Source: Phreatobacter stygius
GTDB taxonomy: Bacteria > Pseudomonadota > Alphaproteobacteria > Rhizobiales > Phreatobacteraceae
Length of the DNA stretch: 64,000 nt
Assembly (NCBI RefSeq): GCF_005144885.1
Contig: NZ_CP039690.1
Coordinates: 5,779,001 to 5,843,000 of the forward strand
Direction of reading: 5' to 3'
The translations under genes and the position numbers were made by a program. The notes under the pieces are model-generated. The model made no database searches. It had not been told where the DNA came from and was given only the letters and a program-made list of their open reading frames with translations. Positions 1 to 64,000 of this stretch are shown in pieces. Positions within the stretch are counted from its first letter, which is position 1. The number at the start of each line of letters is the position of its first letter.

Positions 1-596
1 ACCAGCTCGACCTCGCGGGCCGCCAGCGCGCGCCGTTCGTCGCGATCCGCGTCGGACAGGTTGTAGCTGCCGATCAGCCCGGTGCGCAGCAGCCGGCGGA
101 CCTGGGTGGCGCCGACAATGCTCGCGACATTCGGGCCGGGCGGCGCGAACAGGGCACGCCGTTCGGCGAGCACGCCGAGCAGGCGGTCGATCTCGGCGAG
201 TGCCGCGGCCCGGCCGGGAAGTTCCTCGGGCAAGCCCTCCGTCAGCATGCGCCTGAGGCTCGCCGGATAGTCCTGCGAGGTGATCAGGAAGGTCACCGGC
301 TCGTAATAGACCAGCACCCGTTCGGAGGCGGTCTCGATCTGTCGCAGTCGCTCGAAATAGGCGATGGCGCTGGAGAAATATTCGGTGCCGACGCCGAGCA
401 GCGAGGGCAGCGACACGCCCAGAACCACGGCCATGCGCTCCAGCGTCTCGACTTTGACCGGGCTCGCGCCCTTCTCGTAATTGTACAGCGCCGCACGTGA
501 CACGCCGAGCCTTTCGGCGGCTTCTTCGGGGCTGAGATTGAGCCCCATGCGGTGGGCCCGCAATCGCTGCCCGATCTGAACATAGTCGATGGCCAT
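1..596 (-). CDS. XRE-family helix-turn-helix regulator (3' end outside window)
   Basis: The reading frame starts at the ATG whose complement lies at 594-596 and runs leftward off the window with no stop, so about 198 residues are seen and the C-terminus is missing. Residues about 5-60 form an XRE/Cro-type DNA-binding domain: GQRLRAHRMGLNLSPEEAAERLGVSR is the helix-turn-helix, followed by a tyrosine-containing recognition segment (ALYNYEKG) and a hydrophobic third part ending SLPSLLGVG. The rest is a mostly helical region of unknown fold that may bind a ligand or mediate oligomerisation. The universal stress gene is divergent, 217 bases away, so the two may share a control region. The regulated pathway cannot be inferred. 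The domain call is firm; the function beyond DNA binding is open. Confidence 0.8.
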   Translation of the reverse strand, partial: MAIDYVQIGQRLRAHRMGLNLSPEEAAERLGVSRAALYNYEKGASPVKVETLERMAVVLGVSLPSLLGVGTEYFSSAIAYFERLRQIETASERVLVYYEPVTFLITSQDYPASLRRMLTEGLPEELPGRAAALAEIDRLLGVLAERRALFAPPGPNVASIVGATQVRRLLRTGLIGSYNLSDADRDERRALAAREVEL

Positions 597-813
597 GGGC
601 GGGTCCGATTCTGCGAAGGCCCGATTGTCGGTCGGAGCAGCCTGCCGATGCAATCGGCGATGAGGCTCTGGCGAAACGCCTCCGGACGAGGCCGCCGGAA
701 TCGCCGAACCTGCGGCCAAAAGGCGCGGGCGGTCCAGGCCTTGTTATTGATTTTCCTCAAGTTTTTTGCCGCCGTCGGTGATATGTTTCAAGGCGGGGCT
801 TTGGGAGGGTGTC

Positions 814-1251
814 ATGTACCACCACATTCTCATCCCAACCGACGGATCGCCGCTCTCGGCAATGGCCGTCGACAAAAGCATCGCCTTCGCACAGGAGACC
901 GGCGCCGGGGTCACAGTGCTGACCGTGGTCGAGCCGTTCCACATCTTCTCGGCTGAAGCCGAGCAACTCGCCAGCAGCCGCGCCGAATATCGGCGCCACG
1001 CCCGGGAGGCCGCAGCCAATCGGCTGGCCGATGCCGAACTGAAGGCCCGCGAACGCGGCGTTCCCTGCAGCGCCATCCAGGTCGAGCACGACCATCCCTA
1101 TCAGGCGATCATCGATACCGCCGCCGAAAAGGGCTGCGACCTGATCGCCATGGCCTCGCATGGCCGGCGCGGGGTCTCCGCGCTGGTGCTGGGCAGCGAA
1201 ACCGTCAAGGTGCTGACCCATTCGAAGACGCCGGTGCTGGTCTATCGGTGA
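814..1251 (+). CDS. universal stress protein (UspA family)
   Basis: This 145-residue cytoplasmic protein has the single-domain UspA layout. The N-terminus HHILIPTDGSPLS carries the first strand and the Asp of the nucleotide site. The C-terminal stretch ASHGRRGVSALVLGSETVKVL matches the ATP-binding signature G-x2-G-x9-G-S, with the first Gly replaced by Ala. The start at 814 was chosen over an upstream in-frame codon because GGGAGGG lies about 4-10 bases before it and the protein then begins exactly where the fold begins. Family members are induced by starvation, oxidative or respiratory stress and bind ATP or protein partners; the specific role here is not known. It ends 58 bases before a convergent small exported-protein gene. 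Confidence 0.92.
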   Translation: MYHHILIPTDGSPLSAMAVDKSIAFAQETGAGVTVLTVVEPFHIFSAEAEQLASSRAEYRRHAREAAANRLADAELKARERGVPCSAIQVEHDHPYQAIIDTAAEKGCDLIAMASHGRRGVSALVLGSETVKVLTHSKTPVLVYR

Positions 1252-1308
1252 CCGGACACGGAGGCCTTGCAGCAGCGCCGGGCTCGGCGATACGAACCCG
1301 GCATCGCC

Positions 1309-1635
1309 TCAGCGACAGATGCGAACATGGCGCAGTTGAGGCCCCCAGGGCGTCTCGATCCACAGCCGCTCCGCCCAGCAGGTTGTCGCGGGATAGGCGG
1401 TATAGGGCCGCGACGGGAAGCTCTCGTCGACGAAGCGATAGGGCCGATAGGGACGATAGACCGGCGGCGGTCCCCAGGCGTTATCGTCGCCGTCATCATA
1501 ATAGGGGCCTGGGCCAGCCTCGAAGCCGAGGATGACACGCTGGGCGTTGCCGGCCGAAGGCCATGCCAGGGCGACCACCGCGGCAAGGCTGAAAGCCAAG
1601 GCCAGGATCAGCTTCTTGATGATCGATCTGCTCAT
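1309..1635 (-). CDS. small exported protein, unknown function
   Basis: This predicted 108-residue exported protein starts at the ATG at 1635, preceded by a near-perfect Shine-Dalgarno AAGGAGG. A typical Sec signal peptide is visible: positive SRSIIKK, then a hydrophobic run LILALAFSLAAVVALAW, then a cleavage-like site around GNA-Q. The mature part is about 75 residues, rich in Tyr, Pro, Asp and Arg (PPPVYRPYRPYR), with two Cys (TTCWAERL and near the C-terminal HVRICR) that could form a disulfide in the periplasm. I do not recognise a family. Small Arg/Tyr-rich exported proteins of this style are common in Rhizobiales, and a second one is encoded at 8980-9294. The gene converges on the universal stress gene. 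Confidence 0.7.
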   Translation of the reverse strand: MSRSIIKKLILALAFSLAAVVALAWPSAGNAQRVILGFEAGPGPYYDDGDDNAWGPPPVYRPYRPYRFVDESFPSRPYTAYPATTCWAERLWIETPWGPQLRHVRICR

Positions 1636-2061
1636 GGCGTCCTCCTTGGTCGAGCAGCCGAGCTTCGCCTCCGGCATGGGATGGCGCGGCAGCAGGATGT
1701 CATCCGCGCGCGCGGCCGGTCGGCGTTCGAACGCGCGATCGCATCGCTTGCGATCCCGATCGGCAGGCGGTGACGATGCCGTCATCCGTGTCGCAGATGT
1801 TGGACTGCCTCTGTCCGGTGTCCAAACTTATCCCGGATGCGCCGGGAGCGCCAGGATCGCGGCACGCCGCTCATGCGACGATGACCGACGATATTGGTGA
1901 CTTGGCGGAACGTGAGGTCCGAAAGCCCGTTAGGCTCGTAAGTTCGAGAGCGGGTTCAGCTGCGTCCGGTCACGGAAGCAGAACGCGCAGAACGACAAGC
2001 TTGCCGCGCCGACATGAGAGGCTGAGCGGGATCGCGGCGACCGGCACCAGGGAGACAGGCC
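1636..2061. other. intergenic region between divergent genes
   Basis: These 426 bases separate a leftward exported-protein gene from the rightward FBP aldolase/phosphatase gene. The two promoters must lie here. Apart from the ribosome-binding site GGGAGA just before 2062, I see no convincing hairpin, repeat or gene. Confidence 0.5.
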
Positions 2062-3237
2062 ATGCGGACCACCATTTCCGTCATCAAGGCCGACGTCGGA
2101 TCGATCGGCGGTCACACCATGCCATCGGCGAGGATGCTCGACAGTGTGCGCAGCGCCGTGTCGGAAGCCATCGCCAGGGATCTCATGGTCGACGGGTTCG
2201 TCTGTCATACCGGCGACGACATCGCCATCGTCATGAGCCACCGCCACGGCAAGGGCCATCCCGATATCCATGGTTTCGCCTGGGACGCCTTCCTGGGCGC
2301 GACGGGGATCGCCAAAATGTACGGCCTCTATGGCGCGGGCCAGGACCTGCTGGTCGATGCGCCATCGGGCAATCTGCGCGGCGCCGGGCCGGGTGTCGCC
2401 GAGATCGAGTTCGATCTCCTGCAGGCGAAGCACCGGCCGGCGGAATCCTTCATGGTGCTGGCGGCCGACAAATGCGGGCCCGGCGCTTACAACCTGCCGC
2501 TGTTCCTGGCTTTCGCCGATCCGATGTATTGCGCCGGCCTGATGCTGCCGCAGATGATCGAGGGCTTCCGCTTCCGCATCATCGACATGGACAATACCGC
2601 CGGCGACAGCATCATCGAACTCGACGCGCCCGAGGACGCCTATCACATCGCCGCCCTGCTGCGCGACAATGAGCGGTTCGGCATCGATGCGATCATCTCG
2701 CGCAGCTATGGCGAGCAGGCCGCCGCTGTCTCGGCGCAGCGGCTGCATTCGATCGCCGGCAAATATACCGGCAAGGACGACCCGGTCGCGCTGATCCGCA
2801 ATCAGGGCATTTTCCCCGCCCCGGAGGAACTGCTGTCGCCCTTCGTCAAGGCGCATTATGTCGGCGGCGACGCCCGCGGCTCGCATGTCATGCCGCTGAT
2901 GCCGGTGCCGCTCAACACCGCGGTGACCGGCGCCTATTGCCTGCCGATCGTCTCCTGCATCGGCTTCTCGATGGAGGGCAGCGGGCGCTTCACCGACGCC
3001 CATACCGACTTCTTCGCCAATCCGGCCTGGGACGAAGTGCGCCGCAGGGCGCAACAGAAGGCCATCGAGATGCGCAGCCAGGGCTGGTCGGGTGCGGCCA
3101 TGCTGCCCTATTCCGAGCTTGAATATGGCGGCTTCCGCGACACCGTCGGCAATCTGGTCAAGCGTTTTCAGATCGAGACCGGGCCCGACGGCGGTGGGGC
3201 CGAGCCAGGCTCGGCGGTGGTCCACGCCGCGCGCTGA
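2062..3237 (+). CDS. archaeal-type fructose-1,6-bisphosphate aldolase/phosphatase
   Basis: This 391-residue protein belongs to the class V FBPase family, known as bifunctional FBP aldolase/phosphatase. The enzyme condenses dihydroxyacetone phosphate and glyceraldehyde 3-phosphate and then dephosphorylates FBP to fructose 6-phosphate, driving gluconeogenesis one way. The metal and active-site residues fall at the same numbers as I recall for the Sulfolobus enzyme: Asp11, His18, Asp52 and Asp53. The switch-loop motif GKYTGKDDP (233-241) carries the Schiff-base Lys238, with Tyr235 and the Asp239-Asp240 pair. The first 370 residues are full family length; a Gly/Pro-rich tail of about 20 residues follows. 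GGGAGACAGGCC precedes the ATG. The gene stands alone, with no neighbouring glycolytic gene. The family is typical of archaea and deep-branching thermophilic bacteria, so it is unexpected here. Confidence 0.93.
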   Translation: MRTTISVIKADVGSIGGHTMPSARMLDSVRSAVSEAIARDLMVDGFVCHTGDDIAIVMSHRHGKGHPDIHGFAWDAFLGATGIAKMYGLYGAGQDLLVDAPSGNLRGAGPGVAEIEFDLLQAKHRPAESFMVLAADKCGPGAYNLPLFLAFADPMYCAGLMLPQMIEGFRFRIIDMDNTAGDSIIELDAPEDAYHIAALLRDNERFGIDAIISRSYGEQAAAVSAQRLHSIAGKYTGKDDPVALIRNQGIFPAPEELLSPFVKAHYVGGDARGSHVMPLMPVPLNTAVTGAYCLPIVSCIGFSMEGSGRFTDAHTDFFANPAWDEVRRRAQQKAIEMRSQGWSGAAMLPYSELEYGGFRDTVGNLVKRFQIETGPDGGGAEPGSAVVHAAR

Positions 3238-3589
3238 CAGGTCAGCCGATACCAAGGCGGCCCTGGCTTGAATCGAAACCGCAACAGGCCAGGGCAAGCC
3301 ATTGGCTGGACTCGTCAAACCGGCCAGCCGCGCGGGTCAACGGGACCTTGCTCCAAACTTCGCGCGGCGGCCGGACCCTTTGTCTCCCCCATGGATGCGG
3401 TGCCGCGCCGTGGCCGGGCGTCCGGTCGCCTGCCGGCCGGCCGCGTGATATCGTCGATGGGCATTCCGTTCAGGACCGGTGATGCCCTAACGCAGAAATG
3501 GCCGGTTGTGACGGGAGGCTCGCGACGCTCCGGAATTCAGCGTGATCCGGAACGCTCAGGATCTTTCTCCATGGCCTGCCGCCAAGACG
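3238..3589. other. intergenic region upstream of the dodecin gene
   Basis: About 350 bases between the FBP aldolase/phosphatase stop and the tandem repeat before dodecin. Weak open frames exist on both strands, but none has a ribosome-binding site or recognisable protein sequence. No strong terminator hairpin was found. The dodecin promoter is probably in the right half. Confidence 0.4.
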
Positions 3590-3645
3590 CATGACAACAC
3601 GGCGCATGACAACACGGCGCATGACAACACGGCGCATGACAACAA
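3590..3645 (+). repeat. four tandem copies of a 15-base unit upstream of dodecin
   Basis: The unit CATGACAACACGGCG begins at 3590, 3605, 3620 and 3635; the last copy is degenerate after ten bases. The array lies about 20 bases before the dodecin start, in its presumed 5' untranslated region. Each copy holds an ATG in a frame other than that of dodecin, giving a run of decoy starts (MTTRR repeats). The unit length is a multiple of three, so copy-number change would not shift frames. Confidence 0.85.
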
Positions 3646-3664
3646 TCGGCAAGGGAGAACGACC

Positions 3665-3880
3665 ATGGCTGAGAGCGTCTACAAGGTCATCGAGCTGGTG
3701 GGTACCAGCACCGAATCCTGGGAAAAGGCCGCGAGTGCGGCCGTCGAGCGTGCCGGCGAGAGCCTGCGGGATCTGCGCATCGCCGAGGTGGTCCAGCTCG
3801 ACATGCAGATCAATGCGGGCAAGGTCGAAGCCTACCGGGCCAAGGTCAAGGTGTCCTTCAAATACGAAGCCAACAGCTAA
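3665..3880 (+). CDS. dodecin family protein lacking the flavin-stacking tryptophan
   Basis: This 71-residue protein has the complete dodecin sequence from VYKVIELVGTS through VKVSFKYE. Dodecins assemble into hollow dodecamers that store flavin, or CoA in some bacteria. The ATG at 3665 is preceded by GGGAGAA and the protein then starts at the usual family N-terminus; an in-frame upstream extension would only translate the tandem repeats (HDNTA units) and was rejected. In typical bacterial dodecins the segment NIRWVEVVE supplies the Trp that sandwiches the isoalloxazine ring. Here it reads DLRIAEVVQ, so Ile39 replaces that Trp. Flavin binding may therefore be weak, altered or lost. The deformylase-like gene follows 112 bases later on the same strand. 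Confidence 0.9.
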   Translation: MAESVYKVIELVGTSTESWEKAASAAVERAGESLRDLRIAEVVQLDMQINAGKVEAYRAKVKVSFKYEANS

Positions 3881-3992
3881 AGCTGATTGATTGTCCAAAG
3901 CGGAGCGCGCCTGGCTGGCGGCGGCGGTGGAAGCCGCCGCTTCCGGCGATCGCGCGGATGGGCTAACCCTTGCCGGTTCATGGGAGAGATCC

Positions 3993-4499
3993 GTGCCGGC
4001 GCGACCTGTCATTGCCTATCCGGATCCGCGCTTGCGGTTGAAGGCGCTGCCGGCCGCGGCTTGCGATGAGGCCTTGCGGGCCCTGGCGCACGATATCCTG
4101 GACACGATGACCGCAGTCTCGGCCATCGGGCTGACGGCACCCCATGTCGGCGATCTCATCCGTCTGGTGGTCATCCGGCTGGATCCGGCAGCCGAGCCGC
4201 TGATCTACGTGAACCCCGAAATCACCTGGGCCTCGCCCGAGACCGCTGTGCAAACCGAAGGCAGCGTCTCCATGCCCGGGGTGACCGAGGCGATCGAGCG
4301 GCCGGCACGGGTCAAGGTCGGTTATCTCGATCTCGCCGGCAGCCCCCGAGAGGACGAGGCGGATGGTTTCCTCGCGGCCTGCCTGCAGCATGAGATCGAC
4401 CAGCTCGACGGCATCTTCTGGATCGACCGGCTGTCGCGGCTGAAACGGGACCGGGTCATCAAGCGCTTCGACAAGCTGCAGCGCCGGGACCGGGCCTGA
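3993..4499 (+). CDS. peptide deformylase-like protein missing metal ligands
   Basis: This protein of about 168 residues aligns over its whole length with peptide deformylases, which remove the N-formyl group from nascent proteins using Fe/Zn held by one Cys and two His. Motif 1 is AIGLTAPHVG (44-53; the usual Gln is His51). Motif 2 is EGSVSMPG, where the metal Cys is Ser91. Motif 3 is QHEIDQLDG, where His133 and the catalytic Glu134 are kept but the second metal His is Gln137. With two of three ligands gone, classical deformylase activity is unlikely; it may be a binding protein or use another metal site. The GTG at 3993, with GGGAGA just upstream, gives the normal family length. An in-frame TTG at 3891 would add 34 residues with no matching motif. 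Confidence 0.82.
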   Translation: MPARPVIAYPDPRLRLKALPAAACDEALRALAHDILDTMTAVSAIGLTAPHVGDLIRLVVIRLDPAAEPLIYVNPEITWASPETAVQTEGSVSMPGVTEAIERPARVKVGYLDLAGSPREDEADGFLAACLQHEIDQLDGIFWIDRLSRLKRDRVIKRFDKLQRRDRA

Positions 4500-4573
4500 T
4501 ACCGGCGCGACCCGGTTTCTTTCGGCACCTTGCCGCGGCATGCTCGGCCTCGGGCCGTTCGCTCGACCGGCCA

Positions 4574-5149
4574 TTGCGATGGGAGGCTGCGATCACCCCC
4601 TCACATCCTGGCGTGCCGCAAAGGCTGACCTTTGCGGTCGAACGCCTCGCCATCCAGCCGGCCGATCGCCTGCTCGAGATCGGCTGCGGCCGCGGCCTGG
4701 CCGTAGCCCTTGCCTGCGAGCGGCTGGGCGAGGCGGGATCCATCCTGGCGATCGATCGCTCGGCGGCCATGATCGAAGCCGCCCGGCTCAGAAACCGCGG
4801 GCATGTCGCGTCCGGCAAGGCGCGTTTCCAGGCGGTGAGCCTGGCGGACGCGGCCTTCGCCGGCGCGCGTTTCGACACGGTCTTTGCCGTCAACGTCAAC
4901 CTGTTCTGGATCGAGGCCGCGCGCGCGCTCGCGATCGTCAGGCGCATTCTCGCGCCGGGCGGCCGTCTGCACCTGGTCTATGAGCCACCCTCGGCCGCGC
5001 AGCTCTCCGCCATCGTGGACAAGCTGACAGCCAGTCTCGAAAGCAACGGCTTCGCACTGCAGGCATCAGAAGGCAAGGCGGGCATGCCTTTGATCGGCGT
5101 GACGGCACGTGCCGTTTTGTCACCCGAAGGGGTCGCCAGCCACCGATGA
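4574..5149 (+). CDS. class I SAM-dependent methyltransferase
   Basis: This protein of about 191 residues is a single Rossmann-type methyltransferase domain. Motif I is LLEIGCGRGLAVALAC (residues about 33-48), the glycine-rich loop that holds S-adenosylmethionine. The acidic end of strand 2 is ILAIDRSAAMIEAA, motif II is RFDTVFAVNVNLFW, and motif III is RRILAPGGRLHLVYEPP. The substrate cannot be read from the sequence; the layout resembles small ubiE-like enzymes acting on small molecules. The start is uncertain: the frame opens with TTG at 4574 and no clear ribosome-binding site, and a GTG at 4613 is an alternative. The gene lies 74 bases after the deformylase-like gene on the same strand and may be co-transcribed with it. 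Confidence 0.8.
   Translation: MRWEAAITPSHPGVPQRLTFAVERLAIQPADRLLEIGCGRGLAVALACERLGEAGSILAIDRSAAMIEAARLRNRGHVASGKARFQAVSLADAAFAGARFDTVFAVNVNLFWIEAARALAIVRRILAPGGRLHLVYEPPSAAQLSAIVDKLTASLESNGFALQASEGKAGMPLIGVTARAVLSPEGVASHR
5098..5117. promoter_or_regulatory. palindrome-bearing 20-mer, copy 1
   Basis: The core ACGGCACGTGCCGT is a perfect 14-base palindrome within the 3' part of the methyltransferase gene. A nearly identical 20-mer (19 of 20 bases) recurs at 5224-5243. It may be a protein-binding site; no regulator is assigned. Confidence 0.4.
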
Positions 5150-5223
5150 TCTGATCTTGATCGGCAGTGCCGGCAGATGTTGTCGTGTCGGCAGGTGAGG
5201 GGGAGCGTCTGTCCTGCTCTTTT

Positions 5224-5243
5224 CGTGACGACACGTGCCGTTT
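5224..5243. promoter_or_regulatory. palindrome-bearing 20-mer, copy 2
   Basis: The core here is ACGACACGTGCCGT, one base off perfect symmetry. It lies between the stops of the convergent methyltransferase and LuxR-type genes, 126 bases from copy 1. Function unknown. Confidence 0.4.
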
Positions 5244-5346
5244 CTAATTCCGACGGCGCCATGGCCGCTCGGACGCTGCCGCAGGAGTGGCTGCCTGCCG
5301 ACGCCCATTCAGTCGCCTTGTCGAGTACCGCGCGCCCTGGCGCGCT

Positions 5347-6465
5347 TCAGCGCCGCAATGGCCCGGCGCCCTTCAGCAAGGCGACGAGCTGGCTCTGATG
5401 ATGGGTGCCGGTCTTCCGGAAGATCCGGTCCAGGTAGGTGCGCGTCGTGCTGAACCGCAGGCTCATCGCGGCACCGGCTTCCCTGAGCGCCTGTCCCGAC
5501 GCGAGCGCCGCGGCGAGCTTCGCCTCGGCCGGCGTCAGATCGAACAGTCCCGTGAGAATGCTCGGCTCGGGCACGATGGCGCTGGCATTCACCGCGGTCA
5601 CGGCGACCAGTACATCTCCGTCGGTGAAAATATCGCGCGCGGCGCGGCGGAGCGGCAGCAGGTGAACGATCAGCGCCGGCTGCCCGCCCTTCGCGGCAAT
5701 GGGAATCGACCGCACCACCGGATCGTGCTCGTCGCGTGCGGCCGCGACGGCGTGCCGGAAGAGGCTGTTGGCGGCGGCATCGGTGATGGCCATGCCGCCA
5801 TGGGCAACCGACAGAAAGACCGTCGGCATGGCCTGCAGAAGGCCGTTGACGGCCAGGACCCGGCCGGACGCCCTGATCACGGCGGCGGGCAGGCCAATGG
5901 CATCGAGGGCTGCGACCGTTGCCCGCGCGCGCTCCAGCCCCAGCCGGGCGGCAAGCAGGCCGGCCCGCGCCAGATGCGGGTAGAGGCGATCGAGCGCCGG
6001 GATGGCGGTTGGATCATAGCGGCCGTCTCTCGCCCATCGTTCGAGCACGACGACGACAAGCTCGCCGCTCGGCATGGGAATGATCGTTCCGACCTGCTGG
6101 CCGAGGCCGAGCGCTTGCAGATTGATGTGGGGCTCGTCGCGCGCGAGCAGGCCCGGCGGGAAATAGTCTTCGGCCGATACGAAACCGGTGAAGGGATTGG
6201 CCTGGAAATGCTGGATGCGTTCGCTGCGCCGCCACAGGTCGCTGGTACAAAACCGCTCGATCTCGTCGTGGGAAACCTCGGTCGCCTGAAAGCGCACCGG
6301 CTTGATTTCATCGAACACCATCAGCGCGCCGGATGCCGAGCCGGTCAGCCCGCCCAGCGCTCCGAGCACAGCAGGCCAGAGCTCCGGGACGAAGGCCGCT
6401 TCATAGATCTGATCGGCAATGTCGTCGAACGTCATGCCGGGCCGCCGCGGTGGTTGCTGCGCCAA
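5347..6465 (-). CDS. LuxR-type C-terminal HTH transcriptional regulator
   Basis: This regulator of about 372 residues has a C-terminal LuxR/GerE-like DNA-binding domain: LTPAEAKLAAALASGQ, then the helix-turn-helix region MSLRFSTTRTYLDRIFRKTG, then HHQSQLVALLKG. The first 300 residues are a sensory part of two alpha/beta segments, with no autoinducer-binding signature and no receiver phosphorylation site. Proteins of this shape are frequent in Rhizobiales as orphan regulators with unknown ligands. Met11 (6435) is an alternative start, and neither start has a strong ribosome-binding site. It stands between a convergent methyltransferase gene and the exported-protein gene read in the same direction, 139 bases upstream. 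Confidence 0.8.
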   Translation of the reverse strand: MAQQPPRRPGMTFDDIADQIYEAAFVPELWPAVLGALGGLTGSASGALMVFDEIKPVRFQATEVSHDEIERFCTSDLWRRSERIQHFQANPFTGFVSAEDYFPPGLLARDEPHINLQALGLGQQVGTIIPMPSGELVVVVLERWARDGRYDPTAIPALDRLYPHLARAGLLAARLGLERARATVAALDAIGLPAAVIRASGRVLAVNGLLQAMPTVFLSVAHGGMAITDAAANSLFRHAVAAARDEHDPVVRSIPIAAKGGQPALIVHLLPLRRAARDIFTDGDVLVAVTAVNASAIVPEPSILTGLFDLTPAEAKLAAALASGQALREAGAAMSLRFSTTRTYLDRIFRKTGTHHQSQLVALLKGAGPLRR

Positions 6466-6604
6466 ACCTCGAACCGACGAGACGCGATCCTCTGAAGAGA
6501 CCGAGGCTGGCGACCCACCGTGACAAGATCACGGGTTTCGCCGGATGTCACGACTGCACATGCCGGTTTCGAACGCCGAGGGGCGTCTTTCGAGCCGGGT
6601 CAGG

Positions 6605-7240
6605 CTATTGCGGCGGCCTTTGCGGTGGCCGCAGCGGCACCGGGGCCGGGCGTTGTGCCGCCGGCGCCGCGCCGGCCGCGGCCTGGGGACCGGCCGGCGA
6701 ACTGCTCGCCGGGTCCGCCGGGCCGGCCGGCGGCACGGGTGTCGCCTGGCCGAGATTGAGCGCGATGCCGAACAGTTTCCAGCGGCCCTCGACCGGCGCG
6801 AACAGGAGTTCGAAATTGACCTGCAAGGGCACGGACGGGAAGACGCCGGCCATGCGCATCATGCCGTTCGCCTCGATCTGCGGCATGACGGTGAGCTGCG
6901 GTTCCAGCACGGTGACGCCGGAGAGGTCGAAATTCTGGCCGCGCAGATTGGCGAAGATCTCGCCGAGCCGCGCGGCCGTGTTGACGCTCTGGAAACCAGG
7001 TGCGCCCATGTCGCGCAACACCGTGTAATTGCCGGTCTGGTTGGCATGATGCACGGCGAGAATGGTCGAGCGGATCAGGATCAGCACGCCGTTGCGGTCG
7101 ATCTGTGCTGGCCTCGGCACCGTCGGTGCGGCGGCAATGGGCGGCGCGCCGGCCGGCCGTGATGCCGCCGGGGCCTGCTGGCCGAATGCGGCATTGGGCA
7201 GCAGAAGCCAGACCAGCAGCAGGATGATGGGCGACCTCAT
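6605..7240 (-). CDS. exported protein with Pro/Ala-rich ends, possible adhesin partner
   Basis: This 211-residue protein starts at the ATG at 7240. It has a clear signal peptide (RSPIILLLVWLLLPNAAFG-Q), then an Ala/Pro-rich linker. A folded core of about 110 residues (NGVLILIRSTILAVHHANQTGNYTVLRDM to EGRWKLFGIALNLGQA) follows, then a 45-residue Pro/Ala-rich tail (PVPLRPPQRPPQ). The core pattern, in which helices precede strands ending in a GRWKL-type strand, suggests an NTF2-like fold, but I do not recognise a named family. It begins 29 bases after the stop of the trimeric autotransporter gene on the same strand and is probably co-transcribed, so it may assist export or assembly of that adhesin in the periplasm; this is inference. 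Confidence 0.7.
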   Translation of the reverse strand: MRSPIILLLVWLLLPNAAFGQQAPAASRPAGAPPIAAAPTVPRPAQIDRNGVLILIRSTILAVHHANQTGNYTVLRDMGAPGFQSVNTAARLGEIFANLRGQNFDLSGVTVLEPQLTVMPQIEANGMMRMAGVFPSVPLQVNFELLFAPVEGRWKLFGIALNLGQATPVPPAGPADPASSSPAGPQAAAGAAPAAQRPAPVPLRPPQRPPQ

Positions 7241-7269
7241 CGGGCTCTGGCGCCGCGCGGGCATCCCAT

Positions 7270-8619
7270 CTACCAGGCGAAGGTGATGCCGGCGCGGCCA
7301 CCGATGCCGCCGCGGCTGGTGCCGATGCCGATGCCGCCATGGACGAAGGCATTGTCGGTCAAGCGCACCGCGGCAGTCGCCGCGAGGCCGTGTTCGCCGC
7401 GGAACGTGCCCCAATTGGCCGAGACGGCGAAGCGCTTGCTGTCCGGCAGGTTCGCCCCCGCCATGGCGAGCGCGATCGCCGTGCCTTCGTAGGACCGGCG
7501 AATATCGCCCTGCAGGCCGGCGACCGCCGATTCGAGCGCGCCGATCCGGCCGTCGAGCGCCGACAGGCTCGCCGGGCTGATCGGGCTGAGCGCGAGATTG
7601 CCGCTGGCATCCGAGGTGACGAATTGGGTCGGGCCGGTCTGCGCCGCCCGGCTGGCGGCCGAACCGATGCCGGCCAGCGTATAGGTGTTGCTCGCGCTGC
7701 CGACCATCACCTGATTGGCGCGTGTCGTCGTCGCGCCCCGGCCGATGGCGCTGGCGTTGCTGTGCGCCGCCACGGCGCCGCTGCCGATGGCGGAGGCATT
7801 GTCGGCGGTTGCCTGGGCGCCCGCGCCGAAGGCCGACGCGGTGAGGCCCGAGGCCACGCTGGCATTGCCGTAGGACGCGCTGCCGGTGCCGCTCGCCGTC
7901 GCGCCGGAACCGGCGGCGACGGCATTGTCGGCGGTTGCCTGGGCGCCCCTGCCGAAGGCCGAAGCGTTGACGCCGGTGGCCCGCGAGGTGGCGCCGAAAG
8001 CCGCGGTGTCGACGCCGGTCGCCCTGGCGTCAAAGCCGACCGCGGTGCTCGAGCGGTTGGCGCCCGAAGCGGTCGCCGCGCCGCCGATCGCGACATTGTT
8101 GGCCTGGCTGCCCCCAGCGTTTGCGAATTCGCCGATCGCGGTATTGTTGCTGGCGATGCCCGCAGCGTTCGCGCCGAAGCCGACCGCGGTATTGTGGCCC
8201 GCATCGCCCCCGGCGCGAGAATCGGTGCCTATAGCGGTATTGTTGGCTTGGTTGCCCTGAGCGAAGGCGTCGGAGCCCAGAGCGGTATTGCCGGCCTGGT
8301 CGCCCCGGGCGTTCGCGTCGCGGCCGACAGCCGTATTCTCTCCGATGAATCCGTCAGCCTGTGCGCCGGGTCCACATGCGAAGGCGACCGCGCCCGCGGC
8401 TGTGGCTCCTTGTCCGGTGAGCGGGGCGGACCCGTCGGCGCTCACGCCGCAAACACTTCCTGCCCTGGCCGATGTCGGAGCCATCACAGCCGATAGCGCC
8501 ATCACGGCCGCCAGGACGACGAGCCAGGGAAGCGGCGGTCGCGGGCCGCTGCATTCCCTGGCTCTGAGGCCGGATCCAGGCCGATGCCATTCTGCCGTCA
8601 TTCGAGCAGGCCCCCGCAT
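7270..8619 (-). CDS. YadA-like trimeric autotransporter adhesin (short)
   Basis: This 449-residue surface adhesin has a signal segment (PWLVVLAAVMALSAVMAPTSARA), then a YadA-type head of about 200 residues built from 14-residue repeats such as NTAIGTDSRAGGDAGH and NTAVGFGANAAGIASN. The neck/connector and short stalk (LSALDGRIGALESAVAGLQGDIRR) lead to a C-terminal membrane anchor of about 70 residues (YEGTAIALAMAG to GRAGITFAW) ending in an aromatic residue, as these anchors do. Three chains form one 12-strand beta barrel that exports the passenger. At under 450 residues this is a compact member. Met7 (8601) is an alternative start. The high-Gly/Ala repeats are seen directly; binding partners (host, surface or biofilm) are unknown. 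Confidence 0.9.
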   Translation of the reverse strand: MRGPARMTAEWHRPGSGLRARECSGPRPPLPWLVVLAAVMALSAVMAPTSARAGSVCGVSADGSAPLTGQGATAAGAVAFACGPGAQADGFIGENTAVGRDANARGDQAGNTALGSDAFAQGNQANNTAIGTDSRAGGDAGHNTAVGFGANAAGIASNNTAIGEFANAGGSQANNVAIGGAATASGANRSSTAVGFDARATGVDTAAFGATSRATGVNASAFGRGAQATADNAVAAGSGATASGTGSASYGNASVASGLTASAFGAGAQATADNASAIGSGAVAAHSNASAIGRGATTTRANQVMVGSASNTYTLAGIGSAASRAAQTGPTQFVTSDASGNLALSPISPASLSALDGRIGALESAVAGLQGDIRRSYEGTAIALAMAGANLPDSKRFAVSANWGTFRGEHGLAATAAVRLTDNAFVHGGIGIGTSRGGIGGRAGITFAW

Positions 8620-8979
8620 CCCCTGGCAACCGCCCCGACGTCGCCGCTGGTCTGGCGACGTGATCGGTTTCCATAGGGCAGTCTGCGCGGAGGGGGAGGC
8701 CGATGAACAGTCAGCATATGCTGACTGTTGGTGTGTTGCGGCGGGGTCTGTTGCCGGTTTGCCACAAGCCGATACAGCGATGGCGGGGCCTCCTCATCGG
8801 GCGCGAGGCGGCGGCTGGACGCCCTTCGAGCGGCCCGGCGGCCGGTTCCCGCCGATGCGGAACCTGTCGCAACCGCCAGCAAGCCGCATCAATTCCGGGC
8901 CATGTCCAGCGCTCCTACCAAGGCGGGCGTCAATGCCCGATCAGCCGGCCGCTGCCGGCCAACCCTTGGAGATGCTGAC
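8620..8979. other. intergenic region between divergent surface-protein genes
   Basis: These 360 bases hold the promoters of the leftward adhesin gene and the rightward small exported-protein gene. The only strong element is the palindrome at 8706-8729. No additional gene with a convincing start is seen. Confidence 0.5.
8706..8729. promoter_or_regulatory. perfect 24-base palindrome, candidate operator
   Basis: The half-site is AACAGTCAGCAT and its exact reverse complement follows with no spacer, centred on CATATG. It sits 87 bases upstream of the adhesin start in the divergent promoter region. A perfect 24-base dyad without a loop is unlikely to be a terminator and looks like a dimeric regulator's site. 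The regulator is unknown. Confidence 0.6.
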
Positions 8980-9294
8980 ATGATCGCTCGTCGTTCACTG
9001 CTGGCCATCATTGGTGGCGGCCTGGTTGCCGCCGCCATGACGTCGCATGCCAATGCCGGCCCGGCATTCGCCGGTGCCACGCCCGTCGCCGATGGCCCGG
9101 CGGCCGATCCGGCGCGCAACGTCGCCGACCTGCGCCGGGGCCTTGCCGGGGCGCGCTCGGGCAACGGGCCACGTGAGATGCAATATTACATCGTGCGCCG
9201 GCGCTACTACGTTCGCCGCTATTACGTCCGGCCCCGCCGTCTGGCCGTGCGGTGCTGGTGGAATGGCTATGGCCGCGTCTGCCGCTATTTCTGA
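8980..9294 (+). CDS. small exported Arg/Tyr-rich protein, unknown function
   Basis: This 104-residue protein starts at the ATG at 8980 after TTGGAGATGCTGAC. A Sec-type signal peptide is visible (IARRSLLAIIGGGLVAAAMTSHANA-GPA). The mature part begins with an Ala/Gly/Pro-rich stretch and ends in a striking basic aromatic block, YYIVRRRYYVRRYYVRPRRL, followed by AVRCWWNGYGRVCRYF with two Cys likely to pair in the periplasm. It resembles the 1309-1635 product in style (Tyr/Arg-rich, two Cys, exported) but not closely in sequence. I do not recognise a characterised family. The block might bind a polyanion such as lipopolysaccharide; this is inference. Confidence 0.7.
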   Translation: MIARRSLLAIIGGGLVAAAMTSHANAGPAFAGATPVADGPAADPARNVADLRRGLAGARSGNGPREMQYYIVRRRYYVRRYYVRPRRLAVRCWWNGYGRVCRYF

Positions 9295-9416
9295 GCGGGT
9301 GGGCGGATTGAAATCGGTTGCGCGGAACGGGCCTTGCGCGGGTGCAACGAATGCCGCTCGGCGTTACGCCGGGCATGCATGGAAGCCATCATACGGCTTC
9401 CGCGCCGGAACAACAG

Positions 9417-9444
9417 AAAACGCCGGGGTTTGCGCCCCGGCGTT
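9417..9444 (-). terminator. intrinsic terminator for the leftward small exported-protein genes
   Basis: AACGCCGGGG (9419-9428) pairs perfectly with CCCCGGCGTT (9435-9444) around a six-base loop. On the minus strand the stem is followed by a short T run. It lies 58 bases downstream of the stop at 9502. A second, weaker hairpin (GGAAGCC/GGCTTCC, 9381-9401) lies further along. Confidence 0.65.
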
Positions 9445-9501
9445 GGTGTTGGGAAGGACCGGCTTGGTGCCGGCCTGCAGGCGCGGTCGGCTGGACCAGG
9501 T

Positions 9502-9723
9502 TCAGTTCGCCGACGAGAAGGCCGAAGACGGCACCTCGCGGTTGATCAGGCTCTGGCCGGCATTCGAGACCTGGCCGTGGCGAGCGGTGAACTCGCGCGG
9601 CTGGCTCGGCGCAGTGGCCGAGGCCGACGGCGTTGCGATGAAGCCGGCCGTATCGTCGGCGAAAGCCGGGGCGGCCAGGGCGAGCGGGGCGACCAGGGTC
9701 GCGGCAAGGATGAACTTCTTCAT
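9502..9723 (-). CDS. small exported protein, tandem paralogue A
   Basis: This 73-residue protein starts at the ATG at 9723, preceded by GGAGACC; an in-frame ATG four codons earlier overlaps that ribosome-binding site and is less likely. The signal peptide is MKKFILAATLVAPLALAAPAFA-DD. The mature protein is only about 50 residues: a Thr/Ala/Pro-rich linker, then the conserved block QPREFTARHGQVSNAGQSLINRE and a Ser-rich end. It is about 70% identical to the next gene on the same strand (9813-10037), so the two arose by tandem duplication. No family or function is recognised; a periplasmic location is predicted from the signal peptide. Confidence 0.75.
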   Translation of the reverse strand: MKKFILAATLVAPLALAAPAFADDTAGFIATPSASATAPSQPREFTARHGQVSNAGQSLINREVPSSAFSSAN

Positions 9724-9812
9724 GATGGTCTCCATGTGTGTTGTCCGGCTGGCGGTGAACGCCTCAGGCCGGGACGGTTCGAGTGTGCCGAGGCGCCAAG
9801 CGGCGCCGGTGC

Positions 9813-10037
9813 TCAGTTCGTGGACGAGAAAGCCGAGGACGGCACGACTTCGCGGCTGATCAGGCTCTGATCGGCGTTCGAGACCTGGCCGTGGCGGGCG
9901 GTGAACTCGCGCGGCTGGTTCGGGGCGTAGGTCGAAACGGCAGGGGTCTCGACGAACCCGGCGCTGTCGTCGGCAAGAGCCGGAGCGGCCAGGGCGAGCG
10001 GGGCGAAAAGGGTGGCGGCAAGGATCAGCTTCTTCAT
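9813..10037 (-). CDS. small exported protein, tandem paralogue B
   Basis: This 74-residue protein starts at the ATG at 10037, again with GGAGACTG just upstream. The signal peptide is MKKLILAATLFAPLALAAPALA-DD. The mature part contains QPREFTARHGQVSNADQSLISRE and ends VVPSSAFSSTN, matching its neighbour at 9502-9723 nearly residue for residue in this block while the linker differs. The 89-base gap to the next paralogue suggests co-transcription, ending at the terminator at 9417-9444. Function unknown. The strong conservation of the 23-residue block between copies suggests it is the functional part. Confidence 0.75.
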   Translation of the reverse strand: MKKLILAATLFAPLALAAPALADDSAGFVETPAVSTYAPNQPREFTARHGQVSNADQSLISREVVPSSAFSSTN

Positions 10038-10297
10038 GACAGTCTCCATTGGAAAACCCGGTGGTGGGAGGGACACGCCAGATCCGGGATGTTTGTTTCG
10101 CTGTCGTCGGGAGGTGTCCGCCGTCGACATCCCGGAGATAGGAGCCCGGCCGATCACGTGCCAATCACGAAATTGAGAAAACGCATGCAAAGTCGCACAT
10201 CAGTCATTTCATTTGTGCATTGATGCAATTTTAGGCGAAGACCCCAGGAGAGGCGGGGTAGTCCCGTTCACCGGCTTGATCGGCCGTGGCGATGCAT
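10038..10297. other. divergent promoter region
   Basis: Together with the operator that follows, these bases separate the leftward exported-protein pair from the rightward oxidoreductase gene. The stretch 10165-10240 is clearly AT-richer than its surroundings and probably holds promoters. No gene is seen. Confidence 0.45.
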
Positions 10298-10328
10298 TAT
10301 AACTACGACTCATCGAGTCGTAGTTATA
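10298..10328. promoter_or_regulatory. inverted repeat, candidate Rrf2 operator site 1
   Basis: A perfect 13-base arm TATAACTACGACT (10298-10310), a 5-base spacer and its exact complement (10316-10328) lie 38 bases upstream of the oxidoreductase start. The inner part, CTACGAC-N7-GTCGTAG, recurs with the same spacing before the Rrf2 gene at 11663-11685. This pairing points to the adjacent Rrf2 protein as the binder. Confidence 0.7.
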
Positions 10329-10366
10329 GCCCCGTGGCGACCGAGCAAGATGGAGACGAGCCGGCC

Positions 10367-11563
10367 ATGACGCAGAGAATTCTCATCGTGGGCGCTGGCT
10401 TTGCCGGCATGTGGTCGGCGCTGGGCGCGGCACGGCTGCTCGACAGTCAAGGCAAGGCCGACGGCGCGATCGAAATCGCCCTGATTGCGCCCGAGCCGGT
10501 CCTGCATGTCAGGCCGAGGCTGCACGAGGCCGGGCCGGCCGGCATGACCGCGCCGCTCGCGGCTCTCTTCGAAGCGGCCGGCATCCGCTACATCCAGGGC
10601 CGTGTCGAGCGCCTCTATCCGGAGACATCCAGCGTCGAGGCCGTCGATGCCGGGGGAGGCCGGTTCACGGTCGCCTACGACCGGCTCGTGCTCGCCGCCG
10701 GAAGCCGGCTGCATCGCCCGGATCTGCCGGGATTGCACGAATTCGCCCACAGCATCGATCAATTGCACGAGGCCAGCGCGCTGGATGCCCATCTCACCCG
10801 CCTGGCCGAATTGCCGGACACGCCGGCCCGCAACACCGTGGTGGTGGTCGGCGGCGGCTTCACCGGCATCGAAATCGCCGCCGAGCTTCCCGCGCGTCTG
10901 CGCGCGGCCTTGGGCGCCACCACCGGCATCAATGTCATCGTGGTCGAACAGGCCGCCGATATTGGCCCCGATCTCGGTCCGGGGCCGCGCCCGGCGATCG
11001 TCGAGGCGCTCGACGCTCTCGGCATCGTCAGGCGTGTCGGCACGACGGTGACCGCGATCGACGCTGAGGGCCTGACGACCTCGACCGGCGACCACATCGC
11101 CGCCCGGACGGTGATCTGGACGGCGGGGTTGCGGGCGAGCCCGCTGACCTCCGAGATCGACGGCCAAAAGGATCACCTCGGCCGCCTGCATGTCGCAGCC
11201 GATCTGCGCGTTCCCGGCCACGACACGGTTTTTGCGACCGGCGACGTCGCGTTCGCCCTGACCGACGACCAGGGCCACCACGCCCTGATGTCGTGCCAGC
11301 ATGCAACCACCATGGGCCGGATCGCCGGGCACAATGTCGCGGCGGACCTGATCGGCCTGCCGACCAGGCCTTACCGGCAGCTGCGCTATGTCACCTGTCT
11401 CGATCTCGGCGCCTGGGGGGCGGTCTTTTCGGAAGGCTGGGATCGCCGGGTGACGCTGGTCGGCGCCGAGGCGAAGGCGATCAAGCGGATGATCAACACG
11501 CAGCGGATCTACCCGCCGGCCGCCGATCGGAAGGTGGCCCTGGCGGCGGCCGATCCCGGCTGA
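10367..11563 (+). CDS. NAD(P)/FAD-dependent oxidoreductase, type II NADH dehydrogenase-like
   Basis: This 398-residue flavoprotein contains two dinucleotide-binding Rossmann motifs: ILIVGAGFAGMWSALG at the N-terminus for FAD and TVVVVGGGFTGIEIAAEL near residue 160 for NAD(P)H. The late FAD motif TVFATGDVAF and the segment HALMSCQHATTMGRIAGHNVAADLIG are typical of type II NADH dehydrogenases, which pass electrons from NADH to quinone without proton pumping. There is no transmembrane helix, so any membrane contact would be peripheral. The ATG at 10367 follows TGGAGACGAG. Expression is probably controlled by the Rrf2 protein encoded 126 bases downstream, through the inverted repeat just upstream. 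Confidence 0.88.
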   Translation: MTQRILIVGAGFAGMWSALGAARLLDSQGKADGAIEIALIAPEPVLHVRPRLHEAGPAGMTAPLAALFEAAGIRYIQGRVERLYPETSSVEAVDAGGGRFTVAYDRLVLAAGSRLHRPDLPGLHEFAHSIDQLHEASALDAHLTRLAELPDTPARNTVVVVGGGFTGIEIAAELPARLRAALGATTGINVIVVEQAADIGPDLGPGPRPAIVEALDALGIVRRVGTTVTAIDAEGLTTSTGDHIAARTVIWTAGLRASPLTSEIDGQKDHLGRLHVAADLRVPGHDTVFATGDVAFALTDDQGHHALMSCQHATTMGRIAGHNVAADLIGLPTRPYRQLRYVTCLDLGAWGAVFSEGWDRRVTLVGAEAKAIKRMINTQRIYPPAADRKVALAAADPG

Positions 11564-11662
11564 ACCGCCGTCGCATTCGCCGCCGTCCTGCTTGCCGGCG
11601 TCGGGTCTGCAAGGGTTGCGCTCGTGGTCGCCGCGCTTGATCCTGCGGCGATTGCTTCTATG

Positions 11663-11685
11663 GCTACGACAGGAGATGTCGGAGT
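11663..11685 (+). promoter_or_regulatory. candidate Rrf2 operator site 2 overlapping the ribosome-binding site
   Basis: CTACGAC-N7-GTCGGAG matches site 1 (10298-10328) in both arms and spacing with one mismatch. It ends five bases before the rrf2 ATG and contains the GGAG ribosome-binding sequence. Binding here would give autoregulation. Confidence 0.6.
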
Positions 11686-11689
11686 TGTC

Positions 11690-12226
11690 ATGGCGCACAT
11701 TACGACGGGGGTCGAATACGGCCTGCACAGCCTGCTTTACCTGGTCGGCAGCGACGATGAAGAGGCGCCGCCGCTGAGCACCCGCGACCTCGCGGAACTG
11801 CAGGGCGTGCCGGCCGAATATGTCGCCAAGCTGTTCACCAAGCTGCAGAAGGCCGGCCTGGTGGCCGCGACCGAGGGCGCGCGCGGCGGGTTCCGGCTTG
11901 CCCGGGGCGCCGGCGCGATCAGCGTGCTGGATGTCATCACGGCGATCGACGGCGACAAGTCGCTGTTCGAATGCCGCGATATCCGCGGCCGCTGCGCGGT
12001 GTTTGGCGGCAAGCCGAAGACCTGGGCGACGCGTGGCGTCTGCTCGATCCACGCCATCATGCTGGAGGCCGAGGCGCGCATGCGCGCCGTGCTTGCCGAG
12101 CGCACGCTGGCCGATATCGCGGCGAGCGTCACCGCCAAGACACCGCCTGAATTCGCCGAAGCGGTGACGAAATGGCTGGCCGACCGGGCGCCGCCGCGCC
12201 GCCGCGGCCGCCCGGCATCACCGTGA
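11690..12226 (+). CDS. Rrf2-family regulator with three conserved cysteines
   Basis: This 178-residue regulator starts at the ATG at 11690. The N-terminal winged helix is characteristic: ITTGVEYGLHSLLYL, STRDLAELQGVPAEYVAKLFTKLQKAGLV, then the wing ARGGFRLAR. Cys95, Cys102 and Cys118 (ECRDIRGRC and RGVCSIH) form a three-Cys cluster like that which binds an iron-sulfur centre in IscR and NsrR, although the spacing (x6, x15) differs from both. A redox, nitric-oxide or iron signal is therefore plausible. The C-terminus is basic (PPRRRGRP). The upstream oxidoreductase gene and this gene share operator-like dyads, which suggests one small regulon with autoregulation. It converges on the diguanylate cyclase gene. 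Confidence 0.88.
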   Translation: MAHITTGVEYGLHSLLYLVGSDDEEAPPLSTRDLAELQGVPAEYVAKLFTKLQKAGLVAATEGARGGFRLARGAGAISVLDVITAIDGDKSLFECRDIRGRCAVFGGKPKTWATRGVCSIHAIMLEAEARMRAVLAERTLADIAASVTAKTPPEFAEAVTKWLADRAPPRRRGRPASP

Positions 12227-12274
12227 GCCGATGGGGAGGGGAGGCGCCACCCGGGGACGGTCTGCGGACGCGGT

Positions 12275-14185
12275 TCAGCGCCTGATCTCGCGGGGGCGCG
12301 GCTGTTCCGGCAGCGGCGCGTCGATCGCCTGCGGGACGACCGCCAACGACCGCGGCGCGCAGCGGACGCGATTGCGCCCGTCCGATTTGGCCCGATAGAG
12401 AGCGGCGTCGGCAGCCTCGATCAGATGATGCCAGGCCTGCTTGCCGCGGCGGCCGCGGGCGACGCCGAAACTGGCCGTCACCGCCAGGCGTCCGCCGCTC
12501 GCAACCACGATGTCGTGCTGCTGCAGCGCGAGCCGCATCCGCTTCGCCAGACCGGCCGCGGCATCGATGTCGTCACCCGCAACCAGGATGGCGATCTCCT
12601 CGCCGCCGAAACGGGCGACGATATCGCCTGGCCTGAGCACAGACCGCACCAGGCCGGCGACATCGGTGAGCACCTGATCGCCGACCAGATGGCCGTGCCG
12701 GTCGTTGACCTGCTTGAAATGGTCGATGTCCATGAGGATCAGGCAGATGTCCCCGCCGAGCCCCTGATAGGCGGCGTCGGTCTCGCCGATCCGTTCGAGT
12801 GCGCCGCGGTTCAACAGGCCGGTCAGGCCGTCCGTCTCGGCCAGCAGCTTCAATTGGCCGGTCAGCACCGCGCGTTCCCTGAGCTTGCCGCGCAGCACCT
12901 CGATCGCATCGAACAGGCGGTTCATTTCCCTGGCGCGCGAGGGATCGGCGGATGGGGTGACATCGCGATCCTCGGCCAGCGCGATCACCATGTTGCGGGC
13001 CAGCAGCAGCGGCCTGAACACGAAGCGTTGCGCCGAGACGATCAGGCCGGCCAGGATCGCCAGAATGGCCGTGGTCAGGCCGGCCGTCGCCGCAAGGGTG
13101 CGCAGCGCCCGGTCGCGATCGGCCGAAACCTGTTCGATCGTCTGGTCGAGAAAACCGCGGCGCAACTGCTCGAGCGGCCGTAGCGTCGGCACGAAACGCG
13201 CGGTCAGTTCGGCCGGTGTCATCGAATAGTCGCCGGACCGGCGGCCTTCCTGGACGAGATCGTCGAGCATGGTCAGTCCCTGGCCGAAGAACTGCTGTTC
13301 GGCAGTGTGCCTGACATCGGCGAGGCGCGGATCGGCGGCGGAATTGGTCTGCCGGCCGACCAATTGCCAAAGCTCGAGCAGGCGGCCGCGAGTCCGGCTG
13401 AAGTCGATCAGGTTGGCGAGCGCCAGCGGCTGGCGCGCGGCGATCGGGGCCATGATCTGCGACGCGATCCGGCCGCCATATTCACGCAGATCGCCGAGCA
13501 TCTGGCCGATGAGGACCGGCCCGGCCAGGCTTGCGTCGCGTTCGATCAGCCGCTGGACCTTCCAGCCTATGGCCGGCTGCAGCAGGTCGACCACCGCGAA
13601 CATGCTCTCGATGGCATGCTGGATCTCGGCCAGGCGACGATCCTGCAGCGGCATGGCGCCGAGCCGGTCGACCTCGGCGCGGGCGCGGGTCAATTGCTGC
13701 AGCACCCGGTCCAGGATGGCCGGCGGGACATGAAGATGGTCCGACGCCGCGGGCGTTCTGGCGTGGCCGGTCAGCTGGGCGAGCGCGGCATCGCTGGCCC
13801 TGCGGAACTGGGCGAGACGCTGGCGCGACGCGCTGTCGACGGAGGCTTCTTCTCCCAGCACGCCATTGGTCGGACCGCGCTCGGCGGAGAGCAGGTTGGC
13901 GGTTTCCAGGAGCTGCCCATAGTCCGAAACGTCGTGCAGGTTCCGGCGTGCGGTGACGAAATCGTCATAGCTCCGGACCAGCAGGCTCATCGCCAGAACG
14001 ATCGTGCAGACCGTCACGATGCCGGTGCCGATCCAGAGCTTGCGATGCAGGCTGTGATCGGATTGGCCAAGACCGGATTGGCCAAGTCCGGATTGGCCAA
14101 GACCGGGGTCGGTGGATCGACCGGGCTTTCGCCTCAGGCAGGCGATCGATTTGACAAGAAGATCGCCGGGTTTTCGAGTCATCAT
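12275..14185 (-). CDS. membrane diguanylate cyclase with large periplasmic sensor
   Basis: This 636-residue inner-membrane protein would make cyclic di-GMP from two GTP. Transmembrane helix 1 is at about 51-70 (WIGTGIVTVCTIVLAMSLLV) and helix 2 at about 363-385 (AATAGLTTAILAILAGLIVSA). The roughly 290 residues between them form a mostly helical periplasmic sensor. A linker leads to the GGDEF domain (about 450-610), with DGLTGLLNR, ILMDIDHFKQVNDRHGHLVGD and the active site RFGGEE. The RPGD sequence five residues before it is an inhibitory I-site, so product inhibition is expected. There is no EAL domain. The N-terminal cytoplasmic segment carries three GLGQS repeats encoded by a 15-base tandem repeat. 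Confidence 0.92.
   Translation of the reverse strand: MMTRKPGDLLVKSIACLRRKPGRSTDPGLGQSGLGQSGLGQSDHSLHRKLWIGTGIVTVCTIVLAMSLLVRSYDDFVTARRNLHDVSDYGQLLETANLLSAERGPTNGVLGEEASVDSASRQRLAQFRRASDAALAQLTGHARTPAASDHLHVPPAILDRVLQQLTRARAEVDRLGAMPLQDRRLAEIQHAIESMFAVVDLLQPAIGWKVQRLIERDASLAGPVLIGQMLGDLREYGGRIASQIMAPIAARQPLALANLIDFSRTRGRLLELWQLVGRQTNSAADPRLADVRHTAEQQFFGQGLTMLDDLVQEGRRSGDYSMTPAELTARFVPTLRPLEQLRRGFLDQTIEQVSADRDRALRTLAATAGLTTAILAILAGLIVSAQRFVFRPLLLARNMVIALAEDRDVTPSADPSRAREMNRLFDAIEVLRGKLRERAVLTGQLKLLAETDGLTGLLNRGALERIGETDAAYQGLGGDICLILMDIDHFKQVNDRHGHLVGDQVLTDVAGLVRSVLRPGDIVARFGGEEIAILVAGDDIDAAAGLAKRMRLALQQHDIVVASGGRLAVTASFGVARGRRGKQAWHHLIEAADAALYRAKSDGRNRVRCAPRSLAVVPQAIDAPLPEQPRPREIRR
14061..14105. 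repeat. three tandem 15-base copies inside the diguanylate cyclase gene
   Basis: The unit GATTGGCCAAGACCG is repeated three times (the middle copy differs by one base). On the coding strand it encodes GLGQS three times, in the cytoplasmic tail before the first membrane helix. Copy-number change would keep the frame. Confidence 0.85.
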
Positions 14186-14489
14186 AGTCCCTTGATATTT
14201 AGTATCTCGAGCAATGATTGTTCTTCTTATTGTCTTCGTTGCGCTGCGTTCAACTAAATATTGAAGTGCAATTTCAGGTATCTTTTTACCGTGCTGACCC
14301 TAAGTTTTGGTGAAATCGCTTGGTTAAGATTGTTGCGATTGCGCGGCCGTTCATCGCGGGCAAGGTCGCGGTGGCCGGCGCGTGGTCGCGATCATCATGA
14401 CGCTTCCTCAAGGGTTCGGCGCCGGGCGATCGGCGCCGAGGGAACCCAACGGCGGCCTGCCGCATTCTAGGTTCAGGCGAAATGCGACG
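14186..14489. other. AT-rich divergent promoter region
   Basis: This stretch separates the leftward diguanylate cyclase from the rightward beta-oxidation operon. Bases 14190-14340 are markedly AT-rich for this genome, with TATTTAGTATC and CTAAATATTG elements that could be promoter parts or an operator. The reading frame of the acyl-CoA dehydrogenase is open back to 14382, but the extension has no family similarity. Confidence 0.45.
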
Positions 14490-16790
14490 ATGGTGGCCAT
14501 GATCCTGCGCTCGATCCGAATGAACGTCCTGTCCCGGCCCATCTTCAACTGGGCCAAGCGCGCCATGCCGCCGATCTCGGAGACCGAACGGGACGCCATC
14601 GAAGCCGGCACGGTCTGGTGGGACGGCGAGCTGTTCACCGGCAATCCCGACTGGCAGCAGCTTGTTGCCATGGCGCCGGCGCGGCTGACCGACGAAGAGC
14701 AGGCTTTCATGGACGGCCCGGTCCGCGAACTCTGCGGGATGGTCGATGACTGGACCATCACCTGGCACGACCGCGATCTGCCGCCCGAGGTCTGGCGCTA
14801 CATGCGCGAGCAGCGCTTCTTCGGCATGATCATCCCGAAACGTTACGGCGGCCTGGGTTTTTCCAACACCATGCATTCGGAGGTGGTGCGCACGGTGTCG
14901 TCGGCAAGCGTGGTCGCCGGCGTCACGGTCATGGTGCCGAACTCGCTCGGGCCGGGCGAATTGCTCGTGCATTTCGGCACCGACGAGCAGCGCGACTATT
15001 GGCTGCCACGCCTCGCCGAAGGTGCGGAAATTCCCTGCTTCGGCCTGACCTCGGCGGATGCCGGTTCGGACGCCGCGGCCATGACCGATATCGGCATCGT
15101 CGAGCACGGCCAGCACGAGGGCCGGGAGGTGCTCGGCATCCGGCTGAATTTCCACAAGCGCTATATCACGCTTGGCCCGGTCGCCACCGTCATGGGGCTT
15201 GCCTTCAAGCTGCAGGATCCGAACAACCTCCTTGGTCGCGGCAATGATCTCGGCATCACCGTGGCGCTGCTGCCGACCGCGACGCCGGGCGTCCACCATG
15301 GCGAGCGGCACATTCCGCAAATGACCCATTTCCAGAACGGCCCGCTGCACGGCGAGGACGTTTTCATCCCCTTGTCCTGGGTTCTCGGCGGCGAGAAGCA
15401 GATCGGCGAGGGCTGGAAGATGCTGATGACGGCGCTGGCCGCCGGCCGCGGCATTTCACTGCCGTCCCAGTCGGCCGCGGGCGCGGCGATGTGCGCGCGG
15501 GCGACCGGCGCCTATGCCCGGGTGCGCAGCCAGTTCCACGTGCCGATCGGCCAGTTCGAGGGCATCCGGCTGCACCTGGCCGACCTTGCCGCCAATGCCT
15601 ATCAGCTCGACGCGGCGCGCCGGCTGACGGTCGCAGCACTCGACCAGGGCCACAAGCCCTCGGTCATCTCGGCGATCATGAAATATCATGCCACCGAACG
15701 CATGCGGCGATCGGTCGAAAAGGCCATGGATATCCATGGCGGCAAGGCGATCATCGATGGCCCGAAAAACTATCTCGGCGGTCTCTATCGCTCGGTGCCC
15801 ATCGGCATCACGGTCGAGGGCGCCAATATTCTCACCCGCAATCTGATGATTTTCGGCCAGGGGGCGATCCGTTCGCATCCCTTCATGCTGAAGGAAATGC
15901 TGGCGCTGTCGGAGCCCGACAAGGCCAAGGGCCTGGATCAGTTCGACCGCAGTTTCTGGGGCCATGCCGGCCACGCCGTCACGAACACGTTCCGGGCCTT
16001 GGGCCGTGGCTGGTCGGGCGGTCGTTTCGCGCCGGCGCCCGCCGGCGTCGGGCTCGCGCATCATTGGCGGATGCTGTCGCGCCATGCGGCGGCCTTCGCG
16101 CTGGTCTCGGACCTGGCGCTGCTGACGCTGGGCGGCGCCCTGAAGCGCAAGGAAATGCTGTCGGCGCGGCTCGGCGACATCCTCTCGGAGCTCTACCTGC
16201 TCGGCGCCGTGCTGAAGCGTTACGAGGACGAGGGACGGATCGCCGAGGATCAGCCGATCGTCGACTACATCATGGCGCAGGGCGCCGGCCGGCTCGCGCT
16301 GGCCTTCGAAGGCGTTTTGGCCAATCTGCCGGCGCGCTGGGCTGCCCATCTCGTCGGTTTCATCGCCTTTCCCCTTGGCGTACCGCGCCGCGAACCGTCG
16401 GATGACCTCGCCAACCAGGTCGCCGAGGTCCTGCTGAAACCCTCGGCGCAACGCGACCGCCTGACGCCTGGTCTCTATTGGGGCGAGGGACGGGCGGATC
16501 ACCCGCTCGCCGATCTGGAGCACGCCTTCCAGCTCGTCGTGGCGGCCGAACCGATCGACCGGAAGCTGCGCGAGGCGAAAATCCGCGATGCCGCGGAGGC
16601 GCGCCGCCAGGGCGTCATCGACGATGGCGAGTTCGATCAGCTCGCCCGGCTGAAACAGGCGGTCGATCGGGTGGTTGCGGTCGACGCATTTCCCATGGAC
16701 GATGTCGCGCCACTTGCAGCGCAGCACGATCATGCCAAGGCCGAGGGGGCCAAGGCCTTCGCGGCGGGTGGGCGCGAGGCTGCGGAATGA
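14490..16790 (+). CDS. fadE: acyl-CoA dehydrogenase, FadE type
   Basis: This enzyme of about 766 residues catalyses the first step of fatty acid beta-oxidation, acyl-CoA to trans-2-enoyl-CoA with FAD. It has the long FadE architecture: the N-terminal signature LPPxSxTERxAxExGxVWW (here MPPISETERDAIEAGTVWWDGELF), a core dehydrogenase domain with IIPKRYGGLGFS, CFGLTSADAGSDAAAM and KAMDIHGGKAI, and a C-terminal DUF1974-type extension from about residue 470 on. The exact start is uncertain: ATG codons at 14490, 14499 and 14520 all precede the conserved region and none has a strong ribosome-binding site. It is the first gene of a four-gene operon whose members overlap by one to four bases. Confidence 0.9.
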   Translation: MVAMILRSIRMNVLSRPIFNWAKRAMPPISETERDAIEAGTVWWDGELFTGNPDWQQLVAMAPARLTDEEQAFMDGPVRELCGMVDDWTITWHDRDLPPEVWRYMREQRFFGMIIPKRYGGLGFSNTMHSEVVRTVSSASVVAGVTVMVPNSLGPGELLVHFGTDEQRDYWLPRLAEGAEIPCFGLTSADAGSDAAAMTDIGIVEHGQHEGREVLGIRLNFHKRYITLGPVATVMGLAFKLQDPNNLLGRGNDLGITVALLPTATPGVHHGERHIPQMTHFQNGPLHGEDVFIPLSWVLGGEKQIGEGWKMLMTALAAGRGISLPSQSAAGAAMCARATGAYARVRSQFHVPIGQFEGIRLHLADLAANAYQLDAARRLTVAALDQGHKPSVISAIMKYHATERMRRSVEKAMDIHGGKAIIDGPKNYLGGLYRSVPIGITVEGANILTRNLMIFGQGAIRSHPFMLKEMLALSEPDKAKGLDQFDRSFWGHAGHAVTNTFRALGRGWSGGRFAPAPAGVGLAHHWRMLSRHAAAFALVSDLALLTLGGALKRKEMLSARLGDILSELYLLGAVLKRYEDEGRIAEDQPIVDYIMAQGAGRLALAFEGVLANLPARWAAHLVGFIAFPLGVPRREPSDDLANQVAEVLLKPSAQRDRLTPGLYWGEGRADHPLADLEHAFQLVVAAEPIDRKLREAKIRDAAEARRQGVIDDGEFDQLARLKQAVDRVVAVDAFPMDDVAPLAAQHDHAKAEGAKAFAAGGREAAE

Positions 16791-18109
16791 CGATGTCGGA
16801 GGATGCGGGGCCAGCGGCGCGCGACGGCGGCCGGCCGGTCTATCTGGTCGACGGCGCACGAACGCCGTTCCTCAGGGCGCGCGGCAAGCCCGGTCCGTTC
16901 ACGCCGGTCGATCTGGCGGTCCAGTGCGGCCGGCCTTTACTGCTGCGCCAGCCGTTTCCGCGCGCCGCTTTCGACACGGTCATCCTCGGCTGCGTCAACG
17001 TCATTGCCGACGAAATGAACCCGGCACGGGTGGCAGCCCTTCGCCTCGGCCTGGGCGAGGCGATGACGGCTTTCACCGTGCAGATCAATTGCGGCTCGGG
17101 CATGCAGTCGATCGACACGGCGTTCCGGACGATCGAGGCGGGCAAGGCCGATCTGATCCTGGCCGGCGGCGCCGAAGCCCTCAGCCATGCGCCGCTGGTG
17201 CTGCGGCGCGAGGCGGTGGAATGGTTCGGCCGCTTTGCCGGAGCCAAGTCGGCCTTGCAGAAGGCCGCGGCTCTCGGCGGCCTGCGGCCCGATTTCTTCC
17301 AGCCGGTCATTGGCCTCGAGCGCGGCCTGACCGATCCGATCACCGAACTGAACATGGGACAGACCGCCGAAGTGGTTGGCCACCTCTTCGCCATTTCGCG
17401 CGCGGCGGCCGATGCCTATGCGCTGGAAAGCCACCGCAGGCTGGCCCGTGCCCAGGAGGCCGGCGACCTCGACAATGAGGTGATACCGGCGATCGCCAGC
17501 GACGGTACTCTCTTCGAGAAGGACGACGGCGTCAGGCCGGATAGCACGATGGACAAGCTCGGTGCGCTGAAGCCGGTGTTCGAGCGCCCCTACGGCAAGG
17601 TCACCGCCGGCAATTCCTCGCAGATCACCGACGGCGCGTCCTGGGTGATCCTGGCCTCCGAAGCCGCGGTCGAAAAACATCGGCTGACGCCGCTGGCGCG
17701 CATCGTCGACAGCGAATGGGCAGCCCTCGATCCCGCGATCATGGGGCTCGGGCCGGTGCTGGCCTCGACCCCGATCCTGGAGCGGCGCGGCCTTGGCCGT
17801 GACGACATCGACATCTGGGAGATCAACGAGGCCTTCGCCGCCCAGGTGCTTGGCTGTCTCGCGGCCTGGAACGACGAGCGCTTCTGCCGCGCCGTGCTCG
17901 GCCGCGACACGCCCTTCGGCCTGATCGATCACGACCGGCTCAATGTCGACGGCGGCGCGATCAGTCTCGGCCATCCCGTCGGCACGAGCGGCAACCGCAT
18001 CGTGCTGCATCTGGCCAATACGCTCAGGCGGCGCGGCATGAAGCGTGGCGTTGCCACCGAGTGCATCGGCGGCGGGCAGGGCGGCGCCATGCTGCTGGAG
18101 GTGGCGTGA
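16787..18109 (+). CDS. fadI: acetyl-CoA acyltransferase (FadI-type thiolase)
   Basis: This 440-residue thiolase would cleave 3-ketoacyl-CoA with CoA to release acetyl-CoA, the last step of the beta-oxidation cycle. The nucleophilic Cys lies in INCGSGMQSI. The His of the second motif is in WEINEAFAAQVLG, with GGAISLGHPVGTSGNRI following. The C-terminal active-site Cys is in ATECIGGGQGGAMLLE. The start ATG overlaps the fadE stop in an ATGA arrangement, which implies translational coupling. Its length and the NCGSG context fit the FadI group acting on medium and long chains better than biosynthetic PhaA thiolases (about 390 residues). Confidence 0.92.
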   Translation: MTMSEDAGPAARDGGRPVYLVDGARTPFLRARGKPGPFTPVDLAVQCGRPLLLRQPFPRAAFDTVILGCVNVIADEMNPARVAALRLGLGEAMTAFTVQINCGSGMQSIDTAFRTIEAGKADLILAGGAEALSHAPLVLRREAVEWFGRFAGAKSALQKAAALGGLRPDFFQPVIGLERGLTDPITELNMGQTAEVVGHLFAISRAAADAYALESHRRLARAQEAGDLDNEVIPAIASDGTLFEKDDGVRPDSTMDKLGALKPVFERPYGKVTAGNSSQITDGASWVILASEAAVEKHRLTPLARIVDSEWAALDPAIMGLGPVLASTPILERRGLGRDDIDIWEINEAFAAQVLGCLAAWNDERFCRAVLGRDTPFGLIDHDRLNVDGGAISLGHPVGTSGNRIVLHLANTLRRRGMKRGVATECIGGGQGGAMLLEVA

Positions 18110-20223
18110 TGCGCGACAGATCCGTGCCGGTCCGCGGCGTGCTCGCCGCTCGTGAAATGGCGATGGGGCCGGCGGCGACGCTGACCCGCCTGCGCCATTG
18201 GCACCTGAAGAAGGATGACGACGGCATCGCCTGGCTGATCCTCGACCGGGCCGGCGAGAACGCCAATACCCTGTCCGAAGAGGTGATGCGGGAACTCGAC
18301 ACCATGCTCGCCGAGATCGCCGGTCTCGGCGTGAAAGGGCTGGTCCTGCGCTCGGCCAAAACCGGCGGCTTCGCGGCCGGCGCCGATATCCGCGACTTTC
18401 GCGGCGTCGCCGATGTCGCCGAGATCGAGGCGCGGATGCGCGGCGCCCACGACATCGTCGACCGGCTGGCCGCCTTGCGCATTCCGACCGTTGCCGTCGT
18501 CCACGGCCATTGCCTCGGCGGCGGCCTGGAACTGGCGCTTGCCTGCCGCCACCGCATCGCGGTCGACGGCGCGAGTTTCGGCTTCCCCGAAGTCTTGCTC
18601 GGCCTGCATCCGGGGCTCGGCGGAACCTTCCGCCTGCCCACGCTGATCGACCCCATCGAAGCGATGACCATGATGCTGACCGGCAGGTCGGTCCATGCCG
18701 CCAAGGCGAGGCGTCTCGGGCTGGTCGATGCCGTGGTCGAGGAGCGCCACGTCGCCCATGCCGTGGGTGCCGCGATATCAGGTGGGCTGAAGCGCGCCGG
18801 CCGGGGCTGGATGAGCCCGGCCTTCGCTCTCGGCGCGGCCCGGCGCCTCGCCGGCAAGCGCATGCGCGCGGAAGCCGAGAAACAGGCGCCGGCGGAGCAT
18901 TATCCCGCGCCCTATCGGCTGATCTCGCTGTGGGAGGAGCATGGCAGCGACAAGAAGGCCATGCAGCCGGCGGAAATCCGCTCCTTCGCGGAACTGCTCG
19001 CCGGCAAGACCGCGCAGAACCTGATCCGCGTCTTCTTCCTGCGTGAAGGGCTCAAGGCCCTGGGCAAGGGCGACAGCCGGATCGACCACGTCCATGTCAT
19101 TGGCGCCGGCACCATGGGCGGCGATATCGCGGCCTGGTGCGCGGCGCGTGGCCTCACCGTCACGCTGGCCGACCTCGACCGCAAGGCGCTCGGCAAGGCG
19201 ATCGGACGGGCCTCGTCCTTCTACGACAAACGGCTTCATTCCGGCATCGCGCGCCGGGATGCGCTCGATCGGCTGATGCCTGACCTCGGCGGCGACGGCG
19301 CAGCGCGTGCCGATATCGTCATCGAGGCGATCGCCGAGGATGCGGAGATCAAGAAAAAGGTCTTTGCGAGCCTCGCCACGGTCATGAAACCGGACGCGAT
19401 CCTGGCGACCAATACGTCGAGCATCCCCTTGGAGACCCTGCGCGAGGGCCTGGCCTTGCCGGACCGGCTGGTCGGCGTGCATTTCTTCAATCCGGTCACC
19501 CGCATGGAACTGGTCGAGATCGTTGCGCACGATCAGGCCAGCCCGGAGACGCTGGCCCGGGCGCGCGCCTTCTGCGGCCGGATCGACCGGCTGCCGGCGC
19601 CGGTCCGGAGCTCGCCCGGTTTTTTGGTCAACCGCGCCCTGACGCCCTATCTGAGCGAAGCTTTCGTCATGCTCGACGAGGGCATGCGGAAGGAAACCAT
19701 CGACCAGGCGGCCAGGGATTTCGGCATGCCCATGGGGCCGATCGAGCTTGCCGACCAGGTTGGGCTCGACATTGGCCTGCATGTTGCCGAGATGCTGAAG
19801 CGGTCGCTGGCCGACCCGCTGCCCGACATTCCCGACTGGCTGCGCCAGAAGGTCGCCAAGGGTGAGCTCGGCCGCAAGACCGGCAAGGGGCTCTACGCCT
19901 ACGACAAGGACGGCAAACCGGTAAAGGCGGAAGCCCCGGCACCCGACGCCGACCTGGCCGACCGCCTGGTCATGCCCATGCTCAACACCTGCGTCAGGCT
20001 GTTGCGCGAAGGCGTCGTCGCCGATGCCGATACGCTGGATGGCGCGATGATCTTCGCCACCGGCTTTGCGCCGTTCCGGGGCGGGCCGATCCATTATGCC
20101 CGCGAGCGCGGCATCGAGGAGGTCGTCGCGGCCTTGAGCCGTCTCGAAGCGGTCCACGGCGCCAGGTTCCGGCCCGACGAGGGCTGGCGCGATCTGGCAA
20201 AGCCGGGGCCGGCCTTGGCATGA
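18109..20223 (+). CDS. fadJ: bifunctional enoyl-CoA hydratase/3-hydroxyacyl-CoA dehydrogenase (FadJ type)
   Basis: This 704-residue enzyme performs the middle two steps of beta-oxidation. The N-terminal crotonase domain (about 30-240) has the oxyanion and acid/base elements GGFAAGADIRDF, HGHCLGGGLELALACRH and FPEVLLGLHPGLGG, with both catalytic Glu present. The dehydrogenase part begins with the NAD motif HVIGAGTMGGDIA (about residue 330), continues with DIVIEAIAED, ATNTSS and the catalytic His in VGVHFFNPVTRMELVE, and ends with the tandem C-terminal helical domains (SPGFLVNRALTPYLSEA, FRGGPIHYAR). The first base of its ATG is the last base of the thiolase stop. It is the alpha-subunit partner of the FadI-type thiolase. 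Confidence 0.93.
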   Translation: MRDRSVPVRGVLAAREMAMGPAATLTRLRHWHLKKDDDGIAWLILDRAGENANTLSEEVMRELDTMLAEIAGLGVKGLVLRSAKTGGFAAGADIRDFRGVADVAEIEARMRGAHDIVDRLAALRIPTVAVVHGHCLGGGLELALACRHRIAVDGASFGFPEVLLGLHPGLGGTFRLPTLIDPIEAMTMMLTGRSVHAAKARRLGLVDAVVEERHVAHAVGAAISGGLKRAGRGWMSPAFALGAARRLAGKRMRAEAEKQAPAEHYPAPYRLISLWEEHGSDKKAMQPAEIRSFAELLAGKTAQNLIRVFFLREGLKALGKGDSRIDHVHVIGAGTMGGDIAAWCAARGLTVTLADLDRKALGKAIGRASSFYDKRLHSGIARRDALDRLMPDLGGDGAARADIVIEAIAEDAEIKKKVFASLATVMKPDAILATNTSSIPLETLREGLALPDRLVGVHFFNPVTRMELVEIVAHDQASPETLARARAFCGRIDRLPAPVRSSPGFLVNRALTPYLSEAFVMLDEGMRKETIDQAARDFGMPMGPIELADQVGLDIGLHVAEMLKRSLADPLPDIPDWLRQKVAKGELGRKTGKGLYAYDKDGKPVKAEAPAPDADLADRLVMPMLNTCVRLLREGVVADADTLDGAMIFATGFAPFRGGPIHYARERGIEEVVAALSRLEAVHGARFRPDEGWRDLAKPGPALA

Positions 20224-22088
20224 GCGGGCCGGCCGTCCACAGCGATGCCGCTGCCATTGCCGACCGCATCATCGATGAGCTGGACGGCCGGATCGTGCTC
20301 GGCCTGCCGCTCGGTCTCGGCAAATCGGTCCGGATCGCCGATGCGCTGTTTGCCCGCGCCGCCGCCGACCGGGCCATTCGTCTCGATATCTTCACCGCCT
20401 TGACGCTGGAGCCGCCGCGCTGGTCCTCCGACATGGAGCGCCGCTTCGTCGAGCCGTTGAACCAGCGGCTGTTCGCTGGCTACCAGGTGCCGGCCTATGC
20501 CAGGGCGCTACGCGACGGCACGCTGCCGGACAATGTGACGGTCAGCGAGTTCTTCCTGCAGGCCGGCCGCTGGCTCGAGGTGCCGGCGATGCAGCAGGCC
20601 TATATCAGCGCCAATTACACCCATGCCGCGCGTTATATTTTCGACCGCGGCCTCAATGTCATCGCCCAATTGGTCGCCCGGCGCGGCGAAGGCGAGGCGG
20701 CCCGCTACAGCCTGTCCTGCAACAGCGACACCACGCTCGATCTCCTGCCGCGGCTCAAGGCGAGCGGCCGCAAGTTCCTGCTGGTCGGCGAGGTCAATTC
20801 AGCCTTGCCCTTCATGGCCGGCGAGGCGGCCTTGCCGGCAAGCGCGTTCAAGCTCGTGCTGGAGACACCGGGAGCGGAGCCGCGCCTGTTCGCGCCGCCC
20901 AAGGAGCCGGTCTCGGATGCCGACCATGCCATCGGCATTCACGCGGCAAGCCTGGTCAAGGATGGCGGCACGCTGCAGATCGGCATCGGCTCGCTCGGCG
21001 ACGCGGTGACGGCGGCGCTGATCATGCGCCATCGCGACCCTGAGCTGTTCGCCGAGACGCTGCGGGGCCTCGACGGCCGCGATACCATCGGCGAGCGCGA
21101 GACCGGGCGGTTCGACCTCGGCCTCTATGCGACCAGCGAGATGTTCGTCGATGGTTTCGCCGAGCTCTATCGTGAGCGCATCCTGAAACGCCGGGCCGCC
21201 GACGGCGCCTTGCTGCATGCCGGCTTCTTCGTCGGCTCCGAGGATTTCTATCGCTTCCTGCGCGACCTGCCCGACGCCGAGCGCGACCTGTTCCAGATGC
21301 GCCCGATCTCCTTCGTCAACGAGATCTTCGGCGATGAGGCGGCCAAGCGTCGCGACCGGGTCGACGCCCGTTTCGTCAACAGCGCCATGATGGTGACATT
21401 GCTCGGCGACGTGGTGTCCGACGGCCTCGGCGGCGGCCGCGTGGTGTCGGGTGTCGGCGGCCAGTATAATTTCGTCGCCCAGGCCTTCGCGCTCGACGGG
21501 GCCCGCTCGATCATCACCTTGAACGCCTGGCGCCGGTTCCATGGCGAGCGCCACTCGCGGCTCCTGTGGAATTCCGACCACACGACCATTCCCCGGCATT
21601 TGCGCGATATCGTGATCACCGAATATGGCGTGGCGGATCTTCGCGGCCGATCCGACCGCGACTGCATCGTCGCGATGCTGGCGATCGCCGACCAGAAATT
21701 CCAGGGCGAGCTTGCCGCGCAGGCCCGCAAGAGCCGCAAGCTGGAGGCCGGCTTCCGTTTGCCGGACGCGCACCGGGACAATACGCGCGAGCGCATCGCC
21801 GGGGCTTTGCGGGCCGCCAAGGCGCGCGGGTTCTGCCAGCCGTTTCCGTTCGGCACGGCTTTCACCGACGAAGAGCGCAAGCTCCTGCCGGCTTTGGCGC
21901 TGCTGCGCGACCGCATGGCCGGCTCCTGGTCGCAGGCCTGGGTCCTGCTCGCCTCGCTCATGGCCGGCGGGGCGCCGGACCGGCATGGTCCCGAGCTCCG
22001 GCGCATGGCCCTGGATGTTCCCAAGACAATGTCGGAACGCCTGTACCGGCGGGTCCTGACCTGGGCGCTGGACCAGCAGGCCGGCTGA
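20220..22088 (+). CDS. acetyl-CoA hydrolase/transferase family protein
   Basis: This 622-residue protein belongs to the acetyl-CoA hydrolase/CoA-transferase family. Members use an active-site Glu to form a glutamyl-CoA thioester and either hydrolyse acetyl-CoA or transfer CoA to another acid. The conserved C-terminal block is present: GGVVSGVGGQYNF-like (here GGRVVSGVGGQYNFVAQAF), a segment around RLLWNSDHTTIPRH, and ITEYGVADLRGRSDRD with the usual family signature. Its ATG overlaps the fadJ stop by four bases, so it is co-expressed with beta-oxidation. Likely roles are recycling free CoA when acetyl-CoA is in excess, or activating short-chain acids. At 622 residues it is longer than the common 430-500-residue members; the extra part is mainly N-terminal. 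Confidence 0.85.
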   Translation: MSGPAVHSDAAAIADRIIDELDGRIVLGLPLGLGKSVRIADALFARAAADRAIRLDIFTALTLEPPRWSSDMERRFVEPLNQRLFAGYQVPAYARALRDGTLPDNVTVSEFFLQAGRWLEVPAMQQAYISANYTHAARYIFDRGLNVIAQLVARRGEGEAARYSLSCNSDTTLDLLPRLKASGRKFLLVGEVNSALPFMAGEAALPASAFKLVLETPGAEPRLFAPPKEPVSDADHAIGIHAASLVKDGGTLQIGIGSLGDAVTAALIMRHRDPELFAETLRGLDGRDTIGERETGRFDLGLYATSEMFVDGFAELYRERILKRRAADGALLHAGFFVGSEDFYRFLRDLPDAERDLFQMRPISFVNEIFGDEAAKRRDRVDARFVNSAMMVTLLGDVVSDGLGGGRVVSGVGGQYNFVAQAFALDGARSIITLNAWRRFHGERHSRLLWNSDHTTIPRHLRDIVITEYGVADLRGRSDRDCIVAMLAIADQKFQGELAAQARKSRKLEAGFRLPDAHRDNTRERIAGALRAAKARGFCQPFPFGTAFTDEERKLLPALALLRDRMAGSWSQAWVLLASLMAGGAPDRHGPELRRMALDVPKTMSERLYRRVLTWALDQQAG

Positions 22089-22106
22089 GACGCACCGTCT
22101 CGCCGT

Positions 22107-23213
22107 TCACCCCGGCGGATCGTTCGGGAAGACGGTGGCGTGGCGGCCGTCCCAGGACAGGCTGACCGCTTGTCCGCGCGTCAGGCTCGCGGCCTCCGCC
22201 TCATTGGCATGGTGAAGCGCGAAACAGTCCTTGCCGTCAGCCAGGCGGATCACCGACCGGCGGGCGTTGCCGAGATAGACCACGTCGGTCAGGGTGCCGG
22301 TCACGCCGCCGTCATGCTGCGTGGCCGGCTGCAGCCTGAGGCGCTCGGGCCTGATGGCGACGACCACCGACGTGCCCGACCGGGCCGGTTCCGGCGACAT
22401 CGCCGCGACCGGACTGCCGGCAATGTCGACACGGCAATGCGCGCCATCGGCGCCGGTGACGCGTCCGGGCAGGAAATTGGTCTCACCGATGAAATCGGCG
22501 ACGAAGCGTGTCGCCGGGCGCTCATAGAGCTCTTCCGGCGTGCCGATCTGCTCGACCCGCCCCTTGTTGAACACCGCGATGCGGTCGCTCATCGTCAGGG
22601 CCTCTTCCTGGTCATGCGTGACATAGAGCACCGAGATCCGCCGCTCGCGGTGGATGCGCTTGATTTCGCGCTGCATCTGCTCGCGCAGCTTCTTGTCGAG
22701 CGCGCCGAGCGGCTCGTCCATCAACAGCAAGGTCGGGTGATAGACCATGGCCCGGGCCAGCGCGACGCGCTGCTGCTGGCCGCCCGAGAGCTGGCGCGGC
22801 AGCCGGTCACCATAATCGGCAAGTCCGACCAGCTGGAGCGCATCGGCAACCTGCCGCTCGCGTTCGGCGCGCCCGACCTGGCGCATTTCCAAGGGGAAAG
22901 CGACGTTCCGGCGCACGGTCATGTGCGGAAACAGCGCGTAGTTCTGAAACACCATGCCGATGTCGCGCCGATAGGGCGGCAGCCGGTCGACCGGCTGGCC
23001 GCCGAGCCGGATCGATCCGGCATCCGGCTGCTGCAGTCCGGCGACCATCATCAGGGTTGTCGTCTTGCCCGAGCCGGAGGGCCCGAGAAAGGTCAGGAAC
23101 TCGTCCCGGCGCAGCGCGAGGTCGACGCTCTCGACCGCGACATAGCCGCCGTAACTCTTCTTGACGCCGCTCAGTTCGAGGACCGGTTGCCCCACGCCAT
23201 TGCCAACAGCCAT
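22107..23213 (-). CDS. ABC transporter ATPase, spermidine/putrescine (PotA) type
   Basis: This 368-residue ATPase powers the importer encoded by the next genes. Walker A is GPSGSGKTTT (about 44-53), the Q-loop is in FQNYALFPHMTV, the signature is LSGGQQQRVALARA, Walker B is LLLMDEPLGALD and the switch His is in THDQEEAL. A C-terminal TOBE domain (about 280-368; VAIRPERLRL, TDVVYLGNARRSVIRL) is typical of PotA, FbpC and related importers and may bind substrate or regulate. The start overlaps the permease stop by one base. It is the last gene of the leftward operon, ending 18 bases from the convergent acetyl-CoA hydrolase gene. Confidence 0.93.
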   Translation of the reverse strand: MAVGNGVGQPVLELSGVKKSYGGYVAVESVDLALRRDEFLTFLGPSGSGKTTTLMMVAGLQQPDAGSIRLGGQPVDRLPPYRRDIGMVFQNYALFPHMTVRRNVAFPLEMRQVGRAERERQVADALQLVGLADYGDRLPRQLSGGQQQRVALARAMVYHPTLLLMDEPLGALDKKLREQMQREIKRIHRERRISVLYVTHDQEEALTMSDRIAVFNKGRVEQIGTPEELYERPATRFVADFIGETNFLPGRVTGADGAHCRVDIAGSPVAAMSPEPARSGTSVVVAIRPERLRLQPATQHDGGVTGTLTDVVYLGNARRSVIRLADGKDCFALHHANEAEAASLTRGQAVSLSWDGRHATVFPNDPPG

Positions 23214-24016
23214 CACGTTCGTTCGACTCCCGTCCGTCGCCTGAGGATCGATTCGACAAGCAGCGCCACCAGCGCGAAGGCGAAGCAGAGCGAGGCGATC
23301 GCCGCGATGGTCGGATCCATGTCGCCCCGGATGTTCGACCACATCTGCACCGCGACCGGCCGGACCCGGGCCGAGCTGACGAACAGCGAGACGATCAGTT
23401 CGTCGAACGAGGCGACCGCGGCGAACAGCAGGCCGGACAGGATCGCCGGCAGCAGCAGCGGCAAGGTCACGCGTCGGAACGCCTGGAACGGCGGTGCGCC
23501 GAGCGTCGCGGCCGCGTCCTCGAGCCTGGGGTCGAGCGTCCGCAAGGCCGAACTGACGGTGGCCACGACATAGGGCATGGTGATGATGACATGGCCGATG
23601 ATCAGGCCGGTCAGCGTGCCGTTCAGCCCGAGCCCGCGATAGGCGCCGAACAGCGCGGCGGCCGTGATGATGCCGGGCACGATGATCGGCAGCATCAGCG
23701 CCGCGCCGATGACCGACGCGCCGGGGATCCGGCCGCGCACCAGCGCATAGGCGGCGGCGGTGCCGAGCAGGGTCGCGAGGGTCGCCGACGGGATCAGGAT
23801 CTGGATGCTGACGGTCAGGGCGTCGGTCCAGGCCGGATCGTTGAACAGGTTGCGGTACCAGCGCAGCGACAGCCCGGGCGGCGGGAACTGCAGGAACGAC
23901 GCGGCGCTGAACGAGATGATCACCACGATCACCAGCGGCGCGATCAGGTAGAGCGCGACGGCGACGCAGATCGCGCCGCGCAGGGTGCGCCAACGGTCGA
24001 GGCCATCGCCCTTCAT
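23213..24016 (-). CDS. ABC transporter permease, PotC type
   Basis: This 267-residue inner-membrane permease has about six hydrophobic segments, the first being ICVAVALYLIAPLVIVVIISFS. The EAA-type loop that contacts the ATPase is visible as EDAAATLGAPPFQAFRRVTLPLLLPAI. Length and motifs fit the second permease (PotC) of polyamine/opine-type importers. It overlaps the upstream permease by four bases (ATGA) and the ATPase by one base, so the three are translationally coupled. Confidence 0.92.
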   Translation of the reverse strand: MKGDGLDRWRTLRGAICVAVALYLIAPLVIVVIISFSAASFLQFPPPGLSLRWYRNLFNDPAWTDALTVSIQILIPSATLATLLGTAAAYALVRGRIPGASVIGAALMLPIIVPGIITAAALFGAYRGLGLNGTLTGLIIGHVIITMPYVVATVSSALRTLDPRLEDAAATLGAPPFQAFRRVTLPLLLPAILSGLLFAAVASFDELIVSLFVSSARVRPVAVQMWSNIRGDMDPTIAAIASLCFAFALVALLVESILRRRTGVERT

Positions 24017-24924
24017 CGCGCCACCGCCTTCAGCCCGACGGTCAGCTGGAGCAGCAGGAGCATCACGCCCGACACGGCGAGCAGCAGCAGCGACAGGGCG
24101 CCGGCCATGCCCCAATTGCCGAATTGCGCGATCTGATCCTGGATCAGCTGGGCGATCATGGTCTGGCGCGGCCCGCCGAGCATGGCCGGTGTGACGTAAT
24201 AACCAAGCGTCGAGATGAACACGAGGGTTGCCCCGGTCAATAGCCCCGGCATGGTCAGCGGCAGATAGACCCGCCAGAACGCCCGGATCGGCCCGGCGCC
24301 CAGCGTCAGCGCGGCCTGCATATAGGCCGGATCGATCCGGAGCATGGCGGCATGCAGGGGGAAGATGACGAAGGGCAGCAGCACCTGGACGGCACCGACC
24401 AGCAGGCCCGTCATGTTGTAGAGCAAGGGCAGCGGTTCGGCGCTGAGGCCAAGGCCGACCAGCATGGTGTTCAGCGGGCCGTTCCGCTGCAACAGAATGA
24501 CATTGGCGAAGGTGCGCACCAGCAGGCTGGTCCAGAACGGCACCAGCACGATGAAGATCAGCCAGCGCCGCAGCCGCGCCGAGCCATGGGTCATGGCGTG
24601 GGCCACGGGAAAGCCGAGCAGGACGCAGATCGGCGTTGCCGTGGCGCTGATCATGACCGTGTTCCACAGGACCTGCAGGAAGCCGCGCCGCTCCCACAGG
24701 TCGGCGAAGTTCTGCAGCCCCACCTGCGGCTGGGTGAAGGCCCGTGACAGCAAGAGCCCGACCGGGCTGACGAAGGCAACGATCAACAGCAGGACGGCCG
24801 GCGCGAGCAGGAAAACCCGCCGGTCGAAGCGGCCGGCCGGGCCGGTCGCCGCCCGTTCGCGGCCCGCCGGACGTGCCGGCGGAGCCTCGCCTTGGTGCGG
24901 CATCAGGGCGCCCGAGGTGCTCAC
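24013..24924 (-). CDS. ABC transporter permease, PotB type
   Basis: This 303-residue inner-membrane permease starts with a hydrophilic N-terminus of about 35 residues rich in Ala, Pro and Arg, followed by six membrane segments (the first FLLAPAVLLLIVAFVSPVGLLL). The EAA loop is MQAALTLGAGPIRAFWRVYLPLTMPGL. It pairs with the next permease to form the channel. It begins six bases after the stop of the binding-protein gene. An internal Met8 gives a possible alternative start. Confidence 0.92.
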   Translation of the reverse strand: MSTSGALMPHQGEAPPARPAGRERAATGPAGRFDRRVFLLAPAVLLLIVAFVSPVGLLLSRAFTQPQVGLQNFADLWERRGFLQVLWNTVMISATATPICVLLGFPVAHAMTHGSARLRRWLIFIVLVPFWTSLLVRTFANVILLQRNGPLNTMLVGLGLSAEPLPLLYNMTGLLVGAVQVLLPFVIFPLHAAMLRIDPAYMQAALTLGAGPIRAFWRVYLPLTMPGLLTGATLVFISTLGYYVTPAMLGGPRQTMIAQLIQDQIAQFGNWGMAGALSLLLLAVSGVMLLLLQLTVGLKAVAR

Positions 24925-24930
24925 GGCGGA

Positions 24931-26010
24931 TCAGGCCAGCTTCCAGGCGGCCCAGCGCTCCTGCAGCTTTTTCAGATTGTCGCGCCAATATTCGGCATTG
25001 ATGACGAAGCCGCGCTTGAGGTTGTCGGGTGCGGTCGACAGCCAGGGTGTGATCTGTGGATCGACCGCGCCGAAGGCCGCCGGATTGGTCGGCGCATAGG
25101 CGATCATATTGGCGAGCTTCGCCTGGTTCTCCGGCAAGGTCATCACGTCGATCAGGCGCATCGCCGCGTCGCGGTTGCGGCTGCCGCGGGGCACGACGAG
25201 ATAGTCGATCGACTGGATGTTCTGCTCCCAGGAAATCGCGATCGGCGCGCCCTTTTTGGCCGCGTCATAGGCTCGGCCGTTGAGGATCAGGCCGAGATTG
25301 ACCTCGCCGTCGACGAACAGCTGCTGCGACTGCGAGTTCGTGCTCCAGAAGATGGTCTGCGACTTGATCGTGTCGAGCTTGCGCAGCGCGCGCTCGACAT
25401 CCAGCGGATAGAGCTGGTCCGGCGCGACGCCATCGGCCATCAGGGCTGCCTCGACGGTCGCCACGACATTGTCGCCGAGCGTCCGCTTGCCCGGAAAGCG
25501 CCTGAGGTCGAAGACATCGGCCCAGGTCTTGGGCGTTTCCCGCCCGGCGAAAGCCTTGGTGCTGTAGCCGATATTGTAGGACCAGGCGATGCAGCCGATG
25601 CCATAGTCGTGGACGAAGCGCGGATCGATCCGGCTGGTGTCGACGATGCCGCGGTCGATCTTTTCGAACAGGCGGTCGCCGACCCCGGCATAGAGGAAGT
25701 CGATGGTGACGTCGGCGACGTCCCAGTCGGGTGCGCCGCCCTCGATCATGGCGCGAAACTTGGCCGCGTTCATCGGGCCGTCCTGGACCACGCGGGCGCC
25801 GGTCAGTTGTGCGAAGGGATCGCAATAGCTGACCTTCTGGGCGTCCTGGTAAGCGCCGCCCCAACTGGCGAAGACCAGCGTCTTGCCCCGGAATTCGCCC
25901 GAGGTCTGCGCCTGCACGGGCAGGCCGCCGCCGAGCGCCATGGCGCCGCCCCATCCGAGCGAGGCCTGCAAGACCTTGCGGCGCGTCAGCCGTCCATGAG
26001 AAGTCGCCAT
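24931..26010 (-). CDS. periplasmic substrate-binding protein, PotD/opine type
   Basis: This 359-residue receptor belongs to the ABC importer encoded by the next three genes. The signal peptide has a twin-arginine motif (TRRKVLQASLGWGGAMALGGG), suggesting export by Tat in folded form. The mature protein starts with GKTLVFASWGGAYQDAQ, the pattern of PotD-like proteins binding polyamines, opines, aminoethylphosphonate or iron complexes. The substrate cannot be predicted further. The start at 26010 has AGGACG upstream. It follows the monooxygenase gene by 77 bases in the same direction, so the imported compound may be the monooxygenase substrate. Confidence 0.9.
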   Translation of the reverse strand: MATSHGRLTRRKVLQASLGWGGAMALGGGLPVQAQTSGEFRGKTLVFASWGGAYQDAQKVSYCDPFAQLTGARVVQDGPMNAAKFRAMIEGGAPDWDVADVTIDFLYAGVGDRLFEKIDRGIVDTSRIDPRFVHDYGIGCIAWSYNIGYSTKAFAGRETPKTWADVFDLRRFPGKRTLGDNVVATVEAALMADGVAPDQLYPLDVERALRKLDTIKSQTIFWSTNSQSQQLFVDGEVNLGLILNGRAYDAAKKGAPIAISWEQNIQSIDYLVVPRGSRNRDAAMRLIDVMTLPENQAKLANMIAYAPTNPAAFGAVDPQITPWLSTAPDNLKRGFVINAEYWRDNLKKLQERWAAWKLA

Positions 26011-26087
26011 CGTCCTGTTCCCCTTGTGTGTTGACGAGACCGGCAGCTTGGCTTTTTGGTTTGGCTGCCGACCGGCAAGGCGCATTG

Positions 26088-27395
26088 TCAGTTCTGCAGA
26101 TTTTCTCGAAGCGTGCGGCCGGCATATTCGGTCCGGAACAGGCCGCGCTTTTGCAGTTCAGGCACCACGCTGCGGCAGAACTGCTCGAACATTCCGGGAA
26201 ACATGGTCGGCGCCAGCACGAAGCCGTCGCAGAAGCCGGTCTCGAACGTCTCCTCGAGCCAATCGGCGACGGTTGTCGCGGTGCCCACCAGTTCGCGTCC
26301 GGTGCCGCGCTTGACCGCCGCCTGGGCGAGCGTCAGCCCATCGGCCTTCATGGTCTGGCGCAGGATGTCCTCGGTTCCCTTCATGCCCTGGTTGCCCTGC
26401 AGGCCGGCCAGCGAAACATCGGATTTCAGCTTGGTCAGGTCCGCGCCGAGCCCGCTCGACGAGGCGGCGACGCTCAGCTCCGGATCGATCAGGCTGTTGA
26501 GATAGTCGGCCCGCTCGCGTGCAATCGATTCGGTTTCTCCGAGCACGACCGAAACCGCCGGCAGGATCGCGCATTCCGACGGCGGGCGGCCGCGCTTCTC
26601 CATGCGCGATTTCACGTCCTGATAGAATTCGCGCATCTCGTCGCGGCCGCGCTGAATGGTGAAGATGACCTCGGCCCAGCGGGCGGCGAACTCGCGCCCG
26701 CGGTCCGAGCTGCCGGCCTGCATGATGACGGGGCGGCCCTGGGGGCTGCGCGGGATCGACAGCGGACCGCGCGTCTTGACCCAGCGGCCCTGATAATTGG
26801 CGTAGTGAACCTTGGCCGGGTCGGCCAGGACGCCGGCCTGCTTGTCGAGCACGAAGGCATCCGCGTCCCAGCTGTTCCACAGCGCGAAACAGGCTTCCAA
26901 GGCCTCGTCCGCCCGATCGTAGCGCTCGTCGCGCGGCGGCAATTCGTCCATGCCGGCATTGCGGGCCTCGAGGTCGGTCGCCGAGGTGACGACGTTCCAG
27001 GCGACCCGGCCCTTGCTCATGACGTCGAGCGAGCCGAGCCAGCGGGCCAGGTGATAGGGCGTGTGAAAGCTGCTCGACAGGGTCGCGCCGAGGCCGAGAT
27101 GCCGGGTCGCTGCGGCCATGACCGGCAGGACCACGGTCGGGTCGAGGAAGCTGATCTGGCCACCGCGCCGGACATAGGCGTCGAAGCTGCCGCCATGGAT
27201 GTCGTAGAGGCCGAACAGGTCGGCGAAGAAACAGCCGTCGAAACGGGCCGCTTCCAGCACCCGCGCGATATGTTCGTAGCGGCTTGGATCCAGGATGTCG
27301 TTGAGCGTCGATTCCGGATGCCGCCAGCCGCCGACATGCATCGCGGTTGGGCCGGTCTTCAGGTAGGCGATCAGATGCATCTGACGTCGTTGCAT
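26088..27395 (-). CDS. FMN-dependent luciferase-like monooxygenase (NtaA/SnaA/DszA family)
   Basis: This 435-residue flavin-dependent monooxygenase uses FMNH2 and O2 supplied by a separate reductase. Family features include HLIAYLKTGPTAMHVGGWRHP at the N-terminus, the FADLFGLYD segment, GRVAWNVVTSATDLEARNAG, and PVIMQAGSSDRGREFAARWAEVIFTIQ in the second half. Characterised relatives attack nitrilotriacetate, EDTA, dibenzothiophene sulfone, dimethyl sulfide and alkanesulfonates, so C-N or C-S cleavage of a small molecule is likely; the substrate here is not known. It is the first gene of the operon with the importer. A flavin reductase of the right type is encoded at 29544-30029, beyond the divergent regulator. 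Confidence 0.9.
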   Translation of the reverse strand: MQRRQMHLIAYLKTGPTAMHVGGWRHPESTLNDILDPSRYEHIARVLEAARFDGCFFADLFGLYDIHGGSFDAYVRRGGQISFLDPTVVLPVMAAATRHLGLGATLSSSFHTPYHLARWLGSLDVMSKGRVAWNVVTSATDLEARNAGMDELPPRDERYDRADEALEACFALWNSWDADAFVLDKQAGVLADPAKVHYANYQGRWVKTRGPLSIPRSPQGRPVIMQAGSSDRGREFAARWAEVIFTIQRGRDEMREFYQDVKSRMEKRGRPPSECAILPAVSVVLGETESIARERADYLNSLIDPELSVAASSSGLGADLTKLKSDVSLAGLQGNQGMKGTEDILRQTMKADGLTLAQAAVKRGTGRELVGTATTVADWLEETFETGFCDGFVLAPTMFPGMFEQFCRSVVPELQKRGLFRTEYAGRTLRENLQN

Positions 27396-27604
27396 AGCAA
27401 AAGCACTCCCGATGCATCAGGCGGCCGGATCGACCGGCCGGCGAGGACGCCGACCGACCGCGCCTGGCGTCGCCGAACCCCGGGGTTCGCATGCTGGCCC
27501 CTGGTCTCGTGAAGGATGATCCCCGGCGCGTCCAACGGGTGCATCCTCCTTTTCGTAGGAAGCGATCTTTCAGCTCTGCGTCGGTGTGTGCTACGAATCC
27601 GGCG

Positions 27605-29461
27605 ATGGAACCCTCAAGCGAGCAGCGCCTTCCATCGTCGGATCAGGCCTCGCTGTTCCGCTCGCTCGGAGCGGCGGCCAGCCACATCAATGCCAGCGGC
27701 GATCTCGACACGACCTTGCGCCATTTGCTGGAGGCGGTCTGCAAGGACACGCCCTGGGCCGCCGGCGGCATCATGAGCGTCGACACCGACGAGGGTTATG
27801 CCCGGGTCGTCGCGCGACACGATCCGAGCCATCTCGGCGCCAGCCTGAGCGACCGCTGGTCGCTGGCCGAAAGCCCAAGCCGGCTGGCGCTCGCCGGCAA
27901 CGAGCCGGTGATCATCCGCGACGCGCAGAAGTCGAGGCAGTTTCCAGGCTACCGCCGCGAGGCGATCGAGCACGGCTATCGCACCGTGGTCGTCCTGCCC
28001 ATGCAATACCGCAACCTCGCTGGTCATCGCACCGTCCTGTCGGTGCGTTCCCGCGCGATCGTGGCGGTCACCCAGGCCGAAATCGCGTTGCTCCAGTTCG
28101 TCGTTCATCTCGGCGAGATCGCGATGAACAAGGCGCGGTCCCTGGCCGAGGAACAGGCTTTCGGTGAGCGTTTGCGCAGCGCGCTGACGGCCCATGGGCT
28201 GCTGCTCGATCAGGCGCTGGCCGACGGTTCGGTCGAGGCCGCCGCCGCCAAGGTGGCGTCGATGCTGCCCAATCCGCTTGTCATCGTCGACCTGACGTCG
28301 CGGCGGGTCCTGACGCAACATTCGCCGCTGCCCTTGGAGATCGACGACATCACCTGGCAAGCCATGACGGCGGGCGAGGGCGGCCAGCAATTTCTCGATC
28401 TGGCCCGGCGGACCTTTCCGGGCGGGCGGCTGGACGCGCGCGACCTGGAGGTTTCGATCGGCGGCCGCAAGCTGCGGGTGCCGGCCATCGTCTGCCCGCT
28501 CAATGTCGACGGCGAGCGGGTCGGGGCCTTGATCCTGTTCTCGAGGACCTCCGACTTCAACGACCTCGACCATCTGCTGCTCGACAGCGCCCGTTTCGGC
28601 CTGAGTGTCCAGATGATGCGGTCCTATGTCGCCCACGCGGCCGCCGCCCGCAGCCTGGAAGATCTGTTCGCCGACCTGCTCGACGGCAAGGTCCGGGCGC
28701 TTCACGACATTGCCGACCGGGCCCGCCGGCTCGGCATCGACCTCGACATGCCGGCGCGGCTGCTGGTCGTCAGCCTGGCGCGGGACGACAGGCTTGCACC
28801 AGCGGCAGCCGCCGAAATCCGGCGCGCGATCGAACCTGCCGTGCAGCGCTTCGATCGGCTCGCCACCGCCGTCGCCCGGGCCGGTGCGATCGTCGTCAGG
28901 TACCCGGCCGATCGCGGCAAGAGCACGGACATGGCGGCGCTGACGCGGCGCCTGATCGACGAGGTCAGGACCGCCGCTGGCGAGACCCCGGTCGTCGTCG
29001 AGAGCGATATCTGCCGCCAGCCGGCGGATTATGCTGGCGCCTGGCGCGACTGCGGCCGGGTGCGTGAACTCGCCCGCCGCTTCAACCGCAGCGGTGTCGT
29101 CACCGCGCGGGATTTCGGGCCATTCTTCGTGTTGATGTCGGCGGTCGACGGAACCGAGATGCGGGCCTTCGTCGACGACCTCATCGGCGCCGCGGCAAGA
29201 CACGACAAGACCCACGGCACCGCCTATATCCAGACGCTCTCCACCTTCCTCGATCACGGCTGCCGGAGCCAGCCTTGCGCCGACGCGCTTGGTCTGCACG
29301 TGACGACGCTGCGCTACCGGCTGGCGCGGCTCAGGGACCTGTTCGGGCTGGAGACCGACACGCCCGAACAGCGTTTCGCCCTGCAACTGGCGCTGCAGTT
29401 CCAGAAAATCATCGTGCCGGGAGAGGCGCACGCGGTTTCAGAGGAACCGGAGGAAACATGA
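27605..29461 (+). CDS. GAF-domain PucR/CdaR-type transcriptional regulator
   Basis: This 618-residue regulator starts at the ATG at 27605. An N-terminal GAF-like domain (about 15-190; LDTTLRHLLEAVCKDTPWAAGG to QFVVHLGEIAMNKAR) probably senses a small molecule. A middle region (about 200-480) resembles the CdaR/GGDEF-like part. The C-terminus carries the PucR-type helix-turn-helix: YIQTLSTFLDHGCRSQPCADALGLHVTTLRYRLARLRDLFGLE. PucR-type activators control purine, amine and aromatic degradation genes. It is divergent from the monooxygenase/importer operon (209-base gap) and is followed by the flavin reductase gene, so it most likely controls both units in response to the imported substrate. Confidence 0.87.
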   Translation: MEPSSEQRLPSSDQASLFRSLGAAASHINASGDLDTTLRHLLEAVCKDTPWAAGGIMSVDTDEGYARVVARHDPSHLGASLSDRWSLAESPSRLALAGNEPVIIRDAQKSRQFPGYRREAIEHGYRTVVVLPMQYRNLAGHRTVLSVRSRAIVAVTQAEIALLQFVVHLGEIAMNKARSLAEEQAFGERLRSALTAHGLLLDQALADGSVEAAAAKVASMLPNPLVIVDLTSRRVLTQHSPLPLEIDDITWQAMTAGEGGQQFLDLARRTFPGGRLDARDLEVSIGGRKLRVPAIVCPLNVDGERVGALILFSRTSDFNDLDHLLLDSARFGLSVQMMRSYVAHAAAARSLEDLFADLLDGKVRALHDIADRARRLGIDLDMPARLLVVSLARDDRLAPAAAAEIRRAIEPAVQRFDRLATAVARAGAIVVRYPADRGKSTDMAALTRRLIDEVRTAAGETPVVVESDICRQPADYAGAWRDCGRVRELARRFNRSGVVTARDFGPFFVLMSAVDGTEMRAFVDDLIGAAARHDKTHGTAYIQTLSTFLDHGCRSQPCADALGLHVTTLRYRLARLRDLFGLETDTPEQRFALQLALQFQKIIVPGEAHAVSEEPEET

Positions 29462-29543
29462 GCGACCGGTTCCCCTTCACAGGAGGAAGGAGGCGGCGCC
29501 GTTCTCGGCCAGTCTGCGCCGGTCACGTCGGAGCGCTCGAGAC

Positions 29544-30029
29544 ATGGACCCTGCGCATTTCAGCCAAGACGATCTGCGCCGCGCATTTGGCACGTTTCTG
29601 ACCGGGGTGACCGTCGTCACGACCCGTGACGACACCGGGGCGCCGCGCGGCATGACGGCGAATTCCTTCACCTCCGTGTCGCTCGATCCGCCGCTGGTTC
29701 TCGTCTGCATCGGCAAGCGCTCTTCCAATATCGGCTCGTTTCAGGAGGCGGGCTCGTTCGCCGTCAACATTCTCGGCCGCGAGCAGACCGGGGTCGCGAC
29801 CCTGTTCGCGTCACGCGGTGCCGACCGGTTTGCCGGCGTGGATTGTCGGCAAGCGGCCACCGGCGCGCCCATCCTGGATGACTGCCTGAGCTGGTTCGAT
29901 TGTCTCCTGCACCAGCGGGTCGATGCCGGCGATCATCTGATCCTGATCGGCGAGGTGCAGGATTTCGGCGTCAATTTCTCCGAGCCGCTCGGCTTCTGCC
30001 GCGGCAGTTTCATCAGCCTCAGCCAGTAG
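29544..30029 (+). CDS. flavin reductase-like protein (NADH:FMN oxidoreductase)
   Basis: This 161-residue protein belongs to the flavin reductase-like family of small reductases. It has FRRAFGTFLTGVTVVTT-type N-terminus (DLRRAFGTFLTGVTVVTTRD), the flavin-binding motif GMTANSFTSVSLDPPLVLVCI, SFAVNILGREQ and a C-terminal HLILIGEVQDFG strand. Such proteins provide reduced FMN to two-component monooxygenases; the neighbouring NtaA-type enzyme is the obvious partner. It lies 82 bases after the PucR-type gene on the same strand. The long hairpin at 30132-30180 follows about 100 bases after its stop. Confidence 0.92.
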   Translation: MDPAHFSQDDLRRAFGTFLTGVTVVTTRDDTGAPRGMTANSFTSVSLDPPLVLVCIGKRSSNIGSFQEAGSFAVNILGREQTGVATLFASRGADRFAGVDCRQAATGAPILDDCLSWFDCLLHQRVDAGDHLILIGEVQDFGVNFSEPLGFCRGSFISLSQ

Positions 30030-30131
30030 AAGGCTTCGGGGCGAGGGCGCGCCGGATTCATGCAGCTCGAAAATATACGCTGTTTCAGTGGCTTGCGGAG
30101 CACTCGGTCGTGCGTCGAGGCCTCGCACGAG

Positions 30132-30180
30132 AACCACCACCTTCACCTCTCCCCGCCGGGGCGAGGTGAAGGTGGTGGTT
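30132..30180. terminator. long perfect hairpin between convergent genes
   Basis: AACCACCACCTTCACCTC (30132-30149) pairs perfectly with 30163-30180, and the 13-base loop itself holds CCCC/GGGG. The 49-base element lies between the flavin reductase (rightward) and the peptide receptor (leftward). There is no T run, so it may act as a bidirectional Rho-assisted terminator or be a member of a dispersed extragenic palindrome family. The core CTCCCCGCCGGGG is a sequence I associate with Rhizobiales intergenic repeats. Confidence 0.7.
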
Positions 30181-30359
30181 GCGGCGCGCCCTTCGAAGGA
30201 CGCAAGGCCCATCACCGCCGGTCTTGAGATGTGTGCATCCGGCAGGACGATCGGGGGAGGCGGGCCCGCCCCGGGTGTCCCCCGGGCGCCGGCCATCCGC
30301 CGTCGCATCGGCCCGAGATGCCCCGAGCCAACCGGACCTGCCGAGGTGGTCGCTGGCGC

Positions 30360-32150
30360 TCACGCCGGGCGATGCCAGTCGCAGAGCAGGAACATCGCAT
30401 TGTCCCAACTGCTCAGGTTGACCGTCATCCGGTTGTTGACGGCGGCGACGTTCGGGCGCGAGACCACCGGCAGGACGATCGATTGGTTGATCGCGATATC
30501 GTTGATCCTGATCAGCGCGGCGGCGCGCTTGATCGGATCCAGCTCGCTCTTGGCCAGCGTGTGGGCCCGGTCGATCTCGGGATCATTGAAGCGGGTGATG
30601 TTGCGGCCCTGCCATTTATTGTCCTTGCTGGCGATTTCCCAGGAGACGAACTGCAGCAGGAAGCGCTCGGGATCGGGCTGCAGCATGGTCACCGTGTACA
30701 TCTGCATGTCGCAATAGAACTTGGAATAGGTGTCGGGATTGGCGACGTCGGAGGAGAAGAACACTGACGCGGTGACCGATTTCAGCTCCAGGTCGATGCC
30801 GGCGCGCTGACAGGCCTGCTTGATGATCGCCTGGCTCTTCTGGCGCGGCGCATTGATCGAGGTCTGGAAAACCAGCTTCAATCGCTTGCCGTCCTTGACG
30901 CGGATGCCGTCGGCGCCGCGTTTCCAGCCGGCCGCGTCGAGCAGCTGGTTGGCCTTGTCGATGCTGAATTCATATGTCGTATTGGGCGAACTGAACCGCG
31001 GAGGCGCCGCGACGAAATTGGGCGTCGTCGTGCCGGTCCGGCCATAGATGAACTTCTGGATCGAATCCTTGTCGACCAGCAGGCCGATCGCCTTGCGCAC
31101 GCCCGGGTCGCCGAGGATCGGATGCCGGGTCTTGGCGCTCGCCCGCTCGCCGTCGACTTCGGTCCACGGGTCCGTGGTGTTCAGCATGATGAATTCGATA
31201 TTGCCGCCGGGCACGATCTGGGTCCTGCCGCGCCCGCCGTTCTCCATGCGCTGCAGGATCTCGTCCTCCACCAGCACGTTCCAGGCATAGTCATATTCGC
31301 CGGTCTGGATCACCGCGCGCGCCGCCGAGACGGCATCGCCTCCGCCTTTCATTTCGACGCTGTCGAAATGGGGCCGGTTGGCCATGTGGTAGTCCGGATT
31401 GCGCTCGCCGCGCAGCAGGTCGCCGGGTTTGAATTCGACGAACCGGAAGGGACCGGTGCCGACCGGCTTGAGGTTGGCGGGCGCATCGCGCGAGGCGGCG
31501 CCTCTATAGTCGGCAAAATGGTGCCTGGGGATGATCATGCCCGCGGCACCGACGAAAGCATCGGCCCAGAACGGGGTCGGGCTCGGGAAGATCAGCTTGA
31601 CGGTGAGATCGTCGAGCTTTTCGGCCTTGACGTCCTTGTAGCTGCCGATGGTCGTGGCGGCGGTCGCCGGGTTCGACGCGTATTCCCAGGTGAAGACGAC
31701 GTCGTCGGCGGTGAACGGCCGGCCGTCATGCCATGTGACGCCGGGCTTCAGCCGCCAGGTCACCGACAGGCCGTCGGCCGCGAGCCCGCCATTGTCGCGG
31801 CTTGGAATCTCCTGCGCCAGGAACGGCACGAGGTTGCCCTGCTGGTCCCAGCCGGCGAGCGGTTCGTAGAAGATGCGCGAGCCTTCCTGGTCCTTGGTGC
31901 CGACGGCGAAATGCGGGTTGATCAGCGTCGCGGCTTGCCAGAACAACAGTTTCAAGGGGCCGCCGCCGCCCGCCTTGGCCGGGGCATAAGGCCGCGCCAC
32001 CTGCGCCTGGGCGACGCCGGAAAAGGCCAGCAATTGGGTTGCCATCGGGGCGGTGAGGCCGACAGCCGCCATCCGTTGAATGAAGGCGCGGCGCGACAAG
32101 GTCCCGCCCTTTACCTGACCGATCAGCCCGCGCAGTGCATGCTCGTTCAT
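30360..32150 (-). CDS. peptide-type ABC transporter substrate-binding protein (orphan)
   Basis: This 596-residue periplasmic receptor of the DppA/OppA (SBP family 5) type has a strong ribosome-binding site (GGAGGGACCA). The signal peptide has a twin-arginine motif SRRAFIQRMAAVGL and a cleavage-like site after GVAQAQ. Family motifs include IFYEPLAGWDQQGNLVPFLAQEIP, VTWRLKPGVTWHDGRPFTADDVVFTWEY, VGTGPFRFVEFKPGD and the C-terminal IRINDIAINQSIVLPVV. No permease or ATPase gene is adjacent, so it must work with a transporter encoded elsewhere. The ligand could be a peptide, opine, nickel complex or glycoside. It converges on the flavin reductase gene, from which the hairpin at 30132-30180 separates it. 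Confidence 0.9.
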   Translation of the reverse strand: MNEHALRGLIGQVKGGTLSRRAFIQRMAAVGLTAPMATQLLAFSGVAQAQVARPYAPAKAGGGGPLKLLFWQAATLINPHFAVGTKDQEGSRIFYEPLAGWDQQGNLVPFLAQEIPSRDNGGLAADGLSVTWRLKPGVTWHDGRPFTADDVVFTWEYASNPATAATTIGSYKDVKAEKLDDLTVKLIFPSPTPFWADAFVGAAGMIIPRHHFADYRGAASRDAPANLKPVGTGPFRFVEFKPGDLLRGERNPDYHMANRPHFDSVEMKGGGDAVSAARAVIQTGEYDYAWNVLVEDEILQRMENGGRGRTQIVPGGNIEFIMLNTTDPWTEVDGERASAKTRHPILGDPGVRKAIGLLVDKDSIQKFIYGRTGTTTPNFVAAPPRFSSPNTTYEFSIDKANQLLDAAGWKRGADGIRVKDGKRLKLVFQTSINAPRQKSQAIIKQACQRAGIDLELKSVTASVFFSSDVANPDTYSKFYCDMQMYTVTMLQPDPERFLLQFVSWEIASKDNKWQGRNITRFNDPEIDRAHTLAKSELDPIKRAAALIRINDIAINQSIVLPVVSRPNVAAVNNRMTVNLSSWDNAMFLLCDWHRPA

Positions 32151-32565
32151 TGGTCCCTCCGAAGGTCTGTGATGTCGAAAGCAACAGCCATGCCGGGCGC
32201 CGTCGGCGTCGTCTCGGATGAGAGTATTCGTCGCGCGCACATAGCCAAGACATTCCCGGGCAAAACCTCGCCGGCCGAGGCCGATTGTCGGTGGCGCCCG
32301 GCGCGCGCGCATCCTTGGCTTCGCAGGAGCGGGCGTCGCCGATGTCCTGTGGTTCCAACTATGGCGTGGGAGGCGGGCAGCCAGGGCGCCCCGATCCCGT
32401 GCCGCCTCGCGGTCCCGGCACCGTCCGCGCCCGGCCTTTCCGGTCGGTGATTCACCGTCCATAGTGCTTCAGGTCTCGCCACGCGGTGCGGGCCGGGCAA
32501 GCCGCTCCGACTGACGAGCGCGGGGGCGCATGGTTCCCGAGCTGTCGTGATCCCTGAAAGTGGAA
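32151..32565. other. intergenic region between divergent genes
   Basis: 415 bases between the leftward peptide-receptor gene and the rightward marC gene. Open frames through this region have no ribosome-binding site or recognisable sequence. No clear repeat or operator was found. Confidence 0.4.
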
Positions 32566-33219
32566 ATGCCGATGGACGGCGCCGTTCAAACATTTCTCCT
32601 GGCCTTCTCCGGCCTGATCTCGATCGTCAATCCGATCGGCGCGGCGCTGATCTTCAGCCAGGTGGCAGCTGGTCGATCGCCGGCGGAACGCAGCGAACTC
32701 GCCCGCAAGATTGCCTTCTATTCAGCCCTGGTGATGCTCGGCGCTCTCTGGGGCGGCGCCTATGTTCTGAGCTTCTTCGGCATCAGCCTGTCGGCCTTGC
32801 GCATCGCCGGCGGGCTTGTCGTCGCGGCGAGCGCCTGGAGCCTGCTTCAGACGCCCGAACGCAACGAGGAGCGCAAGCAGCAGCAGGCCTCCGAGGCCGA
32901 GGGCATCAACGACGTCGCCTTCTTTCCGCTGACCATGCCGTTCACCACCGGGCCCGGCACCATTTCGGTCGCCATCGCGCTCGGCTCCAATCTGCCGCTG
33001 AACCAGCCGGGCTATGCGCCGATCATCGTCGGGGCCTCGGCGGCGGCCTTGGCCGTCGCCGCCGCGGTCTGGCTGTCCTATGCCTTCGCGGACCGGCTGG
33101 TCGCGCTCCTCGGCCATTCGCGTGCCCGGGTTCTCGCCCGGATCGCAGCCTTCCTGCTGTTGTGCATCGGGACCCAGATCACGCTCAACGGGATCAGTGA
33201 TTTTGTTAAAGCGCTTTAG
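32566..33219 (+). CDS. MarC family integral membrane protein
   Basis: This 217-residue inner-membrane protein of the MarC (UPF0056) family has six predicted membrane helices. The first is TFLLAFSGLISIVNPIGAALIFSQVA, whose NPIG is a family hallmark. FFPLTMPFTTGPGTISVAIALGSN in the middle is the second repeat half with the TxGPGTIS motif. The C-terminus is LARIAAFLLLCIGTQITLNGISDFV. Function is unsettled: MarC was once linked to multiple antibiotic resistance, but that link is not supported, and some relatives affect amino acid efflux. The ATG at 32566 was chosen; a GTG two codons earlier is possible. It ends 15 bases from the convergent cyclotransferase gene. Confidence 0.88.
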   Translation: MPMDGAVQTFLLAFSGLISIVNPIGAALIFSQVAAGRSPAERSELARKIAFYSALVMLGALWGGAYVLSFFGISLSALRIAGGLVVAASAWSLLQTPERNEERKQQQASEAEGINDVAFFPLTMPFTTGPGTISVAIALGSNLPLNQPGYAPIIVGASAAALAVAAAVWLSYAFADRLVALLGHSRARVLARIAAFLLLCIGTQITLNGISDFVKAL

Positions 33220-33234
33220 CGGTCGCTGTCGGCA

Positions 33235-34110
33235 CTAGCGCGGCGGCAGCCGCAGCGGGCTGCCGCGCCGGACCAGCCTGATCTCGAACAGCTTGGGCCA
33301 AAGCTTGCCGGTGACGAACAGGCGGCCGTTGCCGTCATGGGCGATGCCGTTCAGCACGTCGGGCCGGCCGCGGACCGGGCCCTGCGAGGTCAGCAATCCC
33401 TGCAGGTCGATCCAGCCGGTGACATGACCGGTTGCGGGATTGATCCGCGCGATCCGGTCGGTCTGCCAGATATTGGCGAAGATCTCGCCATCGATCCATT
33501 CGAGCTCGTTCAACTGGTCCACGGGCCGGCCATTGGCGGTCACCGTGATCCGGCTGCGCTCGCTCAACGTCGCGGGGTCGAGGAAGCGGATCGTCGCGGT
33601 GCCGTCGCTCATGACCAGCGCATCGGCGCTGCGGGTCAGGCCCCAGCCTTCGCCGGAATAGCGGAATTCCTGCCTGAGCGAGAAGCTCTCGAGGTCCCAG
33701 ACGAAGCCGCGCTGCTCCTGCCAGGTCAGGCCGATCAGCCGGTCGCCCCAGTCGCTGATGCCTTCGCCGAAGGATTGCGCGGGCAGGCGCTGCATCTGGA
33801 CGACCTTGCCGGTCTCGGGTTCGACCTTGCGGATGGTCGAGCGGCCATAAAGGCCGGTGCTCTCGTAGAAATAGCCGTCGCGGTAGAACAGCCCCTGGGT
33901 GAAGGCCTCCGGATCATGCGGGAAGACGCGCACGACCTCGTAGGAGTAGACCGGAATGGTGTCGTTCTGCGGCGCAAGCGTGAAGGCGGCAAGGCCAAGG
34001 GCGGCGATCAGCGCGGCACCGGCCAGAACCAGCCGGCGGCGGCGCGAAATCGCTTGCGCGCCACGCCGTGCGGCATGGGTGATAGCGGCGGTGTTGCCGG
34101 TCTCAGGCAT
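33235..34110 (-). CDS. glutaminyl-peptide cyclotransferase-like protein, membrane-anchored
   Basis: This 291-residue protein resembles the plant/Zymomonas-type glutaminyl cyclases, five-bladed beta-propellers that convert N-terminal Gln to pyroglutamate. A single hydrophobic segment near residues 27-45 (LVLAGAALIAALGLAAFTLA), preceded by RRRR, serves as a signal anchor, so the catalytic part would face the periplasm. Family features are FPHDPEAFTQGLFYRDGYFYESTGLYGRSTIRKV, FGEGISDWGDRLIGLTWQE, NELEWIDGEIFANIWQTDRI and VLNGIAHDGNGRLFVTGKLWPKLFEI. Exported proteins with N-terminal Gln would be the substrates. It has no operon partner. Confidence 0.87.
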   Translation of the reverse strand: MPETGNTAAITHAARRGAQAISRRRRLVLAGAALIAALGLAAFTLAPQNDTIPVYSYEVVRVFPHDPEAFTQGLFYRDGYFYESTGLYGRSTIRKVEPETGKVVQMQRLPAQSFGEGISDWGDRLIGLTWQEQRGFVWDLESFSLRQEFRYSGEGWGLTRSADALVMSDGTATIRFLDPATLSERSRITVTANGRPVDQLNELEWIDGEIFANIWQTDRIARINPATGHVTGWIDLQGLLTSQGPVRGRPDVLNGIAHDGNGRLFVTGKLWPKLFEIRLVRRGSPLRLPPR

Positions 34111-34181
34111 GATCGAAACCTACTCCCTGCGGATGGCCGACACTATCCACACCGGCAAAGCCCATCGGAACCTCCCAAGTC

Positions 34182-34223
34182 ATCACAAGGCCTCGATCAC
34201 AAGGCCTCGATCACAAGGCCTCG
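34182..34223. repeat. three tandem 14-base copies at the 3' end of the Lrp gene
   Basis: ATCACAAGGCCTCG is repeated three times without a gap. The rightmost copy holds the stop codon of the Lrp-type gene; the other two lie just beyond it and each repeats the coding sequence for IEAL plus stop. Because 14 is not a multiple of three, gain or loss would alter only the untranslated tail unless the terminal unit itself were changed. Confidence 0.85.
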
Positions 34224-34675
34224 ATCGGAATGGCGCGATTGATCACCGCGCGCATGGCAAAGCTCGATTGCAGCCGCGCGACGCCCGGCAGCCGCGAGAG
34301 CTGCATCTTGTGGATGCGCTCATAGTCGGCGATGTCGCGGGCGAGCACGGTCACCGTGTAGTCGTCGCTGCCCGACATCAGCAGGCAGCGTACGATGGAG
34401 GGGCATTTGCGGACAGCCTCCTCGAAACGGGCAAGCGCCTCCTCGCTCTGCTTCTCCAGGGTGATGCGGACCACGACCGTGGTCGTCAGGCCGAGCTTGG
34501 CGGGCGCGATCTCGGCCTGATAGCCGGCGATCACGCCGGCTTCTTCCAGGGCTTGCTGGCGGCGCGCGCAAGCGGTGGGCGACAGGCCGACCTGCCGGCC
34601 GAGTTCGACATGGCTGATGCGGCCATTGGTGGACAGGGCGCGAAGGATCGCCAGATCGAACTTGTCGAGGGTCAT
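34211..34675 (-). CDS. Lrp/AsnC-family regulator, probable regulator of alanine dehydrogenase
   Basis: This 154-residue regulator starts at the ATG at 34675. The N-terminal winged helix is typical (LDKFDLAILRALSTNGRISHVELGRQVGLSPTACARRQQALEEAGVI). The C-terminal RAM ligand-binding domain follows (TTTVVVRITLEKQ, FEEAVRKCPSIVRCLLMSGSDDYTVTVLARDIADYERI). Lrp-type proteins bind amino acids and form octamers. It is divergently placed from the alanine dehydrogenase gene with a 134-base shared region, the arrangement in which Lrp-like AldR/BkdR proteins activate amino acid degradation in response to alanine. Control of ald is inferred from position. Confidence 0.9.
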   Translation of the reverse strand: MTLDKFDLAILRALSTNGRISHVELGRQVGLSPTACARRQQALEEAGVIAGYQAEIAPAKLGLTTTVVVRITLEKQSEEALARFEEAVRKCPSIVRCLLMSGSDDYTVTVLARDIADYERIHKMQLSRLPGVARLQSSFAMRAVINRAIPIEAL

Positions 34676-34809
34676 CGATGGTTTCCTGCGCAATGGCCGA
34701 CAAAGGCGCTTGAATCCTGCGCCAATATCTTTAGCGCCGGCCAAGAACGATGGGAAGCGGCGCGGATCCGCGCTTACCTTCAGCCCGTCCCCCGTCGAGG
34801 AATGGTGCC

Positions 34810-35925
34810 ATGTTGGTCGGTGTCCCCAAGGAAATCAAAACCCACGAATATCGGGTCGGACTGACGCCCGCCGCGGTCCGCGAATATGTCGCCGCCCGCC
34901 AGGAGGTGATCGTCGAGACCGGCGCCGGCGCCGGTATCGGCGCGACCGACGGCGATTACGAAAAGGCCGGCGCGCGGATCGTCGCCAGGGCGGCCGACGT
35001 GTTCTCCCAGGCCGACATGGTGGTCAAGGTGAAGGAGCCGCAGCCGCAGGAATGCGCGCAGCTCAGGCCCGGCCAGATCCTGTTCACCTATCTTCATCTG
35101 GCCGCCGACCGGCCGCAGGCCGAGGCGCTGCTGAAATCCGGCTGCTCGGCCATCGCCTATGAGACGGTGACCGACGCGCGCGGCGGCCTGCCCTTGCTGG
35201 CGCCGATGAGCGAGGTTGCCGGCCGGCTCGCCATCGAGGCGGCGGCCTTCAGCCTGCGCCGCCATGCCGGCGGCCGTGGCCTGCTGCTCGGCGGCGTGCC
35301 CGGCGTCCTGCCGGCGCGGGTGATGATCATCGGCGGCGGCGTGGTCGGCACCCATGCGGCGCGGATGGCCGTTGGCCTCGGCACCCAGGTGACCATCATC
35401 GACCGCTCGCTCCAGCGCCTGCGCGAGCTGGACGATCTGTTCGGCGGTCGGGTCCAGACGCGCTACTCGACCATTGACGCGATCGAGGAGGAGGCCCTGG
35501 CGGCGGATGTGATCGTCGGTGCGGTGCTGATCCCCGGCGCCAGCGCGCCGAAGCTGGTGCGCCGGGACATGCTGCCGCGCATGAAGCGCGGCGCTGTCAT
35601 CATCGACGTCGCCATCGACCAGGGCGGCTGTTTCGAGACGTCGCGGCCAACCACCCATGATGCCCCGACCTATGAGGTCGACGGTGTCATCCACTACTGT
35701 GTCGCCAACATGCCGGGCGCCGTGCCGCTGACCTCGAGCCATGCCCTGAACCACGCGACGCTGCCTTTCGGGCTCGCCCTGGCGACCCTGGGGCTGAAAG
35801 CCCTGGTCAACGATCCGCATCTGCGCAACGGGCTCAACATCCATCGCGGCCGGGTCACCAGCAAGCCCGTCGCCGAAAGCCTGGCCTTCAACTTCCAGCC
35901 GGCGAGCGAAGCGCTCGCGGCCTGA
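34810..35925 (+). CDS. ald: alanine dehydrogenase
   Basis: This 371-residue enzyme oxidatively deaminates L-alanine to pyruvate and ammonia with NAD+. Numbering matches characterised enzymes: Lys75 (VVKVKEP) and His96 (FTYLHLA) are the catalytic pair, Arg15 lies in THEYRVGLTP, and the NAD site is VMIIGGGVVGTHAARMA around residue 172. The start at 34810 gives the canonical N-terminus MLVGVPKEIKTHEYRVGLTP; an upstream in-frame GTG was rejected. The gene supports use of alanine as carbon and nitrogen source, or re-assimilation of ammonium in reverse. It is divergent from its probable Lrp-type regulator. Confidence 0.95.
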   Translation: MLVGVPKEIKTHEYRVGLTPAAVREYVAARQEVIVETGAGAGIGATDGDYEKAGARIVARAADVFSQADMVVKVKEPQPQECAQLRPGQILFTYLHLAADRPQAEALLKSGCSAIAYETVTDARGGLPLLAPMSEVAGRLAIEAAAFSLRRHAGGRGLLLGGVPGVLPARVMIIGGGVVGTHAARMAVGLGTQVTIIDRSLQRLRELDDLFGGRVQTRYSTIDAIEEEALAADVIVGAVLIPGASAPKLVRRDMLPRMKRGAVIIDVAIDQGGCFETSRPTTHDAPTYEVDGVIHYCVANMPGAVPLTSSHALNHATLPFGLALATLGLKALVNDPHLRNGLNIHRGRVTSKPVAESLAFNFQPASEALAA

Positions 35926-35941
35926 CGCGAGCCCGGCGTCG

Positions 35942-36262
35942 TCAGGCCGCGCTGATCGTATAGGCCACTTCATATTGGCCGGGCGCGACCTGGCCGAGCG
36001 CAGCATTGCGCTGCAGGAAGCCGCCTTTGGCCAGATGCCGCAGCACCGCGTCCGCCGCCGCGTGATTGGCGAACTGGACGTAATTGGTCACCTTGGTGCC
36101 GTCGAAACTCCGGTGAATGCTGGCGGACAGCCAGCCGGGCACCTCGCGCGCCGCGTTGACCGTTTCGATCAGGGAATCGACCAGCATTTGCTGCCGCTCG
36201 GGCGCGGTGGTGAAGACATTGATATGCGTGACGATGTCGTTCTCGGCTGTGATCGTCGGCAT
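35942..36262 (-). CDS. antibiotic biosynthesis monooxygenase (ABM) domain protein
   Basis: This 106-residue protein is a single ABM-type ferredoxin-like domain: VTHINVFTTAPERQQMLVDSLIETVNAAREVPGWLSASIHRSFDGTKVTNYVQFANHAAADAVLRHL. Members form dimers and include cofactor-free quinone-forming monooxygenases, heme-degrading enzymes and many uncharacterised proteins. Catalytic residues vary, so the reaction is not predictable. The ATG at 36262 gives the family's normal length. The frame is open far upstream, but that extension is not similar to the family. It converges on the alanine dehydrogenase gene with a 16-base gap. Confidence 0.82.
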   Translation of the reverse strand: MPTITAENDIVTHINVFTTAPERQQMLVDSLIETVNAAREVPGWLSASIHRSFDGTKVTNYVQFANHAAADAVLRHLAKGGFLQRNAALGQVAPGQYEVAYTISAA

Positions 36263-36611
36263 CGGGAACCCTTGTCGCTCTGAAAGGCCGGGCGGGAGCC
36301 GACATGGCGAAGGCGCCCTCGTCGGGTCGCCATGTCGGGTCGGGACGTCGTGATAGTGCCAGCTGATTTTGGCGCGGTCATCAGCCCGGTGTCCGGGTTG
36401 GCAGAGGATTGTGCGCGTCATCGGCCAGCTTCGGCGGCAAGCCTGGCGCCGCTCCATCCGTCATGGCCGGCCTTGTGCCGGCCATCCACGGATTGCCTTG
36501 ACCGCGGAAGACGTGGATGGCCGTGACAAGCACGGCCATGACGAAGCGAGGAACGCCGCGCCAAGCCACAGATTGCCGAGATGTGTGAACTCAGTAGCCC
36601 GCAGGGGGAGG
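36263..36611. other. intergenic region with a palindromic repeat
   Basis: The 349 bases between the ABM gene and the M20 peptidase gene (both leftward) are dominated by the inverted repeat at 36461-36541. No gene is apparent. Confidence 0.5.
36461..36541. repeat. 81-base imperfect palindrome, REP-like element
   Basis: The left arm (36461-36490, starting TCATGGCCGGCCTTGTGCCG) pairs with the right arm (36512-36541) at 26 of 30 positions across a 21-base centre. The pattern of GTCATGGCCGG...CATCCACG followed by its complement is one I have seen widely between genes of Bradyrhizobium-like genomes, so it is probably a dispersed extragenic element. Confidence 0.7.
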
Positions 36612-37922
36612 TCAGGTGACATCCCGATGAGGTTGGCCTTCGCGACTTGTGTGAATCCCCGATCTCGCCGGGTCGAGATAGTCGGCGGCACACAACGCAT
36701 GAAGCTTGACCACCGCGATCGCCTCCTCGACCAGGACATGCTCGTCATCGGTGCCCATGCTGATCGGCGAGGGACCGCAGATGACGGCGGGAATGCCGCG
36801 CCACCGCCAATAGCGTGTGTCGGTGCCACCAAGGCTCGCAACCGGCGGAGCCTCCGATCCGAGCAAGCCCCGGATATTGGCCCTCAGGATGCCGGCCATC
36901 TCGCCATAGGGATCGGTCATGCTGGCGGGATAGCTGTGGTCCTCGTTTACCAGCATCTGACAGCCATGGTCCGTCGCAAGGCGGGCAATCTCGGCGCGGA
37001 TCGCATCGCGATCGGATCCGATGGGGATGCGGATGTCGAGATGGGCGACGCAGTCGGTCGGGATCTGCGTTGCCTTCTGTCCGCCCTTGATGATGCCGAT
37101 ATTGACCGTGATGCGCCGCGCGATGTCGCCGGCGCCAACCCCCAGATTGGCGTCGGCCGCCGCGATCGACGCCTTGGAGGTCAGGATCGCATCGATCTCG
37201 GCCGGCAGTTCGGCGAGCCTGAGGTGATAGAGCGCGTAGATCCGGGCGGTCAGCTTGCAGATCCGCTCGATCGGATTGGGCGCGCGGTGGGGATAGCCGC
37301 CATGGCCGCCTTCACTGCGCGAGGCGAGCGAAAAGCGCAGCGTCGCCTTCTCGGTGAAGCGGATATTGCCGAGCCCGCCCGGTTCGCCGTTCAGGCAGCA
37401 ATCGCCGCTGATCTCCTCAGGGATCTGCTCGAACAGATAGCGGGTGCCAAAGCGCCCGCCGGACTGCTCGTCGGAAACCACGGTCAATGTCAGGGCGCCG
37501 GCGAGGCGTTGCCGTTTCTGATGCAGGTAACAATAGGCGAGAACCGAGGCGAGGGTGCCGGTCTTCATGTCCGAGGCGCCGCGCCCATAGATCTTGCCGT
37601 CGCGGATCTCGGCTGACCACAACGCTTCATTGGTCACCGGAAACACGTCCAGATGGCCGTTGAGCACCAGATGGCGCCCGGCGCCGGCAGCGTCCCAGCG
37701 CCCGACGATGTTCGGCATGGTCTGGTCGAGCGCGACGGTACGATGCGGCACGCCGAAGCGGTCGAGGATGGCGCGGACAAAATCGGCGGCTTCGCGGGTG
37801 TCGCCCGGCGGATTGACGCTGCGGATCCTCAGGAAGCGGCGAAGCAGCTCGATGATCTCCTGGCGGTTGCCGTCGATCAGACCGGCCAGTTCCGCCTTCA
37901 GGTTCGCTTGTGCTTCCGGCAT
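36612..37922 (-). CDS. M20-family metallopeptidase (ArgE/DapE type deacylase)
   Basis: This 436-residue zinc hydrolase belongs to the ArgE/DapE/CPG2 family. The metal ligands lie in LVLNGHLDVFP, YGRGASDMKTG, VVSDEQSGGRFG (the Glu of the usual DEE is replaced in part: DEQ) and the final His region SLGGTDTRYWRWRGIPA. The middle dimerisation domain has SEGGHGGYPHRAPNPIE. It removes an acyl or aminoacyl group from an amino acid derivative; the substrate is not predictable. The catalytic Glu of the canonical D-E-E motif appears as Glu in SDEQ, with Gln at the next position. Annotators often name such proteins acetylornithine deacetylase, which the context does not support. Confidence 0.86.
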   Translation of the reverse strand: MPEAQANLKAELAGLIDGNRQEIIELLRRFLRIRSVNPPGDTREAADFVRAILDRFGVPHRTVALDQTMPNIVGRWDAAGAGRHLVLNGHLDVFPVTNEALWSAEIRDGKIYGRGASDMKTGTLASVLAYCYLHQKRQRLAGALTLTVVSDEQSGGRFGTRYLFEQIPEEISGDCCLNGEPGGLGNIRFTEKATLRFSLASRSEGGHGGYPHRAPNPIERICKLTARIYALYHLRLAELPAEIDAILTSKASIAAADANLGVGAGDIARRITVNIGIIKGGQKATQIPTDCVAHLDIRIPIGSDRDAIRAEIARLATDHGCQMLVNEDHSYPASMTDPYGEMAGILRANIRGLLGSEAPPVASLGGTDTRYWRWRGIPAVICGPSPISMGTDDEHVLVEEAIAVVKLHALCAADYLDPARSGIHTSREGQPHRDVT

Positions 37923-38113
37923 GGGATGCTCCGTTGATGGTCCGGCCAGTGGAGCACGCCCGACATTCGGTTCAACCGCTATTCGTCGCGTTTTTTAAGA
38001 CTGCCAGCTCGGTTCGGCCCGATCGCCAGACGAGAACCGCCGCCGGCGGCGGCCGGCGGCGGTCGAATGGTCTCAAACGCGCACGCCTGGCGTCTCCGCG
38101 GGCCCGCGTTCGC

Positions 38114-40666
<2,553 letters not shown>

Positions 40667-40715
40667 GGAATGCTCCTGGATTTAATGACTTCTTGGGGCT
40701 CGCCATACCAGATGG

Positions 40716-40739
40716 ACCTTCCAATCATGGGAAGGTCAA
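40716..40739 (-). promoter_or_regulatory. CueR-type operator/promoter of copA
   Basis: ACCTTCC-N7-GGAAGGT (40716-40736) is the classic CueR/HmrR dyad. Read leftward, TTGACC (40739-40734) is the -35 element embedded in it. The 20 bases 40721-40740 are identical to 43352-43371 before cueR. The site lies 50 bases upstream of the copA start. Confidence 0.85.
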
Positions 40740-40766
40740 GGGCGCGCAGTCGGCTTTTTTCAGCCC

Positions 40767-40791
40767 TTGACCTTGCCATGGTTGGACGCCC
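40767..40791 (+). promoter_or_regulatory. degenerate CueR-like element before copZ
   Basis: TTGACCTTGCCATGG on the plus strand matches the CueR promoter pattern (-35 TTGACC followed by a weak dyad, then a 19-base spacer) but the right arm GGACGCC is poor. It may allow weak copper induction of copZ, 41 bases downstream. Confidence 0.4.
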
Positions 40792-40831
40792 CACATCCCG
40801 AAGCGACCAGACAGCAAAAAGGAGGTCGCAG

Positions 40832-41041
40832 ATGAAATTGCGTATCGAGAACATGACCTGTGGCGGCTGCGCGCGCAGCGTCACAAAGGCCATCCAGTCG
40901 GTTGATGCGAAGGCCGAGGTGGTCGCTGATGTCGTCAGCCGGACCGTCGAGATCCATTCGCCGAAATCCGCCGAAGCCTTTGTCCAGAGGCTGGCGACGG
41001 CCGGTTATGCCGCCGTCGAAATCGCCGGCGGCGCAGCCTGA
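40832..41041 (+). CDS. copZ: copper chaperone CopZ-like heavy-metal domain protein
   Basis: This 69-residue single HMA domain has the Cu(I)-binding motif MTCGGCARSV (Cys10 and Cys13) and the fold pattern KLRIENMTCGGC...VDAKAEVVADVVSRTVEIHS...RLATAGYAAVEI. An excellent ribosome-binding site AAAAAGGAGG precedes the ATG. It lies divergently next to copA and would hand Cu(I) to its N-terminal domains in the cytoplasm. A hairpin (41058-41101) separates it from the convergent oxidase gene. Confidence 0.93.
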   Translation: MKLRIENMTCGGCARSVTKAIQSVDAKAEVVADVVSRTVEIHSPKSAEAFVQRLATAGYAAVEIAGGAA

Positions 41042-41057
41042 AGGCCTCGCGGCCGAT

Positions 41058-41101
41058 AAAAAACGGAGCGCCGCCGCGACCGGGTTCACGGTTGCGGCGG
41101 C
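41058..41101 (-). terminator. intrinsic terminator of the multicopper oxidase gene
   Basis: GCCGCCGCGACC (41070-41081) pairs with GGTTGCGGCGGC (41090-41101) with one G-T pair. On the minus strand the stem is followed, after a few bases, by a run of six T (41063-41058). It ends leftward transcription from the oxidase gene and may also stop copZ transcripts. Confidence 0.7.
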
Positions 41102-41181
41102 GGTCAAGGTTCAATCGCTTCGAGGCCGGCCCTGGGCGGAACAATCGCCCGCCCCGCGCTGGATCGATTCCGCCAAGGGGG

Positions 41182-42705
41182 TCACGCCTTGACGTCGACG
41201 ATCCCCATCATGCCAAGCTCCTCATGTTCGAGAATGTGGCAGTGATACATGCGCTGCCCCGGCAGGTCCTGCCGGATCAGCAGTCGCACCGTTTCGCCAT
41301 GCGCCACGTTGACCGTATCTTTCCAGGCCCGGTAAGCGGGTTTGGTGACCCTGCCGTTGCGCTCCCGTTCGACCCATTGGAACTGTGTGCCGTGAACATG
41401 GAACGGGTGGTCCATGTCGGCCTGGTTGACGATTTCCCAGAGTTCGACCTCGCCGGCCTTGGCGACAATGTCGACGCGCTTCATGTCGAAGGCCGCGCCA
41501 TTGATCAGAAACGCCATCGTCATGCCGCTTGCGTCCATCCCCATCGTCTCGGTGAGCACGAAGCGGCGCGTCTGCGCGGGGGCGCCGAGATCCTCGATCG
41601 TGCGCAGCCTGTCCGGCAAGGGCGGAGCCGGCTCGGCTGCCGCCTGCGCGACATTGACGGAGAGTAGCGACATCGAGGCATCGGCCGGCCGGTGAGGCCC
41701 CATCCAGCCCCGGTCGTAGTCGAGCGTGCGCAGGGTCGCCTTTCCGGCCTTGCCGAACGCGACGATCACATCGAGCCGCTCCGCCGGTGCAAGGAAAATC
41801 TCGTCCGCCGGGACGGGCTTCTCCAGCAGGCCGCCATCGGTTCCGATGACCGTGATCGCCGCGTCCTCGAACGACATCCGCAGGAAGCGCGCGTTGGTGG
41901 CGTTGAACAGGCGGAAGCGGCGTTTCGTGCCGCGCAAAACCGACAGGGACGGGTTCTTCTGGCCATTGACCAGGACATGGTCGCCGACACGGCCGTTCAT
42001 CAGATCGACCATCGTGCTGTCAGGCATGGTCCCGTCGGCTGCGAGGCGCAGGTCGGTGAACACGAGCGGAGTGTCGCCATATGCGACGGGGATCGGATCG
42101 ACCTTCGGCTTGACCAGGAAAATGCCGGCGAGCCCGCGATAGACCTGGCTGGCCGTCCGGCCATGGGGATGCGGGTGGTACCAGTAGGACCCGGCACTGC
42201 CTTCCGGAAGGCTGAAGCGGTAGGTCCGTTCCGCCCCTGATGCCACCGGGTCCATCGGATTGCCGTCCTGATCGGCAGGCACCGGCATGCCATGCCAGTG
42301 GATCGTGCTCTCTTCGCCGGGAATCCGGTTGGCGAAGATAATCTCGACCTGATCGCCCTCGGTGACCGCGATCAACGGGCCCGGGCTCAGGCCGTTATAG
42401 CCGAGCACCGGCGTGTCGAGGCCCGCGGCGAAGCGGACCTTCGCGGGCTGGGCGGTGAGCCTGGCTTTGAACACGCCCTTGGCTGCCGCCTGGTTCACGA
42501 GGCGCGGCAGCTCACGCAGCGGTGCGCCTTCCGGCAGCGCCACGGCGTTCGGGGCCGATATTGTATGGCCCCCATGGCCCCCATGCCCCCCATGGCCCCC
42601 ATGGCCGCCCATGCCATGGCCGCCGGTCATGTTCATCTGGGCGGATGCGCGTGGGCTTGCGAAAATCGTTGCCACGCCCGCCGCGAGAAAGCTGCGTCGA
42701 TGCAT
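41182..42705 (-). CDS. periplasmic multicopper oxidase (CueO/CopA-oxidase type)
   Basis: This 507-residue oxidase would convert Cu(I) to less toxic Cu(II) in the periplasm. The signal region is MHRRSFLAAGVATIFASPRASA, with an RR pair suggesting Tat export. The mature protein opens with a His/Gly/Met-rich metal-binding tail (residues 24-47, several GGH units). The three cupredoxin domains carry the four copper-site motifs HWHGMP, YWYHPHPHG, HPFHVHG and HCHILEHEELGMMG, complete for one type 1, one type 2 and a type 3 pair. It is transcribed leftward, with cueR starting 49 bases upstream in the same direction, so cueR and the oxidase are probably one transcript driven from the promoter at 43340-43370. 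Confidence 0.94.
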   Translation of the reverse strand: MHRRSFLAAGVATIFASPRASAQMNMTGGHGMGGHGGHGGHGGHGGHTISAPNAVALPEGAPLRELPRLVNQAAAKGVFKARLTAQPAKVRFAAGLDTPVLGYNGLSPGPLIAVTEGDQVEIIFANRIPGEESTIHWHGMPVPADQDGNPMDPVASGAERTYRFSLPEGSAGSYWYHPHPHGRTASQVYRGLAGIFLVKPKVDPIPVAYGDTPLVFTDLRLAADGTMPDSTMVDLMNGRVGDHVLVNGQKNPSLSVLRGTKRRFRLFNATNARFLRMSFEDAAITVIGTDGGLLEKPVPADEIFLAPAERLDVIVAFGKAGKATLRTLDYDRGWMGPHRPADASMSLLSVNVAQAAAEPAPPLPDRLRTIEDLGAPAQTRRFVLTETMGMDASGMTMAFLINGAAFDMKRVDIVAKAGEVELWEIVNQADMDHPFHVHGTQFQWVERERNGRVTKPAYRAWKDTVNVAHGETVRLLIRQDLPGQRMYHCHILEHEELGMMGIVDVKA

Positions 42706-42753
42706 TTGTTCGTCTCCTGTCTCGGTTGTTCGCGGGCACGACCACGCGAGCGG

Positions 42754-43188
42754 TCAGTGCGCGGGCCGCCGTTTCGACGGCTTGAGCGGCCCGGCCGCAT
42801 GGCCCTTCGAAAGCTCTTCGATGATCGGGCAGTGCGGGCGGTCGTCGCCCTGGCAATGTTCCGCCAGATGGCGCAGCGTTTTCGACATGTCGCGCAGCTC
42901 GCGCATCTTCCGCTCCAGTTCCGCGACATGCCCGAGCGCGATCTGCTTCACCTCGGCGCTGGCCCGCGAGCGGTCGCTCCAGAGCGCGAGAAGATGGCTC
43001 ATCTGTTTGACCGAGAAGCCGAGGTCACGGGCGCGGCGAATGAAGCGGAGCGTGTGAACATCACTGTCCGAATAGACGCGATAACCGGATCCCGTGCGCG
43101 ACACGTTGGCGACTAGGCCGATCGATTCGTAATAGCGGATCATCTTGGCCGAGACGCCGGAGGCCGCTGCAGCTTCGCCGATATTCAT
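42754..43188 (-). CDS. cueR: MerR-family copper-responsive regulator CueR/HmrR
   Basis: This 144-residue activator has the MerR N-terminal helix-turn-helix (MNIGEAAAASGVSAKMIRYYESIGLV), the coiled-coil dimer helix (VAELERKMRELRDMSKTLRHLAEHC) and a C-terminal metal loop with Cys in EHCQGDDRPHCPI, the CX7C arrangement of copper-sensing members. It twists promoters with a 19-base spacer into an active form when Cu(I) is bound. Its ATG overlaps the stop of a 39-codon ORF (43185-43304) in an ATGA arrangement. Targets seen in this window are the boxes at 40716-40739 and 43340-43370. Confidence 0.93.
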   Translation of the reverse strand: MNIGEAAAASGVSAKMIRYYESIGLVANVSRTGSGYRVYSDSDVHTLRFIRRARDLGFSVKQMSHLLALWSDRSRASAEVKQIALGHVAELERKMRELRDMSKTLRHLAEHCQGDDRPHCPIIEELSKGHAAGPLKPSKRRPAH

Positions 43189-43304
43189 GCTTCGGTTCCT
43201 TGTGCCCGGGCGTGGTCCGGGGTCTGCCGGTCGCTGGCCGTCACCGGCATCCAACCGTGAACGGCGATCGCGAACGGAGATCTTGGTTGGCTCGTGGCCG
43301 TCAT
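43185..43304 (-). CDS. short leader ORF overlapping cueR
   Basis: This 39-residue ORF starts at the ATG whose complement is 43302-43304, preceded on the coding strand by GGGAAGGGAG about nine bases upstream. Its stop TGA shares bases with the cueR start (ATGA), the mark of translational coupling. The peptide begins MTATSQPRSPFAIAVHGWMP and has no Cys, two Met and two His, so it is not an obvious copper binder. The CueR-type promoter at 43340-43370 places transcription start some 30 bases before this ORF, making it the first cistron. It may only couple translation to cueR, or be a real small protein. Confidence 0.5.
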   Translation of the reverse strand: MTATSQPRSPFAIAVHGWMPVTASDRQTPDHARAQGTEA

Positions 43305-43339
43305 GGTCGTGCAACTCCCTTCCCGGGTGGTTGCCCCAT

Positions 43340-43370
43340 TCCATAAAGGTTCCAATCATGGGAAGGTCAA
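43340..43370 (-). promoter_or_regulatory. CueR-type promoter of the cueR/oxidase transcript
   Basis: Read leftward: -35 TTGACC (43370-43365), a 19-base spacer with the dyad CTTCCCATGATTGGAA, then -10 TATGGA (43345-43340). The 19-base spacing is diagnostic of MerR-family activation. The outer part of the right arm departs from the consensus (GGTTCC for CCTTCC), so this may be a weaker site than that of copA. Confidence 0.8.
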
Positions 43371-43440
43371 GAGGGGCTGATCGGATGCCGCGAGCGGCAT
43401 AGGCGGAACGGCCGGCGATGATCAGGTTTCGGTTGGGCAG

Positions 43441-43471
43441 AAAAAAAAGCCCCCGGAGAGATCCGGGGGCT
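43441..43471 (-). terminator. intrinsic terminator of the amidohydrolase operon
   Basis: AAGCCCCCGGA pairs with TCCGGGGGCTT around a GAGA loop. On the minus strand the stem is followed by an uninterrupted run of seven to eight T. It lies 50 bases beyond the stop at 43521 and is a textbook Rho-independent terminator for that leftward operon. Coordinates are accurate to about one base. Confidence 0.9.
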
Positions 43472-43520
43472 TGGCGCCTGTCAAAGATGCGACGGCTGTT
43501 CGGTGATCGGCCGACCCGTA

Positions 43521-45119
43521 TCAGATCGGCTCGCCGGCGCCGGTGCCGCGATGCGGGGTGGGGAAGCACCACTCGTCGCCGCGCGCGGTGTTGACATATT
43601 CCGGCCAGCGCAGGTCGACCGGCGGGTCGAAATCGGCCGGCAGCAGCGGGCCGACCCAGTCCTTGCCGCCCACCCCGCCGCCGGTGCGCTCGCGGAACTC
43701 GGCCTGGCACGCCGCCAGCGCACCGGGCTTGGTCGCGAGATCGACCATGGTCAGCGCCATGGTCTTGGCCGCGACGAACAGGCCGGGATCGACCGCCGCG
43801 GGCAGGCCGCCGAGCGCGTTATAGGCCCAGTTCGGATAGGCATAACCGGGCGACGGCGGCTGCAGCCGTGGCCGCGCGGCGAGCAGCCGCACAGTCGGGC
43901 AATGCCAGGAAAATTCGACATAGTCATCGGCGCTGAGATGGGTCTGCCAGCCGGCCAGCGTGCGTTTCAACCCGGCATCGTTGTCCTCCGGCGTGGTCAG
44001 CGTCGTCACGCTCTTGATGAACGGGTTGGCCATCGGTTCCAGGCCGAGGTTTTTCTGGATCTCGCGGCCGAAGGCCAGCGCCTTTTCGTCATAGATCGGG
44101 GCGCCGACCGCCTGCAGATTGGCCCAGGTCAGGTCGGTCAGCGCGGTGTTCGGCAAGCCGACGCGCGTCTTGGTCACCCAGCGCACGAAGGCGCGGCAAC
44201 CGGTCGCCATGGCCGCCGATTTGGCGTTTCGGGCGAGCACGCGCCAGATCTGCTCCTGGATCGCCAGCGACGACGAGCGCCAGGAATATTGGATCTGGCT
44301 GAAACGCGGCGGCAGGTTGTCCGAGGTCGCACCGGCATCGCCCAGGACGAATTCGTTGAGCGTCCACGATCCGCTATGCGGGAACATGGCCTCCTTGGTG
44401 TATTTCGTCGTGGTGTACATGAGGCATAGGGCGTCGAGCGCGCCAGGCGCGCGGGCGACCGCATGGGCCGTCTGGGACGGCATCAGCGAGGGATCGACCC
44501 AGTTCTCGGGATCGTCGGCCTCGAAGGTGATGACCGCGCTCCAATAGGCGCCGAAATGGATATCGCCAGTGACCGTATTGCTCGGCCAGGGATGCCACAC
44601 GACGGCGGCGTCGAGGTCATCGTAATAGCCCTTGGCGGCGTGGATCGGCTTCGAGCCGCAGACCTTTTCGGCCGGCTCGCCGAACAGCTTCAGCGTGGCG
44701 GCCACGCCATGCTGCTCAAAGGCGGCTTTGGTCGCGAGCATGGCGGTCAGCGAGGCCGTGCCGAGCACCGAATGCGGATCGGTATGGCCGGCGGCATAGG
44801 GGTGGACGCCTTCGCGCGGCGCCTCGCGCGGCACCACCTGCTGCGAATTGCCGGGCACCGCGTCATATTCCGAGAAGCCGGCGAGCACCGGCCCGCTCTT
44901 GCCCCAGCGGGCCGCAAACGCCGTGGGCATGTCGCCGGAGCCTGCTTCGACGCTGAAGCCTTCCTCGCCGAGTATCGCGACATAGGCATCCAGCGAGCGA
45001 TATTCACGCCAGGCCGGCTCGGCGAAAGCCCAGATCCGCTCGTTGAATGCGGACAGGCGCGGTTCATTGCGCGCGATCCAGTCCAGCGCGGATTGGCGAA
45101 TGGTGTTCGATGCGGTCAT
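43521..45119 (-). CDS. M20-family amidohydrolase, aminobenzoyl-glutamate hydrolase subunit B-like
   Basis: This 532-residue metallohydrolase starts at the ATG at 45119. It resembles AbgB, which with AbgA cleaves p-aminobenzoyl-glutamate, and related peptidase M20D amidohydrolases. Visible features: WAFAEPAWREYRSLDAYVAIL near the N-terminus, PVLAGFSEYDAVPGNSQQ (in place of a GHxDxxP motif), GAGHTDPHSVLG-type segment AAGHTDPHSVLGTASLTAMLA, GEPAEKVCGSKPIHAAKGYYDDLDAAVVWHPWPSN with the metal-site Cys and His, and DDYVEFSWHCPTVRL in the C-terminal half. It is the second gene of a unit with the upstream peptide-type receptor (95-base gap), so the substrate may be an imported peptide-like amide. Confidence 0.86.
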   Translation of the reverse strand: MTASNTIRQSALDWIARNEPRLSAFNERIWAFAEPAWREYRSLDAYVAILGEEGFSVEAGSGDMPTAFAARWGKSGPVLAGFSEYDAVPGNSQQVVPREAPREGVHPYAAGHTDPHSVLGTASLTAMLATKAAFEQHGVAATLKLFGEPAEKVCGSKPIHAAKGYYDDLDAAVVWHPWPSNTVTGDIHFGAYWSAVITFEADDPENWVDPSLMPSQTAHAVARAPGALDALCLMYTTTKYTKEAMFPHSGSWTLNEFVLGDAGATSDNLPPRFSQIQYSWRSSSLAIQEQIWRVLARNAKSAAMATGCRAFVRWVTKTRVGLPNTALTDLTWANLQAVGAPIYDEKALAFGREIQKNLGLEPMANPFIKSVTTLTTPEDNDAGLKRTLAGWQTHLSADDYVEFSWHCPTVRLLAARPRLQPPSPGYAYPNWAYNALGGLPAAVDPGLFVAAKTMALTMVDLATKPGALAACQAEFRERTGGGVGGKDWVGPLLPADFDPPVDLRWPEYVNTARGDEWCFPTPHRGTGAGEPI

Positions 45120-45214
45120 GCGAAGTCTCCGTTGTCTGCATTTCGGCGCCCCCGCCTGGGGCGGGGTGCGCCGGTCGTCTCGGGTGTTGGAAGAGGGGTG
45201 CCGCCGGGACCTCG

Positions 45215-46795
45215 TCAGGCGCGCCTGACGTTCCAGAAGGTTGCGAAGCCGTCGAGCACGCCGGTGATGGACTTGCGGAAAGCGGTCGGCTGGAGGTACT
45301 GGCCGAGCGGGTAGTAGGGCACGTCCTTGACCGCCTCCAGCTGGATGTCGCGGCAGATGGCAGCCTGGGCCGCCTCGTCCGCGGTCTCGAACCATGACGC
45401 GCGCAAGCCGTTGATCCGCTCGTTCTGCGACCAGCCGGCATAGGTGCCGTCGGCGCGCAGCGCCATGTGCACGGCCGGGTTCAGCCAGTCCATGCCGGCC
45501 CAGTTGGTGACGAAAGCGCTCCAGCCGCCGTCCGAGACCGGGCCACGGCGGTTGCGCCGCTGCAGCATGGCGTTGAACTCGACGACATAGACCTCGACGT
45601 CCATGCCGACGCGCTTCAGCATGTCGGCGGCCACCGCCCCGATGGCGGCGAGCGCGCCGGCATTGGAGGCCATGATGACGACCTTCTCGCCCCTGTAGCC
45701 GGCGGTTCTAAGCTCGTCCTTCACCTGCTCGATCCGGCGCGGCCCGGCGAGCATGTCCAGTCCGGCGGTCGAGGCCATGGGCGTGCCGGGGCAGAAGAAG
45801 CCGAGCGGCACGTTGTAGAGGCTCCGGTCATCGGTGCCGACCACGGCCTCCATATAGTCGTTCTGGGCAAGCGCGCCCCACAGCGCGCGCCGGATCGCCG
45901 GATTGTCGAAGGGCGGGTGCAGATGGTTCATCCGCATCATGCAGACGAAACCGGTGGGGTCGAGCACCCGGGTCGTCACCTGCCGCGCCGCTTTCAGCAT
46001 CGGCAGGTGGTCGTGATAGGCATATTCCTGCCAGTGCTGCGCGCCCGACATCAGCGCTGCAGTGGCGGTCGAGGCATCGGGGATCGAATTCCATTCGACC
46101 CGGTCGAAATGCACCACCTTCGGACCGGAGGTCCAGCCGAGCTCGCCATCGCTGCGCGGCACGTAGCGCTCGAATTTGGTGAAGACATTGATCGAGCCGG
46201 GCGCGCGCTCGTCCAGCTTGAAGCGGAACGGGCCGCTGCCGATGATCTCCGGCACCGGCTTGGAGACATCGGTCATGGCAAGCCGTTCCGGCATCATCAC
46301 GCAGACCGGCACCGAGGCCTTGCCGAGCGCGATGGGCAGGAGCGGGAAGGGGCGTTTCAGCCGGAACCGAATGGTCCGGTCGTCGGGCGCCGAAAGCTCC
46401 TCGGTCGCGTCGATCAGCGACGCGCCGAACGTATCGCGCTGGGCCCAGCGCTTGATGCTGGCCACGCAGTCGCGCGCCAGGACCCGTTCGCCGTCGTGCC
46501 AGAACAGGTTGTCGCGCAGCGTCAGGTCCCAGCGCTTGCCGTCAGCCTCGACGCGATGGCCATCGACCATTTGCGGCGTGGCCTGGTAGCGCGAATTCAT
46601 GCCGTAGAGCGTGTCATAGACCATGTAGGCGTAGTTGCGGGTGATATAGCCGGTGGTCAGGATCGGATCGAGCGTGATCAGGTCCTGCTGCGGGGTGAAG
46701 CGCAGCGTGGTCTCGGCCGCCGCACGCACCCGCGCGGGGACGGCAAGTGATGCCGCGGCAATGCCGGCCGTGTGCAGGAACTCCCGCCGTCTCAT
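45215..46795 (-). CDS. peptide-type ABC transporter substrate-binding protein
   Basis: This 526-residue periplasmic receptor is of the DppA/OppA type. The ATG at 46795 follows GGAGAGACCC; an upstream ATG at 46807 overlaps that site. The signal is Tat-like (MRRREFLHTAGIAAASLAVPARVRA). Family motifs are TPQQDLITLDPILTTGYITRNYAYMVYDTLYG, WDLTLRDNLFWHDGERVLARDCVASIKRW, IIGSGPFRFKLDERAPG and FVTNWAGMDWLNPAVH. No permease or ATPase gene is next to it; the adjacent downstream gene is the amidohydrolase. It probably delivers a dipeptide-like compound to a transporter encoded elsewhere for cleavage by that enzyme. Confidence 0.9.
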   Translation of the reverse strand: MRRREFLHTAGIAAASLAVPARVRAAAETTLRFTPQQDLITLDPILTTGYITRNYAYMVYDTLYGMNSRYQATPQMVDGHRVEADGKRWDLTLRDNLFWHDGERVLARDCVASIKRWAQRDTFGASLIDATEELSAPDDRTIRFRLKRPFPLLPIALGKASVPVCVMMPERLAMTDVSKPVPEIIGSGPFRFKLDERAPGSINVFTKFERYVPRSDGELGWTSGPKVVHFDRVEWNSIPDASTATAALMSGAQHWQEYAYHDHLPMLKAARQVTTRVLDPTGFVCMMRMNHLHPPFDNPAIRRALWGALAQNDYMEAVVGTDDRSLYNVPLGFFCPGTPMASTAGLDMLAGPRRIEQVKDELRTAGYRGEKVVIMASNAGALAAIGAVAADMLKRVGMDVEVYVVEFNAMLQRRNRRGPVSDGGWSAFVTNWAGMDWLNPAVHMALRADGTYAGWSQNERINGLRASWFETADEAAQAAICRDIQLEAVKDVPYYPLGQYLQPTAFRKSITGVLDGFATFWNVRRA

Positions 46796-47216
46796 GGGTC
46801 TCTCCATCAGCTCTTGGATTGTGCCGTGTGGCTGGCCGGTGCGTCCGGCCGAGGCGAGACGCGCTTCGCGAGGCGCGGCCTTGCCGCGGCGGAGCCGGAC
46901 CGTCTCGTCGTTCCGGACCGTCGGGCGCTCTAGCAAGCGCGACCACCATGCCAGCTCTCCGTCATTGCCGTCCCGACGCCGAGCGATCGCGCAACGTGGG
47001 AATCAGGCGAACCGCGTCGCGCGCCATGAGCAAAGGCCGGTTCCGGCGAGACCAGTGGGGGCCGGAACGACCATCGGGCATGGTTCATCGACGACGATGC
47101 GCGAGCCAGCGTCGACTGCCGGACACGAAAACACCACTGCCGACATTGCGGGGTAGCAATTCATTCTCGCAAAGCGCGCGGAACGGCACGCGCCGATGCG
47201 GCCACTTCGGCGCCCG
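46796..47216. other. intergenic region
   Basis: 421 bases between the receptor gene and the end of the liv-type operon, both leftward. It must hold the promoter of the receptor gene and any terminator of the liv operon, but I see no convincing hairpin with a T run, repeat or coding sequence. Confidence 0.4.
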
Positions 47217-47912
47217 TCAGACGCCGAGATAGCGATGCGCGAGGGCGGCATCCCGGTTGAGGTCCCCTGGCGTTCCCGACCAGACGACGCGGCCTTTCTC
47301 GACGATGTGATGGCGGTCGACGAGCGTCGCCATCTCGGCCAGGTTCTTGTCGATGACCAGGATCGTCTGGCCCGCGGCCTTGAGCTCGTGCAGGCAGCGC
47401 CAGATCTCCGCGCGGATCAGCGGCGCGAGGCCCTCGGTTGCCTCGTCGAGAATGAGGAAGCGGGGATTGGTCAACAGCGCCCGGCCAATGGCCAGCATCT
47501 GTTGTTCGCCGCCGGACAGGGTCCGCGCCGATTGCCGGCGGCGTTCGCCGAGCCGGGGAAACAGCGCGACCACCCGCTCCAGGTTCCACTGCGCGCCGGG
47601 CCGCGGCCGGGCGGTCGCGACCAGGTTTTCTTCGACCGTCAGCGAGGCGAAGATGCGCCGGCCTTCGGGGACCAGGCCGAGGCCGAGCCGCGCGATGACA
47701 TTCGGCGCCAGTCCGGCGATGGCCCGCCCGTCGAAGCTGATCCGGCCGCCGCGTGGCCTGGTCATGCCCATGATCGCCCGCACCGTGGTGGTCTTGCCCA
47801 TGCCGTTGCGCCCGATCAACGAGATCACCTCGCCGGCGCGTGCTTCGAAGCTGAGGCCGAACAGCACCCGGCTCTGGGCATAACCGGCTTCGAGCCCGTC
47901 GACGGTCAGCAT
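47217..47912 (-). CDS. livF: branched-chain amino acid-type ABC transporter ATPase (LivF)
   Basis: This 231-residue ATPase has Walker A GRNGMGKTTT, the signature LSGGEQQMLAIGRAL, Walker B FLILDEATEGLAP and the LivF-type region GLGLVPEGRRIFASLTVEENL. It is the last gene of the leftward operon. Its start lies within the 3' end of livG (seven-base overlap). The operon context with a ring-cleavage dioxygenase suggests import of an aromatic acid rather than leucine. Confidence 0.92.
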   Translation of the reverse strand: MLTVDGLEAGYAQSRVLFGLSFEARAGEVISLIGRNGMGKTTTVRAIMGMTRPRGGRISFDGRAIAGLAPNVIARLGLGLVPEGRRIFASLTVEENLVATARPRPGAQWNLERVVALFPRLGERRRQSARTLSGGEQQMLAIGRALLTNPRFLILDEATEGLAPLIRAEIWRCLHELKAAGQTILVIDKNLAEMATLVDRHHIVEKGRVVWSGTPGDLNRDAALAHRYLGV

Positions 47913-48685
47913 GCCGGTTCCTCTCCGAGATAGGCGGCGCGGACATCAGGATGGTCGCGTACCGCGTCGACCGTACCGGTGAAGATGATCCGTCCATAGA
48001 CCAGGACACTGACGCGGTCGGCGAGCGCAAAAACCGCGTCCATGTCATGTTCGACCAGCAGAATGGCGTAGTGGCGCTTGAGGCTGCCGAGCAGCCGGGT
48101 CAGGGCCGCCGATTCCTCCGGTCCCATTCCGGCCATCGGCTCGTCGAGCAGCAGCAGCCTGGGCTGGCGCGCCAGCGCCACGGCGATTTCGAGCTGCCGG
48201 CGCTCGCCATGGCCGAGCGTCGCGACGCGCCGGTCTTCGCGATCGGCCAGCCCGACCCGGTCGAGCCAGTCGCGCGCGGCCTGCCGGTTCGCGCCGTTCC
48301 GGCGGGGATTGGACAGCATGTCGAAAGAGCCGCCGTGCCGGGCCTCGATCGACAGCAGGACGTTCTCGAGCGCGGAAAAGTCCGGGCATAGCTGGGTGAG
48401 CTGAAACGAGCGTCCGAGCCCCAGCCGCGCGCGGGCATGGGCGGGCAGGGTGGTGATGTCGCGCCCGTCGAAGCGGATGCGGCCGGCATCGGCGGCGAGC
48501 TCGCCGCAGATCTGGGTGATCAGGGTGGACTTGCCGGCGCCGTTCGGGCCGATCAGGGCGTGGAGCTCGCCGGGGCGCACGTCCAGGGTCACGTCATCGG
48601 TCGCGACCAGGGCGCCGAACGCCTTGCGCAGGCCGGTGATCGCCAGCACCGGGGCTGCCGTGACGGCTGCGTCAGGGTCAGTCAT
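47906..48685 (-). CDS. livG: branched-chain amino acid-type ABC transporter ATPase (LivG)
   Basis: This 259-residue ATPase has Walker A GPNGAGKSTL, the LivG-type region GLGRSFQLTQLCPDFSALENVLLSIEAR, the signature LGHGERRQLEIAVALA, Walker B LLLLDEPMAGMGPEE and the C-terminal DVRAAYLGEE element found in LivG. It forms a heterodimer with LivF. Its start overlaps the end of livM by eight bases. Confidence 0.92.
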   Translation of the reverse strand: MTDPDAAVTAAPVLAITGLRKAFGALVATDDVTLDVRPGELHALIGPNGAGKSTLITQICGELAADAGRIRFDGRDITTLPAHARARLGLGRSFQLTQLCPDFSALENVLLSIEARHGGSFDMLSNPRRNGANRQAARDWLDRVGLADREDRRVATLGHGERRQLEIAVALARQPRLLLLDEPMAGMGPEESAALTRLLGSLKRHYAILLVEHDMDAVFALADRVSVLVYGRIIFTGTVDAVRDHPDVRAAYLGEEPAC

Positions 48686-49649
48686 GGCGGCGTCCGAACA
48701 GGCGGCCGGCCAGTCCCTGCTGGCCGAACAACGCGATGAGGGTCAGCACCGGGCCCATCACGATCATCCAATGCTCGCTCCAGCTCGACAGCAATTGCTC
48801 CAGCGTGATGAAGGCGGCGGTGCCGAGGATCGGGCCGAACAGGGTTCCGAGCCCGCCCAGGACGACGATCGCCATGAACTCGCCGGATTTGGTCCAGGCC
48901 GCCATGTCGGGCGTGACGAAGCGGGCGTAATTGGCCCACAGGACGCCGGCGAGGCCGGTGCCGACCGCCGAGATGACGAAAGCCGTGAGCCGGAACGGAA
49001 ACGGCCGGATGCCCAGGTTGACCGCGCGCCGCTCGCTCTGGCGCAAGGCCTGAAGGATCAGGCCGAAGCGCGAATTGACGATCGACAGGCAAATCAGTGT
49101 CCAGGCGACGAGCAGGGCCAGGCACAGGAAGTAGAAGGTCTGCGGCCGCGCCAGGTCGATGAACGGCATGTCGTTGCGCCGGTCGAGCATCAGGCCGTCG
49201 TCGCCGCCATAACTCTGCAGCGAGACGAGGACGAAGAACACCATTTGCGCGAAGGCGAGCGTGATCATGATGAACTGGACGCCGCTGGTTCTCAGCGCCA
49301 GCGCGCCGACGGCGGCGGCCAGCAGGGCGCAGCCGAGCAGCGCCAGCGGCCAGACCACCAGGGCGGCATTGCTGCCCGACCAGCCGAAGATCGGGCCGCC
49401 GCCGAAGGTGTGATGGGCGATGATGCCGACGGTATAGCCGCCGAGGCCGAAGAACATGGCATGGCCGAAACTGACCAGGGCGCCGTAGCCGATGATCAGG
49501 TCGAGGCTGACCGCCGCGATGGCATAGATCAGGATCCGGTTGGTCAGGCCGAGCAGCGCCGTCGAACCGGTCGCTTCGGCGGTGAACGGCATGGCCGCCA
49601 GGATCGCCAGCCCCAGGACAATGGCTGCAAGTCGGAATTTGGCACGCAT
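48678..49649 (-). CDS. livM: branched-chain amino acid-type ABC transporter permease (LivM)
   Basis: This 323-residue permease has eight to nine hydrophobic segments and the LivM hallmarks: NRILIYAIAAVSLDLIIGYGALVSFGHAMFFGLGGYTVGI near the N-terminus, the RRAVNLGIRPFPFRLTAFVISAVGTGLAGVLWA loop for ATPase contact, and GEFMAIVVLGGLGTLFGPILGTAAF. The start at 49649 leaves a four-base gap to livH; a longer N-terminus beginning at 49679 would overlap livH and is less likely. Confidence 0.92.
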   Translation of the reverse strand: MRAKFRLAAIVLGLAILAAMPFTAEATGSTALLGLTNRILIYAIAAVSLDLIIGYGALVSFGHAMFFGLGGYTVGIIAHHTFGGGPIFGWSGSNAALVVWPLALLGCALLAAAVGALALRTSGVQFIMITLAFAQMVFFVLVSLQSYGGDDGLMLDRRNDMPFIDLARPQTFYFLCLALLVAWTLICLSIVNSRFGLILQALRQSERRAVNLGIRPFPFRLTAFVISAVGTGLAGVLWANYARFVTPDMAAWTKSGEFMAIVVLGGLGTLFGPILGTAAFITLEQLLSSWSEHWMIVMGPVLTLIALFGQQGLAGRLFGRRHD

Positions 49650-49653
49650 GTCG

Positions 49654-50568
49654 TCAGGCCCGGGCCGGCAGCAGGCCAAGCGGCCTGACGAGCAGGACGG
49701 CGGCCATCAGGACATAGATGCTGGCCGAGACGAGGCCGGCGCTGAGCGTGTCGGCGACCGAGGCCGGCAGCAGCCCCTGCAGGACCTGCGGCAGGTAGGC
49801 GCGGCCGAGGCTGTCGACCATTCCGACCAGCAGCGCTCCGACCAGGGCGCCGCGGACCGATCCGACGCCGCCGATGACGATGACGACGAAGGTGGTGATC
49901 AGCACGCGCTCGCCCATGCCGATCTCGATCGCCAGCAGGGGCGCCGCCATCACGCCGGCCAGGCCGCAAAGCAGCCCGCCCAGCCCGAAGACCAGCGTAT
50001 AGAGGCGGCGGATGTCGACGCCGAGCGCATCGACCATCTCGCGGTCGTCGGCGCCGGCGCGGATCAGCATGCCGATGCGGGTATGGTTGACCAGCAGCCA
50101 CAGTCCGACGGCGACCAGCGCGCCGACGCCGATAAAGGCCAGGCGCATCACCGGGTAATCGAGCCCGGGCAGGATGGCGACGGAGCCCTGCAGCAGGGGC
50201 GGGATGTCGAGCAGCGGCGGCCGGCGGCCGAAGATCATGCTCACCGCCTCGTTGGTGAACAGGATCAGGCCGAGCGTCGCCAGCACCTGGTAGAGATGGT
50301 CGCGGCGATAGAGCCATTGCACGACCGCCACTTCAACCATGACGGCATAGAGCCCGGCACCGGCGAGCGCCGCCAGGATGCCGACCAGGAACGACCCCGT
50401 GCTCATCACCGCGAAGGCCGCGCAATAGGCGCCGACCATGTAGAAGCAGCCATGGGTCAGGTTGATGACGCCCATGATCCCGAAGATCAGCGTCAGTCCC
50501 GACGCCAGCATGAACAGCATGGCGCCATATTGCAGCCCGTTGAGAATCTGCTCGACGAATAGAAGCAT
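49654..50568 (-). CDS. livH: branched-chain amino acid-type ABC transporter permease (LivH)
   Basis: This 304-residue permease has the LivH motifs QILNGLQYGAMLFMLASGLTLIFGIMGVINLTHGCFYMVGAY at the N-terminus, DREMVDALGVDIRRLYTLVFGLGGLLCGLAGVMAAP in the cytoplasmic coupling region and FVVIVIGGVGSVRGALVGALLVG towards the end. It pairs with LivM. The binding-protein gene ends 60 bases upstream. Confidence 0.93.
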   Translation of the reverse strand: MLLFVEQILNGLQYGAMLFMLASGLTLIFGIMGVINLTHGCFYMVGAYCAAFAVMSTGSFLVGILAALAGAGLYAVMVEVAVVQWLYRRDHLYQVLATLGLILFTNEAVSMIFGRRPPLLDIPPLLQGSVAILPGLDYPVMRLAFIGVGALVAVGLWLLVNHTRIGMLIRAGADDREMVDALGVDIRRLYTLVFGLGGLLCGLAGVMAAPLLAIEIGMGERVLITTFVVIVIGGVGSVRGALVGALLVGMVDSLGRAYLPQVLQGLLPASVADTLSAGLVSASIYVLMAAVLLVRPLGLLPARA

Positions 50569-50628
50569 CCCGGCGCGTCCCGCTCAGTCGCAAGCCATGG
50601 GCCGCGGCCGAGGCCGCGGCGGCCAGGC

Positions 50629-51828
50629 TCAGTTCATCGTGCATTTCGAGACATAGGCGTCGCCCCGGTCGGAGGCGATCTTGCGGACGATGTTCTGGAC
50701 GATCTCGCCCGCGCCGTTCTTCTCGAACCTGGTCAGGTAATAGTCCTGAACCGGGTGCTGGTTCGGCCCGAACGCGAACTTGCCGCGCACCGACACGAAT
50801 TTCGCCGCCCGCAGCGCATTGCGGAACTGGTCCTGCTTGCGCAGGTCACCGTTGACCGCCTCGAGCGCGCTGCCGATCAGGCGCGCCGTGTCGTAGGATT
50901 GCTGGGCATAGGTCGTCGGGGTGCGGGAATAGGCCTTCCTGAAGGCTGTCACGAAGGCCACCGAGGCAGGGTTGTCGACCTCGCTCGTCCAGATGGCGGA
51001 GGCATAGATGCCATTGGCCGCGTCGCCGGTCGCCGCCACCATGCGCGCATCCATCGAAAAGCTCGGGATCAGCATCGGCACGGTTCGGCCAAGACCGGCA
51101 TTGGCATATTGTTTGGCGAAATTGATGCCGGCGCCGCCCGGATGAAACTGATAGATCGCGTCCGGCGCCAGCGCGCGCACACGGGCGAGCTCCACCGAGA
51201 AGTCGGTCTGGTCGAGCTTGGTGTAGATCTCGCCTGCGACCGTGCCTTTATAGGTACGCTTGAAGCCTTCCAGTGCATCGCGGCCGGCCTGATAATTCGG
51301 CGCGAGCAGGACGACCTTCTTGTAGGCGAGTTCGTCGGCGGCGAGCCCGGACGCCTCGTGAAACGCATCGTTCTGATAGGACGTCACGAAATAGTTGGGA
51401 TGGCAGCGTTCGCCGGCGAAGGTGGACGGGCCGGGGTTGAGACTGACATAGGTGCCGCCGGAGGCGAGCACGCTCGGCACGACGGCGGCCAGCACGTTCG
51501 AGAAATTCACGCCGGTAAACAGCCTGATGCCGCCTTGGACCATCCGGTCCGCCGCCTGCTTGGCATTGGCGGGCTTCAGGGCGTCGTCTTCGATATCGAG
51601 CCGGACCGGCACGCCGCCGAGTTTTCCGCCGCCCTCGGCGATCGCCAGGTTGAAGGCGTCGCGCTCATCCTCGCCGATATAGCCGGCCGGGGTCGACAGG
51701 GTGGTGATGAAGCCGATCGTCACGGTTTCGGGCTGGATCGGGTTCGACCAGGCCCTGGAGGCGGCCAGCGATCCCGTCGTCAGCAATCCCGCCACGACGG
51801 CGCGGCGACTTGAAGCAGTTGTGGTCAT
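50629..51828 (-). CDS. Liv-type periplasmic binding protein (family 6)
   Basis: This 399-residue receptor belongs to the adjacent Liv-type importer. The start ATG at 51828 gives a signal peptide with a Tat-like SRR (SSRRAVVAGLLTTGSLAASRAWS). The mature part has the two-lobed type I fold: VTIGFITTLSTPAGYIGEDERDAFNLAIAEGGGKLGGVPVRLDIEDDALKPANAKQAADRMV, then YKKVVLLAPNYQAGRDALEGFKRTYKG for the second lobe. It carries paired Cys (GERCHPNYF and the C-terminal KCTMN). Relatives near aromatic catabolism genes bind benzoate-type acids. Here it sits between the transporter and two gentisate-type catabolic genes, so an aromatic acid is the likely ligand. Confidence 0.9.
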   Translation of the reverse strand: MTTTASSRRAVVAGLLTTGSLAASRAWSNPIQPETVTIGFITTLSTPAGYIGEDERDAFNLAIAEGGGKLGGVPVRLDIEDDALKPANAKQAADRMVQGGIRLFTGVNFSNVLAAVVPSVLASGGTYVSLNPGPSTFAGERCHPNYFVTSYQNDAFHEASGLAADELAYKKVVLLAPNYQAGRDALEGFKRTYKGTVAGEIYTKLDQTDFSVELARVRALAPDAIYQFHPGGAGINFAKQYANAGLGRTVPMLIPSFSMDARMVAATGDAANGIYASAIWTSEVDNPASVAFVTAFRKAYSRTPTTYAQQSYDTARLIGSALEAVNGDLRKQDQFRNALRAAKFVSVRGKFAFGPNQHPVQDYYLTRFEKNGAGEIVQNIVRKIASDRGDAYVSKCTMN

Positions 51829-51896
51829 TGTTCCCTGTCCCTTCCCTGGGGGTTGTGCATGACTTGGCGTCGGTCTCGTGTTGATCTTGGCCGGTG

Positions 51897-52808
51897 TCAG
51901 GCCGCCACCACGGGGTGGCGGATCCGTCCGATCCCGTCGACGCCGGCCTCGACCACGTCGCCCGGCCAGAGCCACTCCTGGGGCGTGCGGCCGGCGCCGA
52001 CACCTTCAGGCGTTCCGGTCGCGATGATGTCGCCGGGTTCGAGGGTGATCGCGGCGCTGATGTCGGCGATCAGGGTCGGGATCTTGAACAGCATGTGACG
52101 CGTGTTCGAGCGCTGCTTCGTGTGGCCGTTGACCGTCAGCCACAGGCCGAGGTCATGCGGATCGCCGAGCGCGTCGGCGGTGACGATGCAGGGGCCGAAG
52201 GGTGCGTAGGTGTCCTGGCCCTTGGAATAGATCCACTGGCCGGCGCGCCGGTTGTCGCGCGCGCTGATATCGATCAGCACGCTGTAGCCGAAGACGAAGG
52301 ACAGCGCCTCGGCCTCGGAAACGCGGCGGGCGGTGCGCCCCATCACCACCGCGAGTTCGACCTCCCAGTCGAGCTGCTGGGTGATGTTGGCATTGTGCTC
52401 GATGGCTTCGCCCGGGCCAATCACGCTGGTCGGGGGTTTTGAGAAGATGACCGGCTGTTTCGGCAGGTCCTTGGCCGTGTCGAGCGTTCGCGCGGACTCG
52501 GCGACATGTTCGACATAGTTGAGGCCGATGCCGAAAATATTCTTGCGTGGCCGGGGGATCGGCGCCAGCAATTTGACGTTGGCGAGCGGCACGGCCGTGC
52601 CGGCCGGCCAATGGTCGCGATGGTCGTCCAGGGCGGCGCGAAGCTCGGCGATGGCCGCCGGGCCGAGGTCGATGAAATCGAGCATGGCGGCCGGCAGCGA
52701 CCGTGCCGCCTTGGCGCCGATCTTTTCGACGTCGACCACCAGGTCGCCGTCGATGACACCGAGGCGTGCGGCGGATTCGATGGTGCTGCGATAGGTTACG
52801 AGATGCAT
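51897..52808 (-). CDS. fumarylacetoacetate hydrolase-family protein (maleyl- or fumarylpyruvate hydrolase-like)
   Basis: This 303-residue hydrolase has the family's beta-roll core: NIFGIGLNYVEHVAES (the catalytic Gly-x-Asn-Tyr-x-x-His), PVIFSKPPTSVIGPGEAI, the metal-binding acids in DWEVELAVVMGR, and YSVLIDISARD with SKGQDTYAPFGPCIV. The end of the domain is GDIIATGTPEGVG. The adjacent gentisate-type dioxygenase would give maleylpyruvate, which this enzyme could hydrolyse directly or after isomerisation to fumarylpyruvate; no isomerase gene is seen nearby. The gap to the dioxygenase gene is 11 bases, so the two are co-translated. Confidence 0.9.
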   Translation of the reverse strand: MHLVTYRSTIESAARLGVIDGDLVVDVEKIGAKAARSLPAAMLDFIDLGPAAIAELRAALDDHRDHWPAGTAVPLANVKLLAPIPRPRKNIFGIGLNYVEHVAESARTLDTAKDLPKQPVIFSKPPTSVIGPGEAIEHNANITQQLDWEVELAVVMGRTARRVSEAEALSFVFGYSVLIDISARDNRRAGQWIYSKGQDTYAPFGPCIVTADALGDPHDLGLWLTVNGHTKQRSNTRHMLFKIPTLIADISAAITLEPGDIIATGTPEGVGAGRTPQEWLWPGDVVEAGVDGIGRIRHPVVAA

Positions 52809-52819
52809 GGTCGCCGTCC

Positions 52820-53944
52820 TCAGGCCGAAACCGGCTGCTGGCCGTCAGCCTCGCCGAAGGCCTCTTCGCGATAGAGGCCGAGCGAGCGCATCACCGGCAG
52901 GTCGTTGAAGGTGAAGAGGCAGGCGTCCTCGCTGTCCGAGGCATTGGCGTGCTCATGCCAGGCCCAGGCGGGCAGGCAGAAGATGTCGCGTTCCCTCCAG
53001 TCGAAGCGCTTGCCGTTGATGATGGAATGGCCGCGGCCCTTGGCGACCTGGTAGATGAAGCTGCCGGTGTGCCGGTGCGCCTTGGTGTGCTCGCCGGCGC
53101 GCAGCAACTGCATCGACGCGCCGATCGTCTGCATCACCGGCCCGCCGGTTGCCGGGTTGACGTAGTTCATCAGGATGCCGTCGAAAGCCGAGCCGTCGGT
53201 GACCTTGCCGTAGCGTTGCAGCGCTTCGTAGGTTGGACCCCATTCGTATTTCAGCAGCGGCGAATAGCCCTTGGCCCAGTCGCCGGCGGCCGGCCGCAGG
53301 CCCGGATGGCCCCAGGTGCCGGTGACGTCATCGACCGGATGGCCCACCGCCTGCTGCAGGTCGGGATGCACGGCGTAGAAATTCGCCTCGAGCGCGTTGA
53401 CCAGCGGAATGTCCAGCCCATCCTGCCAGATGCAGGGCGTGCCGTCGGAGGCGACGCCGTGTTCGTGCCAGGTGCCGTTGGGGGTCAGCACGAAGTCGTT
53501 GGCGCCCAGCGTCATCTTGTGGCCGTCGACGATCGTGTAGGCGCCCGAACCCTCCATGATGAAGCGCAGCGCCGAGGCGGAATGCGCATGGGCCGATGCG
53601 ACCTCGCCCGGATGCATGACCTGCAGGCCGGAATAGAGCCAGCCGACCGCCGCCGCGACATCGCGCCGGCCGGGATTGTTGAGATAGATCACCCGCCGGC
53701 CCGCCTTTTCGGCGGTGACCAGATCGACCGAGCGCAACACGTGCTCACGCAGGTCCTGGTAGCGCCACAGCACCGGAACCGACGAGGACTTGGGCTGCCA
53801 GGGCTCGATCTTGTTGGCGACGGTCCAGAGGGCGCCCGCCTCCAGCCGCTCCAGTTGATCGTAATAGGCCAGCAGCTCCGGCGTATCCTCGACATTCGCC
53901 CGCCCGGCGACGTCCTCGCGGTGGTTCTCTCTGGCATTGGCCAT
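52820..53944 (-). CDS. gentisate 1,2-dioxygenase-like ring-cleaving bicupin
   Basis: This 374-residue iron dioxygenase has two cupin domains. In the first, His119, His121 (ASAHAHSASALRFIMEGSGAYTIVDG) and His160 (NGTWHEHG) are the Fe(II) ligands. The second has HTKAHRHTGSFIYQVAKGRGHSIINGKRFDWRERDIFCLPAWAWHEHAN, also His-rich. Gentisate 1,2-dioxygenase opens the ring of 2,5-dihydroxybenzoate to maleylpyruvate; relatives act on salicylate, 1-hydroxy-2-naphthoate or 5-nitrosalicylate, so the exact substrate is open. It is the first gene of a leftward operon of seven (dioxygenase, hydrolase, receptor, two permeases, two ATPases). A GntR regulator is divergent. Confidence 0.9.
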   Translation of the reverse strand: MANARENHREDVAGRANVEDTPELLAYYDQLERLEAGALWTVANKIEPWQPKSSSVPVLWRYQDLREHVLRSVDLVTAEKAGRRVIYLNNPGRRDVAAAVGWLYSGLQVMHPGEVASAHAHSASALRFIMEGSGAYTIVDGHKMTLGANDFVLTPNGTWHEHGVASDGTPCIWQDGLDIPLVNALEANFYAVHPDLQQAVGHPVDDVTGTWGHPGLRPAAGDWAKGYSPLLKYEWGPTYEALQRYGKVTDGSAFDGILMNYVNPATGGPVMQTIGASMQLLRAGEHTKAHRHTGSFIYQVAKGRGHSIINGKRFDWRERDIFCLPAWAWHEHANASDSEDACLFTFNDLPVMRSLGLYREEAFGEADGQQPVSA

Positions 53945-53974
53945 GGCTGCCTCCTGTCACGGTGAGTGGCGTTT

Positions 53975-53990
53975 ATATGACATGACATAT
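53975..53990. promoter_or_regulatory. imperfect palindrome in the dioxygenase/GntR promoter region
   Basis: ATATGACATGACATAT has arms ATATG/CATAT and a CATG centre. It lies in the 75 bases between the divergent dioxygenase and GntR genes, in the AT-rich part, 30 bases from each start. It is a candidate operator for the GntR protein. Confidence 0.5.
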
Positions 53991-54019
53991 TTTCGAAAGA
54001 AAGTGCTTTTTGCGGTAGA

Positions 54020-54829
54020 ATGCATTCTCGTGTAAGCCGGTGGTTCAAACGCGAGGCCAAGGAGATTCGACAGGTGCGCACGGGTCGCAGGGCGGCACAG
54101 CCGGCAAGCGAGGAGCTGCCGCATTCCAACAACGAGCCCTCGACCTTGGCCGAGACCGCGTATCGGCGGTTGCGCCACGATATTGTCGTCGGCTGGTTCG
54201 CACCGGATCAGCCGTTGCGGCTGGAACTGCTCAAGCAGCGTTACGGCCTGAGCTTTTCACCCTTGCGGGAGGCGCTGAACCGGTTGCAGACCGAGCGGCT
54301 GGTGGTCTCGGCGGCGCTGCGCGGGTTTTCGGTCGCCCCGGTCTCGATCGAGGAAATGTGGGACGCGACCGAGACCCGCATCCTGATCGAGTGCGAAGCG
54401 CTTCGGCGGTCGATCACCCATGGCGACGACGACTGGGAAGCCGGCATCGTCGCGGCGTTCCACGCCCTCGACCTGCAGGCCCGGCGCCTGGCCTCCGGCG
54501 GCGGCCAGCCGGGCGAAGAGGACCTGTCGCAGCTGGAAATCCGCCACCAGGAATTTCATCGCGCGCTGATCAGGAAATGCCGGTCACGCCGTTTCATCAA
54601 CCTGGCCGACCAGCTCTATACCGAGACCCAGCGCTACCGCTTGCCGGTTCTGGCCGGCCAGGTGGTTCCGGCCGAGGCGCGCGACGTGCCGCTCGAACAT
54701 CGCCAGATCATGGAGGCCGCATTGGCGCGCCGCGCCGATGACGCCGTGTCGCTGCTTTCGGCGCATTACCGCAGGACCGCCGAATTCATCGAGCGGCACA
54801 TGCCGCAGCAGGGTGCCGCGGCGTCGTGA
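54020..54829 (+). CDS. GntR-family regulator, FadR/FCD type
   Basis: This regulator of about 269 residues has a winged helix (LAETAYRRLRHDIVVGWFAPDQPLRLELLKQRYGLSFSPLREALNRLQTERLVV) followed by an FCD ligand-binding domain of about 150 residues whose metal/ligand site uses EMWDATETRILIE, IRHQEFHRALIRKC and the final VPLEHRQIMEAALARRADDAVSLLSAHYRRT (Asp/Glu and His conserved). The start is uncertain: the ATG at 54020 lacks a ribosome-binding site, while an in-frame GTG at 54074 has AGGAG eight bases upstream and would give 251 residues. It most likely represses the divergent dioxygenase-transport operon until the aromatic inducer binds. Confidence 0.88.
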   Translation: MHSRVSRWFKREAKEIRQVRTGRRAAQPASEELPHSNNEPSTLAETAYRRLRHDIVVGWFAPDQPLRLELLKQRYGLSFSPLREALNRLQTERLVVSAALRGFSVAPVSIEEMWDATETRILIECEALRRSITHGDDDWEAGIVAAFHALDLQARRLASGGGQPGEEDLSQLEIRHQEFHRALIRKCRSRRFINLADQLYTETQRYRLPVLAGQVVPAEARDVPLEHRQIMEAALARRADDAVSLLSAHYRRTAEFIERHMPQQGAAAS

Positions 54830-55051
54830 TGCGATTTGTCGCCGGCGCCATTGCCACCGGGTGACGTCGCGCGCCGGGCCGGGCCGTCCCGGACCGACGA
54901 GCCGAGCGCGCCCGGCATGGCCGGCCTGTCGGCTTCACCTCGCTCGGGAGCCCTGCGGCAGGCCGCCTTGCCAGCCGTCGCGCCAATGGGTCATAGCACC
55001 GGCTCGGCCGGCCAAGCCCCGCCGGTTCCGCCATCGCCCGAGGACCAGCCC

Positions 55052-55990
55052 GTGACGCAGTTGGACCAACCCGTTGCCCCTGCCGGCGCTGCCCGGGCGG
55101 GACGGTCCGACGCCTGGCTGGGTCTGGCCTGCGGCGCCGGCGCGGCGCTGATCTGGGGCGTGCAGGCGGTGGTCTCGCGTCAATCCGTCGCCGATGGCCT
55201 CAGCGCGGCCGACGTCACCGTGCTGCGCTTCATCGCGGCGGCGCTGGTGCTGCTGCCCTTTGCGCTGACCCGGGTCAGGCCTTTTCCGGTCGGGCCGATC
55301 GGCTGGAAGCGAGCGATCATTCTGACCTTGCTGGCCGGCGCGCCCTACAGCCTGGTGCTCGTCGGCGGCTCGGCCTTCGCGCCCGCCTTGCACACCGCGG
55401 TGGTCACGCCGGGCCTGATTCCGGTCCTGGCGGCGGGGCTTGCCTTTGTTGTCCTGGGCGAGCGGCCGCCGCGGCGGCATCTGATCGGTCTCGGGCTGAT
55501 CGTCGCGGGCGTCCTCATCTTCGCCTGGCAGGCCTTTGCCGGGGCGCCGGCGCGCGACGGCGCCTGGCGCGGCGATCTGCTGTTCGTCCTGGCTGCCGTC
55601 ATGTGGGCGGCATTCGGCCTCCTGGCGAAGCGCTGGCAGGCGGACGCGCTCGGGCTGACGATCACCATATGCCTTCTTTCGGTCGTCACCGCGCCGCTCC
55701 TGGCGGTTGCCGTGCCGCTGCACATGGCCGGCGCCAGCCTTGAGGCCCTGGCGCTGCAGGCGATCTATCAAGGCGTCCTGGTCGGCGTGGTGTCGCTGTT
55801 CCTCTACGCCAAGGCGAACGCCATCCTCGGCGCGGCGCGGGCCGCATTGTTCTTGCCGCTGGTGCCTGCGGTCACCGCGGTGGCCAGCACCGTCCTGCTC
55901 GGCGAATGGCCCTCGGGACTGGAGATTGCAGGCATGGCCGTGGCGATGGCCGGCATGACGCTGGCGCTGCGGCCGGCGCCAAGGCGCTGA
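55052..55990 (+). CDS. EamA/DMT-family transporter
   Basis: This protein of about 312 residues has ten predicted membrane helices in two EamA repeats. The first includes WLGLACGAGAALIWGVQAVVSRQSV and ADVTVLRFIAAALVLLPFAL; the second GDLLFVLAAVMWAAFGLLAKRWQ and FLPLVPAVTAVASTVLLGEWPSGLEIAGMAVAMAGMTLAL. The reading frame is open back to 54836, but the extra 72 residues are Pro/Ala-rich and unlike the family. The GTG at 55052, with AGGA just upstream, gives the usual length. Such transporters export amino acids or other metabolites; the substrate is not predictable. The gene follows the GntR gene and may share its promoter. Confidence 0.85.
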   Translation: MTQLDQPVAPAGAARAGRSDAWLGLACGAGAALIWGVQAVVSRQSVADGLSAADVTVLRFIAAALVLLPFALTRVRPFPVGPIGWKRAIILTLLAGAPYSLVLVGGSAFAPALHTAVVTPGLIPVLAAGLAFVVLGERPPRRHLIGLGLIVAGVLIFAWQAFAGAPARDGAWRGDLLFVLAAVMWAAFGLLAKRWQADALGLTITICLLSVVTAPLLAVAVPLHMAGASLEALALQAIYQGVLVGVVSLFLYAKANAILGAARAALFLPLVPAVTAVASTVLLGEWPSGLEIAGMAVAMAGMTLALRPAPRR

Positions 55991-56022
55991 CGGGACGCTG
56001 CCGCGAAACTTGGAAGACGTCT

Positions 56023-57954
56023 TCAGGCTTGCCGGAGCATGACACCGTCGAAGAACGCGGCAAGGTCGGCGTCAGCGTCCAGCGGAAGGACATGGGCGAC
56101 ATATTGGTCCGGCCGCACCACGATGAGGCAGCCGCGCTCACGATCGATGCCGCGCATGTCGAAAATGTCGTCGCCGCTCTCGAGGTCGGCGCAGAACACT
56201 TTTTCGTAGTCGCGCAGCCCGAAACGGCCCTTTTGCGGGAGCAGGAAGGCCGGCAGGCTTTCAAGCGCAAGCTCGCTATGGCGCTGCTGCAGGACGACCC
56301 TGACATCGATCACCGTGTCGATGTCTTCGCCCGCGGGTGTGTATCGCCTGACGGGAGACGCCTGAGCCTCCGCGAGAAACGCGCAGAACGCGCCAATGGC
56401 GGAGTTCGGCGCCGTCGGATCGCCCGACCCGGCAAAGGCGATGAGGCGCCAGCGGCCATCGGCCTTGACCACATGGCCGAGATGGACGGGTTTGGCATCC
56501 GCCAGGCGGATCACCGGCGCCGAATGGAAGCGCGTGCCGACCACGAAGCCCCCGGCCAAATGCTGATGGGCCGGCTCGCCCGTCAGGACGGACGGCGCAT
56601 AACGGGTCACCGTTCCCGCCGTATAGCGCCCATGCTGAACGAAATAGCGCTGGACCTCGGCGGGATCGATGCCGCCACCTTGGCCGTCGGTCGCGGCCTT
56701 CGAGGCGCCGCTGAGGATGCCGGCCCATTCGCGGTCGAAGTCGACGAGTTCCTTGGCGATGGCCCGGCGTTCGGCCGAATAGCTGTGCAGCAGGCGGGCA
56801 GGGCTCTGCTTCCTGAGCACCGAGGCGAGCTTCCAGCCCAGGTTGAACGCGTCCTGCATGGAGACATTCATGCCTTGCCCGGCCTTCGGGCTATGCGTGT
56901 GGCAGGCATCGCCGGCAATGAACACGCAAGGGTCGCGTTCGCCGACGTGCTGGTCGGGCACGTCGTCGAACTTGTCGCAAAGGCGCTGGCCGATTTCATA
57001 GACCGACCACCACGCCACGTCCTTGACCTCGAACGTGTAGGGCTTGAAGACCTGCTGGGCCGCGGCGACGAGCGAGTCGATCGTGATGGCGCGGTTCGCG
57101 ATGCGTTCGTTTTCGGCGAGGTCGTCGAGTTCGACATAGATGCGAACCAGGTAGCCGCCCTCGCGCGGTATCAGCACGATGCTGCCACCGTCTGCGGACT
57201 TGATGACGGCCTTCCGGCGGATGTCGGGAAAGTCGGTAAGCGCCAGGACATCCATGACGCCCCAGGCCTGATTGGCGGAGTCGCCATGCAACGCGCGGCC
57301 GATGGACCGGCGCACCGTGCTGCGCGCGCCGTCGCAGCCGACGACATAGCGGGCCTTGACCGTCTCGGTTTGCCCCGCCTGTGGCTGATCGAGACGCTCG
57401 AGCCTGGCCGTCACCGGGACCGGCGATGCCGGATCGATCGTCAGGTCGAGCAGGCGGCGCGCATAGTGCGGCTCGAGACGCGCCGGCGATTTCAGCATGA
57501 TGTCGAGATAGAAATCATGCACGCGCGCCTGGTTCAGGATGACGTGCGGAAATTCGGAGAGCCCGTCCTCGGTGTCCTGCACCCGGCCGCTGCGCATGAT
57601 GGTCCCGGGCTGCCTGTCGTCAGGCTTCCAGAAGGTGGTTTCGTTGACCCAATAGGCCTCGCGCAGCACGCGCTCGCCGAAGCCAAAGGCATGGAACATT
57701 TCCATCGTCCGGCAGGCGATGCCGTCGGCCTGGCCGCGCAGCAGACGACCGGATTTCTGCTCGACAATGCAGGTCCTGATGTCGGGAAAGGCCGAGAGCT
57801 GGGCCGCAAGGGTCAAGCCGGCCGGCCCGCAGCCGACGATCAGGACATCGACTTCACGGGGAAGGGGGCTTGAAGCCGTCGCCGTGTCCCGGCGCTGTTC
57901 CAGGTCTGCGATGTCCGGGTCGCCGGGTTCGAAACCGTTCAGGTGAAATTGCAC
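56023..57954 (-). CDS. FAD-dependent aromatic hydroxylase, phenol/3-hydroxybenzoate monooxygenase type
   Basis: This 643-residue flavoprotein has the group A aromatic hydroxylase layout: the FAD motif VDVLIVGCGPAGLTLAAQLS (about 35-54), the substrate-region motif GRLLRGQADGIACRTMEMFHAFG with the Asp of the active site, the NADPH/FAD motif YVVGCDGARSTVRRSIG, the GD motif CVFIAGDACHTHSPKAGQGMNVSMQDAFNLGWKLA, and a C-terminal thioredoxin-like domain (about 470-643; ending VLPLDADADLAAFFDGVML). This long form matches phenol 2-monooxygenase and 3-hydroxybenzoate 4-monooxygenase, not the 400-residue 6-hydroxylases that make gentisate. It would produce a catechol-type product such as protocatechuate. 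It is followed (upstream in transcription) by a tricarboxylate-type receptor gene. Confidence 0.88.
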   Translation of the reverse strand: MQFHLNGFEPGDPDIADLEQRRDTATASSPLPREVDVLIVGCGPAGLTLAAQLSAFPDIRTCIVEQKSGRLLRGQADGIACRTMEMFHAFGFGERVLREAYWVNETTFWKPDDRQPGTIMRSGRVQDTEDGLSEFPHVILNQARVHDFYLDIMLKSPARLEPHYARRLLDLTIDPASPVPVTARLERLDQPQAGQTETVKARYVVGCDGARSTVRRSIGRALHGDSANQAWGVMDVLALTDFPDIRRKAVIKSADGGSIVLIPREGGYLVRIYVELDDLAENERIANRAITIDSLVAAAQQVFKPYTFEVKDVAWWSVYEIGQRLCDKFDDVPDQHVGERDPCVFIAGDACHTHSPKAGQGMNVSMQDAFNLGWKLASVLRKQSPARLLHSYSAERRAIAKELVDFDREWAGILSGASKAATDGQGGGIDPAEVQRYFVQHGRYTAGTVTRYAPSVLTGEPAHQHLAGGFVVGTRFHSAPVIRLADAKPVHLGHVVKADGRWRLIAFAGSGDPTAPNSAIGAFCAFLAEAQASPVRRYTPAGEDIDTVIDVRVVLQQRHSELALESLPAFLLPQKGRFGLRDYEKVFCADLESGDDIFDMRGIDRERGCLIVVRPDQYVAHVLPLDADADLAAFFDGVMLRQA

Positions 57955-58002
57955 CGATCTCTCCCCGGCATGGTCCTGGCGCCGTGTCGGCCGCGACGGC
58001 CG

Positions 58003-58968
58003 TCACTGCTCGATACGGATATTGTTCGCCCTGATGATCGGCGTCCACCGGGCGAGCTCGGCATCGACCTGGCCGCGAAACTCTTCCGACGAATTGCCGA
58101 CGGCTTCCATGAGCTGGAGCCTGAGCTTTTCGCGCGTCTCGGGCTCGGTGAGGATCGCTCTGATGTCCCGTTCGAGCTTGGCCTTGATGGCGTCGCTGGT
58201 CTGGCGGGGTGCGATCAGTCCTATCCATGCATCCGCTTCAACGCCTGAAATGCCCGCTTCCCTGAGCGTCGGCAGATCGGGAAGGAACTGGGAGCGCTGC
58301 GCGGAGCTGACCGCGATCATCCGGAACTGGCCGGTCGCGGCGTGCGGCGCGACGGCTCCGGCGGGCAGAATGCCGATCTGGACGTCGCTTCTGATCAGCG
58401 CGGTGACGGCGGCCGGTGAACCCCGATAGGGAATGTGGACCGGTTTTGTGCCGCTCTGCGCCGCGATCGCCTCCATGGCCAGGTGCGACAAGGAACCGGT
58501 TCCAATCGAACCATAATTATATTTGCCCGGATACCGGCGCAGCAGCGCCATGAGATCGGCGACCGTCGTCACGCCCAATTGGCTGCTGACCACCAGGACG
58601 CTCGGCTGCGAGGCCAGGACGGTGATCAAGGCCAGATCCCTGGCCGGATCATAGGGCATGCGCGCGAACAGAAGCGTGTTCAGCGCCAGTGGGCCGACGA
58701 TGCTCACGCCGATCGTGTAGCCGTCGGGGGCTGCCTGCGCCACCGCATTGGTGCCGAGATTGCCGCTCGCACCGGGCCTGTTCTCCACGATGAAACTTTG
58801 TCCGAGCTTGGCCTGCAGCCGCTCCGCCACGATACGCGCGACGATGTCGGGCGTGGCGCCGGCGGCGAATGGAACGACGATGGTGACGGCACGGCTCGGC
58901 CATTCCTGAGCCTGCGCGGCGACCGTCGCCAGCAGCATGCCCAATACCGCAAGGATCGTTTGACGCAT
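58003..58968 (-). CDS. tripartite tricarboxylate-type (Bug) receptor
   Basis: This 321-residue periplasmic receptor of the Bug/TctC family has a strong ribosome-binding site (GGGAGGAGCACC) and a Sec signal (MRQTILAVLGMLLATVAAQAQ). The mature N-terminus WPSRAVTIVVPFAAGATPDIVARIVAERLQ and VENRPGASGNLGTNAVAQAAPDGYTIGV are characteristic. These receptors bind carboxylic acids, including aromatic acids, and work with TctA/TctB permeases, but no such genes are adjacent. It lies between the hydroxylase (48 bases) and FAD-oxidoreductase genes in one direction. It probably captures the acid these enzymes use. Confidence 0.9.
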   Translation of the reverse strand: MRQTILAVLGMLLATVAAQAQEWPSRAVTIVVPFAAGATPDIVARIVAERLQAKLGQSFIVENRPGASGNLGTNAVAQAAPDGYTIGVSIVGPLALNTLLFARMPYDPARDLALITVLASQPSVLVVSSQLGVTTVADLMALLRRYPGKYNYGSIGTGSLSHLAMEAIAAQSGTKPVHIPYRGSPAAVTALIRSDVQIGILPAGAVAPHAATGQFRMIAVSSAQRSQFLPDLPTLREAGISGVEADAWIGLIAPRQTSDAIKAKLERDIRAILTEPETREKLRLQLMEAVGNSSEEFRGQVDAELARWTPIIRANNIRIEQ

Positions 58969-59071
58969 GGTGCTCCTCCCAAGAGCTGCTTGTTCTTTCA
59001 GGCTGAATTGATCGTCGAGATCGGATTCTCCGGCAGTCGCCACCTGCGGGAGCCCGGCAATGTCGGCCGAG

Positions 59072-60427
59072 CTACATGTCCGTGCCGAGATAGACGCTCT
59101 GTTCGACCAGCTTCTGCTGGAGAGCCGAAACATCGACGCTCCGGGTCGTGCCGTTTCCGGAGGCCACCATGGCAGCCGCGTTTCCGGCGGCCTCACCCAT
59201 CACGAAACAGGCGCCCGAGACACGCGCCGCCGATTGGCCGCCATGGGTCATGGAGGCGCAGCGGCCGACGACCAGCAGGTTGTCGAGACCGCGCGGCAGC
59301 AGCATGCGGTAGGGCAGGTGGTTGAAGCCGCGGCTGCCGGGAATGTCGGGCCATCGAAACAGCACGTCGCCCGCCACGTGATCCTCGATCGGCCAGCCAT
59401 TGACCCCGATCGTATCCTCGAAACTGGCGCAGCCCAGCACGTCTTGCTCGGTCAGCACATAGTCGCCGAGCACGCGCCTGGTTTCCCGTATGCCGATCTG
59501 GGGCGGGATGTCGACGATGTAGGACTGGGAAAACGCCGGCACCGCCTCCTTCAAGAGGCTGAAGGCCTCGGCGGTCTGCCGTCGTCCCTCGATCTCGCCG
59601 TAGCTGAGCTGTTCGGCGTCCACTCCGTTCACCGCGCTGCCGTCCGGATTGGCGACCTGCGTCAGGTTCACGCGCCATTCGATCTCGTGATTTTGCGGGC
59701 GGATGATCGGGGTCTTGCGTGGGAACCGTCGGCCGGTTCTCTGCTCCGCCGCCGCCATGAGCGTGGCAAAGCCGGTCCAGGCGCGGTTGCGCGCCGCCTC
59801 GGGCGCCACGTCGTTGATGCGGAACATGGTGGAGGGAAACATGATCGCGCCGGTCTCGGTGCCGATCTCGAATGGCGCGCCCGCCCAGGTGGCGAGATCG
59901 CCATCGCCGGAGCCGTCGATGAAGACCCGCCCGGCCACGGCCCGGCGCCCCGATTTGGTCTCCACCAGGAGAGCCGTGATCTCCCGTTCGGAATTCATCA
60001 CGACGCCAGCGCCGAGCGCGTGGAACAGGATCTTTGCGCCCGCCTCCAGCAGCAGGGCATCGGCGGCGATCTTGTAGGCCGCCGTGTCATAGGCCTGGGC
60101 ATTGATCTTGCCGAAGACCGTGTGTGGCGCCTTCAGGCCGCCGAGCGCGTCGATGCGGCCGAGAAGATCATCGGCGATGCCATGGACCACCTGGTCGATC
60201 GATCCGAACCGGTTGGCATGCAAGCCACAGAAATTGGTGACGCCGGCGGCCGTCCCCATGCCTCCGAGAAAGCCGTAGCGCTCCACCAGCAGGGTCGAGG
60301 CGCCGGCCCGGGCCGCCGCGGCCGCGGCCGCGATGCCGGCCGGACCGCCGCCGAGCACGACGACATCGAAAGTGCCGAACAGCTCGGTTTGGCGGCTCGG
60401 CTCGGTCAGGCTTGCCAGGATGGCCAT
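59072..60427 (-). CDS. FAD-dependent oxidoreductase
   Basis: This 451-residue flavoprotein has an N-terminal FAD motif FDVVVLGGGPAGIAAAAAAARAGASTLLVER (about 19-48), FLGGMGTAAGVTNFCG (with Cys in a GGxGTAAxVxxFC pattern) and the final LDNLLVVGRCASMTHGGQSAARVSGACFVMGEAAGNAAAM, where the family binds flavin. These features match FAD_oxidored-type (Pfam 12831-like) proteins, mostly of unknown substrate. The ATG at 60427 follows AAGGAAAC. It is the first gene of the leftward group with the Bug receptor and aromatic hydroxylase, divergent from a LysR regulator, so a role in the same catabolic pathway is likely but unproven. Confidence 0.85.
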   Translation of the reverse strand: MAILASLTEPSRQTELFGTFDVVVLGGGPAGIAAAAAAARAGASTLLVERYGFLGGMGTAAGVTNFCGLHANRFGSIDQVVHGIADDLLGRIDALGGLKAPHTVFGKINAQAYDTAAYKIAADALLLEAGAKILFHALGAGVVMNSEREITALLVETKSGRRAVAGRVFIDGSGDGDLATWAGAPFEIGTETGAIMFPSTMFRINDVAPEAARNRAWTGFATLMAAAEQRTGRRFPRKTPIIRPQNHEIEWRVNLTQVANPDGSAVNGVDAEQLSYGEIEGRRQTAEAFSLLKEAVPAFSQSYIVDIPPQIGIRETRRVLGDYVLTEQDVLGCASFEDTIGVNGWPIEDHVAGDVLFRWPDIPGSRGFNHLPYRMLLPRGLDNLLVVGRCASMTHGGQSAARVSGACFVMGEAAGNAAAMVASGNGTTRSVDVSALQQKLVEQSVYLGTDM

Positions 60428-60538
60428 GCTGTTTCCTTCCCCTGCAATTGCTTGGTTCACCGGTAGCCTCTTCGGAAACGAGAGAGAATATGGCAAATTG
60501 CGCTATGACTTTTCGCGATATCAGAAAGGTAATGCGCC

Positions 60539-61453
60539 GTGGACACCGTCCAGAACCTGAAAGCCTTCCTGGCCGTCGCGCAGACCGGGAGCTTCTCTGC
60601 CGCGGCCCGGCAAGCCGGGCTCGCGACTTCGGTGCTGGCCAAGCGGGTCGATCAGCTGGAAGCCGCTGCCCGCACCAGGCTTTTCGTGCGCACGACACGA
60701 CGGCTTACTCTGACGGAAGCGGGGCAGCGCTGGATCGCCCGCGTCAAGACGGTCGTGGGCGATGTCGATGACCTGATGAAGGAGGCGGCGCGGCCGAGCC
60801 TCGATCTGGAGGGAGCGCTGCGGGTCAAGGCGCCGACCAGTCTGGCGGTGCTCTATCTCGGCGATATCCTCGGGCACTTCCAGAAGCGCCATCCCAAGGT
60901 GACGTTGGACATCGTGCTGACCGACCGCGCGCTGAACCCGGTCGACGAAGGCTTCGACCTGGCCATCTCGGTGTTTTCGGCGACATTCGGCGGGGTCGTC
61001 GACGTGCCGCTCTGTGCCCTGCAGCGCACACTCTGTGCGTCTCCGGATTACCTGGCGGCCCGGGGCATGCCGCGCCACCCTCGGGACCTTTCCGGGCACG
61101 ATACGCTGAACTTTCGGCCGACCGGCGAGACCTGGACCTTCATCAGCGCCAAGGGACCGGTCGCCGTCGATGTTCATCCCAGGATGAGCGCCAATGACGG
61201 GCAGGTGTTGCTGGCCGCGGCGCGCGCCGGCAACGGCATCGCCCTGTTGTCGAACTATGTCGCTCTGCCGGCCCTGCGGAGCGGCGAACTGGTCCCGGTG
61301 CTGGAAACGTTTTCCCTGCCGGAGATCTGGATCAAGGCCCTGATCCCGGAGACCCGGATGCCGGTTCCCCGGGTCCGCGCGCTGACCGATTTCCTCGTCG
61401 AGAGTTTCGCGCCGCCGCCCTGGGAACGGCGTCCGGAAATGGATACGCCGTGA
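60539..61453 (+). CDS. LysR-family transcriptional regulator
   Basis: This 304-residue regulator starts with GTG at 60539 after AGAAAGG. The N-terminal helix-turn-helix is typical: NLKAFLAVAQTGSFSAAARQAGLATSVLAKRVDQLEAAARTRLFVRTTRRLTLTEAG. The effector domain (about 90-300) begins GALRVKAPTSLAVLYLGDILGHFQKRHP. The 111-base gap to the divergent FAD-oxidoreductase gene holds an AT-rich stretch (60488-60525, with ATATGGCAAATTGCGCTAT), a plausible LysR binding region. It probably activates the leftward group of FAD oxidoreductase, receptor and hydroxylase. Confidence 0.92.
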   Translation: MDTVQNLKAFLAVAQTGSFSAAARQAGLATSVLAKRVDQLEAAARTRLFVRTTRRLTLTEAGQRWIARVKTVVGDVDDLMKEAARPSLDLEGALRVKAPTSLAVLYLGDILGHFQKRHPKVTLDIVLTDRALNPVDEGFDLAISVFSATFGGVVDVPLCALQRTLCASPDYLAARGMPRHPRDLSGHDTLNFRPTGETWTFISAKGPVAVDVHPRMSANDGQVLLAAARAGNGIALLSNYVALPALRSGELVPVLETFSLPEIWIKALIPETRMPVPRVRALTDFLVESFAPPPWERRPEMDTP

Positions 61454-61615
61454 CGGCAAGGCTCGCTCCGGTGCGGCGCCGGGGCGGCGCGGCCGCGACA
61501 ATCCGGGCCGGCGATGCCGGCCGGTTTCGCTCAAGGGTCGGACGCCGTGGGTGTGGCCCCCGATGGTGCCATGAAACGGCAAAGGAGCCCGGCAGCGGTC
61601 GCCTGCAGGCCCGGT

Positions 61616-62140
61616 TCAGCCAAACCGCTTGGCGTAATCCGAAACCAGCATCATCCATTCACTCCAGGCGGTTGCCGGCCGGCAGCCGCGCGGCATCCAG
61701 GGGAGGCCCGCGGCAATCTTCAGGAGGTCCTCTTTCTCTCCGGGGGCGAAATCGGCTTCCGAGAGCGGCGCCTGCACGGTCAGGACCACCGGTCCGATCG
61801 CCCGTTTCAGCTCTTCCCGGAGTTCGGCCAGGGATTTCGCTCCGAGAATGTCGACGACCTTGCCCGTCCGCGGTTCCATGACTGCGGCGTGAACCAGGCT
61901 ATGATCGATCGTCTGGCGCCTGAACGCCGCGACCGGAAAATTCAGGTCGCCCGCCACTGCACTGGCCAGATAGATACATCTGCCATTGCCGAGCACATGC
62001 AATGCGGTGGCGATCAGTTCGGCGACGCGGTCGTCGTTGATGCCCTCGGCGTCGACTGCGGCGAAGAGCATCGCTCCCAAGTCGCTGAACGCGATCCGTT
62101 CCAGGCTCAACCAGGGTTCGTCGATACGCGCCGCGCTCAT
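61616..62140 (-). CDS. hypothetical protein
   Basis: I do not recognise this 174-residue protein. The ATG at 62140, with CGGAGCG upstream, was chosen over upstream Met codons without a ribosome-binding site. It has no signal peptide or membrane segment. A region near residues 25-150 (FSDLGAMLFAAVDAEGINDDRVAELIATALHVLG, NGRCIYLASAVAGDLNFPVAAFRRQTIDHSLVHAAVMEPRTGKVVDILG) has the alternating pattern of a small alpha/beta domain with conserved-looking Asp, His and Gly residues. The sequence HSLVHAAVM with RTGKVVDILGA suggests a ligand- or nucleic-acid-handling fold, but nothing specific. It converges on the LysR gene. Confidence 0.65.
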   Translation of the reverse strand: MSAARIDEPWLSLERIAFSDLGAMLFAAVDAEGINDDRVAELIATALHVLGNGRCIYLASAVAGDLNFPVAAFRRQTIDHSLVHAAVMEPRTGKVVDILGAKSLAELREELKRAIGPVVLTVQAPLSEADFAPGEKEDLLKIAAGLPWMPRGCRPATAWSEWMMLVSDYAKRFG

Positions 62141-62287
62141 GGTCGCTCCGGGAACCGCTGACCACTGCTTCAATCCGGCAAAGCTAACCCGGCTCATCGG
62201 TTCCCGCAAACAAGGGGACCTCTGCCGTGCCCTATGCGCCCGCCGGCCAACCTTGCCACGGACCTCGCGGCCGAGGACGAAGCCACG

Positions 62288-63169
62288 TCACCTCGAGGCG
62301 TCGCCTGCCGCCCATGTCGCGACATGCTCGCGCATTGCCGGCATGTGTCCGGGGTCGTCGGCCAGCTCCGCCAGCTCGGACAATCGCAATATCCCGCTGA
62401 GCAGCGCGATGCGCCGGCGGTCGAGCCGCCGGCCGGTCAGGGCTTCATAAGCGTCGACGATCCGGGCGGTAAGGTCCCGCGAGATGAAGTTTGTGTAGAT
62501 GAACTCCTGATGCAGCGCGCCGAAACCGGAATCGCCGAAATCATAGATGCCGTTGAGCCGGCCGGCCTGATGGTCGAACGCCATGTTCCAGCCGTGGCCG
62601 TCGAAAAACCCGTAGGTCGTGCCATGCGGGTCGGCCGGCAGGTCTTGCCAGGCCGCGACCGTGCGGCGCGCGTAGCGTTGCAATTCGGCTGACAGCACCT
62701 GACAGCACCGGCGCAGGATCTCATCCGGCTGAAGCCAGGGCTTGATGGCGTGCGCGCCGGCTTCTTCCATGTCGCCCGGCTCCAGCCGGTGCAGTTCGGC
62801 GTAAAACCGGGCCATGTCCGTTGCCAGCCGCTGGCGGGTATCGATCGGCAGCAGGTCATATTGCGCACTGACCAGATGATCGCCGGCGAGCTTGGCGTGC
62901 CGCGAGAACAGCGGCGGGCCGGCGCAGAGCGTCAGGTCGGGCACCGGCATGGTGACGACAGGGCGGATCACGCCGAGCAGATCCGCCTCCCGGCGCAGCG
63001 AGGTCGCGGCTTCGTCGTTGCGCGGGAACTTGAAGATCAGCCGGCCATCGACCTCGACGGCGAGGCTGGCCCATCCGGTGGTCAGCAGCGAGAAGCGGGC
63101 CTTCGCGAGATCGGGAAACCGGCCGGTAATGATATCCCGCAAGCTCTCCAGTGTCGGTGTCTCGGTCAT
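62288..63169 (-). CDS. aminoglycoside phosphotransferase-fold kinase
   Basis: This 293-residue protein has the APH/choline-kinase fold: SLLTTGWASLAVEVDGRLIFKFPRN is the N-lobe with the ATP-contacting Lys, SLRREADLLGVI the Glu helix, and AKLAGDHLV the hinge. FFDGHGWNMAFD is the catalytic loop (the Asp and the Asn five residues on match HGD-x4-N), and LNGIYDFGDSGFG carries the metal-binding Asp. The usual His-Gly before the catalytic Asp is Phe-Phe. It phosphorylates a small hydroxyl compound, perhaps a homoserine, choline or macrolide-type substrate, but resistance cannot be claimed. The ATG at 63169 fits the family N-terminus. It has no operon partner. Confidence 0.85.
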   Translation of the reverse strand: MTETPTLESLRDIITGRFPDLAKARFSLLTTGWASLAVEVDGRLIFKFPRNDEAATSLRREADLLGVIRPVVTMPVPDLTLCAGPPLFSRHAKLAGDHLVSAQYDLLPIDTRQRLATDMARFYAELHRLEPGDMEEAGAHAIKPWLQPDEILRRCCQVLSAELQRYARRTVAAWQDLPADPHGTTYGFFDGHGWNMAFDHQAGRLNGIYDFGDSGFGALHQEFIYTNFISRDLTARIVDAYEALTGRRLDRRRIALLSGILRLSELAELADDPGHMPAMREHVATWAAGDASR

Positions 63170-63330
63170 GGTCCGCAATGGGTCTGGTTGTCGGCAGGGC
63201 GCAGCCTCCGGGCCGCGCCACGTGATCTTGGCGCCCCGGGAACTGCCGGAACTTTGCAACATTGGCAATGTCCGATCGGCATTCTTGCCGGCGCGATACG
63301 GCATGGGGCCAGGCCGGACGACGCGAATAT
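63170..63330. other. intergenic region before the synthetase remnant
   Basis: About 160 bases with no recognisable gene; it contains the promoter side of the kinase gene. Weak open frames run through it on both strands without a ribosome-binding site. Confidence 0.4.
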
Positions 63331-63423
63331 GAGGGCGCGGAGATCAACGATGCGAAAGTCGTTCTGGCCAATGAAGCAACGGCGATGCTTCACGGTCGCT
63401 CCGCGGCTTCGGAGGCCGAACAA
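63331..63423 (+). pseudogene. tyrosyl-tRNA synthetase fragment
   Basis: A 31-residue stretch beginning EGAEINDAKVVLANEATAML and continuing HGRSAASEAEQAA matches, from memory, the segment just before the C-terminal S4 domain of bacterial tyrosyl-tRNA synthetase (consensus near EGAEINEAKKVLATEATALxHGREAA). The match ends at both sides: upstream and downstream codons are unrelated and the frame stops at 63444. There is no full tyrS in the window. It looks like a vestige of a deletion or recombination event. Confidence 0.55.
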
Positions 63424-63698
63424 GCCGCGGTCGGCGTCATCTGAGGCGGGCATGAAGGCCGCACAACTTGGAGCCGGGCCCGCGCCTCGATGAGGGAGAG
63501 GCCGGTGACCGCGCGGCCGCCGGCGTCAGGGCCGGTCGGTGCGAGGCACGCGGGCCCCATCGCCGGCATCGCTGTTTCGCGAGGCGCCGATCCGACTTCG
63601 CGCGCCGGGGCAGGGCGCCCCTGCCAAGGACGCACTCCTCGTTGGCGCAAGCCTGGGCAAGATTGGCGCCATCCAATTGTCCGAAGGATCAGGCCGCC
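63424..63698. other. intergenic region before the M20 gene
   Basis: 275 bases with no supported gene or strong hairpin. CCGAAGGATC just before 63699 supplies the ribosome-binding site of the peptidase gene. Confidence 0.4.
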
Positions 63699-64000
63699 AT
63701 GATCACCCACGATGCCAAAGCCGCGCTCGACCGACTGATGCGCTTTCTCCTGATCGAGGGGGTGACCGGCCAGGAAGCGGCGATCGGCGCCGACGTCGCG
63801 CGGGCGCTGGTGGAGGCGGGTGTCGCCGCCGATGTCATTGGCTTCGATGATGCCAATACGCGCATTCCGGTGCCGACCGAGACCGGCAACCTGATCGTCA
63901 GGCTGCCCGGACGCGGCGCGCTCAGCAACAGCCCGCCGCTCATGTTCATGACCCATCTGGACACCGTGCCGCTCTGTGCCGGCGCCAAGCCCCGGATCGA
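63699..64000 (+). CDS. M20-family metallopeptidase, peptidase T-like (3' end outside window)
   Basis: The first 100 residues of an M20 peptidase are seen before the window ends. The start ATG at 63699 follows AAGGATC. Residues about 18-55 (FLLIEGVTGQEAAIGADVARALVEAGVAADVIGFDDANT) form the N-terminal helix and strand of the catalytic domain. PLMFMTHLDTVPLCAGAKPRI carries the first zinc-binding His and the catalytic Asp (THLDTVP) of the family. The pattern fits the PepT/tripeptidase-like group more than ArgE, but the rest is needed to decide. Confidence 0.8.
   Translation, partial: MITHDAKAALDRLMRFLLIEGVTGQEAAIGADVARALVEAGVAADVIGFDDANTRIPVPTETGNLIVRLPGRGALSNSPPLMFMTHLDTVPLCAGAKPRI

Follow-up and report, generated by a model that had tools for sequence, protein, structure and literature searches.

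The window (the whole stretch of Phreatobacter stygius DNA that was analysed, 64,000 nt) contains a copper gene cluster in which cueR is followed by a multicopper oxidase gene on the minus strand. Both were assigned by profile match, and the regulator scores 176.8 bits against the TIGR02044 CueR profile (cut-off 147.4). The protein contains CQGDDRPHC, a C-x7-C pair that is presumably the copper-binding pair of CueR; its gene has its own Shine–Dalgarno-like AAGGA. The N-terminus of the oxidase carries a Gly/His-rich repeat (GGHGGHGGH), encoded by a short repetitive stretch at 42560–42640. The features of the locus are as follows.

38114–40666, minus strand: copA, at a different place in the cluster; it has a CueR box of its own (40717–40739) and an unrelated leader
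40832–41041, plus strand: CopZ-like HMA-domain protein, with a divergent CueR-like box (40767–40789)
41182–42705, minus strand: multicopper oxidase, downstream of cueR
42754–43188, minus strand: cueR, copper-responsive MerR-family regulator
43185–43304, minus strand: 39-codon ORF, interpreted as a scar whose peptide is not conserved; its ATG is at the place of a copA start and its TGA overlaps the cueR ATG
43305–43339, minus strand: putative copA-type leader, assigned by likeness to leaders of the Mesorhizobium group and by a model that includes the window
43340–43370, minus strand: CueR-type promoter, TTGACC, 19 nt with operator, TATGGA, assigned by pattern scan and by a spacer kept in relatives
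43447–43472, minus strand: intrinsic-terminator-like hairpin 5′ of the promoter (one site against a shuffle mean of 0.8, weak alone)

The −35 element TTGACC (43370–43365) is separated by a 19-nt spacer (43364–43346) from the −10 element TATGGA (43345–43340); the original prediction had placed a promoter with this spacer upstream of a short ORF, and it is present. The pattern TTGACCTTSCCATGRTTGGAAGG, allowing at most three mismatches, has three sites in the window versus none in 100 shuffles; the other two face copA and the CopZ-like gene. The operator dyad matches the ACCTTCCC-(5)-TGGAAGGT type at 14 of 16 positions, with TGGAACCT in place of TGGAAGGT, and the spacer has the 19 bp of this promoter type. 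The same spacer length is retained in the promoter of the nearest relative, a genome of the same genus (G006), and in the copA promoters of the Mesorhizobium group. By its pattern, the promoter at 43370–43340 is real, and copper-type, CueR-driven expression of cueR appears likely. It had been proposed that CueR drives both its own synthesis and that of the oxidase. This is consistent with a CueR-type promoter that would read into both genes and has a terminator-like hairpin before it. The contrast drawn with genomes in which cueR is expressed separately did not survive: copA lies co-directionally and at most 400 nt upstream of cueR in 54 of 91 cueR loci, and cueR autoregulation is therefore ordinary. 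Of these loci, 80 come from genome contigs and nine are further loci of the same genus, the remaining two being the window and G006; not counted are three loci below 50% identity, L012 and L015 as duplicates, and L017, which has no cueR. A divergent copA-like gene adjoins cueR in nine of the 91, namely the nine same-genus loci. In PMC1526738, the hmrR gene is described as usually second in actP-hmrR, together with the 19-bp spacer and dyad.

The ORF starts with ATG at 43304–43302 and ends with TGA at 43187–43185, overlapping the cueR ATG (43188–43186) as ATGA. A GGAG (43318–43315) sits 10 nt upstream of the ORF start (43304). The predicted ORF, its ribosome-binding site and its overlap are thus present. 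Among dinucleotide shuffles of the leader, however, 6.3% contain an ATG-initiated ORF that has 39 codons or more and stops at the cueR ATGA, and 18.6% do so counting GTG and TTG starts. A TGA in the overlapping frame is located right at the cueR start in 90 of the 91 loci. The junction is uninformative because the second codon of CueR starts with A.

In copA-cueR-oxidase operons of the Mesorhizobium group, copA starts with the same promoter, hairpin, ribosome-binding site and ATG as the window leader. Our initial view of the ORF as a chance reading frame in a plain leader was revised because the locus L024 (Mesorhizobium sp. 1M-11) has the same leader and ATG. Over promoter and leader together, 13 copA leaders are identical to the window at 45–49 of 60–62 positions. 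Five cueR leaders that lack copA (described below) are identical at 42–45 of 60–61 and that of genome G873 at 48 of 60. The promoter part separates the two kinds (24–27 of 31 for copA versus 22 of 31 for copA-less cueR); the leader part alone does not (19–24 versus 20–23 identical). When aligned with the window leader, ten leaders of the group score 12–21, with at most 2 in 1000 shuffles as high. Five of six unrelated control leaders score 5–6, among them the leader of the window's own copA (6); the sixth (L163) scores 12, with 1 in 1000 shuffles as high. That copA is itself nearer to the copA of Aquamicrobium, Telmatospirillum and Paracoccus (75–76%) than to the operon copAs (66–68%). The codons after the window ATG gave no alignment with the 5′ coding part of copA from six operons (56 to 297 of 300 shuffles as high). 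For the remainder of the ORF, compared with the end of copA plus spacer, a likeness is possible in three of nine operons, two of them nearly identical, which lie at 31–56 of 954 null scores; the other six lie at 270–786.

The leader hairpin is formed by the arms GCAAC (43334–43330) and GTTGC (43315–43311) and an inner stem (43327–43325/43319–43317), with the Shine–Dalgarno sequence GGGAG inside. Across 17 leaders the arms and inner stem are paired in 94.0% of cells, against 26.3–45.5% when slid; shuffles reach 94.0% in 78 of 500 cases. The covariation score is reached by shuffles in 27 of 500 cases, with four cells changed on both sides; the two pairs changed on both sides are matched in 107 of 500, and 471 of 500 have as many pair types. 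From these alignments, the hairpin is conserved and its covariation is weak. Searching 73 sources with a model built from the 17 leaders recovered the copA leader of G840; this leader was absent from the building set and stands at the start of a copA-cueR-oxidase operon. Outside the group, the 73 sources gave no match below E 0.9. No Rfam family was detected near the gene at the gathering threshold. The −10 element and the hairpin are five bases apart in all 17 leaders, which puts the foot of the hairpin at about the expected transcription start. The hairpin may act in translation or mRNA stability. Within its own genome the window leader has short matches only (best E 0.0115). Elsewhere in the class, five of 384 other genomes have matches of 25–44 nt (E 1.7e-4 to 9.9e-4), located within the ORF part.

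Among 146 genomes of the genus of G266, which is probably Mesorhizobium, five carry a copA-type leader in front of a copA-less cueR (G250, G266, G833, G865 and G910), and in all five the oxidase follows cueR. From the leader ATG, a frame of 23 codons (G250, G833 and G865) or 24 codons (G910) runs to the cueR ATGA; G266 has no ORF, its leader directly abutting the cueR ATG. Differences among three of the short ORFs are spread evenly across codon positions, so the peptides show no sign of selection. G266, G833, G865 and G910 also have a copA at a separate site, with a leader of this kind and no cueR in the fetched stretch. In G873, an intact promoter, leader and start precede a decayed copA and then the oxidase. 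The remnant is recognised by tblastn with the CopA N-termini of two operons (E 2.5e-16 and 2.5e-17) and at the DNA level (72–74% over 180 nt); the first frame ends after MTAVTP, where copA reads MNAVTP. G873 is a case of copA decay in progress. In the stretch fetched from this genome (L189, G873:C398:5000-11000), the decayed copA is at about 205–490, and no cueR lies between the intact promoter and leader and the multicopper oxidase. In our reading these loci form a series: operons of this kind have repeatedly lost copA, their first gene, while retaining its start signals, and the window would belong to that series. We note that CueR/HmrR-type boxes also precede His-/Cys-rich ORFs of at least 300 codons in three of the loci examined, L236, L237 and L244 (near 1500), and that many genomes of the G266 genus have matches to the box only.

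The CueR of G006 is 92% identical to that of the window. G006 has kept the promoter, and its leader is 84 nt shorter. The sole start codon in that leader touches the −10 element, before the point at which transcription is expected to begin, and is unusable. Aligned with the window leader it scores 12 (4 in 1000 shuffles as high). No oxidase was found beside cueR in the fetched 10.5 kb (L262, G006:C3:44000-54500), in which copA, copZ and cueR lie side by side. In the window, copA and the CopZ-like gene are divergent with a CueR-like box each (40717–40789), and the same pair occurs in G006. The window CueR is 82–85% identical to CueRs of the Mesorhizobium group and, G006 excepted, 51–62% identical to those of its own genus (nine loci); these identities hint that the locus may have been gained horizontally. 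In the CueR tree, the window and G006 (100/99) are separate from the five copA-less genomes (85/99 with 31 rows, 100/99 with 26). A joint clade of the two groups, and with it a shared ancestor that already had its own box, is not rejected (AU p 0.151), so that we only infer the loss of copA in the window lineage itself. The same test (AU p 0.151) gives no support to the idea that the window lineage lost copA independently of the five copA-less genomes.

The explanation that we consider probable, though far from certain, is that the region upstream of cueR represents the transcription and translation start of a copA gene whose body has been lost, the ORF being the scar. Cu(I)-CueR would activate the 19-nt-spaced promoter at 43370–43340, giving an mRNA that begins near 43333 with a short hairpin carrying the Shine–Dalgarno sequence of copA. 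Ribosomes would initiate at the old copA ATG (43304), where initiation is likely since leader, ribosome-binding site and ATG resemble copA starts, and would translate the 39 leftover codons. Having stopped at the TGA overlapping the cueR ATG, they could re-initiate on cueR, aided by its own AAGGA. CueR and the downstream oxidase would then be induced by copper together, in positive feedback. The peptide would have no selected function, and coupling would be a by-product or of mild benefit. It is possible that the ORF meters cueR translation, as had been suggested, and such coupling may recur among copA-less loci, because four of the five copA-less genomes carry 23–24-codon ORFs ending at the same ATGA.

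The coupling could instead be the reason that the ORF persists, kept by selection as a device whose sequence is free and whose strong copA-type start and ATGA end set the amount of CueR per mRNA. This would fit the leader ORFs of 39 (window), 23, 23, 23 and 24 codons, each of which stops at the cueR ATGA. Once in frame, however, an open frame has a chance of 0.45–0.82 for the five ORFs, so selection for coupling is unsupported; moreover four of these five ORF-bearing loci belong to one clade, G266 and G006 manage without an ORF and the window cueR has its own Shine–Dalgarno-like sequence. We regard such selection as rather unlikely. It is improbable, too, that the ORF is an untranslated chance frame in a plain leader, with cueR translated from its own site only. 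The yield of such ORFs from shuffled leaders (6.3% with ATG, 18.6% with any start) is in its favour, as are a codon usage reached by 31.8% of wrong-frame windows and the absence of unusual stability or structure in the whole leader (z 0.18), but this reading leaves unexplained why leader, ribosome-binding site and ATG look like a copA start.

The ORF could also be taken to encode a small protein induced by copper, or a leader peptide that senses copper in the manner of CutF or CruR, because it has a start codon, a ribosome-binding site and a promoter of the copper type. The peptide itself argues strongly against this. It has no match in Pfam, NCBIfam or 72,556 plasmid records. A search of 297 genomes of the order (its own included) gave, besides its own match, weak scattered matches only, in 34 other genomes (E no higher than 0.1, best 0.006); the 11 other genomes of the genus had none. 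It contains no cysteine and no hydrophobic segment (top 15-residue mean 0.92), its C-terminus is DHARAQGTEA, and the codon score of the ORF is below those of all 39-codon windows of four neighbouring genes. Compared with 13 of 14 other overlapping ORFs (20–119 codons; L011 omitted), only that of L024 gave a low value (7 of 300 shuffles), which we discount because 13 tests can yield this by chance. Conservation of the ORF in relatives, a check named beforehand, thus failed for the peptide, and G006 keeps the promoter without a usable leader start. On conservation, codon usage and motifs we reject a small protein or leader peptide, and the overlooked copper-induced protein of the original prediction is very improbable.

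If the loss of the copA body is correct, a regulator can gain the full expression signals of its target gene merely by loss of the body of the target. The leftover ORF then mimics a leader peptide, a caution for small-ORF annotation, since a shared start signal does not mean a shared peptide. It also names a directly testable hairpin in copA mRNAs. A bolder proposal, which we rate as speculative and unlikely in its entirety, is that this conserved 5′-end hairpin with its Shine–Dalgarno sequence on CueR-activated copA mRNAs is an undescribed translation or stability control element of Mesorhizobium-group bacteria; after copA loss, cueR would capture element and start codon through a short disposable ORF, giving translationally metered positive feedback. 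Among open-licence PMC papers, no paper on this leader or scar was found by title or abstract.

The closest known systems are the copA/actP-cueR/hmrR operons, including the copA-cueR-oxidase operons of the Mesorhizobium group, with the same promoter type, leader and cueR-oxidase order; expression of cueR from a CueR promoter is described in PMC1526738. The window differs in having no copA between leader and cueR, the leader ATG opening a 39-codon frame instead. Two copper-responsive upstream ORFs offer a further comparison. CutF of the CutF-CutO system of Rhodobacter capsulatus (PMC9973294) is likewise a short ORF in the leader of a multicopper oxidase operon; the window ORF lacks its CxxxC, signal peptide-like segment and C-terminal proline-rich motif, and is separated from the oxidase gene by cueR. 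CruR (bp2923) of Bordetella pertussis (PMC9426467) likewise heads a copper-responsive operon; the window ORF has no CXXC, RAPP motif or DUF2946 match. The CruR operon is reported to be turned down by copper, whereas the window operon should be turned up.
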